From assembly GCA_947455705.1 (NCBI GenBank), contig CANGPO010000005.1, positions 1 to 64,000 on the forward strand: a stretch of DNA of 64,000 nucleotides. Direction: 5' to 3'. Under the pieces are notes generated by a model. The model was not told the DNA's origin, did not search any database, and saw nothing but the letters and a program-made list of their open reading frames with translations. The position numbers and the translations under genes were made by a program. Below, piece after piece: positions 1 to 64,000 of this stretch. How positions within the stretch are numbered: position 1 is the first letter of the stretch; every line of letters begins with the position of its first letter. The stretch is from Actinomycetota bacterium (lineage in GTDB: Bacteria; Actinomycetota; Actinomycetes; S36-B12; CAIYMF01).

Positions 1-309
1 GACGACGGCTTCGTCTGCGCGGACGCATCCGGTCGGCCGCCCCGGCCAGAGACCTACTCCACCGTCTTCCACCGCGTCGCAGCCAAGACCGGGCTGCGCC
101 GCGTCCGGCTGCACGACCTGCGCCACACCAGCGTCACCCTGCTGCTGAACGCGGGTATACCGGTCCACGTGGTGGCCAGCATCCACGGACACGACCCGGT
201 GATCACTCAACGGATCTACGCCCACACCCAGCACGCCGACGCCGTCGCCGCCATGGACACCCTCGACCGCATCCTCCGACGCCCACCAGGCTCCGAGAAC
301 GGTTTGTGA
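1..309 (+). CDS. Tyrosine recombinase/integrase, C-terminal part (5' end outside window)
   Basis: Frame 1 reads ...LHDLRHTSVTLLLNAGIPVHVVASIHGHDPVITQRIYAHT...GL*, with the HxLRH...GH...Y catalytic signature. Confidence 0.9.
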   Translation, partial: DDGFVCADASGRPPRPETYSTVFHRVAAKTGLRRVRLHDLRHTSVTLLLNAGIPVHVVASIHGHDPVITQRIYAHTQHADAVAAMDTLDRILRRPPGSENGL

Positions 310-383
310 GAGATTGTGAGAGGCCCGGGTCGATGACCCGGGCCTCTCGACGTTCATCAGGCCTCTGACCTGCGCTGATTCTG

Positions 384-457
384 TGGCCAGGGACGGGGTC
401 GAACCGTCGACCTTCCGATTTTCAGTCGGACGCTCGTACCAACTGAGCTACCTGGCC
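384..457 (-). tRNA. tRNA-Phe (GAA)
   Basis: Reverse complement GGCCAGGTAGCTCAGTTGGTA...CTGAAAA...GGTTCGACCCCGTCCCTGGCCA folds as a cloverleaf; anticodon GAA. Confidence 0.95.
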
Positions 458-613
458 GTTTTGCATCACGCCGAGCCATGGGCTCTAGCGTGCTTGCGTA
501 GTTTACCCATGACCGGTCGATCCATGAAAACGCGGGTCGGGGCCGAGTCAGCCTCGTGAGCTACTCGGCCCCGTTTTGGCGCGGGAAGGTCACCGCTGTG
601 AGTCCCGCCTTGA

Positions 614-2257
614 TCAGTGGGCGGCGGGGACCTTCTTCTTACGTGCTGGACGTCCGTGGTCGGAAATCGTGTACCGCGCATACTCGTCGTGCATCTTTCC
701 GGCGATCGATCGCACCTGCTGGGCGCTCGATGCCGTGCTGTTTGACGCATTGTCGCTGGTGACGGCGGCATCAACGACGGCACTGATTGCCTCGGTGATG
801 TCGTTCACCGCGCGGGCCGCTTCGTTGAGACCGCGGTTCATATCTTGGGTCACTAGCGACTGCTCCTCGATCGCAGCAGCAATCGAAGCTTGGTAGTCGT
901 TTACGTCCGAGACGCTCTGCGAGATTTCCCCGGCTAACGCCGACGTCTCGCGAACCTGTACCTGAATTTCAGCAACTCGCGCTGAGATGTCATCGGTGGC
1001 ACTCGACGTTTGACTGGCCAGCTCTTTCACTTCATTCGCGACGACGGCAAATCCTCGCCCTGCCTCGCCGGCGCGGGCGGCTTCGATTGTCGCGTTGAGT
1101 GCCAGCAATCGCGTCTTCGTGGCGATGTCGATGATGAATTCGGTGAACTGACTGATCTGCACTGCACTTTCCTGCAGACGTTCGGTAGCCGACGCAATCG
1201 TTTGCGCTTGAACAGCTGCGTTGCTGGCAACGGAAACTGCGCGACTCGCATTCTGTGAAATCTCGCCGATGGACGCAGACAGTTGCTCGGCGCCTACGGC
1301 CACGGTGCGAACACTCTCGTTCGCCAATTCAGATGCTTCGCTAGCAATGCGCGCACGCTGCTTGGTGCTTTCGACGGCTGAGGCAACAGCGGACGCAGAC
1401 GCGGCTAAGTGGTCAGCAGCCGAGGCAAGCTCGTCGCTGGTGGCCGTCCCGTCCGTCACTGATGCGCGCAGATTGTCGACCGCTTGCGACAAAGATGCAG
1501 TCAAGGTGCCAATTTCGTCGGACGATTCGTCGTCGACGGCATCGGTCAGATCCAATGCTGCGACGCGAGCGGCAGAGTCTGAAACCCGCTTAACCCTGCG
1601 TGAAATTGATAGTGCGGTGATGACCGCGAGGACGAGTGAGATAAGTGTTCCAATGATCGCGACGATCCAGATCGTGCGCGTCTTGGATTCCGCTGCGCTC
1701 GCTGTGATTGCGACGACAGCATCACTTGAGTACTGAACTGCGTCGTCTGAGAGCTTTCCAAAGTCAGTTGTGAGGGCGTTTGAGACATCTGCGTTATCCA
1801 CGGTGATGGACGTAATGCCGCCGTTGATATCACCTGCGTCGTAACGCTTCTTCGCCTCGGTGCCGAAGCCGTTGTACGTGACGAGTTCAGTCTGAATCTT
1901 GTCGATCAACGCTTTCGCATCTGCGGTTGGCGCGGATGCTGCCGCGGTTGCAAGCAGGCCGGGCACGGCGTCGCGTGACTTGATCCACTGTGCATAGGTA
2001 TCTGTCGCCAGTTGTTCTTGGCCTGGGACCGTTAACACTGCGAAGTACATGTTTGTCTGATCATCAGCTGTTAGCCACTCGCGGGCGGATGCGACGGAAT
2101 TACTGGCGAACCCTCCTGCTGCGACGCTCGCGACTCCATCCGCGGTGCTTTGCATCGCTTCGATGGCCACGCCCGCCGTGATGACAGTGGCAAGCACTGA
2201 AACACCAGTCACCGCGAGAAGGCGATTGCGAACCGAGATATCTTTGAGGCTCAGCAT
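614..2257 (-). CDS. Methyl-accepting chemotaxis protein (TM + HAMP + MCP signalling domain)
   Basis: [33 protein letters not shown] hairpin motif, HAMP-like region, N-terminal TM; start set at MLSLKDISVRN. Confidence 0.93.
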   Translation of the reverse strand: MLSLKDISVRNRLLAVTGVSVLATVITAGVAIEAMQSTADGVASVAAGGFASNSVASAREWLTADDQTNMYFAVLTVPGQEQLATDTYAQWIKSRDAVPGLLATAAASAPTADAKALIDKIQTELVTYNGFGTEAKKRYDAGDINGGITSITVDNADVSNALTTDFGKLSDDAVQYSSDAVVAITASAAESKTRTIWIVAIIGTLISLVLAVITALSISRRVKRVSDSAARVAALDLTDAVDDESSDEIGTLTASLSQAVDNLRASVTDGTATSDELASAADHLAASASAVASAVESTKQRARIASEASELANESVRTVAVGAEQLSASIGEISQNASRAVSVASNAAVQAQTIASATERLQESAVQISQFTEFIIDIATKTRLLALNATIEAARAGEAGRGFAVVANEVKELASQTSSATDDISARVAEIQVQVRETSALAGEISQSVSDVNDYQASIAAAIEEQSLVTQDMNRGLNEAARAVNDITEAISAVVDAAVTSDNASNSTASSAQQVRSIAGKMHDEYARYTISDHGRPARKKKVPAAH

Positions 2258-2313
2258 GGGCGCTGAATTCCTTTCAACGGCCGATAGGAATGGCAAAGGG
2301 GTGGGATTACTGC

Positions 2314-3249
2314 CTAGGAGCGCAGACGCCCGAGGAATCCGCTAACTTCGTCGCGCAATGTTTCGGCCAACTGCGACAGGCCCACGAGCCCTGTTGAATC
2401 ACCGCTGTGAAGATCGCCGTCAACCGCAGTTGCGATGTCGACGGTCATGCGATTCATCTCGCGAACTGTGCCGGTGATCCCGTCCAGAACAACCACAGCT
2501 TCGCCGGCGACAGCCTGAACCGCAGCCACCTGACGGCCGATATCCTCTGTGGCTGAAGCAGTTTGCTCGGCTAGTTTCTTGACCTCTGACGCAACAACCG
2601 CGAAGCCGACACCAGCCTTACCCGCGCGGGCAGCCTCAATCGTTGCGTTCAACGCGAGAAGTTTTGTTTGCGCCGCGACCTGGGCGATGGTCGTAACAAC
2701 CTGCTGAATCTCCTGTGATGACTTGTTCAGTACGGCGATGGTTTGTGTGGCACTTTCGGCCTCAGTGACGGCGGCACCGGTCGACGCGGCAAGCGTGTGC
2801 GACGAGGCGCTCATCTCTGTCGAAGCTGCGGCAAGCTGCTCGGCAACAGATAGAACGGTGGATTCGAATTCGTCACTCAGTACGAGTTGCTCTTGACGAC
2901 TGGTTGCCTCGCGATCGTGGGCTTGGGCCATTTGCGAACGCGCCTTGTTGATACGCACAGTGCCATCACGGAATGAGCCAGGCATTCCTCGCAGAAGCAT
3001 TCGACGATGGAATCGACCCTCACTTGCCGCATCAAGTGATGCTCCGGCCTCACGGACGAACGCGTCGGAAACGTCAAGCAGATGATTGAGGTAGTTACGA
3101 ACTTCTTGAATATCCGCGCCACCTTCGACCTGCGGTACGCGTGCTTCGAGGTCGCCATCAGACACTCGACGACACGTCTCTGCAATGGCGGCAATTGCAG
3201 CCTTCTCTGGCGATTGAATCGACGAAACCGAGCGTGCATGTGCCCTCAT
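2314..3249 (-). CDS. Soluble MCP signalling-domain protein (no TM)
   Basis: [36 protein letters not shown]; starts by ATGA overlap with the upstream PAS gene. Confidence 0.9.
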
Positions 3250-3809
3250 CGGACAACCTCCAGTTCTGGCTCAAGTGACCAAACCCACTCGTCGTAGGTT
3301 GGGAATCCGCTATCAGCGATGGCATTGAGAAGTACTTGTGTACCGGCCGTGATGGCGTCCTGTGGACGACTGTGCCTGCGTTCCTCATTCAAGATCGCTT
3401 CGTACAAGGGCTGAACTTTGGCTAGGGCAGTGCGATTCGGGCTTCGTCGATTCGAGTGGTAGCCGACGATACGGCCGTCCACGGTCGAAGGCGTGACGTG
3501 AGCGAGTACCCAGTAGTAGCCGCCATCGGCGGTCATGTTCTTGACGTACGCGAAAATTTCCTGGCCGCTGGCAATGGTGTCCCACAGAAGCTTGAAGATG
3601 GTTCGCGGCATGTCGGGGTGTCGAATCATGTTGTGTGGCTGGCCGATCACATCGTTCTCGTCGTACTTCGCAACCCGCATGAAGACATCGTTAGCGTACG
3701 TAATGATGCCGCGCGTGTCGGTCTTACTCACGATGATTTCGTTGTCGGCAATGATTGTCTCGACGCCGGTTGGACGGATATCCGTAGGCTTCATCTGCGC
3801 TCCTAGCAA
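3246..3809 (-). CDS. Aer-like PAS-domain sensor protein
   Basis: [47 protein letters not shown]...[12 protein letters not shown], typical of the aerotaxis-receptor PAS. Confidence 0.88.
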
Positions 3810-3844
3810 GCCCGAGGACCCTAGTGGGTCTGATCACCTTCCCT

Positions 3845-3870
3845 ATCGGGTGTGCGATTCAGATTCTGAG
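3845..3870 (-). promoter_or_regulatory. Candidate FliA promoter CTCA-N16-CCCGAT upstream of the PAS/MCP operon
   Basis: Reverse complement CTCAGAATCTGAATCGCACACCCGAT. Confidence 0.6.
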
Positions 3871-3905
3871 GATTGCGCTGAACGAGTTCGGTGACGTTTG
3901 AGCGT

Positions 3906-4484
3906 CTAGAGCAGACGGCCGCGCTCAACGGCATCTAGTAGCCACGCCTTGGCTTCCTTCGACGGATGAGAAAGCTCGAATCCGACGATCACCTTGTCGT
4001 CAGATCCGTCAGGTCGCACGGTGCGGATGATTGCCGGCACAGGTCCAGCGGGGAGTTGCACAGTGACCGGGTTTCCCACCTCGAAGGGCGCAGCCTTGGG
4101 CAGTAAGACGGCAAGGCCTTGAGTCGAGACGTCGACAAGGCTCCCGGTTAAGGACTGGTCCGCAACGTTAACGTGCACATCAGCTGCCACTGAGACACGG
4201 ATGCCCGATCGCAAGTAGGCGCGGTAAACCCATTCAGGCACTTGAATATCGAAGTGATCGTCAGTTGCGTCAGCTACGACGCTGTCCCATCGACCAGCCG
4301 CGCTGACGCAGGTGATGTATTCGCCATTCAACGGAAAGCCGATATTCGCAACCATGGGAACTAGGCGAAGAATGCCGTCGGTCGACATTGAACCTTTGCA
4401 GACGAAGCCACGGGGAGTCGAGACCGTCTGAACAGTGATGAAACTGCCAAGGACCTCACGCGGACGATCGACCATCACTGTCAT
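3906..4484 (-). CDS. PilZ-domain (YcgR-like) c-di-GMP effector
   Basis: RAYLRSGIRVSVAADVHVNV...LTGSLVDVSTQGLAVLLP resembles the PilZ RxxxR / DxSxxG motifs; internal start MTVMVDRPREV chosen. Confidence 0.75.
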   Translation of the reverse strand: MTVMVDRPREVLGSFITVQTVSTPRGFVCKGSMSTDGILRLVPMVANIGFPLNGEYITCVSAAGRWDSVVADATDDHFDIQVPEWVYRAYLRSGIRVSVAADVHVNVADQSLTGSLVDVSTQGLAVLLPKAAPFEVGNPVTVQLPAGPVPAIIRTVRPDGSDDKVIVGFELSHPSKEAKAWLLDAVERGRLL

Positions 4485-4587
4485 TACTCCTCTGCTGCGA
4501 CATTGCAACGCTGTCAATGCTACGCCTGTCACGTCCAGATCGGTCCGGGCGCTCTTGAAACTTCACCTTTCTGCCAGAGAACTTGTT

Positions 4588-4613
4588 CTCAGTTCTTGTC
4601 GGGTCAGTCCGAT
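4588..4613 (+). promoter_or_regulatory. Candidate FliA promoter CTCA-N16-TCCGAT
   Basis: ctca gttcttgtcgggtcag tccgatgag, ~80 nt upstream of the muramidase-like gene. Confidence 0.6.
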
Positions 4614-4690
4614 GAGCAGATGACGGAGTTTGTCGGCGCAGGGACGCGTCCATCTTGTCTACATGACGGCAAGTATTGGAGGTCCCACCG

Positions 4691-5470
4691 ATGAGTTACG
4701 CCGACGCACTCGCGCGGATCTCGCAGATTCAGTCGCTTTTTGGGACGAACACAACTCGGCCCGCGAGCCAATCACCTTCGACAACCCCAAGCACCTCAAA
4801 CGGTGTAGACGCAGCTGCAAACCCGAGTTCGGCGGGCTTTCAAGCCGCCTTGAGCGCAGCGCTTCAGGGTGCGAATGGCACCACCTCAAGTGCACTGAAG
4901 GATGCGCTCAAAGCTCTCGGGCAAGGTGGAGCGACTGCCTCCAGCTCCGCGTCGATCTCGACGCTCTCGTCGTCGAGTACCCCTGCGACGTCGAGTACCG
5001 GGGCTGACGTGGCTGGCTTAGCGAACGCGCCAACGACCCGCGCGGAAGCCATTTCGCGTTCACAACAATTTGCCGGCACTCCGACGGCATTGACACCGGT
5101 TCAACTCAAGGGCGTGTTGGCGCGCCAGGGATTTAGCGGTGAGGGCCTGCATGTGGCTTGGGCGCTGGCGATGCGGGAATCCGGCGGACAGCCCGGTGCG
5201 ATCGGCCACGTTAACCCAAACGGAACGCGCGACCACGGGCTCTTTCAAGTGAACGATATTCATCTTGGGCATTCCCTGGATCCTGCGGTGATGTATGACC
5301 CCGACTCCAATGCGGCGGCCGCGTTCAAGATGAGCAGTCACGGAACGAACTTCGGCGCGTGGGGTATCGGAACGTCGGGTTGGGCGGGACATCTCATGCG
5401 CACAATGCCGACGACATACGCGCAACTCAATGCCGCGTATCAGAAGTGGTACGACCGTTATCCGGGCTGA
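4691..5470 (+). CDS. Transglycosylase/lysozyme-like protein, probably flagellum-associated
   Basis: GEGLHVAWALAMRESGGQPGAIGHVNPNGTRDHGLFQVNDIH, SLT/lysozyme-like ES...GLFQ motif; GGAGG RBS before ATG 4691. Confidence 0.75.
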   Translation: MSYADALARISQIQSLFGTNTTRPASQSPSTTPSTSNGVDAAANPSSAGFQAALSAALQGANGTTSSALKDALKALGQGGATASSSASISTLSSSSTPATSSTGADVAGLANAPTTRAEAISRSQQFAGTPTALTPVQLKGVLARQGFSGEGLHVAWALAMRESGGQPGAIGHVNPNGTRDHGLFQVNDIHLGHSLDPAVMYDPDSNAAAAFKMSSHGTNFGAWGIGTSGWAGHLMRTMPTTYAQLNAAYQKWYDRYPG

Positions 5471-5536
5471 CCCGTGACGGTGAGCTCTTTGCGAGTGCTG
5501 GCCGACAAGGTCACGCAATTGGCTCACTGCAAAATC

Positions 5537-5562
5537 CTCAGAGCCTGATAGCGCCGGCCGAT
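5537..5562 (+). promoter_or_regulatory. Candidate FliA promoter CTCA-N16-GCCGAT upstream of flgB
   Basis: ctca gagcctgatagcgccg gccgatg. Confidence 0.65.
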
Positions 5563-5647
5563 GGAACAGTGAGCAGGACGCTCGTCGTGAGGCCACGGAT
5601 CTGGGCCCTACGCCGCACCTTCGGGTGCGTGGAGTGGAGCGTGCTGC

Positions 5648-6004
5648 ATGAGTGGGATCGTTACACCCGGCATCCAGGTCGCCCTCGACGGCCTCGCCGA
5701 ACGCCAGCGCGTACTCGCCCGCAACATCGCCAACATCCAGACGCCGGGTTACACCGCGCAGCGCGTCAACTTTGAATCTGCGCTTAGCGATGCGCTGACC
5801 TCGAATCCAGATTCCAGTGCGATGGATCTGTCCGGTGTCGTGACGTCGGCTCCGACGACGGATCCTGCTCGCGAAGACGGTAACAACGTCAGTCTCGACA
5901 GCGAGACGCTCATGAGTCTCGATACCAATCTGCGCTACTCACTTGCCCTACGAGCCGTCGAGGGCAATTTCACTCCCATTCGTGACGTACTCAGGAGCAG
6001 TTGA
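5648..6004 (+). CDS. flgB: Flagellar basal-body rod protein FlgB
   Basis: QRVLARNIANIQTPGYTAQRVNFESAL; first gene of the basal-body operon. Confidence 0.92.
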   Translation: MSGIVTPGIQVALDGLAERQRVLARNIANIQTPGYTAQRVNFESALSDALTSNPDSSAMDLSGVVTSAPTTDPAREDGNNVSLDSETLMSLDTNLRYSLALRAVEGNFTPIRDVLRSS

Positions 6005-6411
6005 TGGGTGCCTTCGACATTCTGGCCATCTCGGGATCCGGCGTGAATCTCAACCGAACATGGTTGGACTCGATCTCAGACAATATTGCGAATATCAACA
6101 CGGTTCGTCCCACAAGCGAGGCGGCGTATCAGGCCCGATACGTTGAGGCACAGGCAGTTTCACCTGATGCGGCGCAGCCCGGTGGCGTAGCCGTCACCGG
6201 GATCTCACTCGGATCTGCCGAAGGACGCTTGACGTATCAGCCGGACAATCCGATGGCTGACGCCCAAGGCATGGTCCGGATGCCGGATGTGGATCTCTCC
6301 GAGCAGATGTCACAGCTGATCATGGCGCAACGCGGATATCAGGCAAATCTGTCCGTGGTTCAGCGTGCGACAGATGCCTACAACGCCGCCCTTCAGATCG
6401 GTAAAGGCTGA
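6004..6411 (+). CDS. flgC: Flagellar basal-body rod protein FlgC
   Basis: [26 protein letters not shown]...[35 protein letters not shown]. Confidence 0.93.
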
Positions 6412-6740
6412 TGTCTGGTATCTCACCTCTTACAAGCATCGCGCGCGCCGCAGCTGTTGCACCACCAAGTGGTGTCACTCCGTCGAGCACGCTTCTCACC
6501 GGTTCTGCCGGTGCCAGTGGCAACTCATTTAGTTCGGCCCTGTCTGGTGCGGTCGACAATCTCCAGCAGGTGCAGAACAAGGCTGATGGACTCGCGATGC
6601 AAGCCGTCACCGGAACTCTGACGAATCCGCACGACTACATGATTGCCGCTACTGAGGCGTCTCTAAATACCCAAATGACCGTAGCCGTCCGCAATAAGGC
6701 CCTCGAAGCCTTCAACGAGATCATGAGGATGCCCCTCTAA
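6411..6740 (+). CDS. fliE: Flagellar hook-basal body protein FliE
   Basis: Size, C-terminus [37 protein letters not shown] and synteny. Confidence 0.92.
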
Positions 6741-8383
6741 TGGCCAATCAACTGAGCGTCATGACCTACCGCGCACGTCGAACGTTGGCTGGCTTCACGT
6801 CGGGTCAGATTGCCGTCGTCGTTCTCGTGACGGTTGCACTCGCCGTGGCGGGCATCTTTTGGACGAAGCTCTCTGCCTCTCCGTACTCGCCGCTGTTTTC
6901 AAACCTCTCAGGGCAAGATGCGTCCGCGATCGTTGATCAGCTGAACTCTGACGGAACGCCGTATCAACTAAGTGACGGCGGAACGACGATCATGGTGCCA
7001 CAGGACAAGGTGTACACCGAACGTCTCAAGATGAGCGGCCAGAATCTTCCGTCTAGTGATCAAAACGGATACACACTTCTGAACAACCAGGGCATTACGA
7101 CCTCACAGTTCATGCAACAGGTCGCTTACCAGCGCGCACTCGAGGGAGAACTCGCCAAGACGATTCAGTCAATCTCGGGAGTTCAAGCAGCATCCGTGCA
7201 TCTTGCGCTGCCCAAGCAGGATGCCTACACCACTGACGCCAGCCCGACCACAGCATCAGTGATGGTGACGTTAAGGGCAGGTGGCCAGTTATCGAATGAT
7301 CAGGTTCAAGCGATTGAGAATCTGGTGGCTTCCTCGGTCCCCCAATTGACCACTGACCATGTAACCCTCACCGACTCGCACGGCCGTCTCTACTCGGGAA
7401 GTGGCGGTGCGTATAGCGGCGCTAGCAACGCGCAACTTCAGGCGACGAATGATGTTGAGTCTTCATTGAGCCAGAAGGCGCAGAGTCTTCTCGACGCGGC
7501 CACCGGAATGGGGAACTCAGTAGTGGCTGTAACTGCGGCGCTTGATTTCGATCAACGGGTAACAAAGACAGAGACGGTACTTAAAGATCCGGCGGTTCCC
7601 GTCACCAGCGCTACGAGCACGGAGTCATACACGGGCACGGGTAACCCTCCCGGCGGCGTTGTGGGTGCGGTCTCAGGTGGAACGTCGAGTAACAGCTCGA
7701 CGAAGAACCAGTACACGAAGACCACCCAGCAGGTGACGAACAGCGTTGGCTCGATCATTGAAGACCGAACTGGCGCGCCTGGGGCAATCACCCGCCTCAC
7801 CGTCGCCGTCATGCTTAATCAAGCGACGGCCGGAAAGCTTGATAAGACTGCGATTAGCAGCATGATCGCGAATGCTGTGGGTCTCAAGGTGAGTCGCGGT
7901 GACACGATTGATGTGCAGACGATTCCGTTCAATACCTCAACCCAAGATGCCGCAAAAGCCGAGGCTGATGCTGCCGCTTCGGATGCAAGCAAGGCGGGCA
8001 TGTTCGATATCGCCCGAAAGGCTGGCGTCGCCATCCTCGTGCTCTTGGTTCTTGGACTGGCCTTCCTTTCCAGTCGCCGTCAAGAGCGCGAAGAGCTTGA
8101 TGATGAATGGCTCAAGGCACTTGGCCCCGCACCTTTCGGAATGGACGTAAGTGTTGGTGTTCCGGTCGGGGCTCGCGTTGGAGGTGCCGATGCATTGGAT
8201 TCAGGCCCTGGCCTGTTGTCACTTGATCCAGCTGAGGGTGGCCGTCTAGCCATCGGTGCGGATGTTGACGCAGACGTCCGACGTCGTGCCCTTGAGAAGC
8301 AAGAGGTCGGAGACCTTGTCTCCCGTCAGCCTGACCAGGTCGCTCAGTTGATGCGCGGCTGGCTCGCCGATCGGAGGCAGTAA
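6740..8383 (+). CDS. fliF: MS-ring protein FliF
   Basis: YSPLFSNLSGQDASAIVDQLNSDGTPYQLSDGGTTIMVP; two TM segments; synteny. Confidence 0.96.
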   Translation: MANQLSVMTYRARRTLAGFTSGQIAVVVLVTVALAVAGIFWTKLSASPYSPLFSNLSGQDASAIVDQLNSDGTPYQLSDGGTTIMVPQDKVYTERLKMSGQNLPSSDQNGYTLLNNQGITTSQFMQQVAYQRALEGELAKTIQSISGVQAASVHLALPKQDAYTTDASPTTASVMVTLRAGGQLSNDQVQAIENLVASSVPQLTTDHVTLTDSHGRLYSGSGGAYSGASNAQLQATNDVESSLSQKAQSLLDAATGMGNSVVAVTAALDFDQRVTKTETVLKDPAVPVTSATSTESYTGTGNPPGGVVGAVSGGTSSNSSTKNQYTKTTQQVTNSVGSIIEDRTGAPGAITRLTVAVMLNQATAGKLDKTAISSMIANAVGLKVSRGDTIDVQTIPFNTSTQDAAKAEADAAASDASKAGMFDIARKAGVAILVLLVLGLAFLSSRRQEREELDDEWLKALGPAPFGMDVSVGVPVGARVGGADALDSGPGLLSLDPAEGGRLAIGADVDADVRRRALEKQEVGDLVSRQPDQVAQLMRGWLADRRQ

Positions 8384-8386
8384 TCC

Positions 8387-9406
8387 ATGGTTACTCGCGC
8401 ACCCGAGGATCTCAGTGGTGTTTCGAAAGCGGCCATCCTGCTTCTACAGCTTGGACAGGAACAGGGCTCGAAAGTCCTGAACCAGTTGCAAGAAGCGGAG
8501 ATGGAAGAGGTTGTAGCCGAGATCGCTCGGCTTAAAACTGTTGACGGAGATGTCGCGGACAACGTCGTTCACGAGTTCTTCGAGATGGCGGTTGCACGCA
8601 AGTACGTCACCCATGGCGGTATTGGTTATGCGAGAGATCTCCTCGAGGATTCACTCGGCTCAGAGCGTGCTCGCGAGATTCTAGGACGCCTGGAAGCGGC
8701 AATCAGTGAGATGCCATTCCAGTTCCTGCGGCGTACGGATGCTCGTCAACTATTGAGCTTCCTGCAAGACGAACATCCGCAGACGATTGCCCTCGTTCTA
8801 GCCCATCTTTCCGTTGAGCAGGCCCCATTGATTCTTGGCAATCTGGCCCCTGAGTTGCAGGCTGACGTTGCGCACCGAATTGCCGTGATGGACCGTACGT
8901 CACCGGAGATTGTTCGCAAGGTTGAGCAGGTGCTTCAGCGCCGCATGTCGTCCATCCTTCAGCCGACGGATCTTTCCACCGTTGGCGGTCTGGAGCCGTT
9001 GATCGAGATCATCAACCACTCCGATCGTGTAACAGAGAAGATGATTCTCGATGGTCTCGAGGGCCGCAGCCCTGAATTGGCCGAGCAGATCCGTGCTCAC
9101 ATGTTCATGTTCGAAGACATTGTCGGACTCGAAGACAAGAGCATCCAAGCGATCCTGCGTGACGTAGACAACGCCGATCTGGCAACGGCGTTGAAGGGCG
9201 TCCGCGACGAGGTGCGCGACAAGGTTCTGGGCAATCTGTCCGAGCGTGCAGCCGAAAACCTGGTTGAAGAGATGGACTACATGGGCGCTGTACGTGTGTC
9301 TGTCGTTGAAGAAGCTCAGGCCAAGGTCGTTCGCGTGATTCGTCGTCTCGAGGAGTCCGGCGAGATCGTCATTACGCGTGGAGGTGAAGATGAGTTTGTC
9401 TCCTGA
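8387..9406 (+). CDS. fliG: Flagellar motor switch protein FliG
   Basis: LSFLQDEHPQTIALVLAHLSVEQAPLIL; HRIAVMDRTSPEIVRKVEQVL. Confidence 0.96.
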   Translation: MVTRAPEDLSGVSKAAILLLQLGQEQGSKVLNQLQEAEMEEVVAEIARLKTVDGDVADNVVHEFFEMAVARKYVTHGGIGYARDLLEDSLGSERAREILGRLEAAISEMPFQFLRRTDARQLLSFLQDEHPQTIALVLAHLSVEQAPLILGNLAPELQADVAHRIAVMDRTSPEIVRKVEQVLQRRMSSILQPTDLSTVGGLEPLIEIINHSDRVTEKMILDGLEGRSPELAEQIRAHMFMFEDIVGLEDKSIQAILRDVDNADLATALKGVRDEVRDKVLGNLSERAAENLVEEMDYMGAVRVSVVEEAQAKVVRVIRRLEESGEIVITRGGEDEFVS

Positions 9407-10085
9407 GCTGGATGAATTCGCGCCGGCCCTCTTGGATTCGCCACTGCGAGGTAACCCCCTTCTCATCGGTAACCGAGCAGATCCCCGGCTCGTCGATCCT
9501 CGACTTTCGGGTCTTGTTGAGGATGCGCTTGCCGAGGCTCAAACCCAAGGACATGCCGAGGGTTATGCCGCCGGTTATGAGGAAGGTCGCACACTGGCTG
9601 AACGTGAAGTCCGTGCCCAGTTCGAAGCCGCTGAGGCCTCGGCCCTCGAGCAGATCCGCATCGAGTATGCGGGTCTGCAGGCAGCAGCTTCGGCCATGCG
9701 GGACGCACTTGCCACTTTCGAGGCCGGTGCTGTCCCAACCTACGATCAGACAGCGGAATCACTCGGGCCGGTTGTACTTGTCCTAGTTGAGGCATTGCTC
9801 GGTCGTGAGCCAACCCAGGGGTCTGAGGCAGCCATTGACTCGATTCGTCGTGCACTGCGCATGATGCCGGCCGGTAGCGCAGTGACCGTTCACCTCAACA
9901 GCCGTGACGCAGCGGAGATTGCAGCGAGCTCGGTTGATCTTTCAGCACTGCTCGAACGCCGCGTCATCGTCCGGCCGGATGCTTCCATTCCACATGGTTC
10001 GGCACGGGTTGAATCGGGTGCCCGCCACGTTGACGCTCATCTGGCCTCGGCTATCGAGCGGCTCCGTGAGGTGTTGGGCGCATGA
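9390..10085 (+). CDS. fliH: Flagellar assembly protein FliH
   Basis: Glu/Ala-rich coiled coil between fliG and fliI; ATG 9390 after GGAGGTGAAG. Confidence 0.85.
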   Translation: MSLSPELDEFAPALLDSPLRGNPLLIGNRADPRLVDPRLSGLVEDALAEAQTQGHAEGYAAGYEEGRTLAEREVRAQFEAAEASALEQIRIEYAGLQAAASAMRDALATFEAGAVPTYDQTAESLGPVVLVLVEALLGREPTQGSEAAIDSIRRALRMMPAGSAVTVHLNSRDAAEIAASSVDLSALLERRVIVRPDASIPHGSARVESGARHVDAHLASAIERLREVLGA

Positions 10086-11386
10086 GTTTCGCTGACCTGC
10101 TCGAACGCGGAATTGCCGCTGCTCAGCCGGAGATTCGTGGTCGGGTCCGATCAATCACCGGCCTGACTGTGTGGGTAGATGGCATTGACGCAGCAGTGGG
10201 CGATCTGATTCATCTGGAAGGCCGACATGAAGACATCCCCGCTGAGGTAATTGGTGCGGAGGACGGGCTTCTGGCGTGCTTGCCGATTGGCCCGACGATT
10301 GGCATCGGACCGGGTACCACTGTTCGTAGCGTTGGCGATCACCTCATGGTCCCCGTGGGAGATCAACTTCTAGGCCGTGTTCTCGATGGGATTGGCCGAC
10401 CCATCGACGGTGGCCCGCCACTTGATCACGTCTCACGCGTGCGCCTTGAGAACTCCGCTCCGGAGCCACTGGGGCGCCAGCGGGTGAATCAGCCGATTCA
10501 ACTCGGTATTCGAGCAATCGACACGATGATTCCGGTGGGACGCGGTCAGCGGCTTGGTATCTTCGCCGGCTCAGGTGTTGGAAAGTCGACACTGCTGTCG
10601 ATGATCGCCCGTAACACAACCGCGGACGTCGTTGTTGCAGCACTCGTTGGTGAACGTGGTCGTGAAGTCCGCGAGTTCATCGAGGCAGATCTCGGGCCCG
10701 AGGGTTTAGCGCGCAGTGTTGTCGTGGTTGCTACCTCTGATCAGCCGCCCGTCGTTCGGCTGCGTGCTGCCTTTGCTGCAACGCGCATCGCCGAATACTT
10801 CCGTGATCAAGGCAAAGACGTATTGCTCTTCATGGACTCAGTTACCCGTGCGGCCATGGCTCAGCGTGAAGTCGGTCTGTCCGCAGGTGAACCTCCAGCA
10901 ACTCGCGGATACCCACCGAGTGTGTTTGCCATGCTCCCGCAGTTGCTCGAGCGGGCCGGTGCTGGTGAAACCGGAACGATTACAGGCCTTTACACCGTTC
11001 TCGTTGAGGGCGACGACATGCAGGATCCGATTGGCGACGCGGCAAGATCGATCCTGGACGGACACATCGTGCTCGATCGTGATCTGGCCAATTCAGGTCA
11101 CTTCCCAGCAATTGACGTGTTGGGATCGGTATCGCGTGTTGCACCTGCGATCACCACGCCGGAGCAACGCCAGGCTGCTTCTCGAGTTCGAAGCCTCATG
11201 GCCGCCTATCGCGACGTTCGGATCCTGCTTGAAATCGGCGCATACGTGCCAGGCAGTGATCCGCTCGTCGACCGCGCGGTAGCACTTATGCCCCAGATCA
11301 ACGCATTCCTTCAGCAAGGTACCGATGAGTACGTGGATTCCACCCAGGCATGGACTGCCCTTGAAGAGTTAGCAGGTCAGTTATGA
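10082..11386 (+). CDS. fliI: Flagellar export ATPase FliI
   Basis: Walker A GIFAGSGVGKSTLL; RGYPPSVFAMLPQLLERAG. Confidence 0.97.
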   Translation: MSFADLLERGIAAAQPEIRGRVRSITGLTVWVDGIDAAVGDLIHLEGRHEDIPAEVIGAEDGLLACLPIGPTIGIGPGTTVRSVGDHLMVPVGDQLLGRVLDGIGRPIDGGPPLDHVSRVRLENSAPEPLGRQRVNQPIQLGIRAIDTMIPVGRGQRLGIFAGSGVGKSTLLSMIARNTTADVVVAALVGERGREVREFIEADLGPEGLARSVVVVATSDQPPVVRLRAAFAATRIAEYFRDQGKDVLLFMDSVTRAAMAQREVGLSAGEPPATRGYPPSVFAMLPQLLERAGAGETGTITGLYTVLVEGDDMQDPIGDAARSILDGHIVLDRDLANSGHFPAIDVLGSVSRVAPAITTPEQRQAASRVRSLMAAYRDVRILLEIGAYVPGSDPLVDRAVALMPQINAFLQQGTDEYVDSTQAWTALEELAGQL

Positions 11387-11844
11387 GTAGGCGCAACCAA
11401 CTTCGGACTCTGTTACACGTTCGCGAGGCGCGTGAACAGGTCGCACGTGGCGAGCTCTCTCGTCACATCGTTATGCAGCGTTCGACTCTCACTGCATTGC
11501 ATGATGCTCGTGAGGAATTGGCGCAGAGTGTCCTTCCTCGCGAAGCGACCCCCCAGGCCTTCCTTGCCGTTGTGGCGAGCCGTCGGGCTCAGGTACAGCA
11601 GGTATACGCACTACGTGACCTACTGGATCAAAGGCAAAGCGAGGTCGCCCATGCTCATGCGACATGGCAGGCCGCGGATCAGAGTCGATCAGCAACGCTC
11701 AAGCTGGTCGATCGTGACAAGCAATCCAGAGCTGCTGAACGTGAGCGTGTGGATGCGCGAGAACGTGATGACCGTCGAGTAGTTCGACTAGGTACACGAT
11801 CCCTCGCACCGTCTGGTGCGACCGAATACGTAACAGGACTATGA
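11383..11844 (+). CDS. fliJ: Flagellar protein FliJ
   Basis: Coiled-coil ~150 aa protein directly downstream of fliI, translationally coupled. Confidence 0.8.
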   Translation: MSRRNQLRTLLHVREAREQVARGELSRHIVMQRSTLTALHDAREELAQSVLPREATPQAFLAVVASRRAQVQQVYALRDLLDQRQSEVAHAHATWQAADQSRSATLKLVDRDKQSRAAERERVDARERDDRRVVRLGTRSLAPSGATEYVTGL

Positions 11845-13373
11845 CGACCGCGACCGTCGCAACAAGTGTGCCCAGTGTTGCAGCCAGTGCTGTGGCTGTG
11901 AGTTCCCCTACGTCGGGGGATGGGTCGGCCGCCTTTGCAGAACTTCTCTCGAAAGTCACTGATGCGGTGACGCCTACACCGCAGGCCGGTCCTACCTGTG
12001 ATCCGTCATCTGTAGATCCTGCGCCGACGCCTTCGTTGCCAGCGACCGCTCCTGTTGAGGAGCCTGCCGTGTCAACGCCAACACCGATCACATCAATACC
12101 GTCGACGGCTCCGGCGCAGGCATCATCAGCGCAGCCGCCGACAACGCCGAGGTCATCACCAGAGACCGCGGTGCCAGTGGACCGGCCAATTCTGCATACT
12201 GGCAGCGTTCGGACAACGCATCCGGGTAGATCAGAACGAGCAATCGAGATCCGCACAACGCAGGATCCCGAAGGCGTTGAACCTTTGAGTTCGCCGAATC
12301 CATCAGTCGGGTGCGTCATGGATCCGAACACCAATCCGCCCGCCATGCCCGCGACCGATGTCGTGATGGTCACTGTCCCTCCTGCTATTGGCAGCATGAT
12401 TCCGATAGCCACGAACCCGGTTGCTGGTCCCGAGGCGACGAACGTGGCATGGAGTATCAGACCTTCGCGGGCCGTGGATATGAGTGGATCGGTGCCACGT
12501 GCTGACGCCGCGAAATCACAGCAAGCCACGGATTCCGGCGCATCAGTCGTCGTGCACTCGCCAGCGGCTGATGCGCCAATAGAACCCGCGGCGCAGAGCT
12601 TGTTTGACGCAGTTGTTTCGGTGTCTGTTACCAAGGGTGACAGCGTTCTGGCGCCTGCGATGCCAGTTGATGCAACCACCTCAACTGCTGTTATTCCACA
12701 GCCAACTCCGGCTGTAGCAGACGATGAAGTGAACGTTGCTGCAGCAGGTAGCCCTCGCGGCAAGGATGTGCCCGCTCACAGTGACGGCGACGGTGACGGC
12801 GACGGTGGCGCGCCGAGCGCCGGCGTGACTCCGTCGGTTCATGGGTCCGAACATCGCCCGTCGCACGTTCAGACGAATGCGATCACAGTGACGGCCTCAA
12901 CAGGTGGCGTGAGCGATCGATCGGATGCGGTGGCTGTCGCGCACCAAATTGGCCGGCACATCACAGCTTCTCGTCTGTCTGCGGTAACTCGTGAGCATCC
13001 AACGCACCTGTCGGTGCTGCTGCATCCCGAAGACCTCGGGGAGGTGTCTGTTCAATTGACGCTCGTAGCGGGACGCATTGACGTTCAGGTGTCGAGCCAG
13101 TCAGATTCAACGCGGGACATGCTGCGTCAAGGAATGCAAGACCTGCGACGCCAACTCTCGGATTCCGGTGTGGCTGTTGGGGATATGGATGTCAATGATG
13201 GTTGGACTCAGCAATCCAATTCTTCTCAGAACAATCCGCAATCGGCCGATCAACGTAATAGCCAGCAGTCTCGACTGCCTGGCCTACCTGCACCCTCCTC
13301 GTCACGGATGACGACGCCCGAACCAACCATGGTTCACCGACCTAGTCGGACCGGCTTAGACATCTTGGCTTAG
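11841..13373 (+). CDS. fliK: Flagellar hook-length control protein FliK
   Basis: Low-complexity Ser/Thr/Pro N-terminus; C-terminus LSVLLHPEDLGEVSVQLTLVAGRIDVQV (Flg_hook domain). Confidence 0.93.
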   Translation: MTTATVATSVPSVAASAVAVSSPTSGDGSAAFAELLSKVTDAVTPTPQAGPTCDPSSVDPAPTPSLPATAPVEEPAVSTPTPITSIPSTAPAQASSAQPPTTPRSSPETAVPVDRPILHTGSVRTTHPGRSERAIEIRTTQDPEGVEPLSSPNPSVGCVMDPNTNPPAMPATDVVMVTVPPAIGSMIPIATNPVAGPEATNVAWSIRPSRAVDMSGSVPRADAAKSQQATDSGASVVVHSPAADAPIEPAAQSLFDAVVSVSVTKGDSVLAPAMPVDATTSTAVIPQPTPAVADDEVNVAAAGSPRGKDVPAHSDGDGDGDGGAPSAGVTPSVHGSEHRPSHVQTNAITVTASTGGVSDRSDAVAVAHQIGRHITASRLSAVTREHPTHLSVLLHPEDLGEVSVQLTLVAGRIDVQVSSQSDSTRDMLRQGMQDLRRQLSDSGVAVGDMDVNDGWTQQSNSSQNNPQSADQRNSQQSRLPGLPAPSSSRMTTPEPTMVHRPSRTGLDILA

Positions 13374-13381
13374 GAGTAGAA

Positions 13382-13819
13382 ATGAGCCCATCGAATGTAG
13401 GGGGCGTTACGTCGTCTACGGCCGCTTCAGCGGCAGCGACAAATGGCACAGGGGTGGTGAACCCCAAGGGCAATCTTGGGCAGGACGCATTCCTAAAACT
13501 CCTTGTTGCGCAGTTGAAGTACCAGGATCCCATGAATCCTGTTCAAGGCGCAGACTTCATTGCTCAGACCGCGCAGTTCAGCGTCGTCGAAAAGCTCACG
13601 GAAATCAGCAATCAAAACAACACTGCGTCGCAAGCACAGCTCGCCATGCAAGCGTCGTCGATGATCGGCACGAAGGTCACTTACACAAGTGGCGGCAAGA
13701 CCCTCTCCGGAATTGTTTCCGGAGTGACCCTCCTGGCCGGGCAGCCGAAACTCGACGTGGCTGGATCCACGATCGACATGTCGGCTGTGTCACGGATCGA
13801 CGCCCCGCCCACCCCTTAA
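13382..13819 (+). CDS. flgD: Hook-capping protein FlgD
   Basis: LGQDAFLKLLVAQLKYQDPMNPVQGADFIAQTAQFSVVEKL. Confidence 0.96.
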   Translation: MSPSNVGGVTSSTAASAAATNGTGVVNPKGNLGQDAFLKLLVAQLKYQDPMNPVQGADFIAQTAQFSVVEKLTEISNQNNTASQAQLAMQASSMIGTKVTYTSGGKTLSGIVSGVTLLAGQPKLDVAGSTIDMSAVSRIDAPPTP

Positions 13820-13888
13820 CAACCGTCATGAAAGTCGGCGGTGATTGAGCTGTCGGCGGCCACTGTTCATTCGTTCTAGGAGGAATAC

Positions 13889-15088
13889 ATGCTCCGCTCC
13901 CTGTTCTCAGGTATTACTGGCCTTCGGGCTCACCAGACCATGATGGATGTGGTCGGTAACAACATCGCCAACGTAAACTCTGTTGGTTTCAAGTCTTCGA
14001 ACGTCGTCTTCGAAGACACGCTTTCACAGCAGTTGCGTTCGGCGGGAGCACCTACGGCCAGCGCGGGTGGTATGAACCCGGCTCAGGTTGGTCTCGGTGT
14101 GAAAATCGCTGGCGTTAACACCAACTTCGGCCAGGGCGCCGCGCAGTTAACCGGTCGCAGCACGGACATGATGATTCAGGGTGACGGGTTCTTTGTCACC
14201 CAGTCGCAGGGGCAACAGCTCTACACCCGCGCCGGTGCGTTTTCCCTTGATGCACAGGGTAATCTGACCACTCCCGACGGTGCCCAGGTGATGGGTTGGA
14301 CTGCTGATAACTACGGTGTTCTGGACACCAACGCATCGTTGGCTCCGGTCAACCTGCCCATTGGCACCTTGCTCAAGCCGAATGCGACGACGGCAGTGAC
14401 TGTCGGTGGAAACATTCCATCTGCAACCCCTGCGGGTACGACTATCGCAGCAACGATCGACTGCTACGACGCGCAGGGTAACGTCCACCCACTGAAGGTT
14501 TCGTTCACCGCCACGGCCACCCCAAATCAGTGGAGTCTGACTGCCGATGACAACGGCACCACAGTCGGAAGTGCGACCGTGAACTTCGACGCCACGACCG
14601 GTGCGCTCACGTCACCGTCCAGTATTGGTGTGACGCTTGGTGGCGTGGCCGCGACGGTGGATCTAACTGGAATCACGCAGTATGCCGGCTCGAACACGCT
14701 GGCAGCTACTGAACAAAATGGTTCGGGGATGGGTTCCCTTCAGGGTTACACGATCTCACCGGACGGAGTCATGGAAGGTGTCTTCTCCAATGGGCTCAAG
14801 CGCCCACTGGCGCAGATCGCGATGGCCACCTTTAACAACCCGCCGGGTATGGAGAAGGTTGGTAACTCGAGCTACCGGGCGACTACGAACTCGGGTAACC
14901 CGCAGGTTGGTGTTTCCGGCACAGGCGGCCGTGGCCTGATTTCCGGCGGTGCGCTTGAGATGTCGAACGTTGACCTTGCGGCTGAGTTCACGCAGCTGAT
15001 TGTGAGCGAACGTGGGTTCCAGGCGAACAGTCGCGTCATTACCTCTGCTGACGAAATCCTCCAGGATCTGGTCAACCTCAAGCGCTAG
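13889..15088 (+). CDS. flgE: Flagellar hook protein FlgE
   Basis: MLRSLFSGITGLRAHQTMMDVVGNNIANVNSVGFKSS...VDLAAEFTQLIVSERGFQANSRVITSADEILQDLVNLKR. Confidence 0.96.
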   Translation: MLRSLFSGITGLRAHQTMMDVVGNNIANVNSVGFKSSNVVFEDTLSQQLRSAGAPTASAGGMNPAQVGLGVKIAGVNTNFGQGAAQLTGRSTDMMIQGDGFFVTQSQGQQLYTRAGAFSLDAQGNLTTPDGAQVMGWTADNYGVLDTNASLAPVNLPIGTLLKPNATTAVTVGGNIPSATPAGTTIAATIDCYDAQGNVHPLKVSFTATATPNQWSLTADDNGTTVGSATVNFDATTGALTSPSSIGVTLGGVAATVDLTGITQYAGSNTLAATEQNGSGMGSLQGYTISPDGVMEGVFSNGLKRPLAQIAMATFNNPPGMEKVGNSSYRATTNSGNPQVGVSGTGGRGLISGGALEMSNVDLAAEFTQLIVSERGFQANSRVITSADEILQDLVNLKR

Positions 15089-15119
15089 CTGACGTAGTTC
15101 GGCCAATTGGGTTAATCCC

Positions 15120-15143
15120 ATTCATCACGCCTACGTGATGAAT
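15120..15143. terminator. Perfect 10-bp hairpin downstream of flgE
   Basis: ATTCATCACG-CCTA-CGTGATGAAT. Confidence 0.55.
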
Positions 15144-15151
15144 CAATTCAC

Positions 15152-15177
15152 CTCATGTCACGGGTCCCATGACCGAT
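15152..15177 (+). promoter_or_regulatory. Candidate FliA promoter CTCA-N16-ACCGAT for flbD-motAB
   Basis: ctca tgtcacgggtcccatg accgatg; -10 core overlaps the loop and right arm of the 15157-15189 hairpin. Confidence 0.6.
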
Positions 15178-15189
15178 GGGACCCGTGAC
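15157..15189. repeat. Perfect 14-bp inverted repeat with 5-nt loop (terminator-like, overlaps promoter)
   Basis: GTCACGGGTCCCAT-GACCG-ATGGGACCCGTGAC. Confidence 0.9.
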
Positions 15190-15242
15190 GGATGTCATGG
15201 ATGGCATCTCAACGTCGAGACCAAGGATGGCCTGTTGTGATT

Positions 15243-15530
15243 ATGCTGACGCGTCTTAACGGACCGGCTTTTGCGCTGAACCCTGATTTGATTGAGCGCG
15301 CCGAATCGACGCCAGACACGGTGATTACTCTCGTGGATGGTGCGAAGTACGTCGTTGCCGAGAGCCTCATCGAGGTCGTCGAACGTATCCGCGAAAGTCG
15401 GGCTCTCGCACTGGCGGATGCCGCGAACATCAAGAACATCGGCTCCACCGGGGACATTTCCAGTGTTCACGAACTGACGGACGACGTTGAGCAGGATTCG
15501 TCAGTGCTTCCATTCAGGAGGAATTCCTGA
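15243..15530 (+). CDS. flbD: FlbD-family flagellar protein
   Basis: MLTRLNGPAFALNPDLIERAESTPDTVITLVDGAKYVVAESLIEVVERI, typical FlbD, upstream of motA. Confidence 0.88.
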   Translation: MLTRLNGPAFALNPDLIERAESTPDTVITLVDGAKYVVAESLIEVVERIRESRALALADAANIKNIGSTGDISSVHELTDDVEQDSSVLPFRRNS

Positions 15531-16300
15531 TGGATCCGCTCACCATTGCCGGCGTAGCGCTGGCCTTCGTCTTCATCCTTGGCTCGATGGTGCTCGAGGG
15601 TGGAAACCCGATGAGTATCGTGCTCATCGCTCCGATGATCTTGGTGTTTGGCGGCACTATCGCTGCTGGCGCCGCGGGCAACTACTTACCTGAATTCATT
15701 TCATCATTGAAGTCCGCAAAAGATGCGTTGATGGCGCCCAAACCTGAATCGGCAGACTCGCTGATCGGGACGATCGAGCAGTGCACTGTGGTGGCGCGAA
15801 AAGAAGGTCTGCTTCGTCTGGAAGAAACGCTCAAGACAATCGAGGATCCATTCCTCAAGAAAGGACTCCAGCTCGCGATCGATGGTACGGATCCCGATGA
15901 AGTCGCCGAGATTCTCGAAGCTGAGATTCGGGCGACCAAGCGTGCGGGTGCGCAACAGGCAAAACTCTTCAAGGACCTGAGCGGTTACGCGCCCACGATC
16001 GGCATCATCGGAACTGTCATGGGGCTCATTAATGTCCTTAGCCACCTGGACGATCCCGGTGAGCTGGGTCCGCACATTGCCTCGGCCTTCATCGCAACTC
16101 TGTGGGGTGTTTTGAGCGCGAACATCATCTGGCTACCGCTTGCCAACAAGCTCGGTCGAATCACGGAGGTCAAAGCTGAGCGGATGGAACTCATCGTTGA
16201 AGGCATCCTGATGATCCAGGCCGGATCCAATCCGCGCATGGTTCGCCAGAAGTTGATGTCACTCATGCCGAGTGCGGTCGACGAGGCAAAGGCAGCCTGA
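15530..16300 (+). CDS. motA: Flagellar motor stator protein MotA
   Basis: LKDLSGYAPTIGIIGTVMGLINVLSHLDDPGELGPHIASAFIATLWGV. Confidence 0.96.
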   Translation: MDPLTIAGVALAFVFILGSMVLEGGNPMSIVLIAPMILVFGGTIAAGAAGNYLPEFISSLKSAKDALMAPKPESADSLIGTIEQCTVVARKEGLLRLEETLKTIEDPFLKKGLQLAIDGTDPDEVAEILEAEIRATKRAGAQQAKLFKDLSGYAPTIGIIGTVMGLINVLSHLDDPGELGPHIASAFIATLWGVLSANIIWLPLANKLGRITEVKAERMELIVEGILMIQAGSNPRMVRQKLMSLMPSAVDEAKAA

Positions 16301-16301
16301 C

Positions 16302-17207
16302 ATGTCGCGACGAAAGAAGGGACACGATGACGGGCACGAAGGTGGGCATGCCGACGAACGATGGCTCATCACGTACGCCGACATGATCACCTTGTTGATG
16401 GTTCTGTTCATCGTTCTCTTCGCGATGAGCAAGGTCGATCAGGCGAAGTACATTTCGTTGGCGGCAGGGTTGGCGGGAAGTTTCAGCGAAACCAAGCCGA
16501 ACATCACCACTGGGGGTCAGGGTGTTGGGGTCGTCACTGCTGCTGACGCCAAGACGTTCTCGATGTCCCCTGAAATGAACAGCCTCGTAAACCCCGCTGT
16601 TGGCAAGGAATTGAGCGGCAAAACGACGACAAGGACAACTACGACCCCGACGTCAATGACGCCGGCAAACGACGTGGCGGTCATGGCACGCGATGCCGTC
16701 CTCAAAGACAAGAATGACTTAAGTGATGCGCGGCGCAAGATTGAGTCGGCCCTTAAAGAAGCTGGGATTAAGAAGGGCGTGAAACTGGATCAGGATGATC
16801 GTGGATTGACGATCACCGTCACCAACGATTTGGTCTTCAACGCCGATCGTGCAGATGTCCTACCGGCCGGACAACGGCTGCTGAGGATTCTGGCTCCCGC
16901 GCTGATCGCTACTGGTCACAAGGTTCGCGTTGAAGGGCATACCAATCAGGTGAAGGTGGCTCCTAAGTACTTCCCGAGCGAGTGGGAGCTGTCATCGGCC
17001 CGGGCAAGCGCAGTCGTGCGTGACCTGATTTCACGTGGGATGGCATCGGGGCGGATGTCGGCAGAAGGTTTAGCCGATACCGAGCCACTTGTATCGCCGG
17101 CCGACCCACGCTCAATCGATTTGAATCGTCGGGTTGCGATCATCGTTCAATCGTCAGTCTCAGATGCTCAGCGGACGCTCAGCGCGTTCGCGAACACAAA
17201 CGCCTAG
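16302..17207 (+). CDS. motB: Flagellar motor stator protein MotB (OmpA-like PG-binding)
   Basis: DERWLITYADMITLLMVLFIVLFAMSKVD; VEGHTNQV...FPSEWELSSARASAVVRDLI. Confidence 0.96.
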   Translation: MSRRKKGHDDGHEGGHADERWLITYADMITLLMVLFIVLFAMSKVDQAKYISLAAGLAGSFSETKPNITTGGQGVGVVTAADAKTFSMSPEMNSLVNPAVGKELSGKTTTRTTTTPTSMTPANDVAVMARDAVLKDKNDLSDARRKIESALKEAGIKKGVKLDQDDRGLTITVTNDLVFNADRADVLPAGQRLLRILAPALIATGHKVRVEGHTNQVKVAPKYFPSEWELSSARASAVVRDLISRGMASGRMSAEGLADTEPLVSPADPRSIDLNRRVAIIVQSSVSDAQRTLSAFANTNA

Positions 17208-17226
17208 GAACACGGAGGTACCGATC

Positions 17227-17715
17227 ATGGCGGATGCAGCACTAGCCACACCTGAACTCACAGGTAGAGCCGCGAAGAAAGCCAATAAGAAGGCGGCTAA
17301 AGCCGGTGATGAAGCCAAGGGCGGTGGCAAGAAGAAGATCCTGTTGATTGTGGCGGTGCTACTTCTGGCCGTCGTGGGGTTCGTGGTCAAGACGAAAGTC
17401 ATGGCTAAGCCGGCGGGTCCGGTTAAGCCCGTTCCAGGTGCGACGATCGCAGCTCCGGCCATGTACATCAATTTGGCGGATGGTCACTTCCTCAAACTGG
17501 GCCTGGGTCTGCAAGCGACGGCGAGCGCGCCGAAGGACGTTGGATCAGCGCAAGCGCAACAGGATGCCATCTTCCTGTTTCAGGGCAAGAAGGTTGAAGA
17601 ACTGATGGATACCAAGAAATTGGAAGCCATTCGCACAGAGCTTGTTAAGCAGGTGACCGAGCAGAGCGAAGGTAATCTCTACGACGTCTACTTCACGGAT
17701 TTCGTGATGCAGTAA
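17227..17715 (+). CDS. fliL: Flagellar basal-body-associated protein FliL
   Basis: Single TM, ~160 aa, ends NLYDVYFTDFVMQ; synteny motB-fliL-fliM. Confidence 0.9.
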   Translation: MADAALATPELTGRAAKKANKKAAKAGDEAKGGGKKKILLIVAVLLLAVVGFVVKTKVMAKPAGPVKPVPGATIAAPAMYINLADGHFLKLGLGLQATASAPKDVGSAQAQQDAIFLFQGKKVEELMDTKKLEAIRTELVKQVTEQSEGNLYDVYFTDFVMQ

Positions 17716-17747
17716 CCACCTGATCCACGTTTGAGTACGTCTGATGC

Positions 17748-18743
17748 GTGAGAAACGCTCAGGCGGGAGCACGGTTGACCGATGAGGAAGCCGTGACCAC
17801 TGATACCGCGACCCCCCGCGCCGTTGCTGACGGTCCACCCACCTCTGACGGGGCAGACATTACGGGTGTTCGCACGTATGACTTCCGTCGCCCCACGAAG
17901 CTCAGTCGCGATCACATTCGAATTCTGGAGATGGAATTCGACACTTTTGCACGCCAGTGGGCAACGCTTTTGACGACCACCCTGCGCTCAATCTCGAGTG
18001 TCCAGCTCAAGTCGATCCAGCAGATGTCGTACGACGAGTATGTGTCGTCGCTTGCGTCGCACACGAACATGTTCATCCTCGCGGTTGATCCGATTCCGGG
18101 CGCAGCAATTCTGGAAATCTCGAATGAGTCCGGAATGACGATCGTCGATCACTTGCTCGGTGGCCCTGGATTGGCGCCGCAGCCGACTCGCCCGTTCACC
18201 GAGATCGAGTCAGTGCTTGTGCGTGGTGTGGTGGAGCGGGTTCTGCACGAACTTCGCTACGCCATTGAAGGCTTGGTCGCTATTGAGCCAGTCTTGGTAT
18301 CGGTCGAACACAATCCTCAGTTCGCGCAGGCGTCTGCCCCGTCGGATCTCGTTCTCAATGCAACGTTCGACGTCAAGATCGGCCATAGCGAGTGCGATGC
18401 CACCTTGGTGTTGCCCTTTGGTGGAATTCTTCCGCACCTAGATAAGGCGGTCGGAGGAAATGCACCCGGACGTGATCGAGGTGATCGCGCTGCTGCGGCC
18501 AAAGCTGTTGCGAGGCGTTTGGGTGACGTTGAGGTCGATGTGTCCGTCAGTTTTCTACCCACCATCGTGAAGATGGGTGACGTCGTTTCTCTCAAGGTGG
18601 GTGACGTCATTCGACTTCGTCACCCCGTCTCAGAACCGCTGTCTGTTACTAGCGCGGGTGTCGAATTCGCACAGGGCGTGTCAGGTAGTGAAGGTCAGAA
18701 CCGTGTGTGTTGCGTCGTCCACCCGACGGAAGGATCGAAGTGA
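17748..18743 (+). CDS. fliM: Flagellar motor switch protein FliM
   Basis: MEFDTFARQWATLLTTTLRSISSVQLKSIQQMSYDEYVSSL...FTEIESVLVRGVVERVLHEL; exact start uncertain. Confidence 0.95.
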   Translation: MRNAQAGARLTDEEAVTTDTATPRAVADGPPTSDGADITGVRTYDFRRPTKLSRDHIRILEMEFDTFARQWATLLTTTLRSISSVQLKSIQQMSYDEYVSSLASHTNMFILAVDPIPGAAILEISNESGMTIVDHLLGGPGLAPQPTRPFTEIESVLVRGVVERVLHELRYAIEGLVAIEPVLVSVEHNPQFAQASAPSDLVLNATFDVKIGHSECDATLVLPFGGILPHLDKAVGGNAPGRDRGDRAAAAKAVARRLGDVEVDVSVSFLPTIVKMGDVVSLKVGDVIRLRHPVSEPLSVTSAGVEFAQGVSGSEGQNRVCCVVHPTEGSK

Positions 18744-19663
18744 GTACTTCACGTGACGAGCAGGTATTGGAGTCGATTGCACTCGCAGCCAGCGCTGCGG
18801 CGGCTGCTCTCGAGTTGAGTGAAGAGCTTGGCTCGGGCGAGCCACACGTCTCGGACGGGGAGTGGCTTGTCACCGAACAAAGTGCACGCGTCCTCGTCGC
18901 CGAAATCTCGGGCGGCGAAGGCGAGCTCTTGGTGCTTAAGGTCGGTGCGGCGCTTCTAGGTCTGGTCTCTGACGACATCGACGGCACCCTAACGTCGATG
19001 CTCAATTCAGCGGCGCAGGCCCTTGGCGCCACTGTCGACGCAATAAGTGTTGATGCCGAGATCGAACCTCAGGCGGGCGACGGCGTTTCGGCGATCGAAA
19101 CCTCCAGCGGTATGGCCGTCGCGGAATTACGGATCCGACTTGCCGAGCCCCTTGAATCGGTAGATCAAGAATCAGGCGATGGCGAGGCGTTTGACGATAT
19201 CGAAGGCGTCGTTGTTGGGGAGGTCACAGTTGAGGACCTGACGGTTGAAGACGTTTTGGCCGCCGCACCGTCACCGACGGCCGAAGAGCCTGCATTTGTG
19301 CCGGAGTTTGTAGGGGCAACTGCGGTGGCACACGAAACAGCGCAGGCTTTCGTGAGCGCTCCGGCGGGACCTCCCCGCACCATCAACTCTGCTGGAAGTG
19401 GCAATCCACTCATGCACGTGACGCGGTTGGATCAACTCGCTCACGTTGAAATGGAAGTGACCGTTGAGATTGGTCGCACCCGGATGACGGTCGGTGAACT
19501 GCTTTCGCTCACCCCAGGTCAAGTAATCGAACTCGATCGAGCCGCTGGTACACCTGCGGACTTGTTCGTCAACGGCACGTTGTTGGCACGTGGCGAGGTC
19601 GTGGTTGTCGACGAAGACTTCGGGTTGCGAGTCTCTGAGATCGTTTCATCATCCGAGGGCTGA
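18740..19663 (+). CDS. fliN: Flagellar motor switch protein FliN/FliY-like with long N-terminal region
   Basis: C-terminal SpoA domain LAHVEMEVTVEIGRTRMTVGELLSLTPGQVIELDRAAGTPADLFVNGTLLARGEVVVVDEDFGLRVSEIV. Confidence 0.93.
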   Translation: MSTSRDEQVLESIALAASAAAAALELSEELGSGEPHVSDGEWLVTEQSARVLVAEISGGEGELLVLKVGAALLGLVSDDIDGTLTSMLNSAAQALGATVDAISVDAEIEPQAGDGVSAIETSSGMAVAELRIRLAEPLESVDQESGDGEAFDDIEGVVVGEVTVEDLTVEDVLAAAPSPTAEEPAFVPEFVGATAVAHETAQAFVSAPAGPPRTINSAGSGNPLMHVTRLDQLAHVEMEVTVEIGRTRMTVGELLSLTPGQVIELDRAAGTPADLFVNGTLLARGEVVVVDEDFGLRVSEIVSSSEG

Positions 19664-19666
19664 TTC

Positions 19667-20131
19667 GTGGATCAGCTCATCCTCGCCCTACGCGTGGTGG
19701 TGTCGTTAGCCATCGTGTTGGGCATCATGTGGTCACTGTCGCGCTTGGCTCGACGTGCCTCGCCAACAGTTCAAGGAACCTTCGAGATGGTTCAGCGGAC
19801 TCAGGTTGGCCGACGTTCGTCGATCATGGTGATGCGGGTGTCGAGTGACCGCGCCATCGTCATTGGGGTCACTGACCAAACGATCACCCACCTGGCCGAC
19901 GTCGATCTACCGTCTAACGAAAGTCCGCAACGACGTGAAGAGATTGGGTCACTGTCGGGTGTCACCACTCGTGATGCCTTGCTCGGATTGGGGATCGACA
20001 CCGTTGATTTTCCCGCTGATCACGAATCGTTGAACCGCCAGCCCACGAGCCCCCTCGCTGGATCAATTCTGAGCCCGGGCACCTGGCGTGCTGCGCGTCT
20101 GGCGCTCACCGAGCGGACGGTTCGTCGATGA
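19667..20131 (+). CDS. fliO: Flagellar biosynthetic protein FliO
   Basis: N-terminal TM then ~100 aa cytoplasmic; sits between fliN and fliP. Confidence 0.85.
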   Translation: MDQLILALRVVVSLAIVLGIMWSLSRLARRASPTVQGTFEMVQRTQVGRRSSIMVMRVSSDRAIVIGVTDQTITHLADVDLPSNESPQRREEIGSLSGVTTRDALLGLGIDTVDFPADHESLNRQPTSPLAGSILSPGTWRAARLALTERTVRR

Positions 20132-20928
20132 CCTTCACTCGGTTAATCCGGGGTCTGATCAGCACCGCGGTCGTAACAACGGGCTTCGTTGTGGCGTCCG
20201 CTGGTGCTGCGAGTGCTGCACCCTCACCGAGCCCTTCGCCGTCATCTGACATTCCCATCAGCATTCAGTTACCGCAGCTCACTGGTCAGTCTGGTTCTGC
20301 GCCGAGTAACTCGCTGGTCTTGCTGCTCACGTTGACCGTCCTATCGGTTGCGCCTGCGCTTCTGCTCATGACGACGAGCTTCACGCAGATCATCGTCGTT
20401 TTGTCGCTCACGCGAAATGCACTGGGCTTGCAGGGAATTCCACCGAATCAGGTGCTCGCTGGTCTTGCGATGTTCCTGAGTTTCTTTGTCATGAGCCCAG
20501 TGATCAGTCAGGTGAACAACACGTCGATTCAGCCCTATCTCAAAGGTGACCTGACGTTTTCTCAGGCGTACGACAAGGGCTCGGTACCAGTTCGTGGGTT
20601 CATGTTGAAGAACACGCGCCCAGAGGAACTGGCATTGATGGTCACGCTGTCGAAGCAGCCACCACCGAAGACGAAGAACGAGGTTTCTCTTTCGACTCTG
20701 GTTCCGGCTTTCGTGCTGAGTCAGTTGCGTTCGGCATTCATCATCGGAATCGTCATCTTCATCCCGTTCCTGATCATTGACTTGGTGGTGAGCGCGGGCC
20801 TGATGTCGGTTGGAATGATGATGGTGCCGCCAGTGGTTGTGTCACTTCCATTCAAGTTGTTGCTTTTCGTTCTGGTTGATGGCTGGGGTCTGGTCATCAA
20901 TGCAGTCGTCGGTGGATTCACGGTGTGA
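20128..20928 (+). CDS. fliP: Flagellar export apparatus protein FliP
   Basis: LLMTTSFTQIIVVLSLTRNALGLQGIPPNQVLAGLAMFLSFFVMSP. Confidence 0.97.
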   Translation: MTFTRLIRGLISTAVVTTGFVVASAGAASAAPSPSPSPSSDIPISIQLPQLTGQSGSAPSNSLVLLLTLTVLSVAPALLLMTTSFTQIIVVLSLTRNALGLQGIPPNQVLAGLAMFLSFFVMSPVISQVNNTSIQPYLKGDLTFSQAYDKGSVPVRGFMLKNTRPEELALMVTLSKQPPPKTKNEVSLSTLVPAFVLSQLRSAFIIGIVIFIPFLIIDLVVSAGLMSVGMMMVPPVVVSLPFKLLLFVLVDGWGLVINAVVGGFTV

Positions 20929-20931
20929 TGT

Positions 20932-21207
20932 ATGACTGACGTAGAGATCCTCAATATCGCTGGGAAAGCGTTGCTCTTGGCGGCGAAGCTCGCCGCACCG
21001 ATGCTCATCACGGCGCTGGTGATCGGCTTTGCGGTCTCGCTCCTCCAAGCGCTCACGCAGGTGCAGGATTCGACGTTGGCGTTCGTCCCCAAAATCATTG
21101 CGGTAGGAATTGCTCTGCTGATCTGTGGCAACTGGATGATCAGTGAGCTGGTCAATTTCACCAAAGAGCTGTTCACCTTGGTACCCATGCTCCTTGGGCA
21201 GGGGTAG
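20932..21207 (+). CDS. fliQ: Flagellar export apparatus protein FliQ
   Basis: GFAVSLLQALTQVQDSTLAFVPKIIAV. Confidence 0.96.
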   Translation: MTDVEILNIAGKALLLAAKLAAPMLITALVIGFAVSLLQALTQVQDSTLAFVPKIIAVGIALLICGNWMISELVNFTKELFTLVPMLLGQG

Positions 21208-21209
21208 CT

Positions 21210-21977
21210 GTGACCATCAATCAATCGCAGCTCATCGGCTTCCTGCTGGTGATGGTGCGAGTCGGGTCGTTTATGTGGATTGCGCCGCCCTTCAACGGTC
21301 GCACGATCCCGGCTCTCATTCGCGTTCCGTTGGCAGCAGCGTTGGCTCTGCCGCTGACGTCTAATGCCATAGCGGCGGCATCGGGAGAGGTACCCTCCGA
21401 CACCCCGGAGATTATTGGTGCGATTGTTCTTCAAGTGGTTATCGGTGTGGCCCTCGGTGGGGTGGTGTTTACGGCGCTGTCGGCAATCCAGGCGGCCGGT
21501 TCACTTATCGACTTGGCCGGCGGCTTCCAGCTATCGCAGGCCTACGACCCGATGCTTAATCAGCAGAATTCGGTGATGGGTCGACTCTTCCAAATGTTGA
21601 CGGCCGTTCTGCTCCTCGTCAGTGGCTCGTATGCGCTGATCCTTCGCGGAATGGCAAGTACCTTCGATGCTCTACCGCTTGGTACAGGTCTTGATTTGGG
21701 CCTTTCTGCGAAGGTGATGACCGGTGAACTCAGCACGATGTTTGTTGCCACGCTTCAGATAGCCGGACCTTTGGTCGGCGTCATGCTCATCGCGGATATC
21801 TCGTTGGGGCTCATGAACAAAGTAGCGCCGGCCCTCAATGCCTTCTCCCTCGGATTCCCGTTGAAGATCGGCCTGACGCTGCTGTTGGTGGGATTCACCA
21901 TGCCTCTACTATCACCTGTGCTGACCGGCCTTACCGAACAGGCCGTTTTTGCCATGCGTCACTTGACGGGCGGGTGA
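21210..21977 (+). CDS. fliR: Flagellar export apparatus protein FliR
   Basis: Polytopic; GGFQLSQAYDPMLNQQNSVMGRLFQMLTAVLLLVSGSYALILRG. Confidence 0.95.
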   Translation: MTINQSQLIGFLLVMVRVGSFMWIAPPFNGRTIPALIRVPLAAALALPLTSNAIAAASGEVPSDTPEIIGAIVLQVVIGVALGGVVFTALSAIQAAGSLIDLAGGFQLSQAYDPMLNQQNSVMGRLFQMLTAVLLLVSGSYALILRGMASTFDALPLGTGLDLGLSAKVMTGELSTMFVATLQIAGPLVGVMLIADISLGLMNKVAPALNAFSLGFPLKIGLTLLLVGFTMPLLSPVLTGLTEQAVFAMRHLTGG

Positions 21978-21981
21978 TCAC

Positions 21982-23100
21982 ATGGCTGGAGACAGTGCGG
22001 ATAAGACCGAAAAGGCCACTCCGAAACGTAAACGCGAGGCGGCCAAACAGGGCCAAGTTGCGCGCTCACATGATCTAACGGGATGGGCCGCAATGCTGGC
22101 GGCCACCTTCTTCTTCCCGTCAGCGTTTAGTGGCGTGCAGGTTCAACTTACCGGCCTGTTGCAGTCGCTTCCCGAACTCACCAAGGGCAACGATATTCAG
22201 AAGACTCAGCAGATCGCGTCGGATGCAATGCTGGGCTCTGCGATGGCGATTCTTCCGCTACTTCTTGGCGTTGCATTGGTAGTGCTGATCGTCGGTGTCG
22301 CCCAAGGTGGCGCTCGACCTTATGGGTCGCGGGTTAAGCCGAAGTTCTCGCGAGTGAATGCCTTTGCGTCGGCCAAGCGGATGGTCGGACCGCAGGGTGC
22401 CTGGGAACTGGTTAAGAACTTGCTTAAGACCTTCGCCGTTGGATATGCGGTGTGGCGCAGTGCCACCGGACTCATCCCACTTATCGCAAGCTCGGGGACC
22501 ATCCCGCTATCTGATGTTGTGAGCGCATTGGGTTCGGTGTTGCTACAGACGATTCGCTGGGTGTGCATCGTCGCTCTGCTACTCGCAGCCGCGGACTATC
22601 TCGTCGCCCGTCGGCGCATAACGAAGCAGACGATGATGTCGCGTAAGGAAGTTACCGATGAGATGCGTCAATCTGATGGTGATCCGATGCTCAAATCGGC
22701 AATCCGTCAGCGCATGATGGCGATGAGTCGCAATCGCATGATGCAAGAGGTTGCAACCGCGGATGTAGTGCTGGTCAATCCAACGCACGTCGCGGTTGCA
22801 CTGCGTTACGTCGCGGGTCGCGGCGCGCCGCGCGTTGTGGCAAAGGGTCAGGGGGTTGTGGCAGCTCGGATCCGTGAGTTGGCCGTTGAGAATCGCGTTC
22901 CGATGGTTGAGGATGTGCCACTTGCACGCGCCATCAACAAGTCGTGCGACATCGGGGCTGAGATTCCCGCTGATTTCTACACCGCCGTGGCTCGGGTCCT
23001 GGCCTTCGTCATGACGCTCCGTCAGCGTGGTGCCGCATCCGGGCTTCATAGGCGTGCGGACGTCGAGTTGGCAGCTGCGGCTGTTGCTCGCTCACACTGA
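21982..23100 (+). CDS. flhB: Flagellar export apparatus switch protein FlhB
   Basis: DKTEKATPKRKREAAKQGQVARSHDL; cleavage motif VLVNPTHVAVALRY (NPTH). Confidence 0.97.
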   Translation: MAGDSADKTEKATPKRKREAAKQGQVARSHDLTGWAAMLAATFFFPSAFSGVQVQLTGLLQSLPELTKGNDIQKTQQIASDAMLGSAMAILPLLLGVALVVLIVGVAQGGARPYGSRVKPKFSRVNAFASAKRMVGPQGAWELVKNLLKTFAVGYAVWRSATGLIPLIASSGTIPLSDVVSALGSVLLQTIRWVCIVALLLAAADYLVARRRITKQTMMSRKEVTDEMRQSDGDPMLKSAIRQRMMAMSRNRMMQEVATADVVLVNPTHVAVALRYVAGRGAPRVVAKGQGVVAARIRELAVENRVPMVEDVPLARAINKSCDIGAEIPADFYTAVARVLAFVMTLRQRGAASGLHRRADVELAAAAVARSH

Positions 23101-23116
23101 TTTCGCCGACGAATCC

Positions 23117-23142
23117 CTCACGTAGAGGGCGTAACTGCCGAT
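23117..23142 (+). promoter_or_regulatory. Candidate FliA promoter CTCA-N16-GCCGAT upstream of flhA
   Basis: ctca cgtagagggcgtaact gccgatg. Confidence 0.65.
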
Positions 23143-23207
23143 GGGCAATTGCCAGGAGGCCGCTTCACCCCACGGATGGACCACGACGATCCCGTTAGGA
23201 AGGTCGC

Positions 23208-25265
23208 GTGTCCAATAGCAGGATCGGCCAACTGAGCGTCCCGCTCGCCGTTCTGTCGATCATCACCATGATGATCGTCCCGCTGCCGGCAGCTTTCCTC
23301 GACATCCTCATCGTGGTCAACATCACCGGTGCGCTCGCGATCCTGATGACGACGATGTACGTTCGCAGGCCTTTGGAGTTTGCCACGTTCCCCGCGCTTC
23401 TGCTGGTGATGACGCTCTTCCGTTTGGCGCTCAATATCAGCGTCACCCGACGAATTCTCAGTGATGGGTACGCGGGCTCGGTCGTTGACGCATTCGGTCA
23501 CTTCGTGATTGGCGGATCGATTGTCGTCGGCCTGGTGGTCTTCCTGATCTTGATCGTGATCCAGTTCATTGTGGTGACCAAGGGTGCTGAACGCGTTGCT
23601 GAGGTCGGTGCACGATTCACCTTGGATGCGATGCCTGGTAAGCAGATGGCGATCGATGCCGATCTCAACGCTGGACTTATCGACGAGGAAGTAGCCCGTA
23701 CCCGCCGAGCGGATGTTGCCGCTGAGGCTGACTTCTACGGTGCGATGGACGGTGGTTCGAAGTTTGTTAAGGGTGATGCGATCGCAGCGATCATCATCGT
23801 TGTCATCAATCTTGTTGGTGGAATGGCCGTTGGAGTTGCTCAACGTGGCCTTGGTTTCGGCGATGCCATCAGCCAATACAGCCTGCTGACGGTTGGCGAC
23901 GGTTTGGTCTCGCAGATCCCGGCGCTGATGCTTTCCGTGGCTACTGGTCTTATCGTGACCCGTGCGACCACGGACGGCACCATGGGATCAGATGTCATGC
24001 GCCAGTTGTCGAGCCAGCGTCGCGCTCTCGAGGTTGCCGGTGCAGGCGTCATGGCCCTTGCATTGGTGCCGAGCCTTCCGAAGATTCCCTTCATTGTTGT
24101 GGGCGGCGGATTGCTCCTCATTGCTCGTCGACTCACTCCCGTCGTTGAGTCCGTTGACGTGTCGCAGCCACAGAACCGAGCCGATGATGTAGCCGACCCT
24201 GCCGAGAACGCTGATTCCCCCGAATCCCTGCTGAACGAGATGCGCGTCGATCCGATCGAGCTTGAAGTGTCGATCGACGTTGTAGATCTAGTGGATGTGC
24301 GGGCCGGTGGAGATCTTCTCACTCGCGTGAAGGCGCTTCGTCGCAAGATTGCTCTCGAACTGGGCATCGTGATGCCGCCAGTGCGCACGCGTGATGACCT
24401 TGAACTTCCGGCTTCTACGTATCGGATCCGTGTGCACGGTGTCGAAGTTGGCCGGGGAACCGCACCACCCGGAATGGTTCTAGCCATCGGAGATTTGGTT
24501 CATGTTCTGCCTGGTGAGCCAACTCGTGAGCCGGTCTTCGGACTCGAAGCACGATGGATCACTGAGGATCTCCAACATCAGGCTGAAATGACGGGTGCGA
24601 CTGTTGTGGATCGCGCGTCAGTCATAACAACTCACTTGGCTGAAGTTGTGCGCCAGAACGCAGCGAGTTTGCTGTCGCGTGAAGATGTGCGCACTCTTGT
24701 CGAGGCGATGAGGCGCACGAATCCGGCCTCGGTAGAGGAACTAACCCCTGCCATTGTCACGTTGGGCGAGATTCAACGGGTATTGCAGTTGCTCCTGCAG
24801 GAGCGTGTACCCATCCGCGATCTCGTGCGTATTTTCGAAGCGATGTCTATGAAGGGTCGGGGTGCTCGACCTGAAGCCATGGCTGAGGCAGCGCGCGCCG
24901 CCCTTGGATCGGCTATCTGTGCATCCCTTGCCCCTGATGGCGTTCTTGATCTACTGACCTTGGATCCCGTCCTTGAACAGGATCTGTTGACCTCGCTGCA
25001 TGCTGACGAGACGGGCGTCGTTCTCGTCATCGACCCGACCGTTGCCAATGCGCTAGGTCAACAGTTACATCGAGAAACGTCACGCTTGGAAGGGGAGGGA
25101 CGGTCTGCATCCCTCGTCGTTAGTGCGCCACTGCGCGCCCCCATGCGCAATCTGATCAGTGCGGAGTTACCGCACCTTGCTGTCGTTGCCTACACCGAGC
25201 TGGGTGGTCCAGTGGAAATCCGCACGAGGGGAGTGGTGAGCCTTGCCCACGCATCGACTGCTTGA
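23208..25265 (+). CDS. flhA: Flagellar export apparatus protein FlhA
   Basis: LEFATFPALLLVMTLFRLALNISVTRRIL; ERVAEVGARFTLDAMPGKQMAIDADLNAGLIDEEVARTRR. Confidence 0.97.
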   Translation: MSNSRIGQLSVPLAVLSIITMMIVPLPAAFLDILIVVNITGALAILMTTMYVRRPLEFATFPALLLVMTLFRLALNISVTRRILSDGYAGSVVDAFGHFVIGGSIVVGLVVFLILIVIQFIVVTKGAERVAEVGARFTLDAMPGKQMAIDADLNAGLIDEEVARTRRADVAAEADFYGAMDGGSKFVKGDAIAAIIIVVINLVGGMAVGVAQRGLGFGDAISQYSLLTVGDGLVSQIPALMLSVATGLIVTRATTDGTMGSDVMRQLSSQRRALEVAGAGVMALALVPSLPKIPFIVVGGGLLLIARRLTPVVESVDVSQPQNRADDVADPAENADSPESLLNEMRVDPIELEVSIDVVDLVDVRAGGDLLTRVKALRRKIALELGIVMPPVRTRDDLELPASTYRIRVHGVEVGRGTAPPGMVLAIGDLVHVLPGEPTREPVFGLEARWITEDLQHQAEMTGATVVDRASVITTHLAEVVRQNAASLLSREDVRTLVEAMRRTNPASVEELTPAIVTLGEIQRVLQLLLQERVPIRDLVRIFEAMSMKGRGARPEAMAEAARAALGSAICASLAPDGVLDLLTLDPVLEQDLLTSLHADETGVVLVIDPTVANALGQQLHRETSRLEGEGRSASLVVSAPLRAPMRNLISAELPHLAVVAYTELGGPVEIRTRGVVSLAHASTA

Positions 25266-26952
25266 GGGGACGGACATCGCGAAGTTGCTCCAACAAGTCC
25301 GCGATGAACATGGTGAAGATGCCAAGATTGTTCGTGCTGAGCGCGTGCGCACGGGTGGCCTTGGTGGCTTCTTCTCCCGTGAACACTTCGAACTTGCGAT
25401 CGAGATCGATCCGGATGAGCACGTCGCTGATTCTGTTGCTGATGTGATGCGGCCGGCTACGCCAGAACTGAGCGCGGAGCCGCCGGCGCGGGCAACCATG
25501 AATAGCGCACCCAAGGGTGATGCGGACGAAGCTGCTTCTGAGTCAGCACCAGATCTGTTCGGTGCGGTCATGAACAGCGAGTTCCGTCGTTCGGTGACGG
25601 CCAAGAAGGCTCCGACGTTGATTCCCGATGACGCCACCGAGCTCAGTTCGCCCGTCGACGCTCTGGTGAGCAGTTCACCGAGCCTGGAAGACACCTTCAC
25701 GTCTTCTGTGTCGCCAACCGAGACAACAACTGAGGCGACCCGCTCGGATGTTAACCAGCGGCCAGCCGCGGCCGGACGACGAACCGTTCGTGAGTTCACG
25801 CCCACCAAGCTGTCGACGACCGACAACTCGTCATCGACGTCGGTGGGGTCGGTCGATGTTGCCGTTGCCGAACAATCGACCCCGATGATCACGCCGGACG
25901 TGGCGCAGCAAATCCTGGCGGCGGCAGCTGCCGCGGTAGCTGCTGCGGAAGCTACGACTCGCTCGATCGACTCGCCGTTACCTCTGCCTACGGACACGCC
26001 CAATGCCGTCACGAACAAGCGGACCGTGACGGCCCACGTACCGAAACTCGAAGCGACGTCAATCGCGGCTTCTGCCACATCGGTTGAGACGATTGAGGAA
26101 TCACCCGAGTTACAGGAGATCAGCGTCGGCCGACATTCCAAAGGAAATCCGATCGTGGCAGCCGCGCAGGCTCACATGGGCAGTGATCGCGAATCCCTTC
26201 AGCGTCCGTTCCTAGGCCTTGCTACGTCCAGCACCGTGGACTCGCTAAGGGCAGCGTCATCGGGCGCACTGGACTCGGTCATGGGGCTCACAGGTGACGG
26301 AACCACACTGGGAACGTGGCTTGCCCTGGAGGACGGTGCGAACGTCGATCACCTACCGTGGCCGCCGCGTCGGCCTGGCGAAGTTCTGGTTCTTGTCGGA
26401 GATGCTGTGGCGGCTTTGCACGCAGCGCGGGACATTGCGCGCCATACCAGACTCGGCTCTGGATCGGTCTTTGTCGTTGCTCCAGATCTACTTCCTGAGC
26501 TTTCCGAAGAGCGGCGCATCGCGAATCCGGCGCATGCTCGCCAACGTCGCGCGGAGCTGTCGCAAGCGGCGAGCGCGAGCATCATCGTTATCGATGCACC
26601 GTTGACGATGGCGGGCGATCCATTGGCCGCCGAGTGGGTTCGCGACATGATGCACGCACTTTCTGCGACGGCAGTGTGGGCCGTTGTTGACGCGACCCGG
26701 CGCCCCAAGGACGTCCGTCGATGGCTCACTGCGATCGGTGGTGCCGACGGGATCGTGGCACATGACGTTGCAGCGACCTCCGAACCGGGTGAGCTACTTC
26801 AATTGGGTGCCCCGGTTGCGTACCTAGATGGAGTCCACGCGACGGCCGGTGCCTGGCATGCGGCACATGCCCATGCGATGTCACTTGATCGTGCTGCGTC
26901 GGCTCAGTCCGTGACATATGGCCGCGATCTAAGCGAGCGTGCGTCGTCGTGA
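25243..26952 (+). CDS. FlhF-like protein with degenerate SRP-GTPase domain (no P-loop)
   Basis: Follows flhA; N-term LLQQVRDEHGEDAKIVRAERVRTGGLGGFFSREHFELAIEI resembles FlhF; C-term has VLVLVGDAVAALHAARDIA where GPTGVGKTTT is expected. Confidence 0.7.
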   Translation: MPTHRLLEGTDIAKLLQQVRDEHGEDAKIVRAERVRTGGLGGFFSREHFELAIEIDPDEHVADSVADVMRPATPELSAEPPARATMNSAPKGDADEAASESAPDLFGAVMNSEFRRSVTAKKAPTLIPDDATELSSPVDALVSSSPSLEDTFTSSVSPTETTTEATRSDVNQRPAAAGRRTVREFTPTKLSTTDNSSSTSVGSVDVAVAEQSTPMITPDVAQQILAAAAAAVAAAEATTRSIDSPLPLPTDTPNAVTNKRTVTAHVPKLEATSIAASATSVETIEESPELQEISVGRHSKGNPIVAAAQAHMGSDRESLQRPFLGLATSSTVDSLRAASSGALDSVMGLTGDGTTLGTWLALEDGANVDHLPWPPRRPGEVLVLVGDAVAALHAARDIARHTRLGSGSVFVVAPDLLPELSEERRIANPAHARQRRAELSQAASASIIVIDAPLTMAGDPLAAEWVRDMMHALSATAVWAVVDATRRPKDVRRWLTAIGGADGIVAHDVAATSEPGELLQLGAPVAYLDGVHATAGAWHAAHAHAMSLDRAASAQSVTYGRDLSERASS

Positions 26953-27227
26953 TGAAGATTGTTTCAATGCCTGGCGTAGTGGTCGCCCTGCTCATTAGTG
27001 CACCTGCGCTCATGAGCGCGTGGAATTCCAGTTCCGTCGATCTGGTACCCGTGATGCTTACCTTTGTCATCACTGCGGTAGTGGCCTCATTGGGCTTTCA
27101 GGCCCTTCAATCATTGATCAATGGTTACCGACGATCCGCATTGGTTCGTGCGCAGCAAAAGCGTCAGTTAGAGCATGCTGCGCGGCTCGAGGCCGAGCGC
27201 GAACGCCGAATGAACGCCTCGCACTAG
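26949..27227 (+). CDS. Small two-TM membrane protein of unknown function in flagellar operon
   Basis: Two hydrophobic segments then charged RRSALVRAQQKRQLEHAARLEAERERR tail; ATGA-type overlap with upstream gene. Confidence 0.65.
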   Translation: MMKIVSMPGVVVALLISAPALMSAWNSSSVDLVPVMLTFVITAVVASLGFQALQSLINGYRRSALVRAQQKRQLEHAARLEAERERRMNASH

Positions 27228-27275
27228 TTGCTTGCCGGCCAGACGAATCGATCGAAATCCCATGCGTCAGTCGTC

Positions 27276-27301
27276 CTAAGAACGTCGTGGCTGGTGCCGA
27301 T
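27276..27301 (+). promoter_or_regulatory. Candidate FliA promoter CTAA-N16-GCCGAT upstream of cheA
   Basis: ctaa gaacgtcgtggctggt gccgatag. Confidence 0.6.
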
Positions 27302-27330
27302 AGGGGCTTCATCGCCGACAGGAGGCCCCA

Positions 27331-29703
27331 GTGTTTGAAGTGGATGAGGTAATCGCTGAGTTTCTCGTTGAATCACACGAGAATCTTGATCAGCTAGACC
27401 GTGACTTGGTCGCCCTTGAGCGCGAGCCGGGCAATCGTGACCTCGTCGCGAGTATTTTTCGGACGATTCACACGATCAAGGGAACGTGTGGCTTTCTTGC
27501 CTTCCATCAATTGGAAGCAGTGACCCATGCGGGCGAAAACCTCCTGGCTCGAATTCGTGACGGCCGCCTTGAACTCGATGCGGATCGCGCCAACGTCCTA
27601 CTTGAAATGGTCGACGTGGTGCGCGGGCTCCTCGGTGAAATCGAAGCAAGCGGTGCAGAAGGTGAACACGATCACTCCGCGTTGGTGGCTCGAATCACGG
27701 CATCGATGGAGCCGAGTCCTTCCGTTTCCGATCCCGCAGTTGCGGCGGATGTGGCCGGGGGCGGCGACGTCGCGAATCAAACCGTCGAGTCGGACGTTGA
27801 GTCGGACGTTGAGGCGGAGGTTGAACCAGAGGTTGTGGTAACCGTCGACGAAGCGGCGCGCGCTTCCGAGTCACCTGTCGATGTTGTAGATGCAGAGCCG
27901 ACCGACGGAGCTGACGATCATGATGCGGGCAAGCACGACGGTGATGGGCGGCGCTCGGTGGCCGATGCGACTCTGCGCGTTGACGTGGACTTACTTGACA
28001 CTCTGATGCGCCTTGTCGGTGAACTGGTTCTGACTCGCAATCAGCTCCTCACCAACTCAAGTCAGATGGACGCCGGCATGATTCGTGCCACCCAGCGGCT
28101 GAACCTCATCGCCAGTGAATTGCAAGAGGGCGTCATGAAGACGCGGATGCAACCGATCGACAATGTGTGGAGCAAACTCCCACGCGTCGTTCGAGACCTA
28201 GGCCAGCAGTGTGGGCGCGAAGTGCGTCTTGAAATGGTCGGTCGTGACACGGAACTCGATAAGACGATCCTGGAAGCCGTCAAAGATCCGTTGACTCACG
28301 TCGTGCGCAACGCGGTAGACCACGGCATTGAAACTCCGGAAGAACGTCTTGCGGCGGGTAAATCGCGAGAAGGAACGTTGACGCTGCGAGCCTTCCACGA
28401 AGGTGGACAAGTCAACATCGAAATCAGCGATGACGGTGCCGGCATCGATGCAGATCGGATTCTTAGCAAAGCCCTCGAGCGTGGTGTGATCACGCGCGAA
28501 GCTGCGGACAGGCTCACCGAACGCGAAATTCTTCACCTGATCTTTGCCCCCGGCTTCAGCACGAAGGAAGCAGTCAGCAACGTGAGTGGCCGCGGTGTGG
28601 GCATGGACGTCGTCAAGACAAATATCGAAAACATCGGCGGTATCGTCGATATCAGCACTGAGCTGGGCCACGGCACGACGATTCGGATGAAGATCCCGTT
28701 GACGTTGGCGATCATCCCAACCGTCACCATCGAGTCTGGCGGCGAACGGTTTGCGATCCCGCAGATCTCGTTGATCGAGTTGGTATCGCTCAACGATGAA
28801 CAAGGCTCGGCGCGGATCGAGTACCTATCGGGTGCGCCGGTATACCGGCTTCGAGGAAATCTGCTGCCGTTGATTTTCTTCAACGAACTGTTGTCGTTGG
28901 AGGATCGCCTCTCTGAAGGACGAACCATTGCGGTGCTCCAGGCCGACGGACAGCAGTTTGGCCTGGTCGTCGACGAGGTGGTCAACACCGAAGAAATCGT
29001 GGTTAAGCCGTTGTCTCAGCAGCTGAAGCGGATTTCGATCTACTCAGGCGCAACGATTCTTGGTGATGGACGAGTTGCTTTGATCCTCGACGTTCTGGCA
29101 CTTGCCAACATGTCCGGGGTTTTGGCCGGCGATCGGGCCGCACTTGATCAGGGTGCGGCGGATGCAGACGTTGATGCAGATGATCAAGCACATCTTCTGG
29201 TTCGCCTTGGTGCGGAACGACGCATGGCAATCCCGCTCGGTGATGTGACCCGGCTTGAGGAGTTCCGTTCAGCATCCGTTGAACATGCTGGTCGTCGCCA
29301 AGCAGTTCAATACCGAGGCCAGATTCTTCCGTTGATTCGGCTGGCAGAGGTATTTGGCGCAATGTCTATGCCTGACAGCGAGGACACGATGCATGTCGTG
29401 GTTCACACCATTCGTGGGAAGACGATCGGGCTTGTCGTAGACGAGATCCTCGATATAACGACAGGGCCAATGGGCGCACGTGAGGAGTCCACGCAGATGG
29501 GCCTGAGCGGGTCAGTGGTTGTGCAAGATCGGATCACCGAACTGTTGAAGGTGGCCGAGGCAGTAGCCCTAGCTGACCCGTCACTTGCGGATCTGTTTGA
29601 TGAGCCGGAGCCAGTCGTTGATGACTTTCCTGAACTTCCAGAAGTTCCACCGGTGGGCCATGGCCATGGTCGACGTCGATCCAGTCACTACTCGGGGGTG
29701 TGA
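27331..29703 (+). CDS. cheA: Chemotaxis histidine kinase CheA with two C-terminal CheW-like domains
   Basis: Hpt FRTIHTIKGTCGFL; MKTRMQPIDNVWSKLPRVVRDLG; HVVRNAVDHGIE; GRGVGMDVVKTNI; two successive CheW-like modules at C-terminus. Confidence 0.96.
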   Translation: MFEVDEVIAEFLVESHENLDQLDRDLVALEREPGNRDLVASIFRTIHTIKGTCGFLAFHQLEAVTHAGENLLARIRDGRLELDADRANVLLEMVDVVRGLLGEIEASGAEGEHDHSALVARITASMEPSPSVSDPAVAADVAGGGDVANQTVESDVESDVEAEVEPEVVVTVDEAARASESPVDVVDAEPTDGADDHDAGKHDGDGRRSVADATLRVDVDLLDTLMRLVGELVLTRNQLLTNSSQMDAGMIRATQRLNLIASELQEGVMKTRMQPIDNVWSKLPRVVRDLGQQCGREVRLEMVGRDTELDKTILEAVKDPLTHVVRNAVDHGIETPEERLAAGKSREGTLTLRAFHEGGQVNIEISDDGAGIDADRILSKALERGVITREAADRLTEREILHLIFAPGFSTKEAVSNVSGRGVGMDVVKTNIENIGGIVDISTELGHGTTIRMKIPLTLAIIPTVTIESGGERFAIPQISLIELVSLNDEQGSARIEYLSGAPVYRLRGNLLPLIFFNELLSLEDRLSEGRTIAVLQADGQQFGLVVDEVVNTEEIVVKPLSQQLKRISIYSGATILGDGRVALILDVLALANMSGVLAGDRAALDQGAADADVDADDQAHLLVRLGAERRMAIPLGDVTRLEEFRSASVEHAGRRQAVQYRGQILPLIRLAEVFGAMSMPDSEDTMHVVVHTIRGKTIGLVVDEILDITTGPMGAREESTQMGLSGSVVVQDRITELLKVAEAVALADPSLADLFDEPEPVVDDFPELPEVPPVGHGHGRRRSSHYSGV
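27787..27834 (+). repeat. 12-nt tandem repeat (~4 copies) in cheA acidic linker
   Basis: GAGTCGGACGTT GAGTCGGACGTT GAGGCGGAGGTT GAACCAGAGGTT. Confidence 0.85.
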
Positions 29704-30134
29704 CCGTGCTTCAGTACGCGACTTTCAAAATTGGTGAGAACACGTTCGGCGTTGATGTGCGGGTAGTGCAGGAAGTGCTTCGGCCACACCCGATAACGCG
29801 TGTGCCACTTGCTCCAGCGTCTATAGCTGGGCTGATCAATCTTCGAGGACAGGTAGTGACGGCCGTTGACATGCGTCAGCGATTAGGACTGCCGCCGAAC
29901 ACCGGTGAACGCGAGTCGATGAACGTAGTGGCGCGCGTCGGCGATGCTGTCGTCTCACTTCTTGTGGACTCCATCGGCGATGTCATCGAGGTCGACGATT
30001 CTGACTTCGAGTCACCGCCGGAGACGTTGTCCGGACCTGCTCGTGGCCTTGTACTCGGCGCGTTCAAATTGGACTCAACGCTACTTCTTGCACTTGATGT
30101 CGTTCGTGTCGCCGATATCGACGTCGCGGCCTAG
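29700..30134 (+). CDS. cheW: Chemotaxis coupling protein CheW
   Basis: LQYATFKIGENTFGVDVRVVQEVLRPHPITRVPLAPASIAGLINLRGQVVTAVDMRQRL. Confidence 0.96.
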   Translation: MTVLQYATFKIGENTFGVDVRVVQEVLRPHPITRVPLAPASIAGLINLRGQVVTAVDMRQRLGLPPNTGERESMNVVARVGDAVVSLLVDSIGDVIEVDDSDFESPPETLSGPARGLVLGAFKLDSTLLLALDVVRVADIDVAA

Positions 30135-30147
30135 GAGAGGAATTACT

Positions 30148-30531
30148 GTGCACGCACTCGTTGTAGACGACTCTCGCGCAATGCGCTCGATCCTGACTCG
30201 CATTTTGGGTGAGGCCGGTTTTGACACCGTGTCCCAGGCTGGTGATGGCCAAGAGGCACTTGATCTGCTTGCTGCTTCGTCGGGCCTGCCCGACATTGCC
30301 CTTGTTGACTGGAACATGCCGGTGATGGATGGGCTCACCTTTGTCAGCGAATGTCGCTCCAATCCCGAATACCGCCGAATGACGTTGATGATGGTGACGA
30401 CGGAAAGTGAGCAGGGGCAGATCGTACGTGCCCTGGCAGCGGGCGCACATGAATATGTGATCAAGCCGTTTACGGCGGATGCGATCGTCGACAAGTTGGA
30501 GATCCTCGGTATCACAGCGACGCAGGTGTGA
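30148..30531 (+). CDS. cheY: Response regulator CheY
   Basis: VHALVVDDSRAMRSILTRIL...ALVDWNMPVMDGLTFV...MMVTTESE...YVIKPF; GTG start. Confidence 0.94.
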   Translation: MHALVVDDSRAMRSILTRILGEAGFDTVSQAGDGQEALDLLAASSGLPDIALVDWNMPVMDGLTFVSECRSNPEYRRMTLMMVTTESEQGQIVRALAAGAHEYVIKPFTADAIVDKLEILGITATQV

Positions 30532-30532
30532 C

Positions 30533-31654
30533 GTGCCTGCAGTCAAAGTTCTCGTCGTCGATGACTCGGCGGTCATTCGTCGCCTCGTCACGACCGTGTT
30601 GGAGGGTGACCCGGACATTCACGTGTTAGGGACCGCGAACAACGGTGCAGTTGCGTTGGAGCGGATCGCCGATCTCCATCCTGACCTTGTGACTCTCGAC
30701 GTGGAAATGCCGGTGATGGATGGGCTTACCGCCTTGCGTGAGATCCGTCGTCGATGGCCAACCCTTCCCGTCATTATGTTTTCCACGCTGACGGAACGCG
30801 GCGCAGCGGCCACCATCGATGCTCTCGTATCTGGTGCTTCGGATTACGTCACCAAGCCCTCCAATGTCGGCAGTTTCGCTGCTGGAGTCGAGGCGGTAAA
30901 GACCCAGCTAGTTCCCAAGATCAAAGCTCTTTGCCATCGCACGCTAACGCCTGCCGGTGCTCGCGCTACCGCGCCAGCAACGAGGCCTGCGACGACATCG
31001 ACGACTCCGGTTGCTCGGTCGGCGGGAGTGACGTTGGCGAGCCGGTCCGCTCGAAGCCACCGGCCGGAGATCCTCGTGATCGGCGCGTCAACGGGTGGAC
31101 CAGATGCACTGTGCACGGTTCTTCGAGAGCTGCCGGCGAACTTCCCTATTCCGATTGCCATCGTTCAACATATGCCGCCACTGTTCACAAAAATGTTCGC
31201 TGATCGGCTCGATCGCATCTCGGGTCTGAGTGTTGCCGAGTCGGTTGGTGGTGAGGAGTTACGGCCCGGAACGGTATTTGTTGCACCGGGAGACCATCAC
31301 CTCGAACTCCGACGTGAGGGCGGCATCGTCAAGACTGCGCTTTCGAGCGCGCCACCGGAAAACTACTGCAGACCGGCGGTTGATGTTCTATTCCGTTCTG
31401 CCGCAGCCCTTTACAACGGTGGAGTACTCGCCTGTGTGCTCACTGGCATGGGGCATGACGGTGGTGTTGGCTCGAAGGCAATCGTCGCCGCCGGAGGCAC
31501 TGTGATTGTGCAAGACGAACGAACATCCGTCGTGTGGGGTATGCCAGGCACCGTGGCGAATGCAGGTTCCGCGGCTGCAGTTCTTCCCCTTGATCGCATC
31601 GCTGACGCCCTCACACAGGCGGCACGCTCAAACGCATTGGTAGGTACCCCATGA
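30533..31654 (+). CDS. cheB: Chemotaxis methylesterase CheB
   Basis: Receiver domain plus LVIGASTGGPDALCTVLRELPANFPIPIAIVQHMPPLFTKMFADRL...GMGHDG. Confidence 0.96.
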   Translation: MPAVKVLVVDDSAVIRRLVTTVLEGDPDIHVLGTANNGAVALERIADLHPDLVTLDVEMPVMDGLTALREIRRRWPTLPVIMFSTLTERGAAATIDALVSGASDYVTKPSNVGSFAAGVEAVKTQLVPKIKALCHRTLTPAGARATAPATRPATTSTTPVARSAGVTLASRSARSHRPEILVIGASTGGPDALCTVLRELPANFPIPIAIVQHMPPLFTKMFADRLDRISGLSVAESVGGEELRPGTVFVAPGDHHLELRREGGIVKTALSSAPPENYCRPAVDVLFRSAAALYNGGVLACVLTGMGHDGGVGSKAIVAAGGTVIVQDERTSVVWGMPGTVANAGSAAAVLPLDRIADALTQAARSNALVGTP

Positions 31655-32469
31655 GCATCTCGGCCACTGACTTTAACTTTGTCCGCGATCTGGCACTTAC
31701 CAAGGCGGCCATCGTTCTGGAGCCAGGTAAGGAGTACCTCGTTGAGTCGAGGCTCACGCCTATTGCTCGCCAGATAGGTGTGCAGGATGCGTCGGCTTTG
31801 GTGCAACGGTTACGACGTGGCGGAGAGGCGCAGCTCCAAGCACAAGTTGTAGACGCTCTGACTACGAATGAGACGTCGTGGTTTCGTGATCGGCACCCCT
31901 TCGATGCACTAGGCAAGTTCATGATTCCCGAACTCGTGGAAGCGCGTCGCGCCACTCGAACAATCTCAATTTGGTCGGCCGCATGCTCAAGCGGTCAGGA
32001 GCCGTACTCGATCGCGATGACCCTCCTCGATGTTCCCGCACTTGCCGGTTGGAACATCCGAATAACGGCCACGGATCTATCGGCCGAAATGCTCGCGCGC
32101 GCGCGGGAAGGGCATTTCAGCCAACTCGAGATTAACCGGGGGCTCCCGGCCACTCACCTGGTGCGGCACTTCGAACGTGCCGGCACGGGCTGGCGAGTTA
32201 ATGAGCAACTTCGTCGCATGGTGACGTTTGAACCTCACAACCTTTTGAACGCGCCACCACTCGGTGGACCATTCGACATTGTTTTTATTCGAAATGTCCT
32301 CATCTACTTCTCTCCGGCGACGAAGAGTGAAGTACTGGCGAAAGTTCGTCGAGCGCTCCGACCCGATGGGTTCGTAGTTCTCGGTGGAGCGGAAACCTCG
32401 CTAGGAATTGATGACCAACTCGTTCGGACCGAGATCGCCCGATCCTCGGTATACCGGCTAAAGCGCTAG
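31651..32469 (+). CDS. cheR: Chemotaxis methyltransferase CheR
   Basis: TNETSWFRD; IWSAACSSGQEPYSIAM; FDIVFIRNVLIYF. Confidence 0.96.
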   Translation: MSISATDFNFVRDLALTKAAIVLEPGKEYLVESRLTPIARQIGVQDASALVQRLRRGGEAQLQAQVVDALTTNETSWFRDRHPFDALGKFMIPELVEARRATRTISIWSAACSSGQEPYSIAMTLLDVPALAGWNIRITATDLSAEMLARAREGHFSQLEINRGLPATHLVRHFERAGTGWRVNEQLRRMVTFEPHNLLNAPPLGGPFDIVFIRNVLIYFSPATKSEVLAKVRRALRPDGFVVLGGAETSLGIDDQLVRTEIARSSVYRLKR

Positions 32470-32491
32470 CAAGCTGGATTAGGAGAAGCAC

Positions 32492-32980
32492 ATGAGTCAG
32501 ACCTTTGAAGCCAGCCTGGCAGGAGATCCGGCCGAGGCAATTTCGCCAGAAGAGTTGAGCGAGGCGCTAGGCGAAGTCCTGTCTTCGCTTGGCCTGGAAT
32601 CGTTTCCGATCGAGGCTAATACCGGCCAGGAGTTGGACGTCTCGGGCTCGGTGACGATTTCTGGCGAGTGGAACGGTGCAGTTCAGATGGAGCTCACCGA
32701 CGCCTCTCAGCGCGGCACAGCTGCGGCCATGTTCCTGCTTGACCCGGACGTGCTCTCGGCCGAGGAGATCGTTGACGCTGTCGGCGAGTTGGTGAACATG
32801 GTTGGTGGTGGCATCAAGGGGATGCTTCCTGAGCCAAGCCGGTTGTCACTACCAACCGTTGTACAGGGCCACGACCTTCACTTGTCGTTCCCCGGAATGG
32901 CACCAGTGCTCAGGTACGCGCGTGCAAGCGAGTCGGGCCCGATCGCGGTCACGATCTGGGCCGAGAGCAGCGATTCGTAA
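32492..32980 (+). CDS. CheX-like CheY-P phosphatase candidate
   Basis: ExxN motif in EIVDAVGELVNMVGGGIKG. Confidence 0.8.
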   Translation: MSQTFEASLAGDPAEAISPEELSEALGEVLSSLGLESFPIEANTGQELDVSGSVTISGEWNGAVQMELTDASQRGTAAAMFLLDPDVLSAEEIVDAVGELVNMVGGGIKGMLPEPSRLSLPTVVQGHDLHLSFPGMAPVLRYARASESGPIAVTIWAESSDS

Positions 32981-33035
32981 CCGACCACCGTTGTAATGAA
33001 TTCAATTCCGTACAAAGCAGACGAGGACATGGACA

Positions 33036-33398
33036 ATGCACATCCTGGTTGTTGATGACAGCAAGGTGATGCGCAGCATCGTTACCCGCACGCTGCGCCA
33101 AGCCGGCTTCGACAGTTACGACATTCACGAAGCCGACAACGGCCGCGCTGGACTCGACGCTGCGCTGGCACAGCCCCCGCTACTGGTGCTTTCCGACTGG
33201 AACATGCCGGAAATGAGCGGTATCGAGTTCCTCACTGGTCTGCGCGACGCAGGTTCAACCGTGCCATTCGGATTCGTCACGTCTGAGGGTTCCGATGAGA
33301 TGCGCGGCCGAGCTGAATCAGCAGGTGCATCGTTCCTCATCGCCAAACCTTTCACTGCAGACACGTTTAGGGACGCATTGTCCGAGGTGCTGTCATGA
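33036..33398 (+). CDS. Second CheY-like single-domain response regulator
   Basis: MHILVVDDSKVMRSIVTRTLRQAGF...VLSDWNMPEMSGIEFL...FLIAKPF. Confidence 0.94.
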   Translation: MHILVVDDSKVMRSIVTRTLRQAGFDSYDIHEADNGRAGLDAALAQPPLLVLSDWNMPEMSGIEFLTGLRDAGSTVPFGFVTSEGSDEMRGRAESAGASFLIAKPFTADTFRDALSEVLS

Positions 33399-33880
33399 GC
33401 GTTAAGACCATTCCGGCGCCGAAGTATGTCAAGGACACACTTACCGGAATTGCGGACAAGGCGGTCGAGATCGGCAATGGTCGACCGATCGCCGTCACGT
33501 CGGATTCCGATACATACGTGGGTATTTACACCAACGACCATCTCAAGATCGGCGCGATCATGGTGCTGGATCTTCCACTTGCGGGCTGGCTGACAGCCGC
33601 ACTGTGCGTCATGCCCCCAGGTGGGGTGCAGGAGGCGGTGGAACGACGGATACTTCCAGCCACGGTCGTCGAGGCGATACCCGAGGTCTTTAACATGTCG
33701 GCAGGGATCTTCAACTATCCGGGCGGGCAGCACCTGAAGGTGTACCAAACTGTGGAGCCCGGGACCCAGCCGCCACTTGATGTGTTGGCACTTGCTAACT
33801 CGCTGGGCCGAAGGTTAGACCTGCACGTCACCGTTCCAAGTTATGGTGACGGTTACCTGTCGATCGTCCTCGCACCGTAG
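33395..33880 (+). CDS. Second divergent CheX/CheC-like protein
   Basis: VVEAIPEVFNMSAGIF carries ExxN; translationally coupled to cheY2. Confidence 0.55.
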   Translation: MSVKTIPAPKYVKDTLTGIADKAVEIGNGRPIAVTSDSDTYVGIYTNDHLKIGAIMVLDLPLAGWLTAALCVMPPGGVQEAVERRILPATVVEAIPEVFNMSAGIFNYPGGQHLKVYQTVEPGTQPPLDVLALANSLGRRLDLHVTVPSYGDGYLSIVLAP

Positions 33881-33896
33881 TAAGGGTGCAGGCGAA

Positions 33897-34133
33897 CTAA
33901 TCGGTCGGCTTCTGGCCAAGATGGGCAGCGAACGATGAAGCCTGTTCGGCTGACACGGTGGCCTGTCGATTAACTTCGGCAATTTGTTCGTACACCTCTT
34001 GGCGGTGCACGACAACACTTCGTGGCGCGTCAATACCAAGCCGGATGACATCTCCCCGCACTTCAAGCACGGTGATCGTGATGTCGTTTCCGATGACGAT
34101 ACTTTCGCCGGTCCGTCGGCTGAGAACTAGCAC
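33897..34133 (-). CDS. csrA: Carbon storage/translational regulator CsrA
   Basis: MLVLSRRTGESIVIGNDITITVLEVRGDVIRLGIDAPRSVVVHRQEVYEQI. Confidence 0.97.
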   Translation of the reverse strand: MLVLSRRTGESIVIGNDITITVLEVRGDVIRLGIDAPRSVVVHRQEVYEQIAEVNRQATVSAEQASSFAAHLGQKPTD

Positions 34134-34137
34134 AGCC

Positions 34138-34560
34138 CTAGCCTACGGCCGATGAGGTTAATGGGGCGCGAAGTGAGAGCGTGGCGTCTTCGAGAACAAC
34201 CTGGGCTCCTTTGCGCTTCGTGGAGTTCACGATCACGGGGGCGGCGAGGTTCGCCGTTGAGGATGGCAGGTCTGCTCCGACCGTGACGATCAGTAGCACG
34301 AGGGCATCCGTCTCATCTGTGAGATCGAGCTGTTCGGCGATATCGTCACCGATTTCCGGGGCGTAGTCCGGAAAGAAACTAAACGAGGGCACTGCGACGA
34401 AGCGGGTACCGCTGCCATCAAGCGCATAGAGATCGAACACTGAGCCCAGCTCGTCAAGGCGCACAAGGGCCCAGTCGTGGATGTGAGGGAAGCCAGGTAT
34501 TCCATCGGCGAAATGCACGACCGGAACTTCCTGCGACTCGGCAACGCCGAGTTCGGTCAT
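34138..34560 (-). CDS. fliW: Flagellar assembly factor FliW
   Basis: VVHFADGIPGFPHIHDWALVRLDELGSVFDLYALDG; adjacent to csrA. Confidence 0.93.
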   Translation of the reverse strand: MTELGVAESQEVPVVHFADGIPGFPHIHDWALVRLDELGSVFDLYALDGSGTRFVAVPSFSFFPDYAPEIGDDIAEQLDLTDETDALVLLIVTVGADLPSSTANLAAPVIVNSTKRKGAQVVLEDATLSLRAPLTSSAVG

Positions 34561-34689
34561 CGGTTCCTCCCCAAGTTGTGTGGCGTGGTCTGTGTGGTCC
34601 CGGCGAAAGTCGCTGCCCGGCACCAATGTTCTTGACCCTGACATTAGCCCATCCCTACCGCTGGATTAGTGAACATGTCTGTGGCGACG

Positions 34690-35586
34690 TCAGCGGAGGA
34701 AGTCAACAAGTGAGGGCTGAACGATCGAGGCGGTCGATTTCAGTGCCGCCTGATAGGCGGCCTGCTGAAGACTGATGTTCATCAGGGTTTTCGGTAGATC
34801 GACATCTTCTATACCCGATAGTGATGACTTCAGATCTAGTTGCTTCGAGTCTGAGTTCTGCCGCACTTGTTCCACACGGCTGAAGCGCGCGCCAACGTCG
34901 GCAAGTTTGGTCACGATGGTCGATGATCGCGCGTCGATCGACGTGAGGTTACTCGCTAGAGCCGCAGTGTTGCCGCTGCTGAGATTGGCGGCGATGTTTG
35001 TCAGAAGTGTGAACACGTCGTTGCCGGTTGAATCATCACCGAACACATCGCGTCCATTCACGTCGACACGAACGCTATTGCCGGCACCCACCGTTCGCGA
35101 GACTGCAACGGAATCGCCTTGAAAGACCCCTGCCGTCGAATAGGCGGTAGCCGAGGCAGTTGCGCCACCAAAAACGGGTCGACCGAGGTAATTGGTGTTC
35201 GCATCCCCTAAGAGAGTTTGTCTCAGTGACGTCACCTCAGTAGCAAGTGCCTGCAGGCTCTGGGTGGAGTTCGATCCTGACGATAATCCTTGAACCACGA
35301 GATCGCGGACACGTCGCAATGTTGAATTGGCAGAAGTAAGGGCAGTGTCCAACGTACCGAGCCAGCCGATTCCGTCCGTCGCGTTACGAGCCCACTGCTC
35401 TTGACGTGAGATCTCGCCGCGCAGTTGTAGCGCGGAAACGGTGCCAGCCGGATCATCACTAGGCCGCGTGATTACCTTGCCACTGGACACTTCCTGTTGA
35501 AGGCGTGTCAATGCGTTCTGGTTGCTCTCCAAGCCAGCCAGAGTGCGTGCAGCAGTCATTCGCTGAGTTATGCGCATGCCGTCCAT
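34690..35586 (-). CDS. flgL: Hook-associated protein 3 FlgL
   Basis: MRITQRMTAARTLAGLESNQNALTRLQQEVSSGKVITRPSDDPAGTVSALQLR. Confidence 0.95.
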   Translation of the reverse strand: MDGMRITQRMTAARTLAGLESNQNALTRLQQEVSSGKVITRPSDDPAGTVSALQLRGEISRQEQWARNATDGIGWLGTLDTALTSANSTLRRVRDLVVQGLSSGSNSTQSLQALATEVTSLRQTLLGDANTNYLGRPVFGGATASATAYSTAGVFQGDSVAVSRTVGAGNSVRVDVNGRDVFGDDSTGNDVFTLLTNIAANLSSGNTAALASNLTSIDARSSTIVTKLADVGARFSRVEQVRQNSDSKQLDLKSSLSGIEDVDLPKTLMNISLQQAAYQAALKSTASIVQPSLVDFLR

Positions 35587-35600
35587 GTCCTACCTCGCGG

Positions 35601-36992
35601 TTATCTGCCGGCCAAACCGGTTCGGTTGATGAGAGTGTCAAGCAGTTGATCGACAGCTGTGAGGACGCGACCCGATGCTTCGTATGCGCGTTGGTAAGTG
35701 ACGAGGTTCGTCATCTCTTCATCGATGCTGACCCCCGAGGTCGATTCGCGAGCATCATCGATCTGAGTTGTCACGCTGCTCTGCGTCGTCGAGCGAAGAT
35801 TTGCGTTCGACGTTGCGATGCCAAGATTTACGACGAGTGAGTGGTATTCGGCATTTGGGCCGTTCACGTCGCCCGCCAACCTAGCCAGAGCATCGGCGTT
35901 ACTGCCGTCCTTCGAGGCACCCGCTGCTCCGGGTGGTTGATTGGATGCAGCCAGGAGTGCTGGATCAGTGATGGCAACGCTGATGTTGGCAGCGGTCGTG
36001 CCTGTTAAGAACGCGCCGCCAGGATTTCCGTTGGCGTCGTAGGTGGGGTGAGTGCCCGTCGATGCATGAACGGCGTTGACGCTTGTTACCAATTGCGCTG
36101 CAACGGCATCCAACTTTGATTTCCACGTAGGCACGATGTTGTTGATGGTGTCCAACAGGCCGGCTGCGGTTCCGCCTACCCCGGTGGCAGTGCTGCCATC
36201 CTTGTCCCACGTCAACCGCGTTCCGCTGGAATCGGTTGTGGCACTCAGGGTTTCGGCTCGGTTACCTCGAACGATTGCAGTTCCGCCGACGTAGACACCC
36301 ATGCTTCCGTTGGCATCCGTGCGTGCCTGGCCGCCGACGAGTTGGGCAAGAGTGTCGGCCAAGTTGTCGCGTTGATCGAGCAGTTCATTCACCGGAACGC
36401 CGCTCTTGCCGCCCTGAAGGATTGCCGTGTTGAGGGCTGCAAGGTTCGCCGCGGCGGTGTTGATTTGGGTTGCAATCGCACTGAGCTTTTCGACGTTGTT
36501 GGAGCTAAGCGCATCGAGTGATGTGCTGGTCTGGTTCAGCCACGTAGCGACAGTGTTCGCCTTTGCGATGACTTGAGAGCGGGCAGCCGGATCACTCGGG
36601 TTGTTGGCTACGTCGCCGAAGCCGCTCCACATCGAGTCGAGCATGCTTTGCAGGCCGTTCGAGCTCGGCTCCGGAAAGAGCGACTCGATCTGGCTCAAGG
36701 CGTCAGATGTTGCGCCAAGTGCGCCCTGGCTGGCATGTGCATCGCGTGATCGCACATCTTGGAACGCATCGCGAAGACGCTGAACATCGGCAATACGTAC
36801 TCCACCGTTGCTCCCGTCGTACTTTGCCCAGATGGCCGGTTGCGTGGGTGCGCCAATCGCCTCGGAGACTAGGCGCTGACGTGTGTAACCGGCGGTGTTC
36901 GCGTTCGCGACGTTCTGGCCGGTCACGTCCATGCCTCTGCGGGCAGCCATCAATCCTGACAGGGCCAAGTTCAGGGTTGAGAAATCACTCAT
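35601..36992 (-). CDS. flgK: Hook-associated protein 1 FlgK
   Basis: LNLALSGLMAARRGMDVTGQNVANANTAGYTRQRL; C-term EEMTNLVTYQRAYEASGRVLTAVDQLLDTLINRTG. Confidence 0.96.
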   Translation of the reverse strand: MSDFSTLNLALSGLMAARRGMDVTGQNVANANTAGYTRQRLVSEAIGAPTQPAIWAKYDGSNGGVRIADVQRLRDAFQDVRSRDAHASQGALGATSDALSQIESLFPEPSSNGLQSMLDSMWSGFGDVANNPSDPAARSQVIAKANTVATWLNQTSTSLDALSSNNVEKLSAIATQINTAAANLAALNTAILQGGKSGVPVNELLDQRDNLADTLAQLVGGQARTDANGSMGVYVGGTAIVRGNRAETLSATTDSSGTRLTWDKDGSTATGVGGTAAGLLDTINNIVPTWKSKLDAVAAQLVTSVNAVHASTGTHPTYDANGNPGGAFLTGTTAANISVAITDPALLAASNQPPGAAGASKDGSNADALARLAGDVNGPNAEYHSLVVNLGIATSNANLRSTTQSSVTTQIDDARESTSGVSIDEEMTNLVTYQRAYEASGRVLTAVDQLLDTLINRTGLAGR

Positions 36993-36993
36993 C

Positions 36994-37485
36994 TCACAGC
37001 TCACCATCCACGAGCACATGTCGACGAGCTGGTCCATCTCGACGTCCGCGTGCTTCGTAGGTTGAGTTGTTGATTCCGTCTTCTAGCCCTTGCAGTAGAG
37101 GTAGTGCGGCTGATTGCGCCGATCTAACAAGATCCCTGTTAGCTCCGCCGGCGGTTTCGATTCGTGAGGCTAAGTCAAGGAATGCCTTGTGGTGATCACT
37201 CAGGATGTCCGACCACGGTTGAGGGGCTGCCTTGGCGATGTGGCGAAGGCTTGGTTGCGAGCCGAGGTTGAGTTCTTGCCCGACCTCTTCAACGGCGATG
37301 GCGCGGCGTAACTCGGCCTGTCCGAGAACCTCGACGACAGCGTCAACCTCGCGAGCGGCAACAGCGAGCCACTCTGTGCGCCCCGTGGTCAGCATCAGCT
37401 GCTGGGTCTGCAACTTGTAGAGGAGCAACTCGAGCACTTCTCGTTCGCGCCAAAGCAGCGCAGATAGGTCGTTGAGGCTCATCGT
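36994..37485 (-). CDS. flgN: FlgN-like export chaperone
   Basis: Helical ~160 aa protein upstream of flgK; start MSLNDLSALLWREREVLELLLYKLQTQQLML. Confidence 0.82.
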   Translation of the reverse strand, partial: TMSLNDLSALLWREREVLELLLYKLQTQQLMLTTGRTEWLAVAAREVDAVVEVLGQAELRRAIAVEEVGQELNLGSQPSLRHIAKAAPQPWSDILSDHHKAFLDLASRIETAGGANRDLVRSAQSAALPLLQGLEDGINNSTYEARGRRDGPARRHVLVDGEL

Positions 37486-37519
37486 TGAACACCATCCTGG
37501 GCAATCGTCATACCCGCCC

Positions 37520-37545
37520 ATCGTCAACGCGCTACTGATCCTGAC
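37520..37545 (-). promoter_or_regulatory. Weak candidate FliA promoter GTCA-N16-GACGAT upstream of flgNKL
   Basis: Reverse complement GTCAGGATCAGTAGCGCGTTGACGATG; two mismatches from the window consensus. Confidence 0.4.
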
Positions 37546-37740
37546 TGTTTTTGAATCAGTGTTGACTCACAGGGAGCCGTGGAATCACAGCAGGAAACGG
37601 CATTGGTGGCTCTGTTGACCCGAACGGGCGACATTCGCATCCACGGGTTGCTTCGCCGGATGGCTGGCCTCGATATTTGCTGACCACAGGGCTTACTTCA
37701 AGATTTAGTAAAGATAAATGCAAGAAAGTCTTCTCAAAGG

Positions 37741-37767
37741 CTCAAGGAAACCTCAAGAACCGCCGAA
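37741..37767 (+). promoter_or_regulatory. Candidate FliA promoter CTCA-N17-GCCGAA upstream of fliA
   Basis: ctca aggaaacctcaagaacc gccgaa. Confidence 0.5.
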
Positions 37768-37932
37768 ATGTGATGAGAAGCACCCGCAAGACCGACTTTA
37801 CGACCCGATCGGCCCGGCCACCTCGGCCAAACGCAGGATGCAAAGCCACGACATGGAAGACATCGCCCACAGGTTGTTCCTGACTCACCTGGCCGGATTA
37901 ACACCGGACAGGCGCTTGCAAAGGGGAAGTAA

Positions 37933-38790
37933 ATGAGTGACGCAACACCGGGTACGCCCGATGAACTGATCGAGTCCCACATTCCGCTCGTTGGTCACAT
38001 CGTGGCCGAGGTCGCCTCACGGCTGCCCGCCCATGTGTCCAAGGATGATTTGCACAGTGCCGGACTCGTCGGATTGGTTCAGGCCGGTGCGGCCTATCAG
38101 GCTGAACGGGGTGTGCCATTTCGTCGGTATGCGGCCATGCGCATTCGCGGCGCCATCGTTGACGAACTACGTGCAGCTGACTGGGCGAGCCGCTCCAGTC
38201 GCGCCCAGGGTCGACGCCGAGATGTCGCAGTAGAGCAGCTAGGTGCGGCACTCGGCCGCACGCCAAATCAGGCTGAGATCGCTAGCTTCCTTGGCGTAAC
38301 GGTCGCCGAGTTAGACCAGGTTGATGAGCAACTCAAGCGCACCGTGGTTCTGTCGCTTGATGCTGCTCTTGATCCTGATGCTTTCGCTGGAGTTAAGTCG
38401 TCTGACCCGACTCCAGAGGACTACTTGATCGAAGGTGAGCAGCTCGTTTATCTACGTGCAGCCGTCGAGAATCTCGATGAGCGCCTGCGCACAGTAGTGA
38501 CGATGTACTTCTTGGAAGGTAAGCCGATGGCTGACATCGCGTCGAAACTCGGCGTGGGTGAGTCACGGATTTCACAGATGCGCGCCGAAGCACTTGAGCT
38601 TTTGAAGGATGGCATCAACAGCCAACTCGATCCAGACCAGGTGAAGCCAGTTGGACGCGAGGGGGGATGTGTTGAGCGCCGCCGTGCGACCTACTTTGCG
38701 GCAGTGGCTGCCTCGTCAACCTTTCGCACCATGACGGCTACAGACGAAGAGATTCCAGCCGCGCGCTCTGCACGGGTAGGCGTGGCTTAA
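37933..38790 (+). CDS. fliA: Flagellar sigma factor FliA (sigma28)
   Basis: AMRIRGAIVDELRAADWASRSSR; LGRTPNQAEIASFLGV; VVTMYFLEGKPMADIASKLGVGESRISQMRAEALELLK. Confidence 0.93.
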   Translation: MSDATPGTPDELIESHIPLVGHIVAEVASRLPAHVSKDDLHSAGLVGLVQAGAAYQAERGVPFRRYAAMRIRGAIVDELRAADWASRSSRAQGRRRDVAVEQLGAALGRTPNQAEIASFLGVTVAELDQVDEQLKRTVVLSLDAALDPDAFAGVKSSDPTPEDYLIEGEQLVYLRAAVENLDERLRTVVTMYFLEGKPMADIASKLGVGESRISQMRAEALELLKDGINSQLDPDQVKPVGREGGCVERRRATYFAAVAASSTFRTMTATDEEIPAARSARVGVA

Positions 38791-38890
38791 AGATTCTCAA
38801 TTCGTGTCATCTACTGGGGTGATGGCGCGAAGTCCCGGCTAGGTAACTAGCTCACAGTTTGCCCCCAGAAGAAAAAGATTCTGAAAAAAC

Positions 38891-38916
38891 CTCAGAGTCA
38901 GATCCGCATCACCGAT
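38891..38916 (+). promoter_or_regulatory. Candidate FliA promoter CTCA-N16-ACCGAT upstream of flagellin
   Basis: ctca gagtcagatccgcatc accgatgag. Confidence 0.7.
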
Positions 38917-38927
38917 GAGGGCAATGT

Positions 38928-38945
38928 CGGTTCACGGATGAGCCG
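38928..38945 (+). promoter_or_regulatory. Candidate CsrA-binding hairpin (ACGGAU hexaloop) in flagellin leader
   Basis: CGGTTC-ACGGAT-GAGCCG: 6-bp stem (one G-U) presenting ANGGAN in a hexaloop; second GGA in SD AAGGAGG 38968-38974. Confidence 0.65.
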
Positions 38946-38979
38946 GTATCAGGTAAGAGACCATATCAAGGAGGAAATC

Positions 38980-39804
38980 ATGGGTCTCCGCATTAATCAG
39001 AACATCGCGGCAATGAACGCGTACCGCAATCTGTCGGTAACGTCGGGCCAGATGGAAAAGTCACTGGAGAAGCTTTCGAGCGGCTTCCGAATCAACCGCG
39101 CTGCCGACGATGCTGCCGGCCTCGCAATCTCTGAGGGTCTGCGTTCGCAGATCGGCGGCCTCAAGACGGCCGTCCGCAACGCTCAGGACGGCGTCAGTGT
39201 TGTACAAACTGCTGAAGGTGCACTCACCGAGGTTCACTCAATTCTTCAGCGTGTTCGTGACCTGTCAGTACAGGCAGCAAACGACGGTTCCAACAACACC
39301 ACGTCACTGTCGGCAATCCAGTCTGAAATCACTCAGCTGGGTCAGGCTCTGACTGACATTGCTGGACGCACGAACTTCAACGGTAAGAACCTACTTGATG
39401 GTTCGAACGCCACGTTGACGTTCCAGGTAGGTGCCAATAGCGGTGACTCAGCTACCGTCACCCTGACCGATATCACGGCAGTGGCCACGGCCGTTACCGC
39501 CATCGATGTGACAGCCGCTGGTGGTGGCGCTGCAGGAATCACGGCAGTCGATACCCAGATCGGTACCGTTTCAAGCGCTCGAGCAGCACTTGGTGCTTCG
39601 CAGAACTACCTCGAGCACACCGTCAACAGCTTGAATGTTGCTGTTGAGAACATCTCCGCCTCTGAAAGCCGCATCCGCGACACGGATATGGCACAGGAGA
39701 TGGTGCAGTTCACCCGTTCGCAGATCCTCTCGCAGGCTGGTACCGCGATGTTGGCTCAGGCGAACAGTGCACCACAGGGTGTGCTCCAGCTGCTCCGCGG
39801 CTAA
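38980..39804 (+). CDS. fliC: Flagellin
   Basis: MGLRINQNIAAMNAYRNLSVTSGQMEKSLEKLSSGFRINRAADDAAGLAISEGLRSQIGGL; C-term RDTDMAQEMVQFTRSQILSQAGTAMLAQAN; RBS AAGGAGG. Confidence 0.98.
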   Translation: MGLRINQNIAAMNAYRNLSVTSGQMEKSLEKLSSGFRINRAADDAAGLAISEGLRSQIGGLKTAVRNAQDGVSVVQTAEGALTEVHSILQRVRDLSVQAANDGSNNTTSLSAIQSEITQLGQALTDIAGRTNFNGKNLLDGSNATLTFQVGANSGDSATVTLTDITAVATAVTAIDVTAAGGGAAGITAVDTQIGTVSSARAALGASQNYLEHTVNSLNVAVENISASESRIRDTDMAQEMVQFTRSQILSQAGTAMLAQANSAPQGVLQLLRG

Positions 39805-39809
39805 ACACA

Positions 39810-39835
39810 CTAAGCCTTATGTCACCATCGCCGAT
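39810..39835 (+). promoter_or_regulatory. Candidate FliA promoter CTAA-N16-GCCGAT upstream of fliD
   Basis: ctaa gccttatgtcaccatc gccgatgg; -10 core sits in the loop region of 8-bp inverted repeat TCACCATC-GCC-GATGGTGA. Confidence 0.6.
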
Positions 39836-39859
39836 GGTGAGTCATGAGGTTTGGTGAGA

Positions 39860-39901
39860 GCCGGGGGGAGCAGCAGCCGATGAGGTTCTGTTCCCCCCGG
39901 C
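39860..39901 (+). terminator. Strong GC-rich hairpin between fliC and fliD
   Basis: GCCGGGGGGAGCAG (39860-39873) pairs with CTGTTCCCCCCGGC (39888-39901), 14 bp with one G-U. Confidence 0.7.
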
Positions 39902-39937
39902 CACAAACATTTGTGGGCAAGTGAGGGGGTATGACAG

Positions 39938-41248
39938 ATGGCGAATTCCGTTTCGGGCGTTGGCACTATTAACGTCGCAAATATGGTCAACCAGCTGATG
40001 TCCGTTGAGGGTAATCAGCAAATCCTGCTTAAGCAGAAAGCTGCCGCGCAGCAGAGCGCAATCACCGCCTTGCAGTCGATCAACTCTGGGATGCTCAATC
40101 TCAAGACCCTGAGCGAAGGAATCATCGGCGCGGGCGTGACTACCCAGCCGTGGAACAATCTCGCCGGTACATCCTCCGACACATCCATTTCTGTAACTGC
40201 GGGTACTGGTGCCCAGGCGGGCACGTACAACGTGACGGTCGACCAGCTTGCGACAGCGCAACAGACTACGTATGCCACGTCTGTGGCGATGGCCGATAAA
40301 GTTGCCGCGGCCGCCACTCTCGTCATTTCAGGTGCAGCTGGAACGCCACCTACGACGGTAAACGTCGGCACTGGAACGCTGTCCGAGGTTGTTGCCGCCA
40401 TTAATGCGGCTCCGGCAGCTGGTGTTAGCGCAACTGCTGTTCAGATTGCGCCCGGCCAATTCAAACTTCTGTTGACGTCGAAAGTCACCGGTTCGTCCGG
40501 CGGATTCTCCGTCACGGGGATGGTCGACGACTCACAGCTCGTCAATGCCACCGTTGCCCAGGACGCGAAGGTGACCGTTCCCGGAATTGGGCAGATCACG
40601 TCGACGTCGAATACGTTTCAGAATGTCTTTCCAGGCGTAACGTTCACCGTCACCAAGCCAGCAACTACGGCAACGTTGACCGTTGCCAACGACGCTACGG
40701 GGATGACGTCCCAGGTGCAGAAACTGGTTGACGCCCTCAACAGTGTGCTGACGACCATAAGTGCTAAGTCCGCATACGACACCACCAACAAGAAGGCCGG
40801 TCCGCTCACTGGAAGTCCGGTAGCGACATCCTTGAGTGATCAGCTTTCTGATGCAGTGTTCTCGCCGACTCCGGGTGATTCCTTGTCGCAGATTGGCATC
40901 CAAACGACGCGACAGGGCACCTACAGTTTTGATGCGTCTGCGTTCACCGCGAAGCTCAACAGCGATCCGGACTCCGCCCAGCGGCTGGTTGAAGGCTTGG
41001 CTACGCGGCTACAGGCGATTTCTAGTTCGGTAACCCGTATTGGCACTGGGCAGGTCAGCATCGCCATCGACGGTGGTAACTCGGTTCTCAAGACTCTGAA
41101 CGATCAAGTAGCAGACTGGGATCTGCGCTTGGCTGACATGCGCGCCTCATACACACGACAGTTCTCGGCGTTGAATACGACGCTGGCCAAAATGCAAGAC
41201 CAACAGAGCTGGTTAGCCAATCAGTTCTCAACAATGAGTGCTGGTTAG
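39938..41248 (+). CDS. fliD: Flagellar filament cap protein FliD
   Basis: VSGVGTINVANMVNQLMSVEGNQQILLKQKAAAQQSAITALQSINSGML; coiled-coil C-terminus. Confidence 0.95.
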   Translation: MANSVSGVGTINVANMVNQLMSVEGNQQILLKQKAAAQQSAITALQSINSGMLNLKTLSEGIIGAGVTTQPWNNLAGTSSDTSISVTAGTGAQAGTYNVTVDQLATAQQTTYATSVAMADKVAAAATLVISGAAGTPPTTVNVGTGTLSEVVAAINAAPAAGVSATAVQIAPGQFKLLLTSKVTGSSGGFSVTGMVDDSQLVNATVAQDAKVTVPGIGQITSTSNTFQNVFPGVTFTVTKPATTATLTVANDATGMTSQVQKLVDALNSVLTTISAKSAYDTTNKKAGPLTGSPVATSLSDQLSDAVFSPTPGDSLSQIGIQTTRQGTYSFDASAFTAKLNSDPDSAQRLVEGLATRLQAISSSVTRIGTGQVSIAIDGGNSVLKTLNDQVADWDLRLADMRASYTRQFSALNTTLAKMQDQQSWLANQFSTMSAG

Positions 41249-41256
41249 GGGCCACG

Positions 41257-41676
41257 ATGTCTCATCTGACGAATCGCGTTCACGCCGCCTACCAGAGCGA
41301 CGGTGTCACGACGGCGTCTCCAGGCCGCCTGATTGTCATGCTCTATGACCGTCTGCTGATTGACTTGGATCGTGCTGAAGCGGCTCTGAATTCGCACCAG
41401 TCCTCGCACGAGCATCTGCTTCACGCGCAAGACATCGTGCTCGAGCTTCGGGTCAGCTTGGACATAGCTGTCTGGGATGGTGCCGCGGCACTCGCGGGAA
41501 TCTATACGTTCGTCTACCAAGAACTTGTGCTTGCAAATGTGAAGCGGGACGCGAACCGAGTCGCGGCCTGCCGTCAATTACTCAAGCCACTGCGTGACGC
41601 GTGGGCGCAGGTGCTCGAGTCGCAGCAAGGCCCGCGTGCAGGTGCGCAGCCGCTCGACATCGGACTCACCGCGTGA
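41257..41676 (+). CDS. fliS: Flagellin export chaperone FliS
   Basis: AYQSDGVTTASPGRLIVMLYDRLLIDLDRAEAAL. Confidence 0.95.
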   Translation: MSHLTNRVHAAYQSDGVTTASPGRLIVMLYDRLLIDLDRAEAALNSHQSSHEHLLHAQDIVLELRVSLDIAVWDGAAALAGIYTFVYQELVLANVKRDANRVAACRQLLKPLRDAWAQVLESQQGPRAGAQPLDIGLTA

Positions 41677-42098
41677 CCCAACAAACGTCACCCATCGGCC
41701 CGACGCCTTCGCAGCGGGTCGATAGTGCGTCGACCACTTTCGCTCTTTCGGGCACGCCCGCACCGATGGGCGCTTCAGCGGTTCAGAGCTCGACGTTGGC
41801 CGAGTGGGCTGCGGTTTTGGACTCGCTAGAGAGCGACCTACGCAATGCTGAATGGCTGCTCTCGCACGGAGTTGGGGAAGCGGAGGTTCTTGCTGCGTCA
41901 TGGTGCGCACCTGAGAACCTCGGCCCGCTGCCGGCGCAGTACGCGCAATGGGTGCAGTCCCTGCTGGAACGGCAGGCGCAGATGTACACCCGACTGTTGT
42001 CTGCAACCTCTCGCACACGGCAGCGGGGTACCTATTTCACGTCACCAGGGTCCCGTGCACAGGGCGCCCAGTCGCGGTTTGTGGACGCCCGCGCGTAG
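41673..42098 (+). CDS. FliT-like small flagellar protein
   Basis: GTG start overlapping fliS stop; helical LAEWAAVLDSLESDLRNAEWLL; position typical of fliT. Confidence 0.55.
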   Translation: MTQQTSPIGPTPSQRVDSASTTFALSGTPAPMGASAVQSSTLAEWAAVLDSLESDLRNAEWLLSHGVGEAEVLAASWCAPENLGPLPAQYAQWVQSLLERQAQMYTRLLSATSRTRQRGTYFTSPGSRAQGAQSRFVDARA

Positions 42099-42197
42099 CG
42101 GCTTCGATCTCAACACGTCTGCATATCCTCAAGCCCTCACGGGGTTTCACTTGTCACCGCGCTACGAGGTCATCGCACCGACGTGGGACGGGCCTAA

Positions 42198-42262
42198 AAC
42201 AGTTCTAACCCAAGACGGCTTCGGTGTGAAGGTACCGATACCGCACTTGGGTTAGAACTGTT
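42198..42262. repeat. Perfect 17-bp inverted repeat, 31-nt loop, between convergent fliT-like and MCP genes
   Basis: AACAGTTCTAACCCAAG (42198-42214) and CTTGGGTTAGAACTGTT (42246-42262). Confidence 0.95.
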
Positions 42263-42264
42263 AG

Positions 42265-42297
42265 GAGGTAGAGCTGGCCTCGAGGCAGCCCTACCTC
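42265..42297. terminator. Second hairpin adjacent to the 17-bp inverted repeat
   Basis: GAGGTAG...GCTG...CAGC.CTACCTC. Confidence 0.6.
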
Positions 42298-42309
42298 GTC
42301 TGTGGATGG

Positions 42310-43899
42310 TTAAACCCGGAACTTCCCTACGACGACGGTCAGATCGCCTGCCATGCGCGAAAGATCGTCGACGGCAGTCCGTGAACTCTCAACTGCTCGG
42401 GTCGTCTCCTGGGCCGCACCTGCGACCGCCAAAATCGATGACGCAATCGCATCCGACCCGTGAGCTGCCTCAGACACATTGCGGTTCATCTCGCCGGTGG
42501 TGGCTGTCTGCTCTTCGACAGCGGCGGCGATGGTCGCCTGGAAGTCGTTGATACGGGCGATGACGTCAGAGATCTGAGTGATCGCGGCTACGGCGCTCAC
42601 TGTGTCGTCCTGAATGGCATCGACGCGACGGGCGATATCTTCAGTGGCGCGTGCGGTCTCTTGAGCGAGGTCTTTGACCTCGTTGGCGACGACGGCGAAG
42701 CCTTTACCCGCTTCACCCGCCCGCGCCGCTTCGATCGTGGCGTTGAGAGCAAGCAGGTTTGTCTGCTCCGCGATCGTCGTGATGACCTTGACGACGTTTC
42801 CGATTTCGCTGCTTGATTCTCCGAGCCGTCCGACTGTTGCATTCGTCTGATGAGCCAGACCGACGGCCTCGGATGCAACTCGTGCGGCCTCGTGTGCATT
42901 CTCGGCAATCTCGGAGATGGACTGCCCCATTTGATTTGAGCTCGTTGCGACCGTCTGAACGTTTGAAGACACCTGTTCGGCTGTTGTTGAAACGCGATCA
43001 GCTTGATCGGACGTGGCGCTGGCAGACGATGCGATCTGCGAGCTCACACTCGAGATCCGTCCTGCCGCTTGGGCAACTGCCTGAGACGAAACATCAATCG
43101 TTGCAACGGTTTCGCGGATGCTCTGTTGTGCTCGTGTTAGCGAGCGGGCCATCTGTCCAGCTTCGTCACGGTAGGGAACATCGACCTCCACGGTGAGATC
43201 CCCATCAGCCATCGCATCGAGCGCCACAGCAACCTGACGCAGTGGTCGGACAACGGAACGGGACACTGCCCAAGCCAGGAGCCCAACCAATGCGGCACCG
43301 ATCAAGCCCAACAGGATAGATAGCGTTTGTGCTCGAGAGGCACTGCTTTCTGCAGCGTCTGCTGCAGCGTTGCTCTGTCCTTCGACGACGTCGGCGACGG
43401 GCGGCAGTGCATGTTCGACCGCGTGAAAATTGACCATGAATTGTTCGTACTGCTTAGTAGCCTTTGCCGGGTTGGTGGCAATCGTGTTCAACATTGCGTT
43501 CGCCGCGGCGACGTACGCGGTGACATCTTTCTGGGCGGTGGCAACAGCCGCGTCCGCCTTATGGTTGAGCTGGCTACTCGCTGCGTCGACCTGGTTGAGC
43601 CCCGACGTCAGGATCTCGCCGTTGTCTTTGATTCCGGCACGTGAGTTCTCGATCTGGGTCGGGAACGCCATTGCCTCAACGACATTTTCGCGCACGGCGT
43701 CATGAGCCATGTCTGACGCAAGTGTGACGCGCGTCAGGGCGTTCAGATCTGCGATGGTCTGGGTTTGGCTTGCGGATTGTCGCGCAGCGACGATTCCCGC
43801 GTAGGCGACGGCCACAATGCTCAAAATGGCCACAGCAACGAGCGCGGCGAGTTTGTGAGCGATCGATCGATCGCCCCACAGTTGCTTTATTGCTCCCAC
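42310..43899 (-). CDS. Methyl-accepting chemotaxis protein (4HB-like sensor, HAMP, MCP domain)
   Basis: [87 protein letters not shown]. Confidence 0.95.
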
Positions 43900-43990
43900 A
43901 ACGAACCTCTCCCTGACGAAAGTGCCGATGCGCGCGTGACGTCTGGTCAGATGCGCCTAGCCATGGGTCCACACCCATGTCAGGGTTCTC

Positions 43991-44016
43991 ATCGGAGTTT
44001 TAGTGGAGGACCTTCG
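43991..44016 (-). promoter_or_regulatory. Weak candidate FliA promoter CGAA-N16-TCCGAT upstream of MCP
   Basis: Reverse complement CGAAGGTCCTCCACTAAAACTCCGATGAG; -10 block CCGATGAG identical to the flagellin one. Confidence 0.45.
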
Positions 44017-44175
44017 TAAAAACCAAGGGAGATAGTCACAGACAGCGAAACTGGCTTGCCGTTCCGTGGGCTGGACGGGTGGTTGCCTTCGCCAATCACC
44101 GATTGTTCATAAACCCGTACCCAACACGTCACTTGCGCATCATCCGTAACAAACTGCGCCGTCGACTCTTGAGAT

Positions 44176-45297
44176 ATGCGAATCGCGGTGGCAAGCGAAT
44201 CGTTCCTCCCCCGGATCAACGGGGTGACGAACTCGGTGGCACGTGTTCTAGAGCATGTTGAACGGACCGGACACGAAGCGATCGTGTACGCCCCTGGGGT
44301 GGACGACGGAAGTTCGTATGCGGGGACGAGCGTCGTCGGACTGCCCTGGGTGCCGATGCCTGGGTACCGCGAAGTGTGCATCTCAACAGCTGGTACCCGA
44401 ACGTTCGTGAATCACTTCCGAGAGTTTCGGCCTGATGTCATTCACCTTGCGAGCCCATTCGTGATTGGCCCACCGGTGATCCGAGCTGCACGCCAGCTGG
44501 GTATCCCGGTGGTCGCGGTGTTCCAGACCGATATGGCCGGATTCGCGTCCGAGTACGGGCTGTCGGCACTGGCCGATATCGCGTGGCATCGCTTGCGGCG
44601 CATTCATAGCGCCGCGGATGTGACCCTCGTTCCGTCGTCAGCGACGTACCGGATGCTTGAACAGCAGGGATTCTCGCGGTTAGCGCTCTGGCCGCGTGGT
44701 GTTGATACTGCCCGATTCAATCCGAAACACAGAAGCGATGACATGCGTGGACGGCTTGGCGGTCACGGTCGCGTTCTCATTGGTTACGTTGGCCGACTTG
44801 CGCAGGAAAAGGAAGTCGCACAGTTGAGCGTGTTCAATGACGATCCCCGTGTACGGGTGGTGATCGTTGGCGATGGCCCCGAACGTGAATCACTTGAGGC
44901 GGCGCTGCCCGGTGCTCAATTCACGGGACTCTTGACTGGCCACGAATTGGCTGAGGTTGTGGCAAGTCTCGACATCGTCGTTCATACCGGACGACATGAG
45001 ACGTTTTGCCAAAGTGTGCAAGAGGCCATGGCCAGTGGGGTGCCTGTTGTTGCTCCCGCCTCTGGGGGCCCACTCGATCTGGTGCAGTCCAGCCACACAG
45101 GTTGGTTGTATCGCCCGGGAGATCAGCGGGATCTGCATGACCGGGTCATGGACCTCGCAGGTGATTCCTATAAGCGTGCCGCCATGGGTGCGGCGGCGCG
45201 AGCAGCCGTTGCTCACCGCACCTGGAGCAACATCGGCGACCTCCTGCTCGGACACTACGAATCAACGCGACTGGCTCGCGGGCTGATAACTGGCTAA
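44176..45297 (+). CDS. Glycosyltransferase (GT4, MgtA/PimB-like mannosyltransferase family)
   Basis: MRIAVASESFLPRINGVTNSVARVLEHVERTGHEAIVYAPG; GRHETFCQSVQEAMASGVPVVAPASGGPLDLV. Confidence 0.9.
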   Translation: MRIAVASESFLPRINGVTNSVARVLEHVERTGHEAIVYAPGVDDGSSYAGTSVVGLPWVPMPGYREVCISTAGTRTFVNHFREFRPDVIHLASPFVIGPPVIRAARQLGIPVVAVFQTDMAGFASEYGLSALADIAWHRLRRIHSAADVTLVPSSATYRMLEQQGFSRLALWPRGVDTARFNPKHRSDDMRGRLGGHGRVLIGYVGRLAQEKEVAQLSVFNDDPRVRVVIVGDGPERESLEAALPGAQFTGLLTGHELAEVVASLDIVVHTGRHETFCQSVQEAMASGVPVVAPASGGPLDLVQSSHTGWLYRPGDQRDLHDRVMDLAGDSYKRAAMGAAARAAVAHRTWSNIGDLLLGHYESTRLARGLITG

Positions 45298-45307
45298 GGG
45301 GATTCAC

Positions 45308-46453
45308 ATGGCGCGCATTGTGCAGGTTGCGAACTTCTACGGTCCGCGTAGCGGTGGCATTAAGACGACCATGAATCGTCTTGGGGCCGGCTACATACAG
45401 TCCGGCCATGAGTCGGTGCTCATAGTGCCGGGGGTCCGTGACTCCGATGAACAGACCGAGGCGGGTCGTCTGATCACGATGGAATCGCCTGAGCTTCCCA
45501 AGTCCGGTGGCTATCGCGTCATGACGAACGTTGATTGGCTGTGCTCAGTGCTGGGGCGGATCGAGCCAGATCGATTGGAAGTCTCGGACCGCCTCACCCT
45601 CCGGTCGCTTGGCTGGTGGGCTCGCGCCGCTGGGATCCCGTCAGTGATGTGGGCTCATGAACGGGTCGATGGAGTCTTGAGTGCGTGGACCGGACATGCG
45701 CTAGGGACACCACGAATTGCCGATGCATGGAATCGTGCGACCGTCCGACGATTTGATCGCGTCATTGCAACCACGAACTTTGCTCGCCAAGAGATTGATC
45801 GAATCGGTTGGACCAAGGTGTCCACCGTTCCGCTCGGCGTAGACCTTGACCAGTTCCATCCGTACAAGTGGAGCGCGGACGAACGATTCGCCCACGGGGG
45901 TGACGATGTGGACGCTCTCATTGTGATGTGTAGTCGCCTGTCCAAGGAGAAGCGACCGGAGCTTGCCGTTGATGCGATTCGCTCATTGCAGTCATACGGA
46001 TTCCGCGCCCGATTGATCGTCGTGGGCTCCGGGCCCATGGAGGATCAGCTTCGCCGACGTTCGGCAGATCTGCCCGTGACGTGGCTCGGGTTCGTCTCGG
46101 ATCGTGAGGAGCTGGCACGACTTTTGGCCACAGCCGATGTCGTGATCGCGCCCGGTCCGATCGAGACGTTTGGACTAGCCGCTCTCGAGGCACTTGCATC
46201 CGGTACTCCGGTGGTGGCCTCGAACACCAGCGCCGTCGGCGAAATCATCGGTTCGACGGGCGGTCGGGTGGCTTCACCGGATGCAGCCTCAATGGCCGCA
46301 GCGATTCTGGAAGTGATCTCCACCGGCGAACCACATCGACGCGCTGCTGCTCGCCGACGTGCCGAGCAGTTTCCGTGGCACAAGACGGTTCACGAGATGC
46401 TCCGCGTCCACGGGCTCACGCATGGGAGTGTGCCGACGCAGGTGGTGGCGTGA
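45308..46453 (+). CDS. Glycosyltransferase (GT4 family)
   Basis: MCSRLSKEKRPELAVDAI; GPIETFGLAALEALASGTPVVASNTSAVGEII. Confidence 0.9.
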   Translation: MARIVQVANFYGPRSGGIKTTMNRLGAGYIQSGHESVLIVPGVRDSDEQTEAGRLITMESPELPKSGGYRVMTNVDWLCSVLGRIEPDRLEVSDRLTLRSLGWWARAAGIPSVMWAHERVDGVLSAWTGHALGTPRIADAWNRATVRRFDRVIATTNFARQEIDRIGWTKVSTVPLGVDLDQFHPYKWSADERFAHGGDDVDALIVMCSRLSKEKRPELAVDAIRSLQSYGFRARLIVVGSGPMEDQLRRRSADLPVTWLGFVSDREELARLLATADVVIAPGPIETFGLAALEALASGTPVVASNTSAVGEIIGSTGGRVASPDAASMAAAILEVISTGEPHRRAAARRRAEQFPWHKTVHEMLRVHGLTHGSVPTQVVA

Positions 46454-47311
46454 ATGTCGCTCCGTATTGTCGCCCTTGGCGACAGCGTTACCACGGGAGT
46501 TGGCGATGCGGTTTTGCCGGACTTTCAGCCGGGCTGGGTTGCACACTTAGCCAGACTCGTCGGTGCCACCGAGGTATGTAACCTCGCGCGCATGGGTGCC
46601 CGCGCACGCGATGTGCTGCGTGATCAAGTGCCCGAGGTGCACGGGCAGGATGTGCATGTCGTGACCCTCTTGGTAGGGGGCAATGATGTGTTGCGAAAGG
46701 ACTTTGACCCCGCCCGGGTGGGGCAGACAGTGCGTGAAATCTGCGCACGTTTCTCAAGAGCAACAAGCGTCGTGGTCGTGCTGCTGCATGATCCGCAACG
46801 AGTGCTGCCCACCTTCTCCGGTGATGCCGGTCGAGTGATCGCGCGCCGAGCAGCGGCGGTGAACGACGAGGTTCGACGACTCGTCTCTGCTGAGGAGTCA
46901 GTGATTGTGGTGGACATATCCACCGAGCCGGGCGCCCATGACCTCAAGAACTGGCATATCGACCGCATGCACCCTTCGCCCACTGGTCACAGATGGTTGG
47001 CCCGCGTGGTTGCCGATGCGATGGCTGAACGCGGCCTCGTCACTGTGTCAGAGTGCGAGGATCCTGTGCCGCCGACGCCGTCTAGGTGGATCCAACTCGC
47101 GTGGTTCATCGCCGCGGGCGTTCCCTGGGCGATCAAGCGCAGTGTCGATTTGCTGCCCGAACTCGTGTCGGTGATTGTTGCCGATCGGCGGCAGTTGAAG
47201 CGTGATGGGCTGCTGGAAATGAAACAAGGCCCGCGCTACGCGGACCTTGCATCTGGCGACCCCGACCGGGCTCGAACCGGCGACCTCCGCCGTGACAGGG
47301 CGGCGCGCTAA
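46454..47311 (+). CDS. SGNH/GDSL-family hydrolase (C-terminus runs antisense into tRNA-Asp)
   Basis: IVALGDSVTTGVGD block I; LLVGGNDVLR; DRMHPSPTGH block V. Confidence 0.88.
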   Translation: MSLRIVALGDSVTTGVGDAVLPDFQPGWVAHLARLVGATEVCNLARMGARARDVLRDQVPEVHGQDVHVVTLLVGGNDVLRKDFDPARVGQTVREICARFSRATSVVVVLLHDPQRVLPTFSGDAGRVIARRAAAVNDEVRRLVSAEESVIVVDISTEPGAHDLKNWHIDRMHPSPTGHRWLARVVADAMAERGLVTVSECEDPVPPTPSRWIQLAWFIAAGVPWAIKRSVDLLPELVSVIVADRRQLKRDGLLEMKQGPRYADLASGDPDRARTGDLRRDRAAR

Positions 47312-47330
47312 CCAACTGCGCTACGGGGCC
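47254..47330 (-). tRNA. tRNA-Asp (GTC), CCA encoded
   Basis: GGCCCCGTAGCGCAGTTGGTTAGCGCGCCGCCCTGTCACGGCGG...GGTTCGAGCCCGGTCGGGGTCGCCA. Confidence 0.95.
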
Positions 47331-47370
47331 TTACTCTTGGCGACTTAGTGCCAAGCCGTACTGACGTGCG

Positions 47371-47443
47371 TACCCCCAACGGGATTCGAACCCGTGCTAC
47401 CGCCGTGAAAGGGCGGCGTCCTGGGCCACTAGACGATGGGGGC
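47371..47443 (-). tRNA. tRNA-Glu (TTC)
   Basis: GCCCCCATCGTCTAGTGGCCCAGGACGCCGCCCTTTCACGGCGG...GGGTTCGAATCCCGTTGGGGGTA. Confidence 0.95.
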
Positions 47444-47593
47444 CTGGTACTACCCCCGACGTCGTCCGTCAGGAGACGCTGGAGAGCATACGCGACAAAT
47501 GAGTAAGGCTCCAAAACGAAGTCTCACACCATCAGCGCCTCATAATGCTACCGGGTTCTAGCGGGTGTGCATGCATCGGCCCTTGAGCAGCCA

Positions 47594-50368
47594 TTAGAGC
47601 GACGAATCTGGCTCGTCGTTGAGCTTCAGCCCGAACTCTTTAGCGAGTTCGTCGCCAATGAACTTAGGCCCAGCGGACGTCTCGGTGATCGGGTCGCGAA
47701 GGTCGATGTGATCGCTCACGCTGTGGTTCAGTTGCCATGACGCCGGAGGTAGTCCACCCGAAACGGGGGTATGACCCATCGCTGGGTGCGGAACCCGAAT
47801 GGCTTCCGAGTACGTCATCAGCGGATACGGCTTTCCGAGCAAGTCTCCGTGAACGGCCGCAATTCCGAGGTGGCGGGTTTGCTGGAGTAACTCGGGTGAG
47901 TCAACCGCTGAAGCGATCGTGATAACCCCGCCCGCGTTGAGAGCGGCCACGATGCCCGCAACGAACTGGCCGTACTCCGGGTCTGAAAGCGTTGCTGCGA
48001 TGACCATGGGATCCAAGGTGACCGACGTGGCAGGAAGTCGGCGCAGCAGGCTCATCGGTAGGAGTTCAGGGGTGTAGTGGCTGATTCCGAATCCGATGGG
48101 CCCATGGTTGAGCAGGTCGCTCAGCCGACGCTGAACCTGTGTCGGTTTGCCGATTCGGTCTACGTCGCCTTCATTCATCGTAAGGACGAGCACCGGGGAC
48201 GCGATCGGGCCATCGTCGTATGGTTCGAGTGCCTCCTTGGCGGCTTTCGCTGTGCCCTGGTTGAGAGCTGATCGTGACGTCGGCAGCCATAGTGACAGCT
48301 GCTCAACATGATCAGGGGCACACGCCCGCACATCTTGAATTGCTTGGGCAATCATCCACAGAAGTACCGGCTTTGCGGCCGGATCACGCAATGCCGTGGT
48401 GATTTCCTCCTGTGGCACCACCATGTCACCACGTCGCCAATGCAGGATGGTGTCGAAGCCGACGACGGTTTGTGTAGCCAGCGTGTAGACGGGTCGGTAG
48501 TGCACCCGCAATTCCCCACGGTCTAAGGCTCCGACGAGATCCAATAGAGGAACGACACCTTCAGGGTCGTGAATGATGACCGCGCCACCACCGATGTCTT
48601 TGGCCTGGTACATCGCCAAGTCGGCCATGCGCTCGATTTCTTCGCTGGTGTGATGGCCCATAACGGACAAGGCAGCTCCGACGCTTGCGCTGATCGGAAT
48701 ATGGTCGCTTCCGATCAGCACGGGCTCGCGAAGTACGGAGATGGCTCGCTCGGCAAGCTGCTGAACGCTTTCGGTGCCGTCAACCTCGTCGCATAGGACG
48801 AGGAATTCATCCCCGCCGCGGTGGGCCACAAGGTCTGACGTGCGGAACGCTGTGCGCAGTCTTTCAGCGGCGATCTTGACGAGTTCGTCACCGGCTTGGT
48901 GGCCCATCGAGTTGTTGATCATCCGCAAACCGTCAAGATCGATGAACAACACCGCAACCTGCGATTGGTTGCGTCGCGCTCGGTGAAGTGACTGCTGTAA
49001 CTCCGCTGAAAACAGGTCGCGATTCGGCAAGCCGGACAGCGGATTGTGTAGTGCTGCGTAGCGAAGTTGATCCTCGGCCGCCTTTGCCACCGAGATGTCT
49101 TCGAGGGTGATCAGATTGTGAGGAGCGTCTTTATAGTCGATTGCGCGGGTGCGAATTCGAATCCAGGCTTGGATTCCGTTGGGCCGCAGGAGCGGGAGCT
49201 CTTTGCCGTAGAGGAATCCACCCTCCTCGTTGAGCACATTCGTCTGCAAGATGTTCGAAACATCGTGAGACAGAACGGCTTCACGGCTTCGGCCCACGGC
49301 TGCGCAGAAGGAGTCGTTGACTGCAGAGAAATCGCCGTTGGCGTCCACCACCGCCAACCCGACCGGGCTCCCATAAAACACGACGCGCCAAGCCTTTTCA
49401 CTATCTTCCAGCAGGCGCAGGTACTCCATTTGTTCGTGCACATCGCGAACTACGACGAGCACTTCAGACAGCAGCCCCTCTAGGTCGCGAGAGAACTGAC
49501 TCACCCGAACATCTCTCCACGCCCATGCGTTTTGAACCCACATGCGAACTTCGAGGTGACGCACTTCATCGTCGTTCATGGTGTCGAGTTCGGACCACCA
49601 CCGATCAAGTTCCTGCTGATCGTCAGGGTGGATTTTGACGTCGGACAGTGATGAGCCAGCCGCCAGGTTTTCTACGATTGGCGGCTGCGCCTGAACGTCA
49701 CCCACCATCATCGTGATCGTCCGAGTTTCGGTGTCGACGACCATGATGATGTCGGGCGATGACGCTAGAGCGCGCTCGGCCCGAGACTCTTGCTTCGCGG
49801 CACCATCATCGGCTCTGCGGTTGCGCTGATCGTCCGCTGGCGGTGCTTGGATGACTACCTCAGGCGCCGGAACGGAGTATCGCCGGGTCAGTTGACGAGG
49901 GGGAGCCGTGGCACCTGTCGGGCCGGGTGGAGTTGGACGCGGGCCTGCCGGACGCGCGGGCGCCGGGATGATCACGGCTGAGCCCGCGGGTTCCTGCCGG
50001 TAAAAGCCGATCACGCCGGCGGCAATATTGCGAAGTGATAGTGAGTGTTCACCCCGTTGATCGGGGATGGTGAAGTCCACCGTGAGGGTCGCGGTCTCAG
50101 GGCTAAGCCAATAGGCGGCTCTCAACCGGGCACCGTCAACGCTCGTTGTGCCCATGGCGGCGTCGTCGACGGTGTGGACCTCGTCGATCCGCGGTCGACC
50201 ATGAAGTTCGTAGGTGGTGTCAGACCATGCCACTCGGCCCGTGGGGGTGACGGTAGCGATCCCGATTCCGAAGGAATCGGCAACAGAAACTAGAACATGG
50301 TCGACACTGCCGCGGGTACGCAGCAGTGATTCGACGATGTCCCAGCCGTCGGGGGTCTGGCCCGTCAT
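47594..50368 (-). CDS. PAS-GGDEF-EAL protein; intact GGDEF, degenerate EAL
   Basis: LVAHRGGDEFLVLCDEVDG; EAL position reads VGFDTILHW and DDFGTGYS is replaced by GFGISHYT. Confidence 0.9.
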   Translation of the reverse strand: MTGQTPDGWDIVESLLRTRGSVDHVLVSVADSFGIGIATVTPTGRVAWSDTTYELHGRPRIDEVHTVDDAAMGTTSVDGARLRAAYWLSPETATLTVDFTIPDQRGEHSLSLRNIAAGVIGFYRQEPAGSAVIIPAPARPAGPRPTPPGPTGATAPPRQLTRRYSVPAPEVVIQAPPADDQRNRRADDGAAKQESRAERALASSPDIIMVVDTETRTITMMVGDVQAQPPIVENLAAGSSLSDVKIHPDDQQELDRWWSELDTMNDDEVRHLEVRMWVQNAWAWRDVRVSQFSRDLEGLLSEVLVVVRDVHEQMEYLRLLEDSEKAWRVVFYGSPVGLAVVDANGDFSAVNDSFCAAVGRSREAVLSHDVSNILQTNVLNEEGGFLYGKELPLLRPNGIQAWIRIRTRAIDYKDAPHNLITLEDISVAKAAEDQLRYAALHNPLSGLPNRDLFSAELQQSLHRARRNQSQVAVLFIDLDGLRMINNSMGHQAGDELVKIAAERLRTAFRTSDLVAHRGGDEFLVLCDEVDGTESVQQLAERAISVLREPVLIGSDHIPISASVGAALSVMGHHTSEEIERMADLAMYQAKDIGGGAVIIHDPEGVVPLLDLVGALDRGELRVHYRPVYTLATQTVVGFDTILHWRRGDMVVPQEEITTALRDPAAKPVLLWMIAQAIQDVRACAPDHVEQLSLWLPTSRSALNQGTAKAAKEALEPYDDGPIASPVLVLTMNEGDVDRIGKPTQVQRRLSDLLNHGPIGFGISHYTPELLPMSLLRRLPATSVTLDPMVIAATLSDPEYGQFVAGIVAALNAGGVITIASAVDSPELLQQTRHLGIAAVHGDLLGKPYPLMTYSEAIRVPHPAMGHTPVSGGLPPASWQLNHSVSDHIDLRDPITETSAGPKFIGDELAKEFGLKLNDEPDSSL

Positions 50369-50420
50369 GATCACGATTGTGCCGATCGAGGCAATCCAAA
50401 GACACCCCGAGGCCACCGAA

Positions 50421-50446
50421 ATCGGCTATCTGGAGGAGTAATTGGG
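50421..50446 (-). promoter_or_regulatory. Candidate FliA-type promoter CCCA-N16-GCCGAT upstream of GGDEF-EAL gene
   Basis: Reverse complement CCCAATTACTCCTCCAGATAGCCGAT. Confidence 0.4.
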
Positions 50447-50501
50447 GTGAATCGTGAGGATCCGGTGAGGTGGCGGGTCGATTTTCTCGACGTTTGGCCG
50501 G

Positions 50502-51311
50502 CTAGCCAGCCACGTTCGCGGTGAGCCGATTGGCAATCGACCCGCCCAGCTTGTTGAACAGCCGCTGATCCTCGGCGGTGAACGGAGTCTTGGGATCAAC
50601 TTCGAACGTGAGGGCCACGACATACGGGCCATGCTGCTGCCACAACGTCTGAATCAGTCCCGAACTCCCTGTTGACGGCTCGGCGACGAGTTCGTTCATG
50701 ACCACACGTTCGGCCTCTGGCAGCAGGTTGGTAAGTAGCACCGACGTCGTCGGTTGTGGGTTGACGACAAGTTCAGTGGTGCCGGTCTTGATCACCGTAT
50801 TGGCCATACATGAGCTGAGTTCGGTGCGAATCTCAGCCAGGGCAGCTGCGGCGTGTGCTGCTGTGTCGTACTTAATGGCGTCGCTCGTCAGGCCCACTCG
50901 ACTGCCTGTCGAGTCGTACAGCGCCACGAGCCTCCGGGCGACCCGATTTTTCTCACTTGGATACTCGGCGCCGCAGAAGTGCAACGACGACTGAGTCAAG
51001 GTGTCACCCTGCGGTAGGAGCTTGACCGAGTAGCCAGTACCAAAATCTGCGGTTCTGAAACCCACATCTGCGAGAGCCCGTTGGGTTGCGTCTGTCACGG
51101 TGGAGGTGGGGTCCTGGGAGGTCTGGGACGGGCCAAGGCCCTGCGGTCCATAGCCGCCGACGAATAGGCCGGCGCGCCAGGAACTGGCCAACGGAATCGG
51201 AGTGGCTGGGGCGAGAGTTTGGTTCGCCGGCGCCGAACCACAACCCGTGAGGGCGGCGACGATGAATAACGCGGCCGTGCCCAGTGTCCGAGATGAGGTA
51301 GCCCACGACAT
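50502..51311 (-). CDS. Putative lipoprotein of unknown function
   Basis: Signal peptide with lipobox AALTGCGSA. Confidence 0.75.
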   Translation of the reverse strand: MSWATSSRTLGTAALFIVAALTGCGSAPANQTLAPATPIPLASSWRAGLFVGGYGPQGLGPSQTSQDPTSTVTDATQRALADVGFRTADFGTGYSVKLLPQGDTLTQSSLHFCGAEYPSEKNRVARRLVALYDSTGSRVGLTSDAIKYDTAAHAAAALAEIRTELSSCMANTVIKTGTTELVVNPQPTTSVLLTNLLPEAERVVMNELVAEPSTGSSGLIQTLWQQHGPYVVALTFEVDPKTPFTAEDQRLFNKLGGSIANRLTANVAG

Positions 51312-51425
51312 GGCATCAAGTATCGCTGACGTATCAGCCGAACGCTTGTCTACGGTGGTGCGGGTCCTGATCTGCGGGTTGCCCCAGGGGGTGGATCGCC
51401 GCTGGTCGCCACCCGAAGTGACTAC

Positions 51426-52262
51426 ATGACCGATGCGTTATTGGGGGCGGTGCAGCACAATAACGTCATGGAGACCGACCAGGCAGGCGACGGCGACACA
51501 TCGCTGCATTCGCTTGCCGGTTTTCGGCCCTCAGTTGCGATCACCATGCGCGAAAATCTTTCAGCCATCCGATCCATCCCGCGATTGCTGCCAAGGTTTC
51601 CGACGAAGACCAACGTGGATCGCGATCGGGTCCCGGTGCTGCTGGTGCCGGGATTCATGTCTGGTGACTTCGCGCTCACGCCCATGAATGACAGCCTGCG
51701 CGATGCGGGCCACTGGACGTCTCGCTCGGGTATAGCCCCGAACATCGGGTGCACGGTTGAGATGGTGGGCGTGGTTGAGCGACGCGTCGAGTCCATCGCC
51801 GAGCGGACTGGACGACGTGTTGCGATCGTTGGTTGGAGCAGAGGCGGCACACTTGGCAAGATCGTTGCAGTTCGTCGCCCAGAGCTTGTCGAATCGTTGA
51901 TCACCCTGGGCACTCCGAACACCAACCCGTTGGCTGTTAACCAAACACTGGCCAGTCAGTTACAGCTGCTCACGCGATTGCAATCTATGGGTGTCCCTGG
52001 AGTTATCGGCCAAGACTGTCTGACCGGATCATGTGCGACGCAGGTTCGCCAATGGCTCGACAGTGACTTCCCCACTCACGTTCGTTACGTGTCGATGTTT
52101 TCAATGAATGACGGGGTCATTGACTGGCGCGCTTGTTTGGATCCTGCGGCCGAACATATCGAAGTCGACGCCACGCACATGGCTATGGGCGCCGAGCCGG
52201 CCGTGATTGATCGTGTGTGCGAACTTCTCGCGGGTATTGAGCCGGTCGACATCGCGGTTTAA
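51426..52262 (+). CDS. Alpha/beta hydrolase
   Basis: LLVPGFMSGD; nucleophile elbow VGWSRGG. Confidence 0.85.
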   Translation: MTDALLGAVQHNNVMETDQAGDGDTSLHSLAGFRPSVAITMRENLSAIRSIPRLLPRFPTKTNVDRDRVPVLLVPGFMSGDFALTPMNDSLRDAGHWTSRSGIAPNIGCTVEMVGVVERRVESIAERTGRRVAIVGWSRGGTLGKIVAVRRPELVESLITLGTPNTNPLAVNQTLASQLQLLTRLQSMGVPGVIGQDCLTGSCATQVRQWLDSDFPTHVRYVSMFSMNDGVIDWRACLDPAAEHIEVDATHMAMGAEPAVIDRVCELLAGIEPVDIAV

Positions 52263-52326
52263 CCCTCGGCGCGATGTAATGGTCGTCCCATGGCCAGCAT
52301 GAATTGGCTCGAGCGAGAGGTTTCTG

Positions 52327-53322
52327 ATGTCCCACGCCGGTGACGATTCGTCGCATCCACTTGGACCGCCGAGCGGTTTGGAGATTCCGCGCTATGCAGG
52401 CCCGGATACCTTCGCCCGCCTACCTCGCTTGGACCAGGTAGATCACGCGGCCGTTGCGATCATGGGTGTTGCCTTCGACTCAGGCGTGTCGTACCGACCA
52501 GGTGCGCGATTTGGTCCCAGTGGTATTCGTGCGGGCTCGAAACTTCTTCGTCCGTATCACCCTTTCTTGGACGTGAGTCCGTGGGGAGTGCACCAAGTCG
52601 CCGATGCGGGAGATATCGGGCCCAATCCATTCGATTTGATGGCCGCGGTTTCTGAGGTTGAGGTTGCAGCGCGTGGCTTGTTGACCAAGGCTGATCGGCT
52701 CATCACGATCGGCGGTGATCACACGATCGCACTTCCCCTCCTGCGCGTGATGGCCGAGCGGCACGGACCCATCGCCCTTGTGCACTTCGACGCGCACCTC
52801 GATACGTGGGATACGTACTTTGGTGCGCCCTATACCCATGGGACGCCGTTCCGGCGTGCCGTCGAAGAAGGTCTGCTGGATTTGGACGTCTCAGCGCACG
52901 TCGGTATCCGTGGTCCGCTATACGACCGCAAGGACTTGGTCGACGATAAGGCGTTGGGTTTTGCCATCGTCAGCACCATGGATGTTGCGCGTCGCGGAGT
53001 GGACGAGGCGATCGATCGGGTGCGGGAGCGGGTTGGCGATCGCCCTGTCTATGTCTCCATTGATATCGATGTTCTTGATCCGGCACATGCGCCGGGAACG
53101 GGCACCCCTGAACCTGGTGGTCTCACCACACGCGAGTTGCAGCTCATCCTTCGGGGGTTTTCCGATCTGCATATCGTCGGTGCCGATGTCGTTGAGGTTG
53201 CCCCGGCCTACGACCATGCCGAACTGACGACTATTGCGGCCGCAAACACTGTGTACGAACTCATGGGCCTCATCGCCTTGGAAGCCCTGTCGACACCGAA
53301 CGATCACGGAGCGGATTCATGA
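52327..53322 (+). CDS. Agmatinase/ureohydrolase family protein
   Basis: [45 protein letters not shown] metal-binding motifs. Confidence 0.93.
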
Positions 53323-54737
53323 CGGTGAGCCCCGGTGCGATTTCGGCGACGGCATCGGCAGTGGCACGTCGTGAGGTGTCGTGCGTCGACACGGTGACTG
53401 AAAGCCTTAACCGGATTGAACAGTTCGATGGTCAGCTTGGCTCGGTGATTGCTCTGCGCGCTGAGTTAGCTCTGCAGGAAGCCTCAGCCCTCGACGCGGT
53501 TCTTGCCGAGACTGGCGAGGTTGTTGGCCCACTGCATGGTGTGCCTGTCCTTGTGAAAGATCTCGAGAACGTTGCCGGGATGCAGACGCGCAAGGGCTCG
53601 AAGCTGTTTCAGGACGTCGCACCTGCGCAAGTAGACGAAGTCGTGCCGGCTCTCCTTCGTGCGGCCGGGGCAATCATCGTCGGTAAGACCAACCTCCCCG
53701 AGTTTGCGACGGAAGGATTCACGGACAATCTGCTTGACGGGCCGACCAAGAATCCATGGGATCTGCGTTACTCACCAGGCGGATCAAGTGGTGGTAGCGG
53801 TGCAGCGATAGCCGCCGGTTTGGCACCCATCGCAACCGGAACCGATGGTGGTGGCTCGGTGCGCATTCCCGCTGGTCTCTGTGGCCTGCTTGGCATCAAG
53901 CCGACGGTTGGCGCGATTGGTCGCTGGCCAGCACCGGATTGGCTGGACCTTTCAACATATGGTCCGTTCGCAACAACTGCCCAAGATCTCGGCTTGCTCT
54001 ATTCATTGATGACGGGCGTTGTTCCAGGTGATCCGGCCTCGGCGCCGTCATTCGGTCAGCCCGAAACCGTCTATCGACGCATCGTCGTAACTGAGCGGAC
54101 GTCACCTTGGGGTCCGCTTCCCGAGCCGGTGCGGTCGTCGTTTCTCGATGCGGCACAACGGTTTGCGGCCATGCTTGGGCTACCTGCGGAGGTGATTGAT
54201 GGGCAGGGCACGTTTGAAACTGTCGGTGATCCTGACGTGGATTGGTTCACGATGTGCACTGCAGAACATGTTGCAGCCCTGGGCCGCGAGGTAGTGATTG
54301 CCAATCTTTCGATCATGCACCCCGCCGCGGCGTCCTTTATGGAAGAAGGACTCCGCGTTGGTATTGATGACTATCTGGGAACGCGTCACCGTCGCCCGAA
54401 ATACACGCGGATCATTGATGAATTACTGGGTCAAGACACGTTGCTCCTCACGCCGATCCTGGGTGTCGAGGCAATTACGTTTGACGGTCGGCTGCCGAAC
54501 AGTGACTCGGTAGACATGCTGCCACCAGAGGTTTACTCAACCGCTTTTCAAAACATCACAGGGCATCCAGCTATCTCATTACCGGCTGGGCTTTATCCGA
54601 GCGGACTTCCGTTCGGATTGCAGGTAACAGCGCCGCGCTGGCATGACCACCAACTCATTTCGCTGAGTCGGCGCTGGGAAGATGCGTACCCCTGGCAGCG
54701 AGTTGCGCCGGGATATACGGAGTTTTCGGTTCACTGA
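53319..54737 (+). CDS. Amidase (amidase signature family)
   Basis: [54 protein letters not shown]. Confidence 0.95.
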
Positions 54738-54780
54738 AAGTGCTTGTGGTGCAGAGGCTTTCAGCTTGAGAACGTACAGG

Positions 54781-54859
54781 TTATCCACCACTTTTATACA
54801 CAGGGCTGTGTACGAATGAGGCTTTGAGCGCGATCACCTGTGTATGAACCTGTGGGTAA
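54781..54859. promoter_or_regulatory. Cluster of DnaA-box-like 9-mers
   Basis: TTATCCACC (54781), TTATACACA (54794), TGTGTATGA (54839, rc TCATACACA), TGTGGGTAA (54851, rc TTACCCACA). Confidence 0.45.
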
Positions 54860-54890
54860 AGATTCTTCGAAAAATAGTTTGGATTTCCCC

Positions 54891-54919
54891 TTGCATGCGT
54901 GATTGCGAGGGCGTAGAAA
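54891..54919 (+). promoter_or_regulatory. Candidate housekeeping promoter TTGCAT-N17-TAGAAA
   Basis: Hexamers at 54891-54896 and 54914-54919, exact 17-bp spacing. Confidence 0.5.
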
Positions 54920-54924
54920 TCTCT

Positions 54925-55212
54925 TACGTCCTCGCGGACGACAGGGAAGTTGGGGCAACTCGGCGGAACAGTCGGAAACAGGATGGCTCGAAGGAGAACG
55001 GCGAATCCGTCCTCGGTGGGAAACCGCAGAGGCTGTGCGTGTCAGTACAGGGAAACGCAAGGACCAACGGGCGGCCAGCCTCTGAGGTAGCGCATCGGTT
55101 TCCGGTGCGGGACCCAAGAGGGCGGTGACACCCGCAGACCAGCAAGAGCGACTTGTCGAACTTGACTGATGGCTACAGTGAGGCCCCTCGATCTCATACA
55201 TCGAGGGGCCTC
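54925..55212 (+). ncRNA. Putative structured non-coding RNA (~290 nt)
   Basis: No convincing ORF; long-range 9-bp pairing CAGAGGCTG (55027)/CAGCCTCTG (55076); AGGATGG (54980)/CCGTCCT (55007); hairpin CGCATCGG-TTT-CCGGTGCG (55091-55109); bounded by promoter-like and terminator-like elements. Confidence 0.5.
55180..55212 (+). terminator. Perfect 12-bp hairpin, intrinsic-terminator-like
   Basis: GAGGCCCCTCGA-TCTCATACA-TCGAGGGGCCTC followed by TCATTTCATT. Confidence 0.75.
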
Positions 55213-55220
55213 ATTTCATT

Positions 55221-55266
55221 GTGCCGTAACGGCTTTAGTCCTCTGGTATTTCGATACCTACGGCAC
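55221..55266 (+). promoter_or_regulatory. Structured element upstream of purine permease
   Basis: GTGCCGTA/TACGGCAC 8-bp arms enclosing GGTAT-TTCG-ATACC hairpin; alternative GCCG-TAA-CGGC pairing. Confidence 0.45.
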
Positions 55267-55379
55267 GTTGTGTTGGAAAATTATTTGATTCTTCCTCAGC
55301 GCATGTTCATTGTTCGTTACCCTCGTGGACTGTCTGGGCCGAGCTCACATCGGTCCCACCGAGTCACGAAAGGACGCGC

Positions 55380-56855
55380 ATGGCCGTCGACACACCCCCT
55401 GAAGTCGCCACATCTTCGTGGGACCGTTGGTTTGAACTCACCAAGCGAGGATCCAACAACAATCGCGAGATTCGTGGTGGATTCGTAACCTTCTTCACGA
55501 TGGCGTACATCGTCATTTTGAACCCGCTCATCATTGGTACGGCTAAAGACGTGAACGGCCAATTCATCGGTGGCACTACCGATATTGGCAAGGCCATCGT
55601 GATGGTCACGGCTGCCACCGCTCTCGTCGCCGGTCTGATGACGATTGCGATGGGTGCGATTGGACGATTCCCAGTCGCTCTGGCTGCGGGTCTTGGTCTT
55701 AACGGTTACGTGGCGTTCACGTTGGCACCGCATATGTCGTGGGCAGACGCCATGGGACTGATCGTCCTTGAGGGTTTGATCATCGCAGCGCTGGTTCTGA
55801 CGGGTTTCCGAACTGCGGTCTTCAACGCAGTGCCCGAGCAGCTCAAGTACGCGATCGGTGTCGGAATCGGCCTTTTCATCACAATCATCGGCCTTGTCGA
55901 CGCCGGGATCGTGCGACCAGGTGTTCCGCTGATTTCGTTTGGTACCTATGGAGCACTGCGTGGCTGGCCAACGTTCGTTTTCGTATTCGGCTTACTGCTG
56001 ACCTCGGTTCTAGTGGCTCGCCATACGAAGGGGGCAATCCTCATCGGGATCGTGGCCTCCACAATCCTTTCGATGATTATCGAGGCGGTCGCACACGTTG
56101 GTCCGCACATTGGTGCAGACGGAAAGGTCGCCAATGACAACGGCTGGAGCTTGAACGTTCCGTCGTGGCCGTCCCAAGTGGTCTCAAATCCAGATCTTGG
56201 CCTGCTCGGCAAGTTCAGTCTCTTTGGCGGGTTTCAGGCAATCGGGTTTGTCGCAGCGTCACTGGCGGTCTTCTCCCTTCTTCTCAGCGACTTCTTCGAC
56301 ACGATGGGTACGGTCTTCGGCCTGGCTCATGAGGGTGAAATCCTCAACGAGGACGGGACTGTTCCGCATTTCGAAGCAGTCCTTATGGTCGATTCACTCG
56401 CGGCTGCCGCTGGTGGTGCGGCAAGTGTGTCGAGTAATACGAGCTACATCGAATCCGCATCTGGCGTTGGTGAAGGTGCCCGTACTGGTATCGCATCATT
56501 GGTAACTGGTGCGCTCTTCCTGGTTGCGATGTTCTTCTCGCCACTTGTGTCGATCGTTCCCCATGAGGCCGCAACGCCTGCCCTGGTGATCGTCGGCTTC
56601 CTGATGATGACGCAGATTCGTCATATCGATTTCACTGACTATGAGATTGGTATTCCGGCCTTCTTGACGCTCGCGTTGATGCCGTTCACCTACTCGATTT
56701 CCAACGGCATCGGTGCTGGCTTCATCACCTACGTTGTCATCAAACTGTTCAAGGGCAAGGCCAAAGAAGTCCATCCGTTGTTGTGGGTAATCGCGGCCGC
56801 ATTCGTCATCTACTTCGCATCCGACCCGATATCGCAGTTACTGCACATCGGGTAG
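55380..56855 (+). CDS. NCS2 family (AzgA-like) adenine/guanine permease
   Basis: GGFVTFFTMAYIVILNPLIIG; GLGLNGYVAFTLAP; LLSDFFDTMGTVFGLAHE; SSNTSYIESASGVGEGARTG. Confidence 0.93.
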   Translation: MAVDTPPEVATSSWDRWFELTKRGSNNNREIRGGFVTFFTMAYIVILNPLIIGTAKDVNGQFIGGTTDIGKAIVMVTAATALVAGLMTIAMGAIGRFPVALAAGLGLNGYVAFTLAPHMSWADAMGLIVLEGLIIAALVLTGFRTAVFNAVPEQLKYAIGVGIGLFITIIGLVDAGIVRPGVPLISFGTYGALRGWPTFVFVFGLLLTSVLVARHTKGAILIGIVASTILSMIIEAVAHVGPHIGADGKVANDNGWSLNVPSWPSQVVSNPDLGLLGKFSLFGGFQAIGFVAASLAVFSLLLSDFFDTMGTVFGLAHEGEILNEDGTVPHFEAVLMVDSLAAAAGGAASVSSNTSYIESASGVGEGARTGIASLVTGALFLVAMFFSPLVSIVPHEAATPALVIVGFLMMTQIRHIDFTDYEIGIPAFLTLALMPFTYSISNGIGAGFITYVVIKLFKGKAKEVHPLLWVIAAAFVIYFASDPISQLLHIG

Positions 56856-57012
56856 CGAGCAGTCGGAATCTGTGGGGTGTCGCGTCATCGACGTGGCACC
56901 CCACAGGCATGCCTAACGGTGGTCGTCTGTATGTGACGGTGGGCCCTCGTAGCGCCCATGCAGTGGGACTATCCTGACGGGACAGTGAAATGAGCAACGT
57001 TAGGGAGCCGGT

Positions 57013-58017
57013 ATGTACATCCTCAACGCTTGGTACGTGGCGGCCTGGTCGACCGAGGTTAGTCGCGAGCCTGCTCGAAGGGTGATCTGTGAAATCCCGG
57101 TCGTGCTGTATCGCACTGAGGCCGGTGAGGCAGTGGCACTCGAGGATCGCTGCCCGCACCGCGGATACCCACTTTCGCCTGGACGACTCGTCGGAGACAA
57201 CATCGAGTGTGGGTATCACGGTTTTACTTTCGACGGCTCGGGAACCTGCGTTCGAGTGCCCGCCCAAGACATCATCCCGAAGCAGGCCTTCGTCCGGTCA
57301 TTTCCGTTGGTGGAGAAGGATGGTTGGGTGTGGATCTGGACAGGACAAAAGGAACTCGCCGATGAATCGAAGGTTCCTGATACGCATTGGATGTCTGATC
57401 CAGAGTGGGTGACGGTAACGCATAGTTTCCACTTCGCGTGCCGTGCTGAGTTGATCCATGACAACCTTCTCGATCTCACTCACGAGTCTTTTATTCACAC
57501 GTCCACGGTTGGCGACGACTACATCTACAAGCACGGCATCACCGTGGAAGTGGACGGCGATGTCGTGTCGGCAGATCGTCTGATGCCGGGTGTGGTGGCT
57601 CCTCCGCTGTATGCCCGAACGATGGCGACGGAAGGCTTGTACGACCGCTTCCACTGCACTGTCTTCTACCCGCCCGGATACTTGCTGCTGCACTCCGGGA
57701 TCACGGGGGAAGGTCGTCCGCGTGAAGAGGGATACCTGATCAAGGTGCTGAATGGGATCACGCCGATTGATGCGCACAACTCGTGGTACTACTACGCCTT
57801 CTCGCGCAACTTCGGCGTCGATCAACACTGGGCAACTGAAGAATTGGTCACCGGGCTTGCAACCGTTCTTGAGGAAGATAAGGACGCGCTGGAGTGGCAA
57901 GAGATTGGGTTGCGGTCGCGGCCCTACGACGTACGTGACTCGCTCATCGCTCAGGATGCTGGCGTTGCCAAGGCGCGCAAGGTCATGGAGCGGTTGCTTG
58001 CCGCGGAAAAGCAGTAA
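57013..58017 (+). CDS. Rieske 2Fe-2S oxygenase (VanA-like)
   Basis: CPHRGYPLSPGRLVGDNIECGYHGFTFDGSGTCVRVPAQ; D...H...H-like LIHDNLLDLTHESFIH. Confidence 0.9.
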   Translation: MYILNAWYVAAWSTEVSREPARRVICEIPVVLYRTEAGEAVALEDRCPHRGYPLSPGRLVGDNIECGYHGFTFDGSGTCVRVPAQDIIPKQAFVRSFPLVEKDGWVWIWTGQKELADESKVPDTHWMSDPEWVTVTHSFHFACRAELIHDNLLDLTHESFIHTSTVGDDYIYKHGITVEVDGDVVSADRLMPGVVAPPLYARTMATEGLYDRFHCTVFYPPGYLLLHSGITGEGRPREEGYLIKVLNGITPIDAHNSWYYYAFSRNFGVDQHWATEELVTGLATVLEEDKDALEWQEIGLRSRPYDVRDSLIAQDAGVAKARKVMERLLAAEKQ

Positions 58018-58442
58018 TGCAGCTGATCCTTCGTCAGCCCGCAGCTAGAGATGCCGGTGATGGATCGACCGGAGTTGTAGTTGCGGCGAGCCCTGACACG
58101 TTCGGCCGCGAGCAATGGCAGTGGGATGTTCGCATCTGCGAGTCCGAGGCTGGTTTCGATGTAGCCGTCGCGCATAATGTCGAGTCGATCGAGGTGGTGG
58201 AGGAGTCGATCGATGTCTCTGCATCGTTTGAAGCGACGCGTGAGGTAGCTGAGTTGTGGCTGGCTGTTGTTGTTAAGAAGCCAGTGATCCACGGTCAATT
58301 CCGTCTCGAGGCCGGCGATGTGGCGGTGTGGGAGGGTGACGATCCAGTGCGAATCCGCGTGCAAGCCGTAGAAGATGACGCTCGACTTCAATTGGTTCGA
58401 ATCAGGCGGCGGGACGGTAAGGCGGCGCGCTGGGTCCCGTAA
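58017..58442 (+). CDS. Small protein of unknown function, possibly HutD/cupin-like, coupled to Rieske oxygenase
   Basis: Start overlaps upstream stop; GDVAVWEGDDPVRI segment; family assignment tentative. Confidence 0.5.
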   Translation: MQLILRQPAARDAGDGSTGVVVAASPDTFGREQWQWDVRICESEAGFDVAVAHNVESIEVVEESIDVSASFEATREVAELWLAVVVKKPVIHGQFRLEAGDVAVWEGDDPVRIRVQAVEDDARLQLVRIRRRDGKAARWVP

Positions 58443-58563
58443 CAGGTGGTCTTGTCCGGTCACGATGAGCCGGGCTAGACTAATCCTGAATGGCCGTTCA
58501 GGATGTGCGCGATTGCGTATGTGGCTGTCGGCTCGTCTTGACTACCGTATCTAGGGAGTTCTG

Positions 58564-59652
58564 GTGGAGCGTCGTACCCTGCCCGGTCCTGATTACTACG
58601 ACCCCGCGATTTTTGAACTGGAGAAGGAGAACGTCTTCTTCAGGTCGTGGCTGCTCGTTGGCCTCGCCCAGCAGATCCCGAACCCTGGTGATTGGTTCAC
58701 CTTCAACATCTTCGACGAGTCGGTGCTGATCTCTCGCGGAGATGACGAGCAGATTCGCGCCTTCTACAACGTGTGCACGCATCGTGGCTCCCGTCTGCGT
58801 GAAGAAGCCAGTGGCTCGGAGAAGCACGTGTTCGCTTGCCCCTACCACGCGTGGTGCTTCTCGCTCGAGGGTGAGCTCGTCGGAACCCCACGTGTGGGCA
58901 AGGATGAGTTCGATCGCTCCAAGTGGGGACTTCGTCCCGTCCACGTTGACGTGTGGCAGGGGATGATCTGGATCAATATGGATCGCGAGACTCCCATGTC
59001 GTTGCATGACTGGATGCTCGACAACAACGACAACATGCTCACGTTCGAGCGGTTCAACATTGATCAACTTCATCGCACTCGGATTTCTGAGTGGGTTGTC
59101 GAGAGCAACTGGAAGATCGTCATCGAGAACTACAGCGAATGTCTGCACTGTCCGACGGTGCACCCAGAACTCGTCAAGGCTGTGCCGATTTACAAGACGG
59201 GTTGGGTTTTTGAACCTGGTCGTGACGATGGTGGCGTTCATGCTGTTGCCGGCGTCGAAGGCCCAGCGGGTATGGGGGATGTCATGCTGATGCCGGCGAT
59301 GACGGATGTTGAAGGTGAGTCTGTATTCGGTGGATCGATGTTCCCGAACATGTTTATGGACATCACCGGCACGAACATCGTCATCTCACAGGTCGTTCCG
59401 CTGACGCCGACCACCACGCGCGTTCAGTCGTGGTACATGTTCCACCCGGATCAGTTGAACTCACCGGGTTTCGACCCGACAGATATCTACGCTTTCAACG
59501 ATCTTGTGACCGAGCAGGACAACTCTGTGTGTGTTCGTGCTCAGCATGGAGCCACCTCGCGTGCGTACCTTGACGGCGGGATTTACCCTGATAAGGACGA
59601 GTTCGTCCTCGACTTCAACATGAACTACCTGCGTCACCGCGACGGAAAGTAG
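58564..59652 (+). CDS. Rieske ring-hydroxylating-type oxygenase alpha subunit (GbcA-like)
   Basis: CTHRGSRLREEASGSEKHVFACPYHAWCFSLEGELVG; NWKIVIENYSECLHCPTVHPEL. Confidence 0.92.
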   Translation: MERRTLPGPDYYDPAIFELEKENVFFRSWLLVGLAQQIPNPGDWFTFNIFDESVLISRGDDEQIRAFYNVCTHRGSRLREEASGSEKHVFACPYHAWCFSLEGELVGTPRVGKDEFDRSKWGLRPVHVDVWQGMIWINMDRETPMSLHDWMLDNNDNMLTFERFNIDQLHRTRISEWVVESNWKIVIENYSECLHCPTVHPELVKAVPIYKTGWVFEPGRDDGGVHAVAGVEGPAGMGDVMLMPAMTDVEGESVFGGSMFPNMFMDITGTNIVISQVVPLTPTTTRVQSWYMFHPDQLNSPGFDPTDIYAFNDLVTEQDNSVCVRAQHGATSRAYLDGGIYPDKDEFVLDFNMNYLRHRDGK

Positions 59653-59657
59653 TTCGG

Positions 59658-59677
59658 CGGGTTCTTTAACGAACCCG
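59658..59677 (+). terminator. Hairpin after Rieske gene
   Basis: CGGGTTC-TTTAAC-GAACCCG. Confidence 0.5.
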
Positions 59678-59715
59678 TGAGGTTTGAGGCTGGTTAAAGG
59701 GGGAATGATCGAGTC

Positions 59716-60084
59716 ATGACTAATGCACGACGCTCAACGGCGTACACCGCGGTTGCCTCTGAGGCGGCCAAGGATCCGATGAGTTTCCTTTCGCGTGTCA
59801 CTGCCGTGCCGGGCATGGTTCGTGACGTTCTCCTTGGCCGCTACGCGGGCCTCGGCAAGGGCAAACTGTTTTTGATGGTGCTTGCCGTCGGATACATCGT
59901 GTCACCGATCGATCTTCTGCCAGAGGCGCTCCTGACGATTCCAGGTTTGGCCGATGACGCCGTTGTCGCCGCGTGGCTGATTGGTTCGGTTCTCACCGAA
60001 TCGACCCGCTATTTGGAGTATCGCGGGGCGGTCGATGTGACCGATAACCCGAGCGTGATACCGGGCGAAATCATCCGTCCGTAG
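59716..60084 (+). CDS. DUF1232 (YkvA-like) membrane protein
   Basis: VLAVGYIVSPIDLLPEALLTIPGLADDAVVAAWLI. Confidence 0.85.
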   Translation: MTNARRSTAYTAVASEAAKDPMSFLSRVTAVPGMVRDVLLGRYAGLGKGKLFLMVLAVGYIVSPIDLLPEALLTIPGLADDAVVAAWLIGSVLTESTRYLEYRGAVDVTDNPSVIPGEIIRP

Positions 60085-60220
60085 CTGCCTAGCCCGCCGG
60101 GACGCATGCTTTTGCCGACCAAGTGACGCATGCAGGCCCTACGTAGCGACAGTGGGTTCGGTTCGGTGCTAGCGTGCTGGCGATCGTGAGTATTCCTCCG
60201 TCGTCAGATCAAGGGATCAG

Positions 60221-61879
60221 ATGCAACTCCGCGTGCCGTTTCAACGCAAGACGTTACGCGACGATGCCGTGGCTGGTCTCGTGTTGGGTGTGCAGAGCGT
60301 TCCCGACGGCCTAGCCACTGGCCTACTTGCGGGAGTTAATCCGCTCGCTGGGTTGTATGGGTACCTCGTCGGCACTATGGCAGGTGCCGCGGCTACGAGT
60401 TCTGCGTTCATGGCCATTCAGGGCACGGGCGCCATGGCGATGATTGTTGCTGACGTGCCGGCAGTTCACGATGCTCGGGATCCGGCCGTTGCGCTCTTCA
60501 CCCTTTCGGTCCTGACCGGTGTGGTCATGCTCGCCGCCGGATTGTTCCGCCTGGGATCGGTTCTGCGCTTCGTTTCGAACGCAGTGATGGTCGGCTTTAT
60601 CAACGCTGTCGGCGTCAACATCATCCTGGGCCAGCTATCGAATTTCACGGGCTATTCCGCACCAGGGCCGAATCGCATCATTCGTGCGCTTCAGACGGTC
60701 GTTAATCCATCCCAGATTCATCTTGCGACGCTCGCTGTTGGTGTGGCGACTATTGTGCTGATCTTGTTGCTGGAGCGAACGCGGCTCGGCGCGATGGGTC
60801 TCGTCCTGGCGGTGATCGCGACGTCTGCGGCAGCCTTCGTGTTCGGTTGGCATGATGTCGCGACACTTAACGACCTCGGCGAGGTCCCTCGCTCGCTGCC
60901 TACACCTCAACTGCCTTCGCTATTGCTCGTCCCATCATTGATCGTGCCGGCACTTTCGCTTGCATTTGTTGGCCTTGTCCAAGGGGCTAGCATCTCGACG
61001 AACTATCCCAACCCTGATGGTTCCTTTGCTGACACCTCACGCGACTTTGTTGGCCAAGGTGTGGCAAACATTGCGTCGGGAGTCTTTCAAGGAATGCCCG
61101 TTGGCGGATCGGTCTCGGCATCGGCGCTGAACAAGGCGGCCGGTGCTAAGTCGCGTCAAGCGCTATTTGTGGCGAGCGTTGTGATGGCCCTTGTCATTTT
61201 GCTTTTTGCCACAGCGATTGGCTACGTCGCCATGCCAGCGCTCGCAGGCTTGCTGATGCTTATCGGATTCCGCACGATCAAGCCAGATCGCATTGCGACA
61301 GTCTGGAAGACCGGAATCGTCCAGAAGGCCGTGTTTGTGGTCACCTTCGTGCTGACGATGTTGATCCCCTTGCAATATGCGGTGCTCGTCGGGGTTGGCG
61401 TGTCCGTAATCTTGCACATTGTTCGTCAATCAAACCAGGTGACGATCAAACGTCGTCAGGTAAATGACGCGGGGGATCTCGTCGAGACAGATCCGCCGGC
61501 TGTGGTGCCGCCGGGTGAGGTCGTAGTCCTGCAGCCATACGGCAGCCTGTTCTTTGCTGCAGCTCCGGTGTTCGAGGCACAGCTGCCCGCCGTGCAGGAC
61601 AGCTCGACCGGCTCAGTTGTGATTCTGCGGCTACGTGGTCGTAGTGATTTGGGCACAACGTTCATGGATGTCTTGCTCCGTTACGCCCAGTCACTTGATC
61701 GAGTTGGTAGCAGGCTAATGATCGCGTCGACGAATGCTGATATCGACGAGCAACTTGCCGTCACGGGTATTACGGCCGTGATCGGCGAGGGTTCTGTTTA
61801 TCGCGGTGACGAGCGAGTCGGTGCGACGATCCGTCAGGCCGAGTCTGACGCGCGTGCTTGGGTGGAGTCGCACGGCTAA
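60221..61879 (+). CDS. SulP family anion transporter with C-terminal STAS-like domain
   Basis: DAVAGLVLGVQSVPDGLATGLLAGVNPLAGLYGYLVGTMAGA; SLFFAAAPVFEAQLP...VVILRLRGRSDLGTTFMDVL. Confidence 0.92.
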   Translation: MQLRVPFQRKTLRDDAVAGLVLGVQSVPDGLATGLLAGVNPLAGLYGYLVGTMAGAAATSSAFMAIQGTGAMAMIVADVPAVHDARDPAVALFTLSVLTGVVMLAAGLFRLGSVLRFVSNAVMVGFINAVGVNIILGQLSNFTGYSAPGPNRIIRALQTVVNPSQIHLATLAVGVATIVLILLLERTRLGAMGLVLAVIATSAAAFVFGWHDVATLNDLGEVPRSLPTPQLPSLLLVPSLIVPALSLAFVGLVQGASISTNYPNPDGSFADTSRDFVGQGVANIASGVFQGMPVGGSVSASALNKAAGAKSRQALFVASVVMALVILLFATAIGYVAMPALAGLLMLIGFRTIKPDRIATVWKTGIVQKAVFVVTFVLTMLIPLQYAVLVGVGVSVILHIVRQSNQVTIKRRQVNDAGDLVETDPPAVVPPGEVVVLQPYGSLFFAAAPVFEAQLPAVQDSSTGSVVILRLRGRSDLGTTFMDVLLRYAQSLDRVGSRLMIASTNADIDEQLAVTGITAVIGEGSVYRGDERVGATIRQAESDARAWVESHG

Positions 61880-61982
61880 AACGGTGTCAATTTGGCTAGA
61901 TGGACGAGGAGCTGCGGCCTCCAACTAGTGGCCGCGCGGTTCTCGTCGTCGACGAGTTCGCTCTTACGAAGTCGTCATTTTG

Positions 61983-62055
61983 TGGGCCGCCCGGGGATCG
62001 AACCCGGAACCCGCGGATTAAAAGTCCGCTGCTCTACCTGTTGAGCTAACAGCCC
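61983..62055 (-). tRNA. tRNA-Lys (TTT)
   Basis: GGGCTGTTAGCTCAACAGGTAGAGCAGCGGACTTTTAATCCGCGGGTTCCGGGTTCGATCCCCGGGCGGCCCA. Confidence 0.95.
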
Positions 62056-62235
62056 GGGGACACAGATAAATCTTTTGATAAAACTCGGTTGCTGTGTCGC
62101 CTTGGCAGAGTCTACGCAGCGTCGATCTCGTGGATGGTGCCGGTAGGGGTGTTTGAGGGTTCAGATTCGGTGTTTGGGTATGCGTGTAACCGCCGGGGCG
62201 TCGTTGCCGAGGCGGTTGGGCGCGTGCGGGGGTGT

Positions 62236-63945
62236 TTATTCGGTGTTGTCGAAGATGTTCGGTTCGCCGTGAGCTTGGAGGTGGTACTGCCAGTTGATGG
62301 CGTTCATGGCGAGCGCGGCGGCTAGGAGCCTGAGGCGTTGTCCGCGGACGTTACGGGGCATGTATTTGATGCGTTGTTTGAGTTCCGCGTGCCGAGCTTC
62401 GGTGTCATTTCGGCATGCGTAGAGGAAGATGTATTGCGGTGAGAAGGGCGCGAACACTCGGACGTACTCGCCGTAATTGAATTCCAGTACGCCCTCAACT
62501 GCCTCGCGATGGAAGAGAGGAACGCGAGTTGTAACTGGGTTCTCGATTGTGCAGTTGATGGTGACTGTGAAGTATTCACGTCGTTCGGCGTAAATGCCAT
62601 TCTTGGGATCGTGTGGTCCACGATTCTTGCGCGCACTGTACTCGGGAATCTCGACGTGGCGAACGTCTGGTGTGCCGTCAGAGCTCACGTACTTTTCTAG
62701 AAGGATTCCGCAGTACCAATACAGGTAGTGGTAGCAGGGGACGCCGTTGTTGTAGTGTTCGACGACCTTCGCCAAGTGGTCTTTCTCGACTCGCCCTTCA
62801 GAAAAACGCTGACCGGCTGAACGGTTGGGATTCTTTTCCGCATGCGGATAGTTGGTCACGGTGATCCATTGTCGTTGTAAGCCGGTGATGCCCTGTCCGC
62901 GTAGGGCGGAGTCCATGATGATCCCCTTGACGCCACCGTGTGAGAGATCCCTAAGTTCTAGGACCAAGCCGACACAGGCTTCAGCTTCTTGAGAGGCCGC
63001 GGATAACTTGTCTGTTCCGACGTGAGCGAACGAGCATATGACGCGAGAGTGTGGCTGGCCCTGAATGCGCGTGGAGAGGATGGCGAATTTGGTTCCGTAG
63101 GCCTTGTTTGGAACGCCGCCTTCATCGTGGGTGTCGTAAGAGCTATTGGCCACGTCGCGCTTATCTTTTGGGGCTTTGAATACGGTGCCGTCCGAGTGGA
63201 CGTGTTGACTGAGGTCGGGGTCCTTGTGCTGGAAGGGCTGATCTGGGTCGAATCGTCCCATGTTTTGGGCCTGTAACACCGCTTGCGGTGTGAAGGTTTC
63301 GACCAAGCGCTCGTCCACGTCGTAATAGTCGTCTTGCTGATCCAAGGGGACGAGTTGGTTGTCAACTATCTTCCAGCCCGTGAGTCTGCGTTCCAGGTAG
63401 CGCACGTGGGCGCGTGTGGGCCACGGTTTAGGCATACGAGTGGTGCCGTTTTGGTGTTGCTTCACGATGGCGTCGCTCGCGCGCGTCCCCTTAGGTTTCG
63501 GTCCGATTGCTGTGACACGTGGCCTTTGGGCCCTGGCCCATGCAGCTTCGTCGTGGGGCATCTGGCTTACACGCGTCCAGTGCGTAGGAGTTATGTCCTC
63601 GAGCAGGCGAATGAATCGACCCCACGCCGGTGGGTCGCTCAGGTGGTTCAGTATGGCCGCGACTGACCCGAGCGGCGTAACGCCGCTCGCCATCAAGATT
63701 GCGTAGAGGACGTAATCAGGAAAGTCTTGTGGGCGGCCTGGTTTGCCCACGTCCAACGTGTTGTGAGGCAATTGCGATGCGAGCTGTATAAAAGTTGGCG
63801 ACATCAGCAGGGCGCGGATTTGCTGGTCTGTGCTGGCATGGCGGCGGTCCTCACCCTGACGGGTTTGCACGGTCGGATATCGCTGCGGGTCTGGGCGAGG
63901 AACCAGCATGGCTGCAAGCCGGTCTTCTGGGATGGTGTTGAGCAC
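62236..63945 (-). mobile_element. DDE-transposase-like protein (RNase H-like; 569 aa)
   Basis: Candidate catalytic residues in SDGTVFKA, IMDSALRGQGI and NDTEARHAELKQRIKYMPRNVRGQRLRLLAAALAMNAINW; no terminal repeats identified. Confidence 0.65.
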
Positions 63946-64000
63946 TTTAATCGTACGTAGAACTATGTCCGGGAGTTTTTTCTCTTCCTTGGGACGCCTT

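Follow-up and report, generated by a model that had tools for sequence, protein, structure and literature searches.

Flagellin homeostasis in Bacillus subtilis has been described as depending on Hag, FliW and CsrA, with a hag leader that contains two CsrA sites, one of them over the Shine-Dalgarno (SD) sequence (PMC6529632, PMC7652899). Position 55 of CsrA is a contact with FliW both in this species and in Campylobacter jejuni, in which V51 and N55 take part in the interaction (PMC7829508). In Pseudomonas, the ANGGAX hexaloop binds RsmE with high affinity and defines high-affinity Csr/Rsm sites, and AGGGA and AAGGA pentaloops have also been reported as high-affinity Rsm sites (PMC4005645). With respect to Actinobacteria, CsrA control of flagellin through a site overlapping the SD, with 9 of 12 bases like hag, was proposed for Kineococcus radiotolerans (PLoS One 2008; PMC2587704); the proposal concerned one genome, and the portions of that article available to us contain no upstream hairpin, FliW or conservation analysis. 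The suggestion that FliW exerts control in the group dates from 2015 (PMC4682653). In a 2023 survey of the flagella of actinobacteria, the two proteins CsrA and FliW are named solely as search queries (PMC10746217), and in Actinosynnema pretiosum deletion of the transcription regulator PhoP raises flaD, swrD-motA, fliW and csrA alike (PMC9019756). Thus, CsrA acting at the actinobacterial flagellin SD (2008) and FliW in Actinobacteria (2015) had already been proposed, while the conserved flagellin hairpin and the site preceding flbD that are presented below are new as far as we could find: no description of them appeared in the open-access literature, which leaves most subscription journals outside.

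The window analyzed here, a 64-kb stretch of actinobacterial DNA, encodes a flagellin of 274 amino acids, FliC, at 38980..39804 of the forward strand (PF00669, E 1e-45; PF00700, E 2.4e-26). Both flagellin domains are present in the protein starting at ATG 38980. A longer frame opens at another ATG of the same phase, 38938, which overlaps the hexaloop described below, but 38980 is the likely start, because it is preceded by the SD and gives a typical flagellin N-terminus. A gene for a FliA-like sigma factor (37933..38790, forward strand; Sigma70_r2, r3 and r4) lies just upstream of fliC, and is followed by a sequence match to a FliA (sigma-28)-type promoter, CTCA-N17-CCGAT, at 38891..38916 on the same strand. 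The position of this candidate would place the transcription start near 38922-38925, which makes plausible the leader of about 57 nt predicted in an earlier note on this DNA. The motif CTYA-N17(18)-CCGAW was present in 50 of 85 flagellin leaders of the class, compared with 0.2% of shuffled leaders, and its end precedes the GGA of the hexaloop by a median of 21 nt in class leaders, so the hairpin is probably located at the very start of the flagellin message.

That hairpin, SL1, spans 38924..38949 (forward strand) and displays the hexaloop ACGGAU (38934-38939) directly on its stem, the configuration of high-affinity Csr/Rsm sites; it is proposed as a high-affinity CsrA site. The earlier note had claimed a CGGUUC-ACGGAU-GAGCCG hexaloop on a 6-bp stem in the fliC leader. 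Sequence and positions hold (CGGTTC-ACGGAT-GAGCCG, 38928-38945), as do the hexaloop and the core pairing, while the extent of the stem had been underestimated, since it runs outwards to 10 consecutive pairs, some of them G-U, with one U-G pair in the 6-bp core. The stretch UUC-ACGGAU-GA is common to the window and to the hcnA SD RNA bound by RsmE (PMC13287468). ANGGAN hexaloops flanked by at least six pairs were found at three places in the window when both strands were considered (15197, 38934 and 54339); the one at 54339 was discarded as a CsrA site, being inside an amidase gene, and was taken as chance. None of 100 dinucleotide shuffles of the flagellin leader reached the observed hairpin score (p ~0.01, the floor of the test), and SL1, folded in isolation, is more stable than its shuffles (z -2.3). 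The folding energy of the whole leader was no better than that of shuffles (z about -1) and was left out as evidence. In the predicted fold of the free RNA, an extra A-U pair reduces the loop to a tetraloop, CGGA; this pair is not a conserved feature, because the last loop position (X) can be U, C, A or G. An Rfam search of 38700-39100 gave no relevant family match even at E up to 10, nor any that reached the gathering score.

The second GGA claimed in the earlier note is indeed located in the SD of fliC, AAGGAGG (38968..38974, forward strand), where A-N-GGA occupies 38968-38972; this is the proposed second CsrA site, over the ribosome-binding site. The presence of GGA within an SD says little by itself, and it is the conserved A-N-GGA form that is informative: it was found in 85 of 86 flagellin SDs of the class and in 156 of 443 (35%) background SDs, these being the GGA-containing SDs of other long open reading frames of the same loci, with starts chosen by a simple rule. 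In the flagellin SDs, the N is free, and AAGGA, ACGGA, AUGGA and AGGGA all occur. The leader thus has a GGA site overlapping the flagellin SD and, upstream, a second CsrA-type site, a conserved and covarying ANGGAN hexaloop hairpin, in agreement with the two-site layout for which the note had invoked Bacillus hag.

A further helix, SL2 (38957..38988, forward strand), is predicted to fold with the SD in its loop, by pairing of GAGACC (38957-38962) with GGUCUC (38983-38988), the latter at the beginning of the fliC coding sequence, immediately behind the ATG. Helices of this kind scored at least 12 in 45 of 64 non-redundant class leaders, compared with a mean of 20 and a maximum of 30 in 500 shuffles, and when coding parts were redistributed among leaders the observed mean was equalled or beaten in one of 1000 trials. 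The complementarity may therefore be conserved, although the case is weaker than for SL1 and the evidence is only suggestive, because the coding side hardly varies.

Conservation of SL1 was analyzed in the flagellin loci of 80 actinobacterial records, to which were added leaders of genomes sampled across the phylum with a completeness of at least 90%. Hairpins displaying A-N-GGA in a hexa- or pentaloop and located between -95 and -17 were scored, with a cut-off of 12. This score was reached by 71% of 143 actinobacterial flagellin leaders and 0.9% of dinucleotide shuffles, in a set whose sequences are related, since many named loci had been picked for closeness to the flagellin of the window. 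In 67 distinct 24-nt segments from the class, 86% of the cells pair, against 56% in shuffles, and in 119 cells both sides of the stem have changed, against 42. The stem covariation score was 0.622, compared with 0.150 after shuffling and at most 0.153 in a control that slides the pairing partner by 1-3 columns and keeps relatedness. Almost every class leader has A-N-GGA in the loop; this motif served as the anchor of the alignment, so that constancy of A and GGA is by construction, which is not the case for pairing or for positions N and X, and these two vary while the stem pairs covary. The check on covariation in related genomes that the note had called for is thus strongly positive.

More than a quarter of the leaders, mainly from deeper classes, have no clear hairpin despite the presence of csrA and fliW, and the stem of several Geodermatophilaceae is broken by an A-A mismatch or a 2x2 internal loop, with the hexaloop retained. 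Pentaloops (AGGGA, AAGGA or AUGGA) replace hexaloops in the deep-branching leaders L156, L159, L160, L150, L164 and L147, and one genome (G154, L278/L293) has two tandem ANGGAN hairpins before a single flagellin gene. The leaders of two metagenome-assembled genomes (MAGs; L067, L068) carry the hairpin, and neither csrA nor fliW was found in their assemblies, perhaps owing to incompleteness. The idea that the two Frankiales MAGs without csrA and fliW had lost the hairpin as well was rejected, since both have AAGGA hexaloops. A genome-wide search with the 24-nt covariance model was not discriminating (best E 0.025, with scoring limited to 150 candidates in each genome); flagellin or flbD leaders made up about half of its matches, and the rest look like chance. 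Within the genus of the window (G001-G010), flagellin was found in one of 10 other genomes, indicating that flagella are sporadic there.

The proteins of the proposed switch are encoded together with the flagellin. On the reverse strand, csrA (33897..34133; GTG start; PF02599, E 3e-26; PDB relatives 2jpp and 5dmb) was found in a single copy in the source genome, and fliW (34138..34644; PF02623, E 5e-31; PDB relatives 5dmb, 5dmd and 5jak) is directly upstream of it, in the order flgK-flgL-fliW-csrA. Both lie 4.3-5.1 kb from fliC, close to the 4.5 kb given in the note. The CsrA of the window has 78 amino acids, with R6, R44, I51, N55 and a C-terminal extension. Its FliW is homologous to that of the solved CsrA-FliW complex (5dmb), and by analogy binding of CsrA and flagellin would be mutually exclusive. 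In a sample of 399 genomes, of which 61 have flagellin and 81 csrA, the latter was present in 60 of 61 flagellin-positive and 21 of 338 flagellin-negative genomes (Fisher p 6e-52, computed on related and hence non-independent genomes), and fliW was found in 60 of the 62 flagellin-positive genomes tested. Where no csrA was found near the named flagellin gene (31 genomes), one was present elsewhere in 25.

The RNA-binding residues R6 and R44 are invariant in 114 CsrA sequences, and position 55 is N in 108 of them. The six CsrAs with another residue there all lack coupling to fliW: two Modestobacter and the genome G397, which have no fliW, and three second csrA copies located away from it. The converse does not always hold, since N55 is retained, in spite of uncoupling, by the third Modestobacter and by another of the second copies. 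The three Modestobacter (L024, L029, L052), in which fliW is absent and position 55 is R, N and Q, respectively, have, as judged from their genomes, lost fliW naturally, and two of them show decay of the contact with FliW; because they keep the flagellin hairpin and csrA, the full partner switch is not universal. G397 represents an independent loss, with no fliW, a sole CsrA with R at position 55 and a flagellin leader without the hairpin. The second copies away from fliW (G211, G298, G374 and G465; L200, L205, L206 and L208), three of four without N55, suggest a FliW-independent CsrA paralogue. In a genome of the same genus as the window there is also a second, divergent CsrA match (G009:C94:6025-6165).

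Other explanations of SL1 have to be weighed against these data. Hairpins at mRNA 5' ends commonly slow decay, and a generic stabilizer with a loop read by no protein would suit the predicted 5' end of a usually highly expressed message. Such a stabilizer needs no particular loop, yet A-N-GGA is kept in nearly all class leaders, it is kept independently in the SD with N free, and csrA tracks flagellin; we regard this possibility as quite improbable. The half-sites of the repeat do not conserve sequence, only pairing; the repeat lies downstream of the predicted transcription start, and ANGGA recurs at the SD. All this makes it very improbable that the palindrome, even if near a predicted promoter, is a DNA operator read by a transcription factor instead of an RNA element. 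As for chance, GC-rich sequence readily forms stems and the window itself offers the ANGGAN hairpin of the amidase gene, but recurrence across the phylum and strong covariation render it negligible.

It could also be argued that CsrA represses flagellin under the control of another antagonist or of growth, rather than of FliW-flagellin feedback. The persistence of csrA and the hairpin in Modestobacter without fliW, with N55 changed in two of the three genomes, would be in line with this, whereas the nearly constant presence of fliW in flagellin-positive genomes, its position adjoining csrA in the window and the fact that every CsrA lacking N55 is uncoupled from it argue for FliW; this alternative seems unlikely. 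The reading we favor, with considerable confidence, is that the flagellin leader would be a two-site CsrA operator relieved by FliW, with flagellin translation following export as in Bacillus. Transcription dependent on FliA would start just upstream of SL1. By analogy with CsrA/RsmE biochemistry, one pocket of the CsrA dimer would hold the ACGGAU hexaloop at high affinity and the other the A-N-GGA of the SD, about 34 nt downstream, so that the ribosome would be blocked. FliW would bind CsrA through a surface including N55 and release the block, while unsecreted flagellin would titrate FliW and restore it, and flagellin translation would thus track its export, as in Bacillus. CsrA binding, repression and feedback by FliW and flagellin on the actinobacterial leader are what we infer from comparison, which largely supports the partner switch put forward in the earlier note, given hairpin covariation, the SD motif, the company of csrA and fliW, and R6, R44 and N55. 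Since nearly all of the closest flagellated actinobacteria keep the hairpin, with matched stem changes, along with csrA and fliW, it is very likely that the flagellin supply switch known from Bacillus operates across Actinomycetota.

A second proposed CsrA target, which like SL2 and the Kineococcus proposal goes unmentioned in the earlier note, lies between flgE and flbD (swrD), where positions 15152-15240 reproduce the promoter-hairpin-SD layout of the flagellin leader: a FliA-type promoter candidate with the same spacing, CTCA-N17-CCGAT (15152..15177), a hairpin of 7 pairs, GGAUGUC-[AUGGAU]-GGCAUCU (15190..15209), and an SD of A-N-GGA form, AAGGAT (15223..15228), followed by flbD from GTG 15237 (15237..15530; PF06289, E 3e-23 on 15246-15530) and motA (15530-16300, from the list of open reading frames), all on the forward strand. 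The isolated hairpin folds with a z of -2.7; it is weaker than SL1 and absent from the minimum-energy fold of the longer leader, and therefore the case for flbD rests on relatives. In 28 of 53 genomes the flbD leader scores at least 12, against 0.7% of shuffles, and these 28 segments covary on their own (0.657 compared with 0.197). The hairpin was not found in the flbD leaders of Geodermatophilaceae and Leifsonia that were examined, nor in that of Dactylosporangium, in which hardly any gap separates flbD from the preceding gene. The combination of hairpin, A-N-GGA SD and start codon occurs at 86 places in the named loci, about 80 of them before flagellin genes (56 belong to the query flagellin, and the majority of the remainder to additional flagellin genes). 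It was also observed in the flgB leaders of three genomes (L020, L050, L079), and the 86 places include the leader of one FliS-like gene (L068) and one flagellar open reading frame; the flgB and FliS-like leaders are possible lineage-specific additional CsrA targets. The presence of the same element in about half of the genomes tested makes it likely that flbD-motA belongs to the switch of flagellin, which may also set the expression of motor genes. We lean slightly towards an Actinomycetota FliW-CsrA switch wider than that of Bacillus, in which a single export-sensing circuit would control translation of flagellin and flbD (swrD)-motA and, in some lineages, flgB. If so, filament export would gate motor expression too.

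If the proposed reading is correct, a whole phylum with very little previous work on CsrA would be added to the range of the secretion-coupled translation switch worked out in Bacillus, Campylobacter and Clostridioides. Its targets would be marked by a covarying RNA element, and flbD-motA is predicted as a second one, unreported for the Bacillus system in the literature consulted. The loss of fliW in Modestobacter and the changes at N55 are natural experiments that make CsrA-FliW coupling directly testable. The same three proteins (CsrA, FliW and flagellin) form the circuits of C. jejuni and Clostridioides difficile, which belong to other phyla, and the window CsrA has I51 and N55 at the C. 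jejuni contact positions. The ANGGAX hexaloop on a stem is shared with the hairpins of Pseudomonas hcnA and RsmZ bound by RsmE (PDB 2jpp, 2mf0-2mfh), a protein that is controlled by the sponge RNAs of the Gac/Rsm pathway and not by FliW. By every feature testable from sequence, the window leader belongs with the hag system of B. subtilis: the leader of the flagellin gene has a pair of GGA sites, of which one overlaps the SD, csrA and fliW are neighbours, and there is a CsrA with the FliW-contact residue N55 and a C-terminal extension. Unlike in hag, CsrA binding is here inferred, the upstream site in Actinomycetota takes the form of a covarying ANGGAN hexaloop retained from genus to genus, and the same element also precedes flbD-motA.

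Follow-up and report, generated by a model that had tools for sequence, protein, structure and literature searches.

The window analyzed here (a single stretch of 64 kb) contains a 642-bp gap, read directly from the sequence, between an amidase gene (stop at 54737) and an NCS2 permease gene (start at 55380). The original prediction had placed in this gap, given there as ~640 bp, a dedicated structured RNA of ~290 nt with a promoter of its own (TTGCAT-N17-TAGAAA) and a 3′ hairpin. The promoter is present as quoted, and the RNA was borne out by conservation, covariation and its occurrence at several unrelated loci; an RNA gene in the gap, beyond chance, is confirmed (Table 1). The 5′ end of the RNA was placed from the promoter and is uncertain by a few bases. 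The promoter is missing from a sigma-70 consensus scan (score under threshold) and the 3′ hairpin from an intrinsic-terminator scan (its U tract, CATTTCATT, is weak), and since the scans list neither, the case for both rests on conservation. In relatives, an esterase gene directly precedes the RNA; in the window, agmatinase-family and amidase genes (52327–54737) are inserted between the two.

Among 60 relatives searched, several genomes of the same genus contained the region, and blastn widened the conserved stretch to 54779–55226 in at least seven congeneric genomes, with promoter, body and hairpin all conserved. Eight homologues from the one genus (type A) yielded a multibranched consensus fold, in which the number of pairs changed on both sides was not reached by any of 500 shuffles and 94% of cells pair (35 to 48% in each slid control), although a few outer consensus pairs are not kept in the window sequence. 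Pairing in the consensus is far above both shuffles and slid controls; covariation among homologues had been proposed in the original prediction as a check. The fold energy of the transcript is −132.4 kcal/mol (z score taken against 200 dinucleotide shuffles). A conserved small protein gene, which the prediction had named among the outcomes that would refute it, was rejected because no reading frame is kept across the conserved region: frames are interrupted differently among homologues, indels are not multiples of three, and ORF matches are patchy with in-frame stops.

All of the complementary segments quoted in the original prediction are present, but two of the proposed pairings (the 9-bp CAGAGGCTG/CAGCCTCTG and AGGATGG/CCGTCCT) are not conserved. 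The former is specific to the window; CAGAGG instead pairs with CCTCGGTGG in a conserved GAAA hairpin. The predicted CGTCC-TCGC-GGACG hairpin fared better, being formable with covariation in all eight sequences, as did the one with a TTT loop, which is kept in relatives; an alternative, longer-range pairing (54927–54930 with 54982–54985) is likewise supported by the consensus and competes for bases of the former. The perfect terminal hairpin of 12 bp exists, yet its length was understated: 13 perfect Watson-Crick pairs (55180–55192 with 55200–55212) are extended by a T-A and a G-U pair around the DNA loop CTCATAC.

Table 1. Positions of the features at the amidase–NCS2 locus, numbered within the window
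Feature	Position	Strand	Evidence
Five DnaA-box-like sites	54781–54859	.	Window's only cluster of ≥3 within 100 bp; array conserved in congeners
DnaA-box-like sites TTATCCACC; TTATACACA	54781–54789; 54794–54802	+	
DnaA-box-like sites TCGTACACA; TCATACACA; TTACCCACA	54807–54815; 54839–54847; 54851–54859	−	
Promoter: −35 TTGCAT (54891–54896), 17-nt spacer, −10 TAGAAA(T) (54914–54919)	54891–54919	+	Read directly; TTG and TA positions align and are conserved in homologues
Structured non-coding RNA, ~289 nt	54926–55214	+	78-pair consensus; 31 double-change pairs versus shuffled mean of 9.8; z = −4.5; no conserved reading frame
5′ hairpin CGTCC-TCGC-GGACG	54927–54940	+	Can form in 8/8 homologues; T-A/C-G covariation
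GGAGAACGG, near-invariant subfamily motif	54993–55001	+	GGAGAACG in 8/8 type A homologues; GGAKAACGG in three distant f22 genomes
Hairpin CCTCGGTGG-GAAA-CCGCAGAGG, GNRA tetraloop	55011–55032	+	Consensus helix 6; double changes in 6/8 pairs
Hairpin CGCATCGG-TTT-CCGGTGCG	55091–55109	+	Consensus helix 9; 93.5% of cells paired; kept in relatives
3′ hairpin, 15 pairs, loop CUCAUAC (55193–55199); presumed terminator and recognition module	55178–55214	+	98.2% of cells paired

Related RNAs and their 3′ hairpin

The 3′ hairpin recurs at non-syntenic loci within the same genomes. Of the 166 genomes in the order, 72 contain its pattern (reversed control, ~1 match), as do 45 of 396 genomes of the class; in GTDB contigs it matches 97 stretches, almost all of them from Actinomycetota (Phycicoccus, Knoellia and Pedococcus included). 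A few contig titles name other phyla; at least one of these contigs matches a genome of the order, and others seem to be binning errors or chance matches. With a covariance model of the hairpin (E ≤ 0.01), the count rose to 155 of 396 class genomes, an upper bound because some of the weaker matches are unrelated gene terminators, as were all three Streptomyces matches examined. The hairpin was absent from the viral contigs searched, and a viral origin was rejected.

Through the loop and hairpin, ~125 related RNAs were identified across Actinomycetes (“Candidatus Nanopelagicales,” Knoellia, Phycicoccus, Pedococcus and others). Family-wide, the hairpin stem covaries (87 double-change cells versus 20 when shuffled) under a loop that is nearly always CTCATAC, with CTCATGC in about four RNAs, CCCTTAC in the distant f22 RNAs and TTCATAC in the further copy that the window's genome carries; the constancy of the loop is in part a matter of ascertainment, loci having been found via the hairpin, but the allowed mismatches fall in the stem as compensating pairs. 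Nearly all loci share one promoter shape, and the body that precedes their 3′ hairpin abounds in GNRA hairpins (2.5 per 300 nt; control tetraloops, 0.23). When promoter and 3′ hairpin were left out, blastn of the bodies still joined 110 of 123 RNAs, and shuffles gave zero edges. A clade linked to tgt has a covarying fold of its own (80 pairs; 190 double-change cells versus 60 shuffled). Type A RNAs, such as that of the window, are ~290 nt long; type B RNAs reach ~430 to 560 nt with repeated modules, and members from Dermatophilaceae carry tandem hairpins. An RNA family extending over the class Actinomycetes, with the window RNA as a member, is well supported.

Several members deserve separate mention. 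The covariance model recovered f22, a group of large genomes whose RNAs have the loop CCCTTAC and share with the window RNA both the GGAGAACGG motif and the array upstream, as well as families with other stems yet the loop CTCATAC. It also found the second copy in the window's genome, a larger type B paralogue (L266, G000:C8:56058–56092, − strand) whose promoter is preceded by four DnaA-box-like sites. In L234 (G172:C166), tandem units of ~40 nt each form a GNRA-capped hairpin (GGCCGAGCGATCGG). Six tgt-linked loci (L063, L080, L117, L139, L141 and L149) share a second conserved body hairpin loop, CCCCG-AGUGCUGG-CGGGG; ahead of their promoters, the place of the DnaA boxes is taken by GTGA/TGTGAC repeats, which are conserved and similar to MtrA sites (GTCACAGCG). 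Five loci (L277, L302, L224, L227 and L228) encode RNAs of only ~75 to 150 nt with the same promoter shape, ending in the CTCATAC hairpin, which suggests a 3′ module common to different RNAs. At two others (L273 and L299) the hairpin directly follows a long ORF (adenosine-deaminase-like by eye) and is the end of an mRNA, not of an RNA gene.

DnaA-box-like sites upstream of the promoter

The original prediction overlooked the spread of the family, its nearly invariant loop and an array of five DnaA-box-like sites (TTRTNCACA with ≤1 mismatch; most sites differ from the consensus by one base). The sites lie within 80 bp, and the array ends ~30 bp before the −35 element. Clustering of boxes by the promoter is above chance in the family: at least three boxes occurred in the 150 bp before the promoter at 28 of 81 family loci (0 of 1,936 control stretches), and at 13 of the 21 loci found later by the covariance model (0 of 222 controls). 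A large clade, that linked to tgt, has the RNA without DnaA boxes, and DnaA control is therefore not universal.

The dnaA locus of the window's genome contains exact TTATCCACA and TTGTCCACA sites, the latter being the high-affinity DnaA box of Streptomyces and Mycobacterium (PMC4285127). Beside dnaA, on a contig other than the window's, DnaA boxes cluster at what is likely the oriC region (L154, G000:C10, 660–872), exact copies of TTATCCACA among them. Control of the RNA's transcription by DnaA is likely, but another regulator with a similar site may act there instead.

Dense arrays apparently outside the origin are also a feature of datA and DARS in Escherichia coli, and Streptomyces carries clusters of high-affinity DnaA boxes away from oriC, to which the array of the window can be likened. 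Unlike datA/DARS-type clusters, the array described here directly adjoins the promoter of a structured RNA that is conserved, and we found no description of such a combination.

Comparison with known RNAs

Searches against Rfam 15, likewise among the checks proposed originally, returned no match in the window at the gathering threshold, in the RNA region at thresholds as permissive as E = 10, or in relatives. The same was true of the 6S RNA model (RF00013; none at the gathering threshold in the window, none to E = 10 in the RNA region and none in relatives), and no description of such an RNA was found in the open papers searched. RNase P RNA, of which the original prediction had seen no landmark, was excluded at the locus, the genome's copy being on another contig (G000:C17:38746–39142, 310 bits). 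As for tRNA and tmRNA, a tRNA-Met (CAU) called by ARAGORN on the hairpin of one relative (L008) is an artefact of the anticodon-like loop, and anticodon mimicry is weakened by the f22 loop CCCUUAC. An internal pseudoknot of the loop was also rejected: its complement is not kept, and depletion of the complement is unexceptional.

The suggestion of an Ms1- or 6S-like RNA was not supported. Ms1 is defined by its HAD hydrolase/Ssd neighborhood and by a long hairpin bearing a bubble (PMC9130861, PMC4191392). Ssd was located in 30 relatives; in the 14 loci that were read, the gap next to the HAD gene was 0 to ~200 bp where that gene could be placed (placement relied on crude ORF calls, and several loci were too ambiguous). 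In loci where the gene was placed, this gap is too short for Ms1. The window RNA is absent from the HAD/Ssd locus and occupies the amidase–NCS2 gap (esterase–NCS2 in relatives); Ms1 was rejected by locus and by the multibranched fold. The window RNA is like Ms1 (Mycobacterium; scr3559 in Streptomyces; MTS2823) in being an actinobacterial, structured, intergenic RNA of ~230 to 300 nt that has a promoter of its own and a presumed terminator. However, it differs in locus, in its GNRA-rich multibranched fold (Ms1 forms a long hairpin with a bubble at its center), and in its conserved 3′ loop, upstream DnaA boxes and lack of an Rfam match.

6S RNA shares the stand-alone gene and similar layout, but the window consensus has no mimic of an open promoter and matches no 6S model. 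Compared by size and locus, CoRP of Corynebacterium is also a long, structured actinobacterial RNA (516 nt, close to type B in length); its homologues were found only within Corynebacterium, at a tRNA-Glu locus, and the window locus is not flanked by a tRNA gene. In some members (type B, Dermatophilaceae, L234), hairpins repeat in modular fashion, as they do in protein-sponge RNAs of the CsrB/CsrC type; the loops of the latter are GGA, those of the family GNRA or UUCG. The family is thus new to the RNA library and the open papers searched, and resembles Ms1, 6S and CoRP in layout only. Its kind, the stand-alone structured bacterial RNA, is itself known, and we claim no mechanism of a new type.

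Role of the RNA and alternative readings

By computation, the locus combines a conserved promoter, a covarying GNRA-rich fold, a near-fixed loop on a covarying stem and, in many though not all relatives, an upstream DnaA-box-like array. The reading we favor, and consider rather probable from these sequence features, is that the gene stands alone and encodes an RNA of a new family that would act in trans by way of its 3′ loop, with DnaA controlling its transcription. DnaA would bind the array and set transcription of the RNA, whose level would then be tied to DnaA activity and hence to the replication cycle. By analogy with known RNAs, it might work in trans as a ribonucleoprotein scaffold, and the 3′ loop would be where a partner shared by all family members, either a protein or an RNA, makes contact.

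Next in standing, though unlikely, is an RNA that would bind RNA polymerase as a stand-in for Ms1, 6S or CoRP, abundant and linked to stationary phase or growth, and sequestering the core enzyme. Size and layout (own promoter, ~300 nt, structured) are the same, the length of CoRP is near that of type B, and the gap at the Ms1 locus, short in those Nanopelagicales loci for which the HAD gene was located, is consistent with it, as is the prediction, by the authors of a RIP-seq study, that lineages without Ms1 contain unknown polymerase-binding RNAs (PMC11077062). However, the fold is multibranched, has no long hairpin like an open promoter and matches nothing in Rfam, and Knoellia, Pedococcus and Phycicoccus, which are listed with Ms1 candidates (PMC9130861), carry the family RNA as well.

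We consider two further explanations improbable, each to a similar degree. In the first, the locus would matter as DNA, as a cluster that titrates or recycles DnaA in the manner of datA, DARS or the Streptomyces cluster; the RNA would then be incidental, or its transcription a means of remodeling DnaA. Dense DnaA-box arrays do occur where no replication-initiation gene is seen, and dnaA of the window's genome is on a different contig; against this, the body, fold and 3′ loop of the RNA are under strong constraint of their own, and the RNA occurs without boxes in the tgt-linked clade. In the second, the RNA would regulate in antisense fashion, its loop CUCAUAC forming a U-turn (YUNR) and pairing with regions around start codons (GUAUGAG). 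The YUNR motif CUCA is part of the near-invariant loop, AUG is part of the loop's complement, and the recurrent variants CUCAUGC and UUCAUAC retain the U33-like and purine-37-like positions; however, depletion of the complement within the RNAs is unexceptional among permuted words, and the distant f22 loops (CCCUUAC) have no U-turn. That the RNA is a leader regulating the NCS2 permease gene in cis, as a riboswitch or attenuator, is very improbable. In favor, the permease lies on the same strand with its start 165 nt downstream and a strong hairpin between, and synteny is kept in four congeners; but esterase–NCS2 flanks were found in several congeners only, NCS2 was not found adjoining the RNA in others, and paralogues sit beside unrelated genes, so that the varying downstream gene and the recurrence of the RNA at unrelated loci speak against an NCS2 riboswitch.

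Returning to a trans-acting RNA under DnaA control, its extension to the whole family is more tentative. It is possible, if doubtful, that a class-wide family of Actinomycetes RNAs absent from Rfam has its transcription set by DnaA and acts with a common partner via the shared CUCAUAC-loop module. A structured RNA family present in cultured Knoellia, Phycicoccus and Pedococcus as well as in abundant uncultured freshwater lineages seems to be missing from the public RNA library. The DnaA-box-like arrays suggest a direct tie between replication initiation and a non-coding RNA, and the 3′ loop, near-fixed on a stem that covaries freely, points to an RNA-binding partner held in common; all three ideas are testable in laboratory strains. 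The bacteria that carry the RNA, to our knowledge, mostly lack Hfq. If the class-wide reading is true, the family would give the replication cycle an RNA arm, and its hairpin would be a new kind of universal 3′ module of small RNAs in bacteria mostly without that chaperone.
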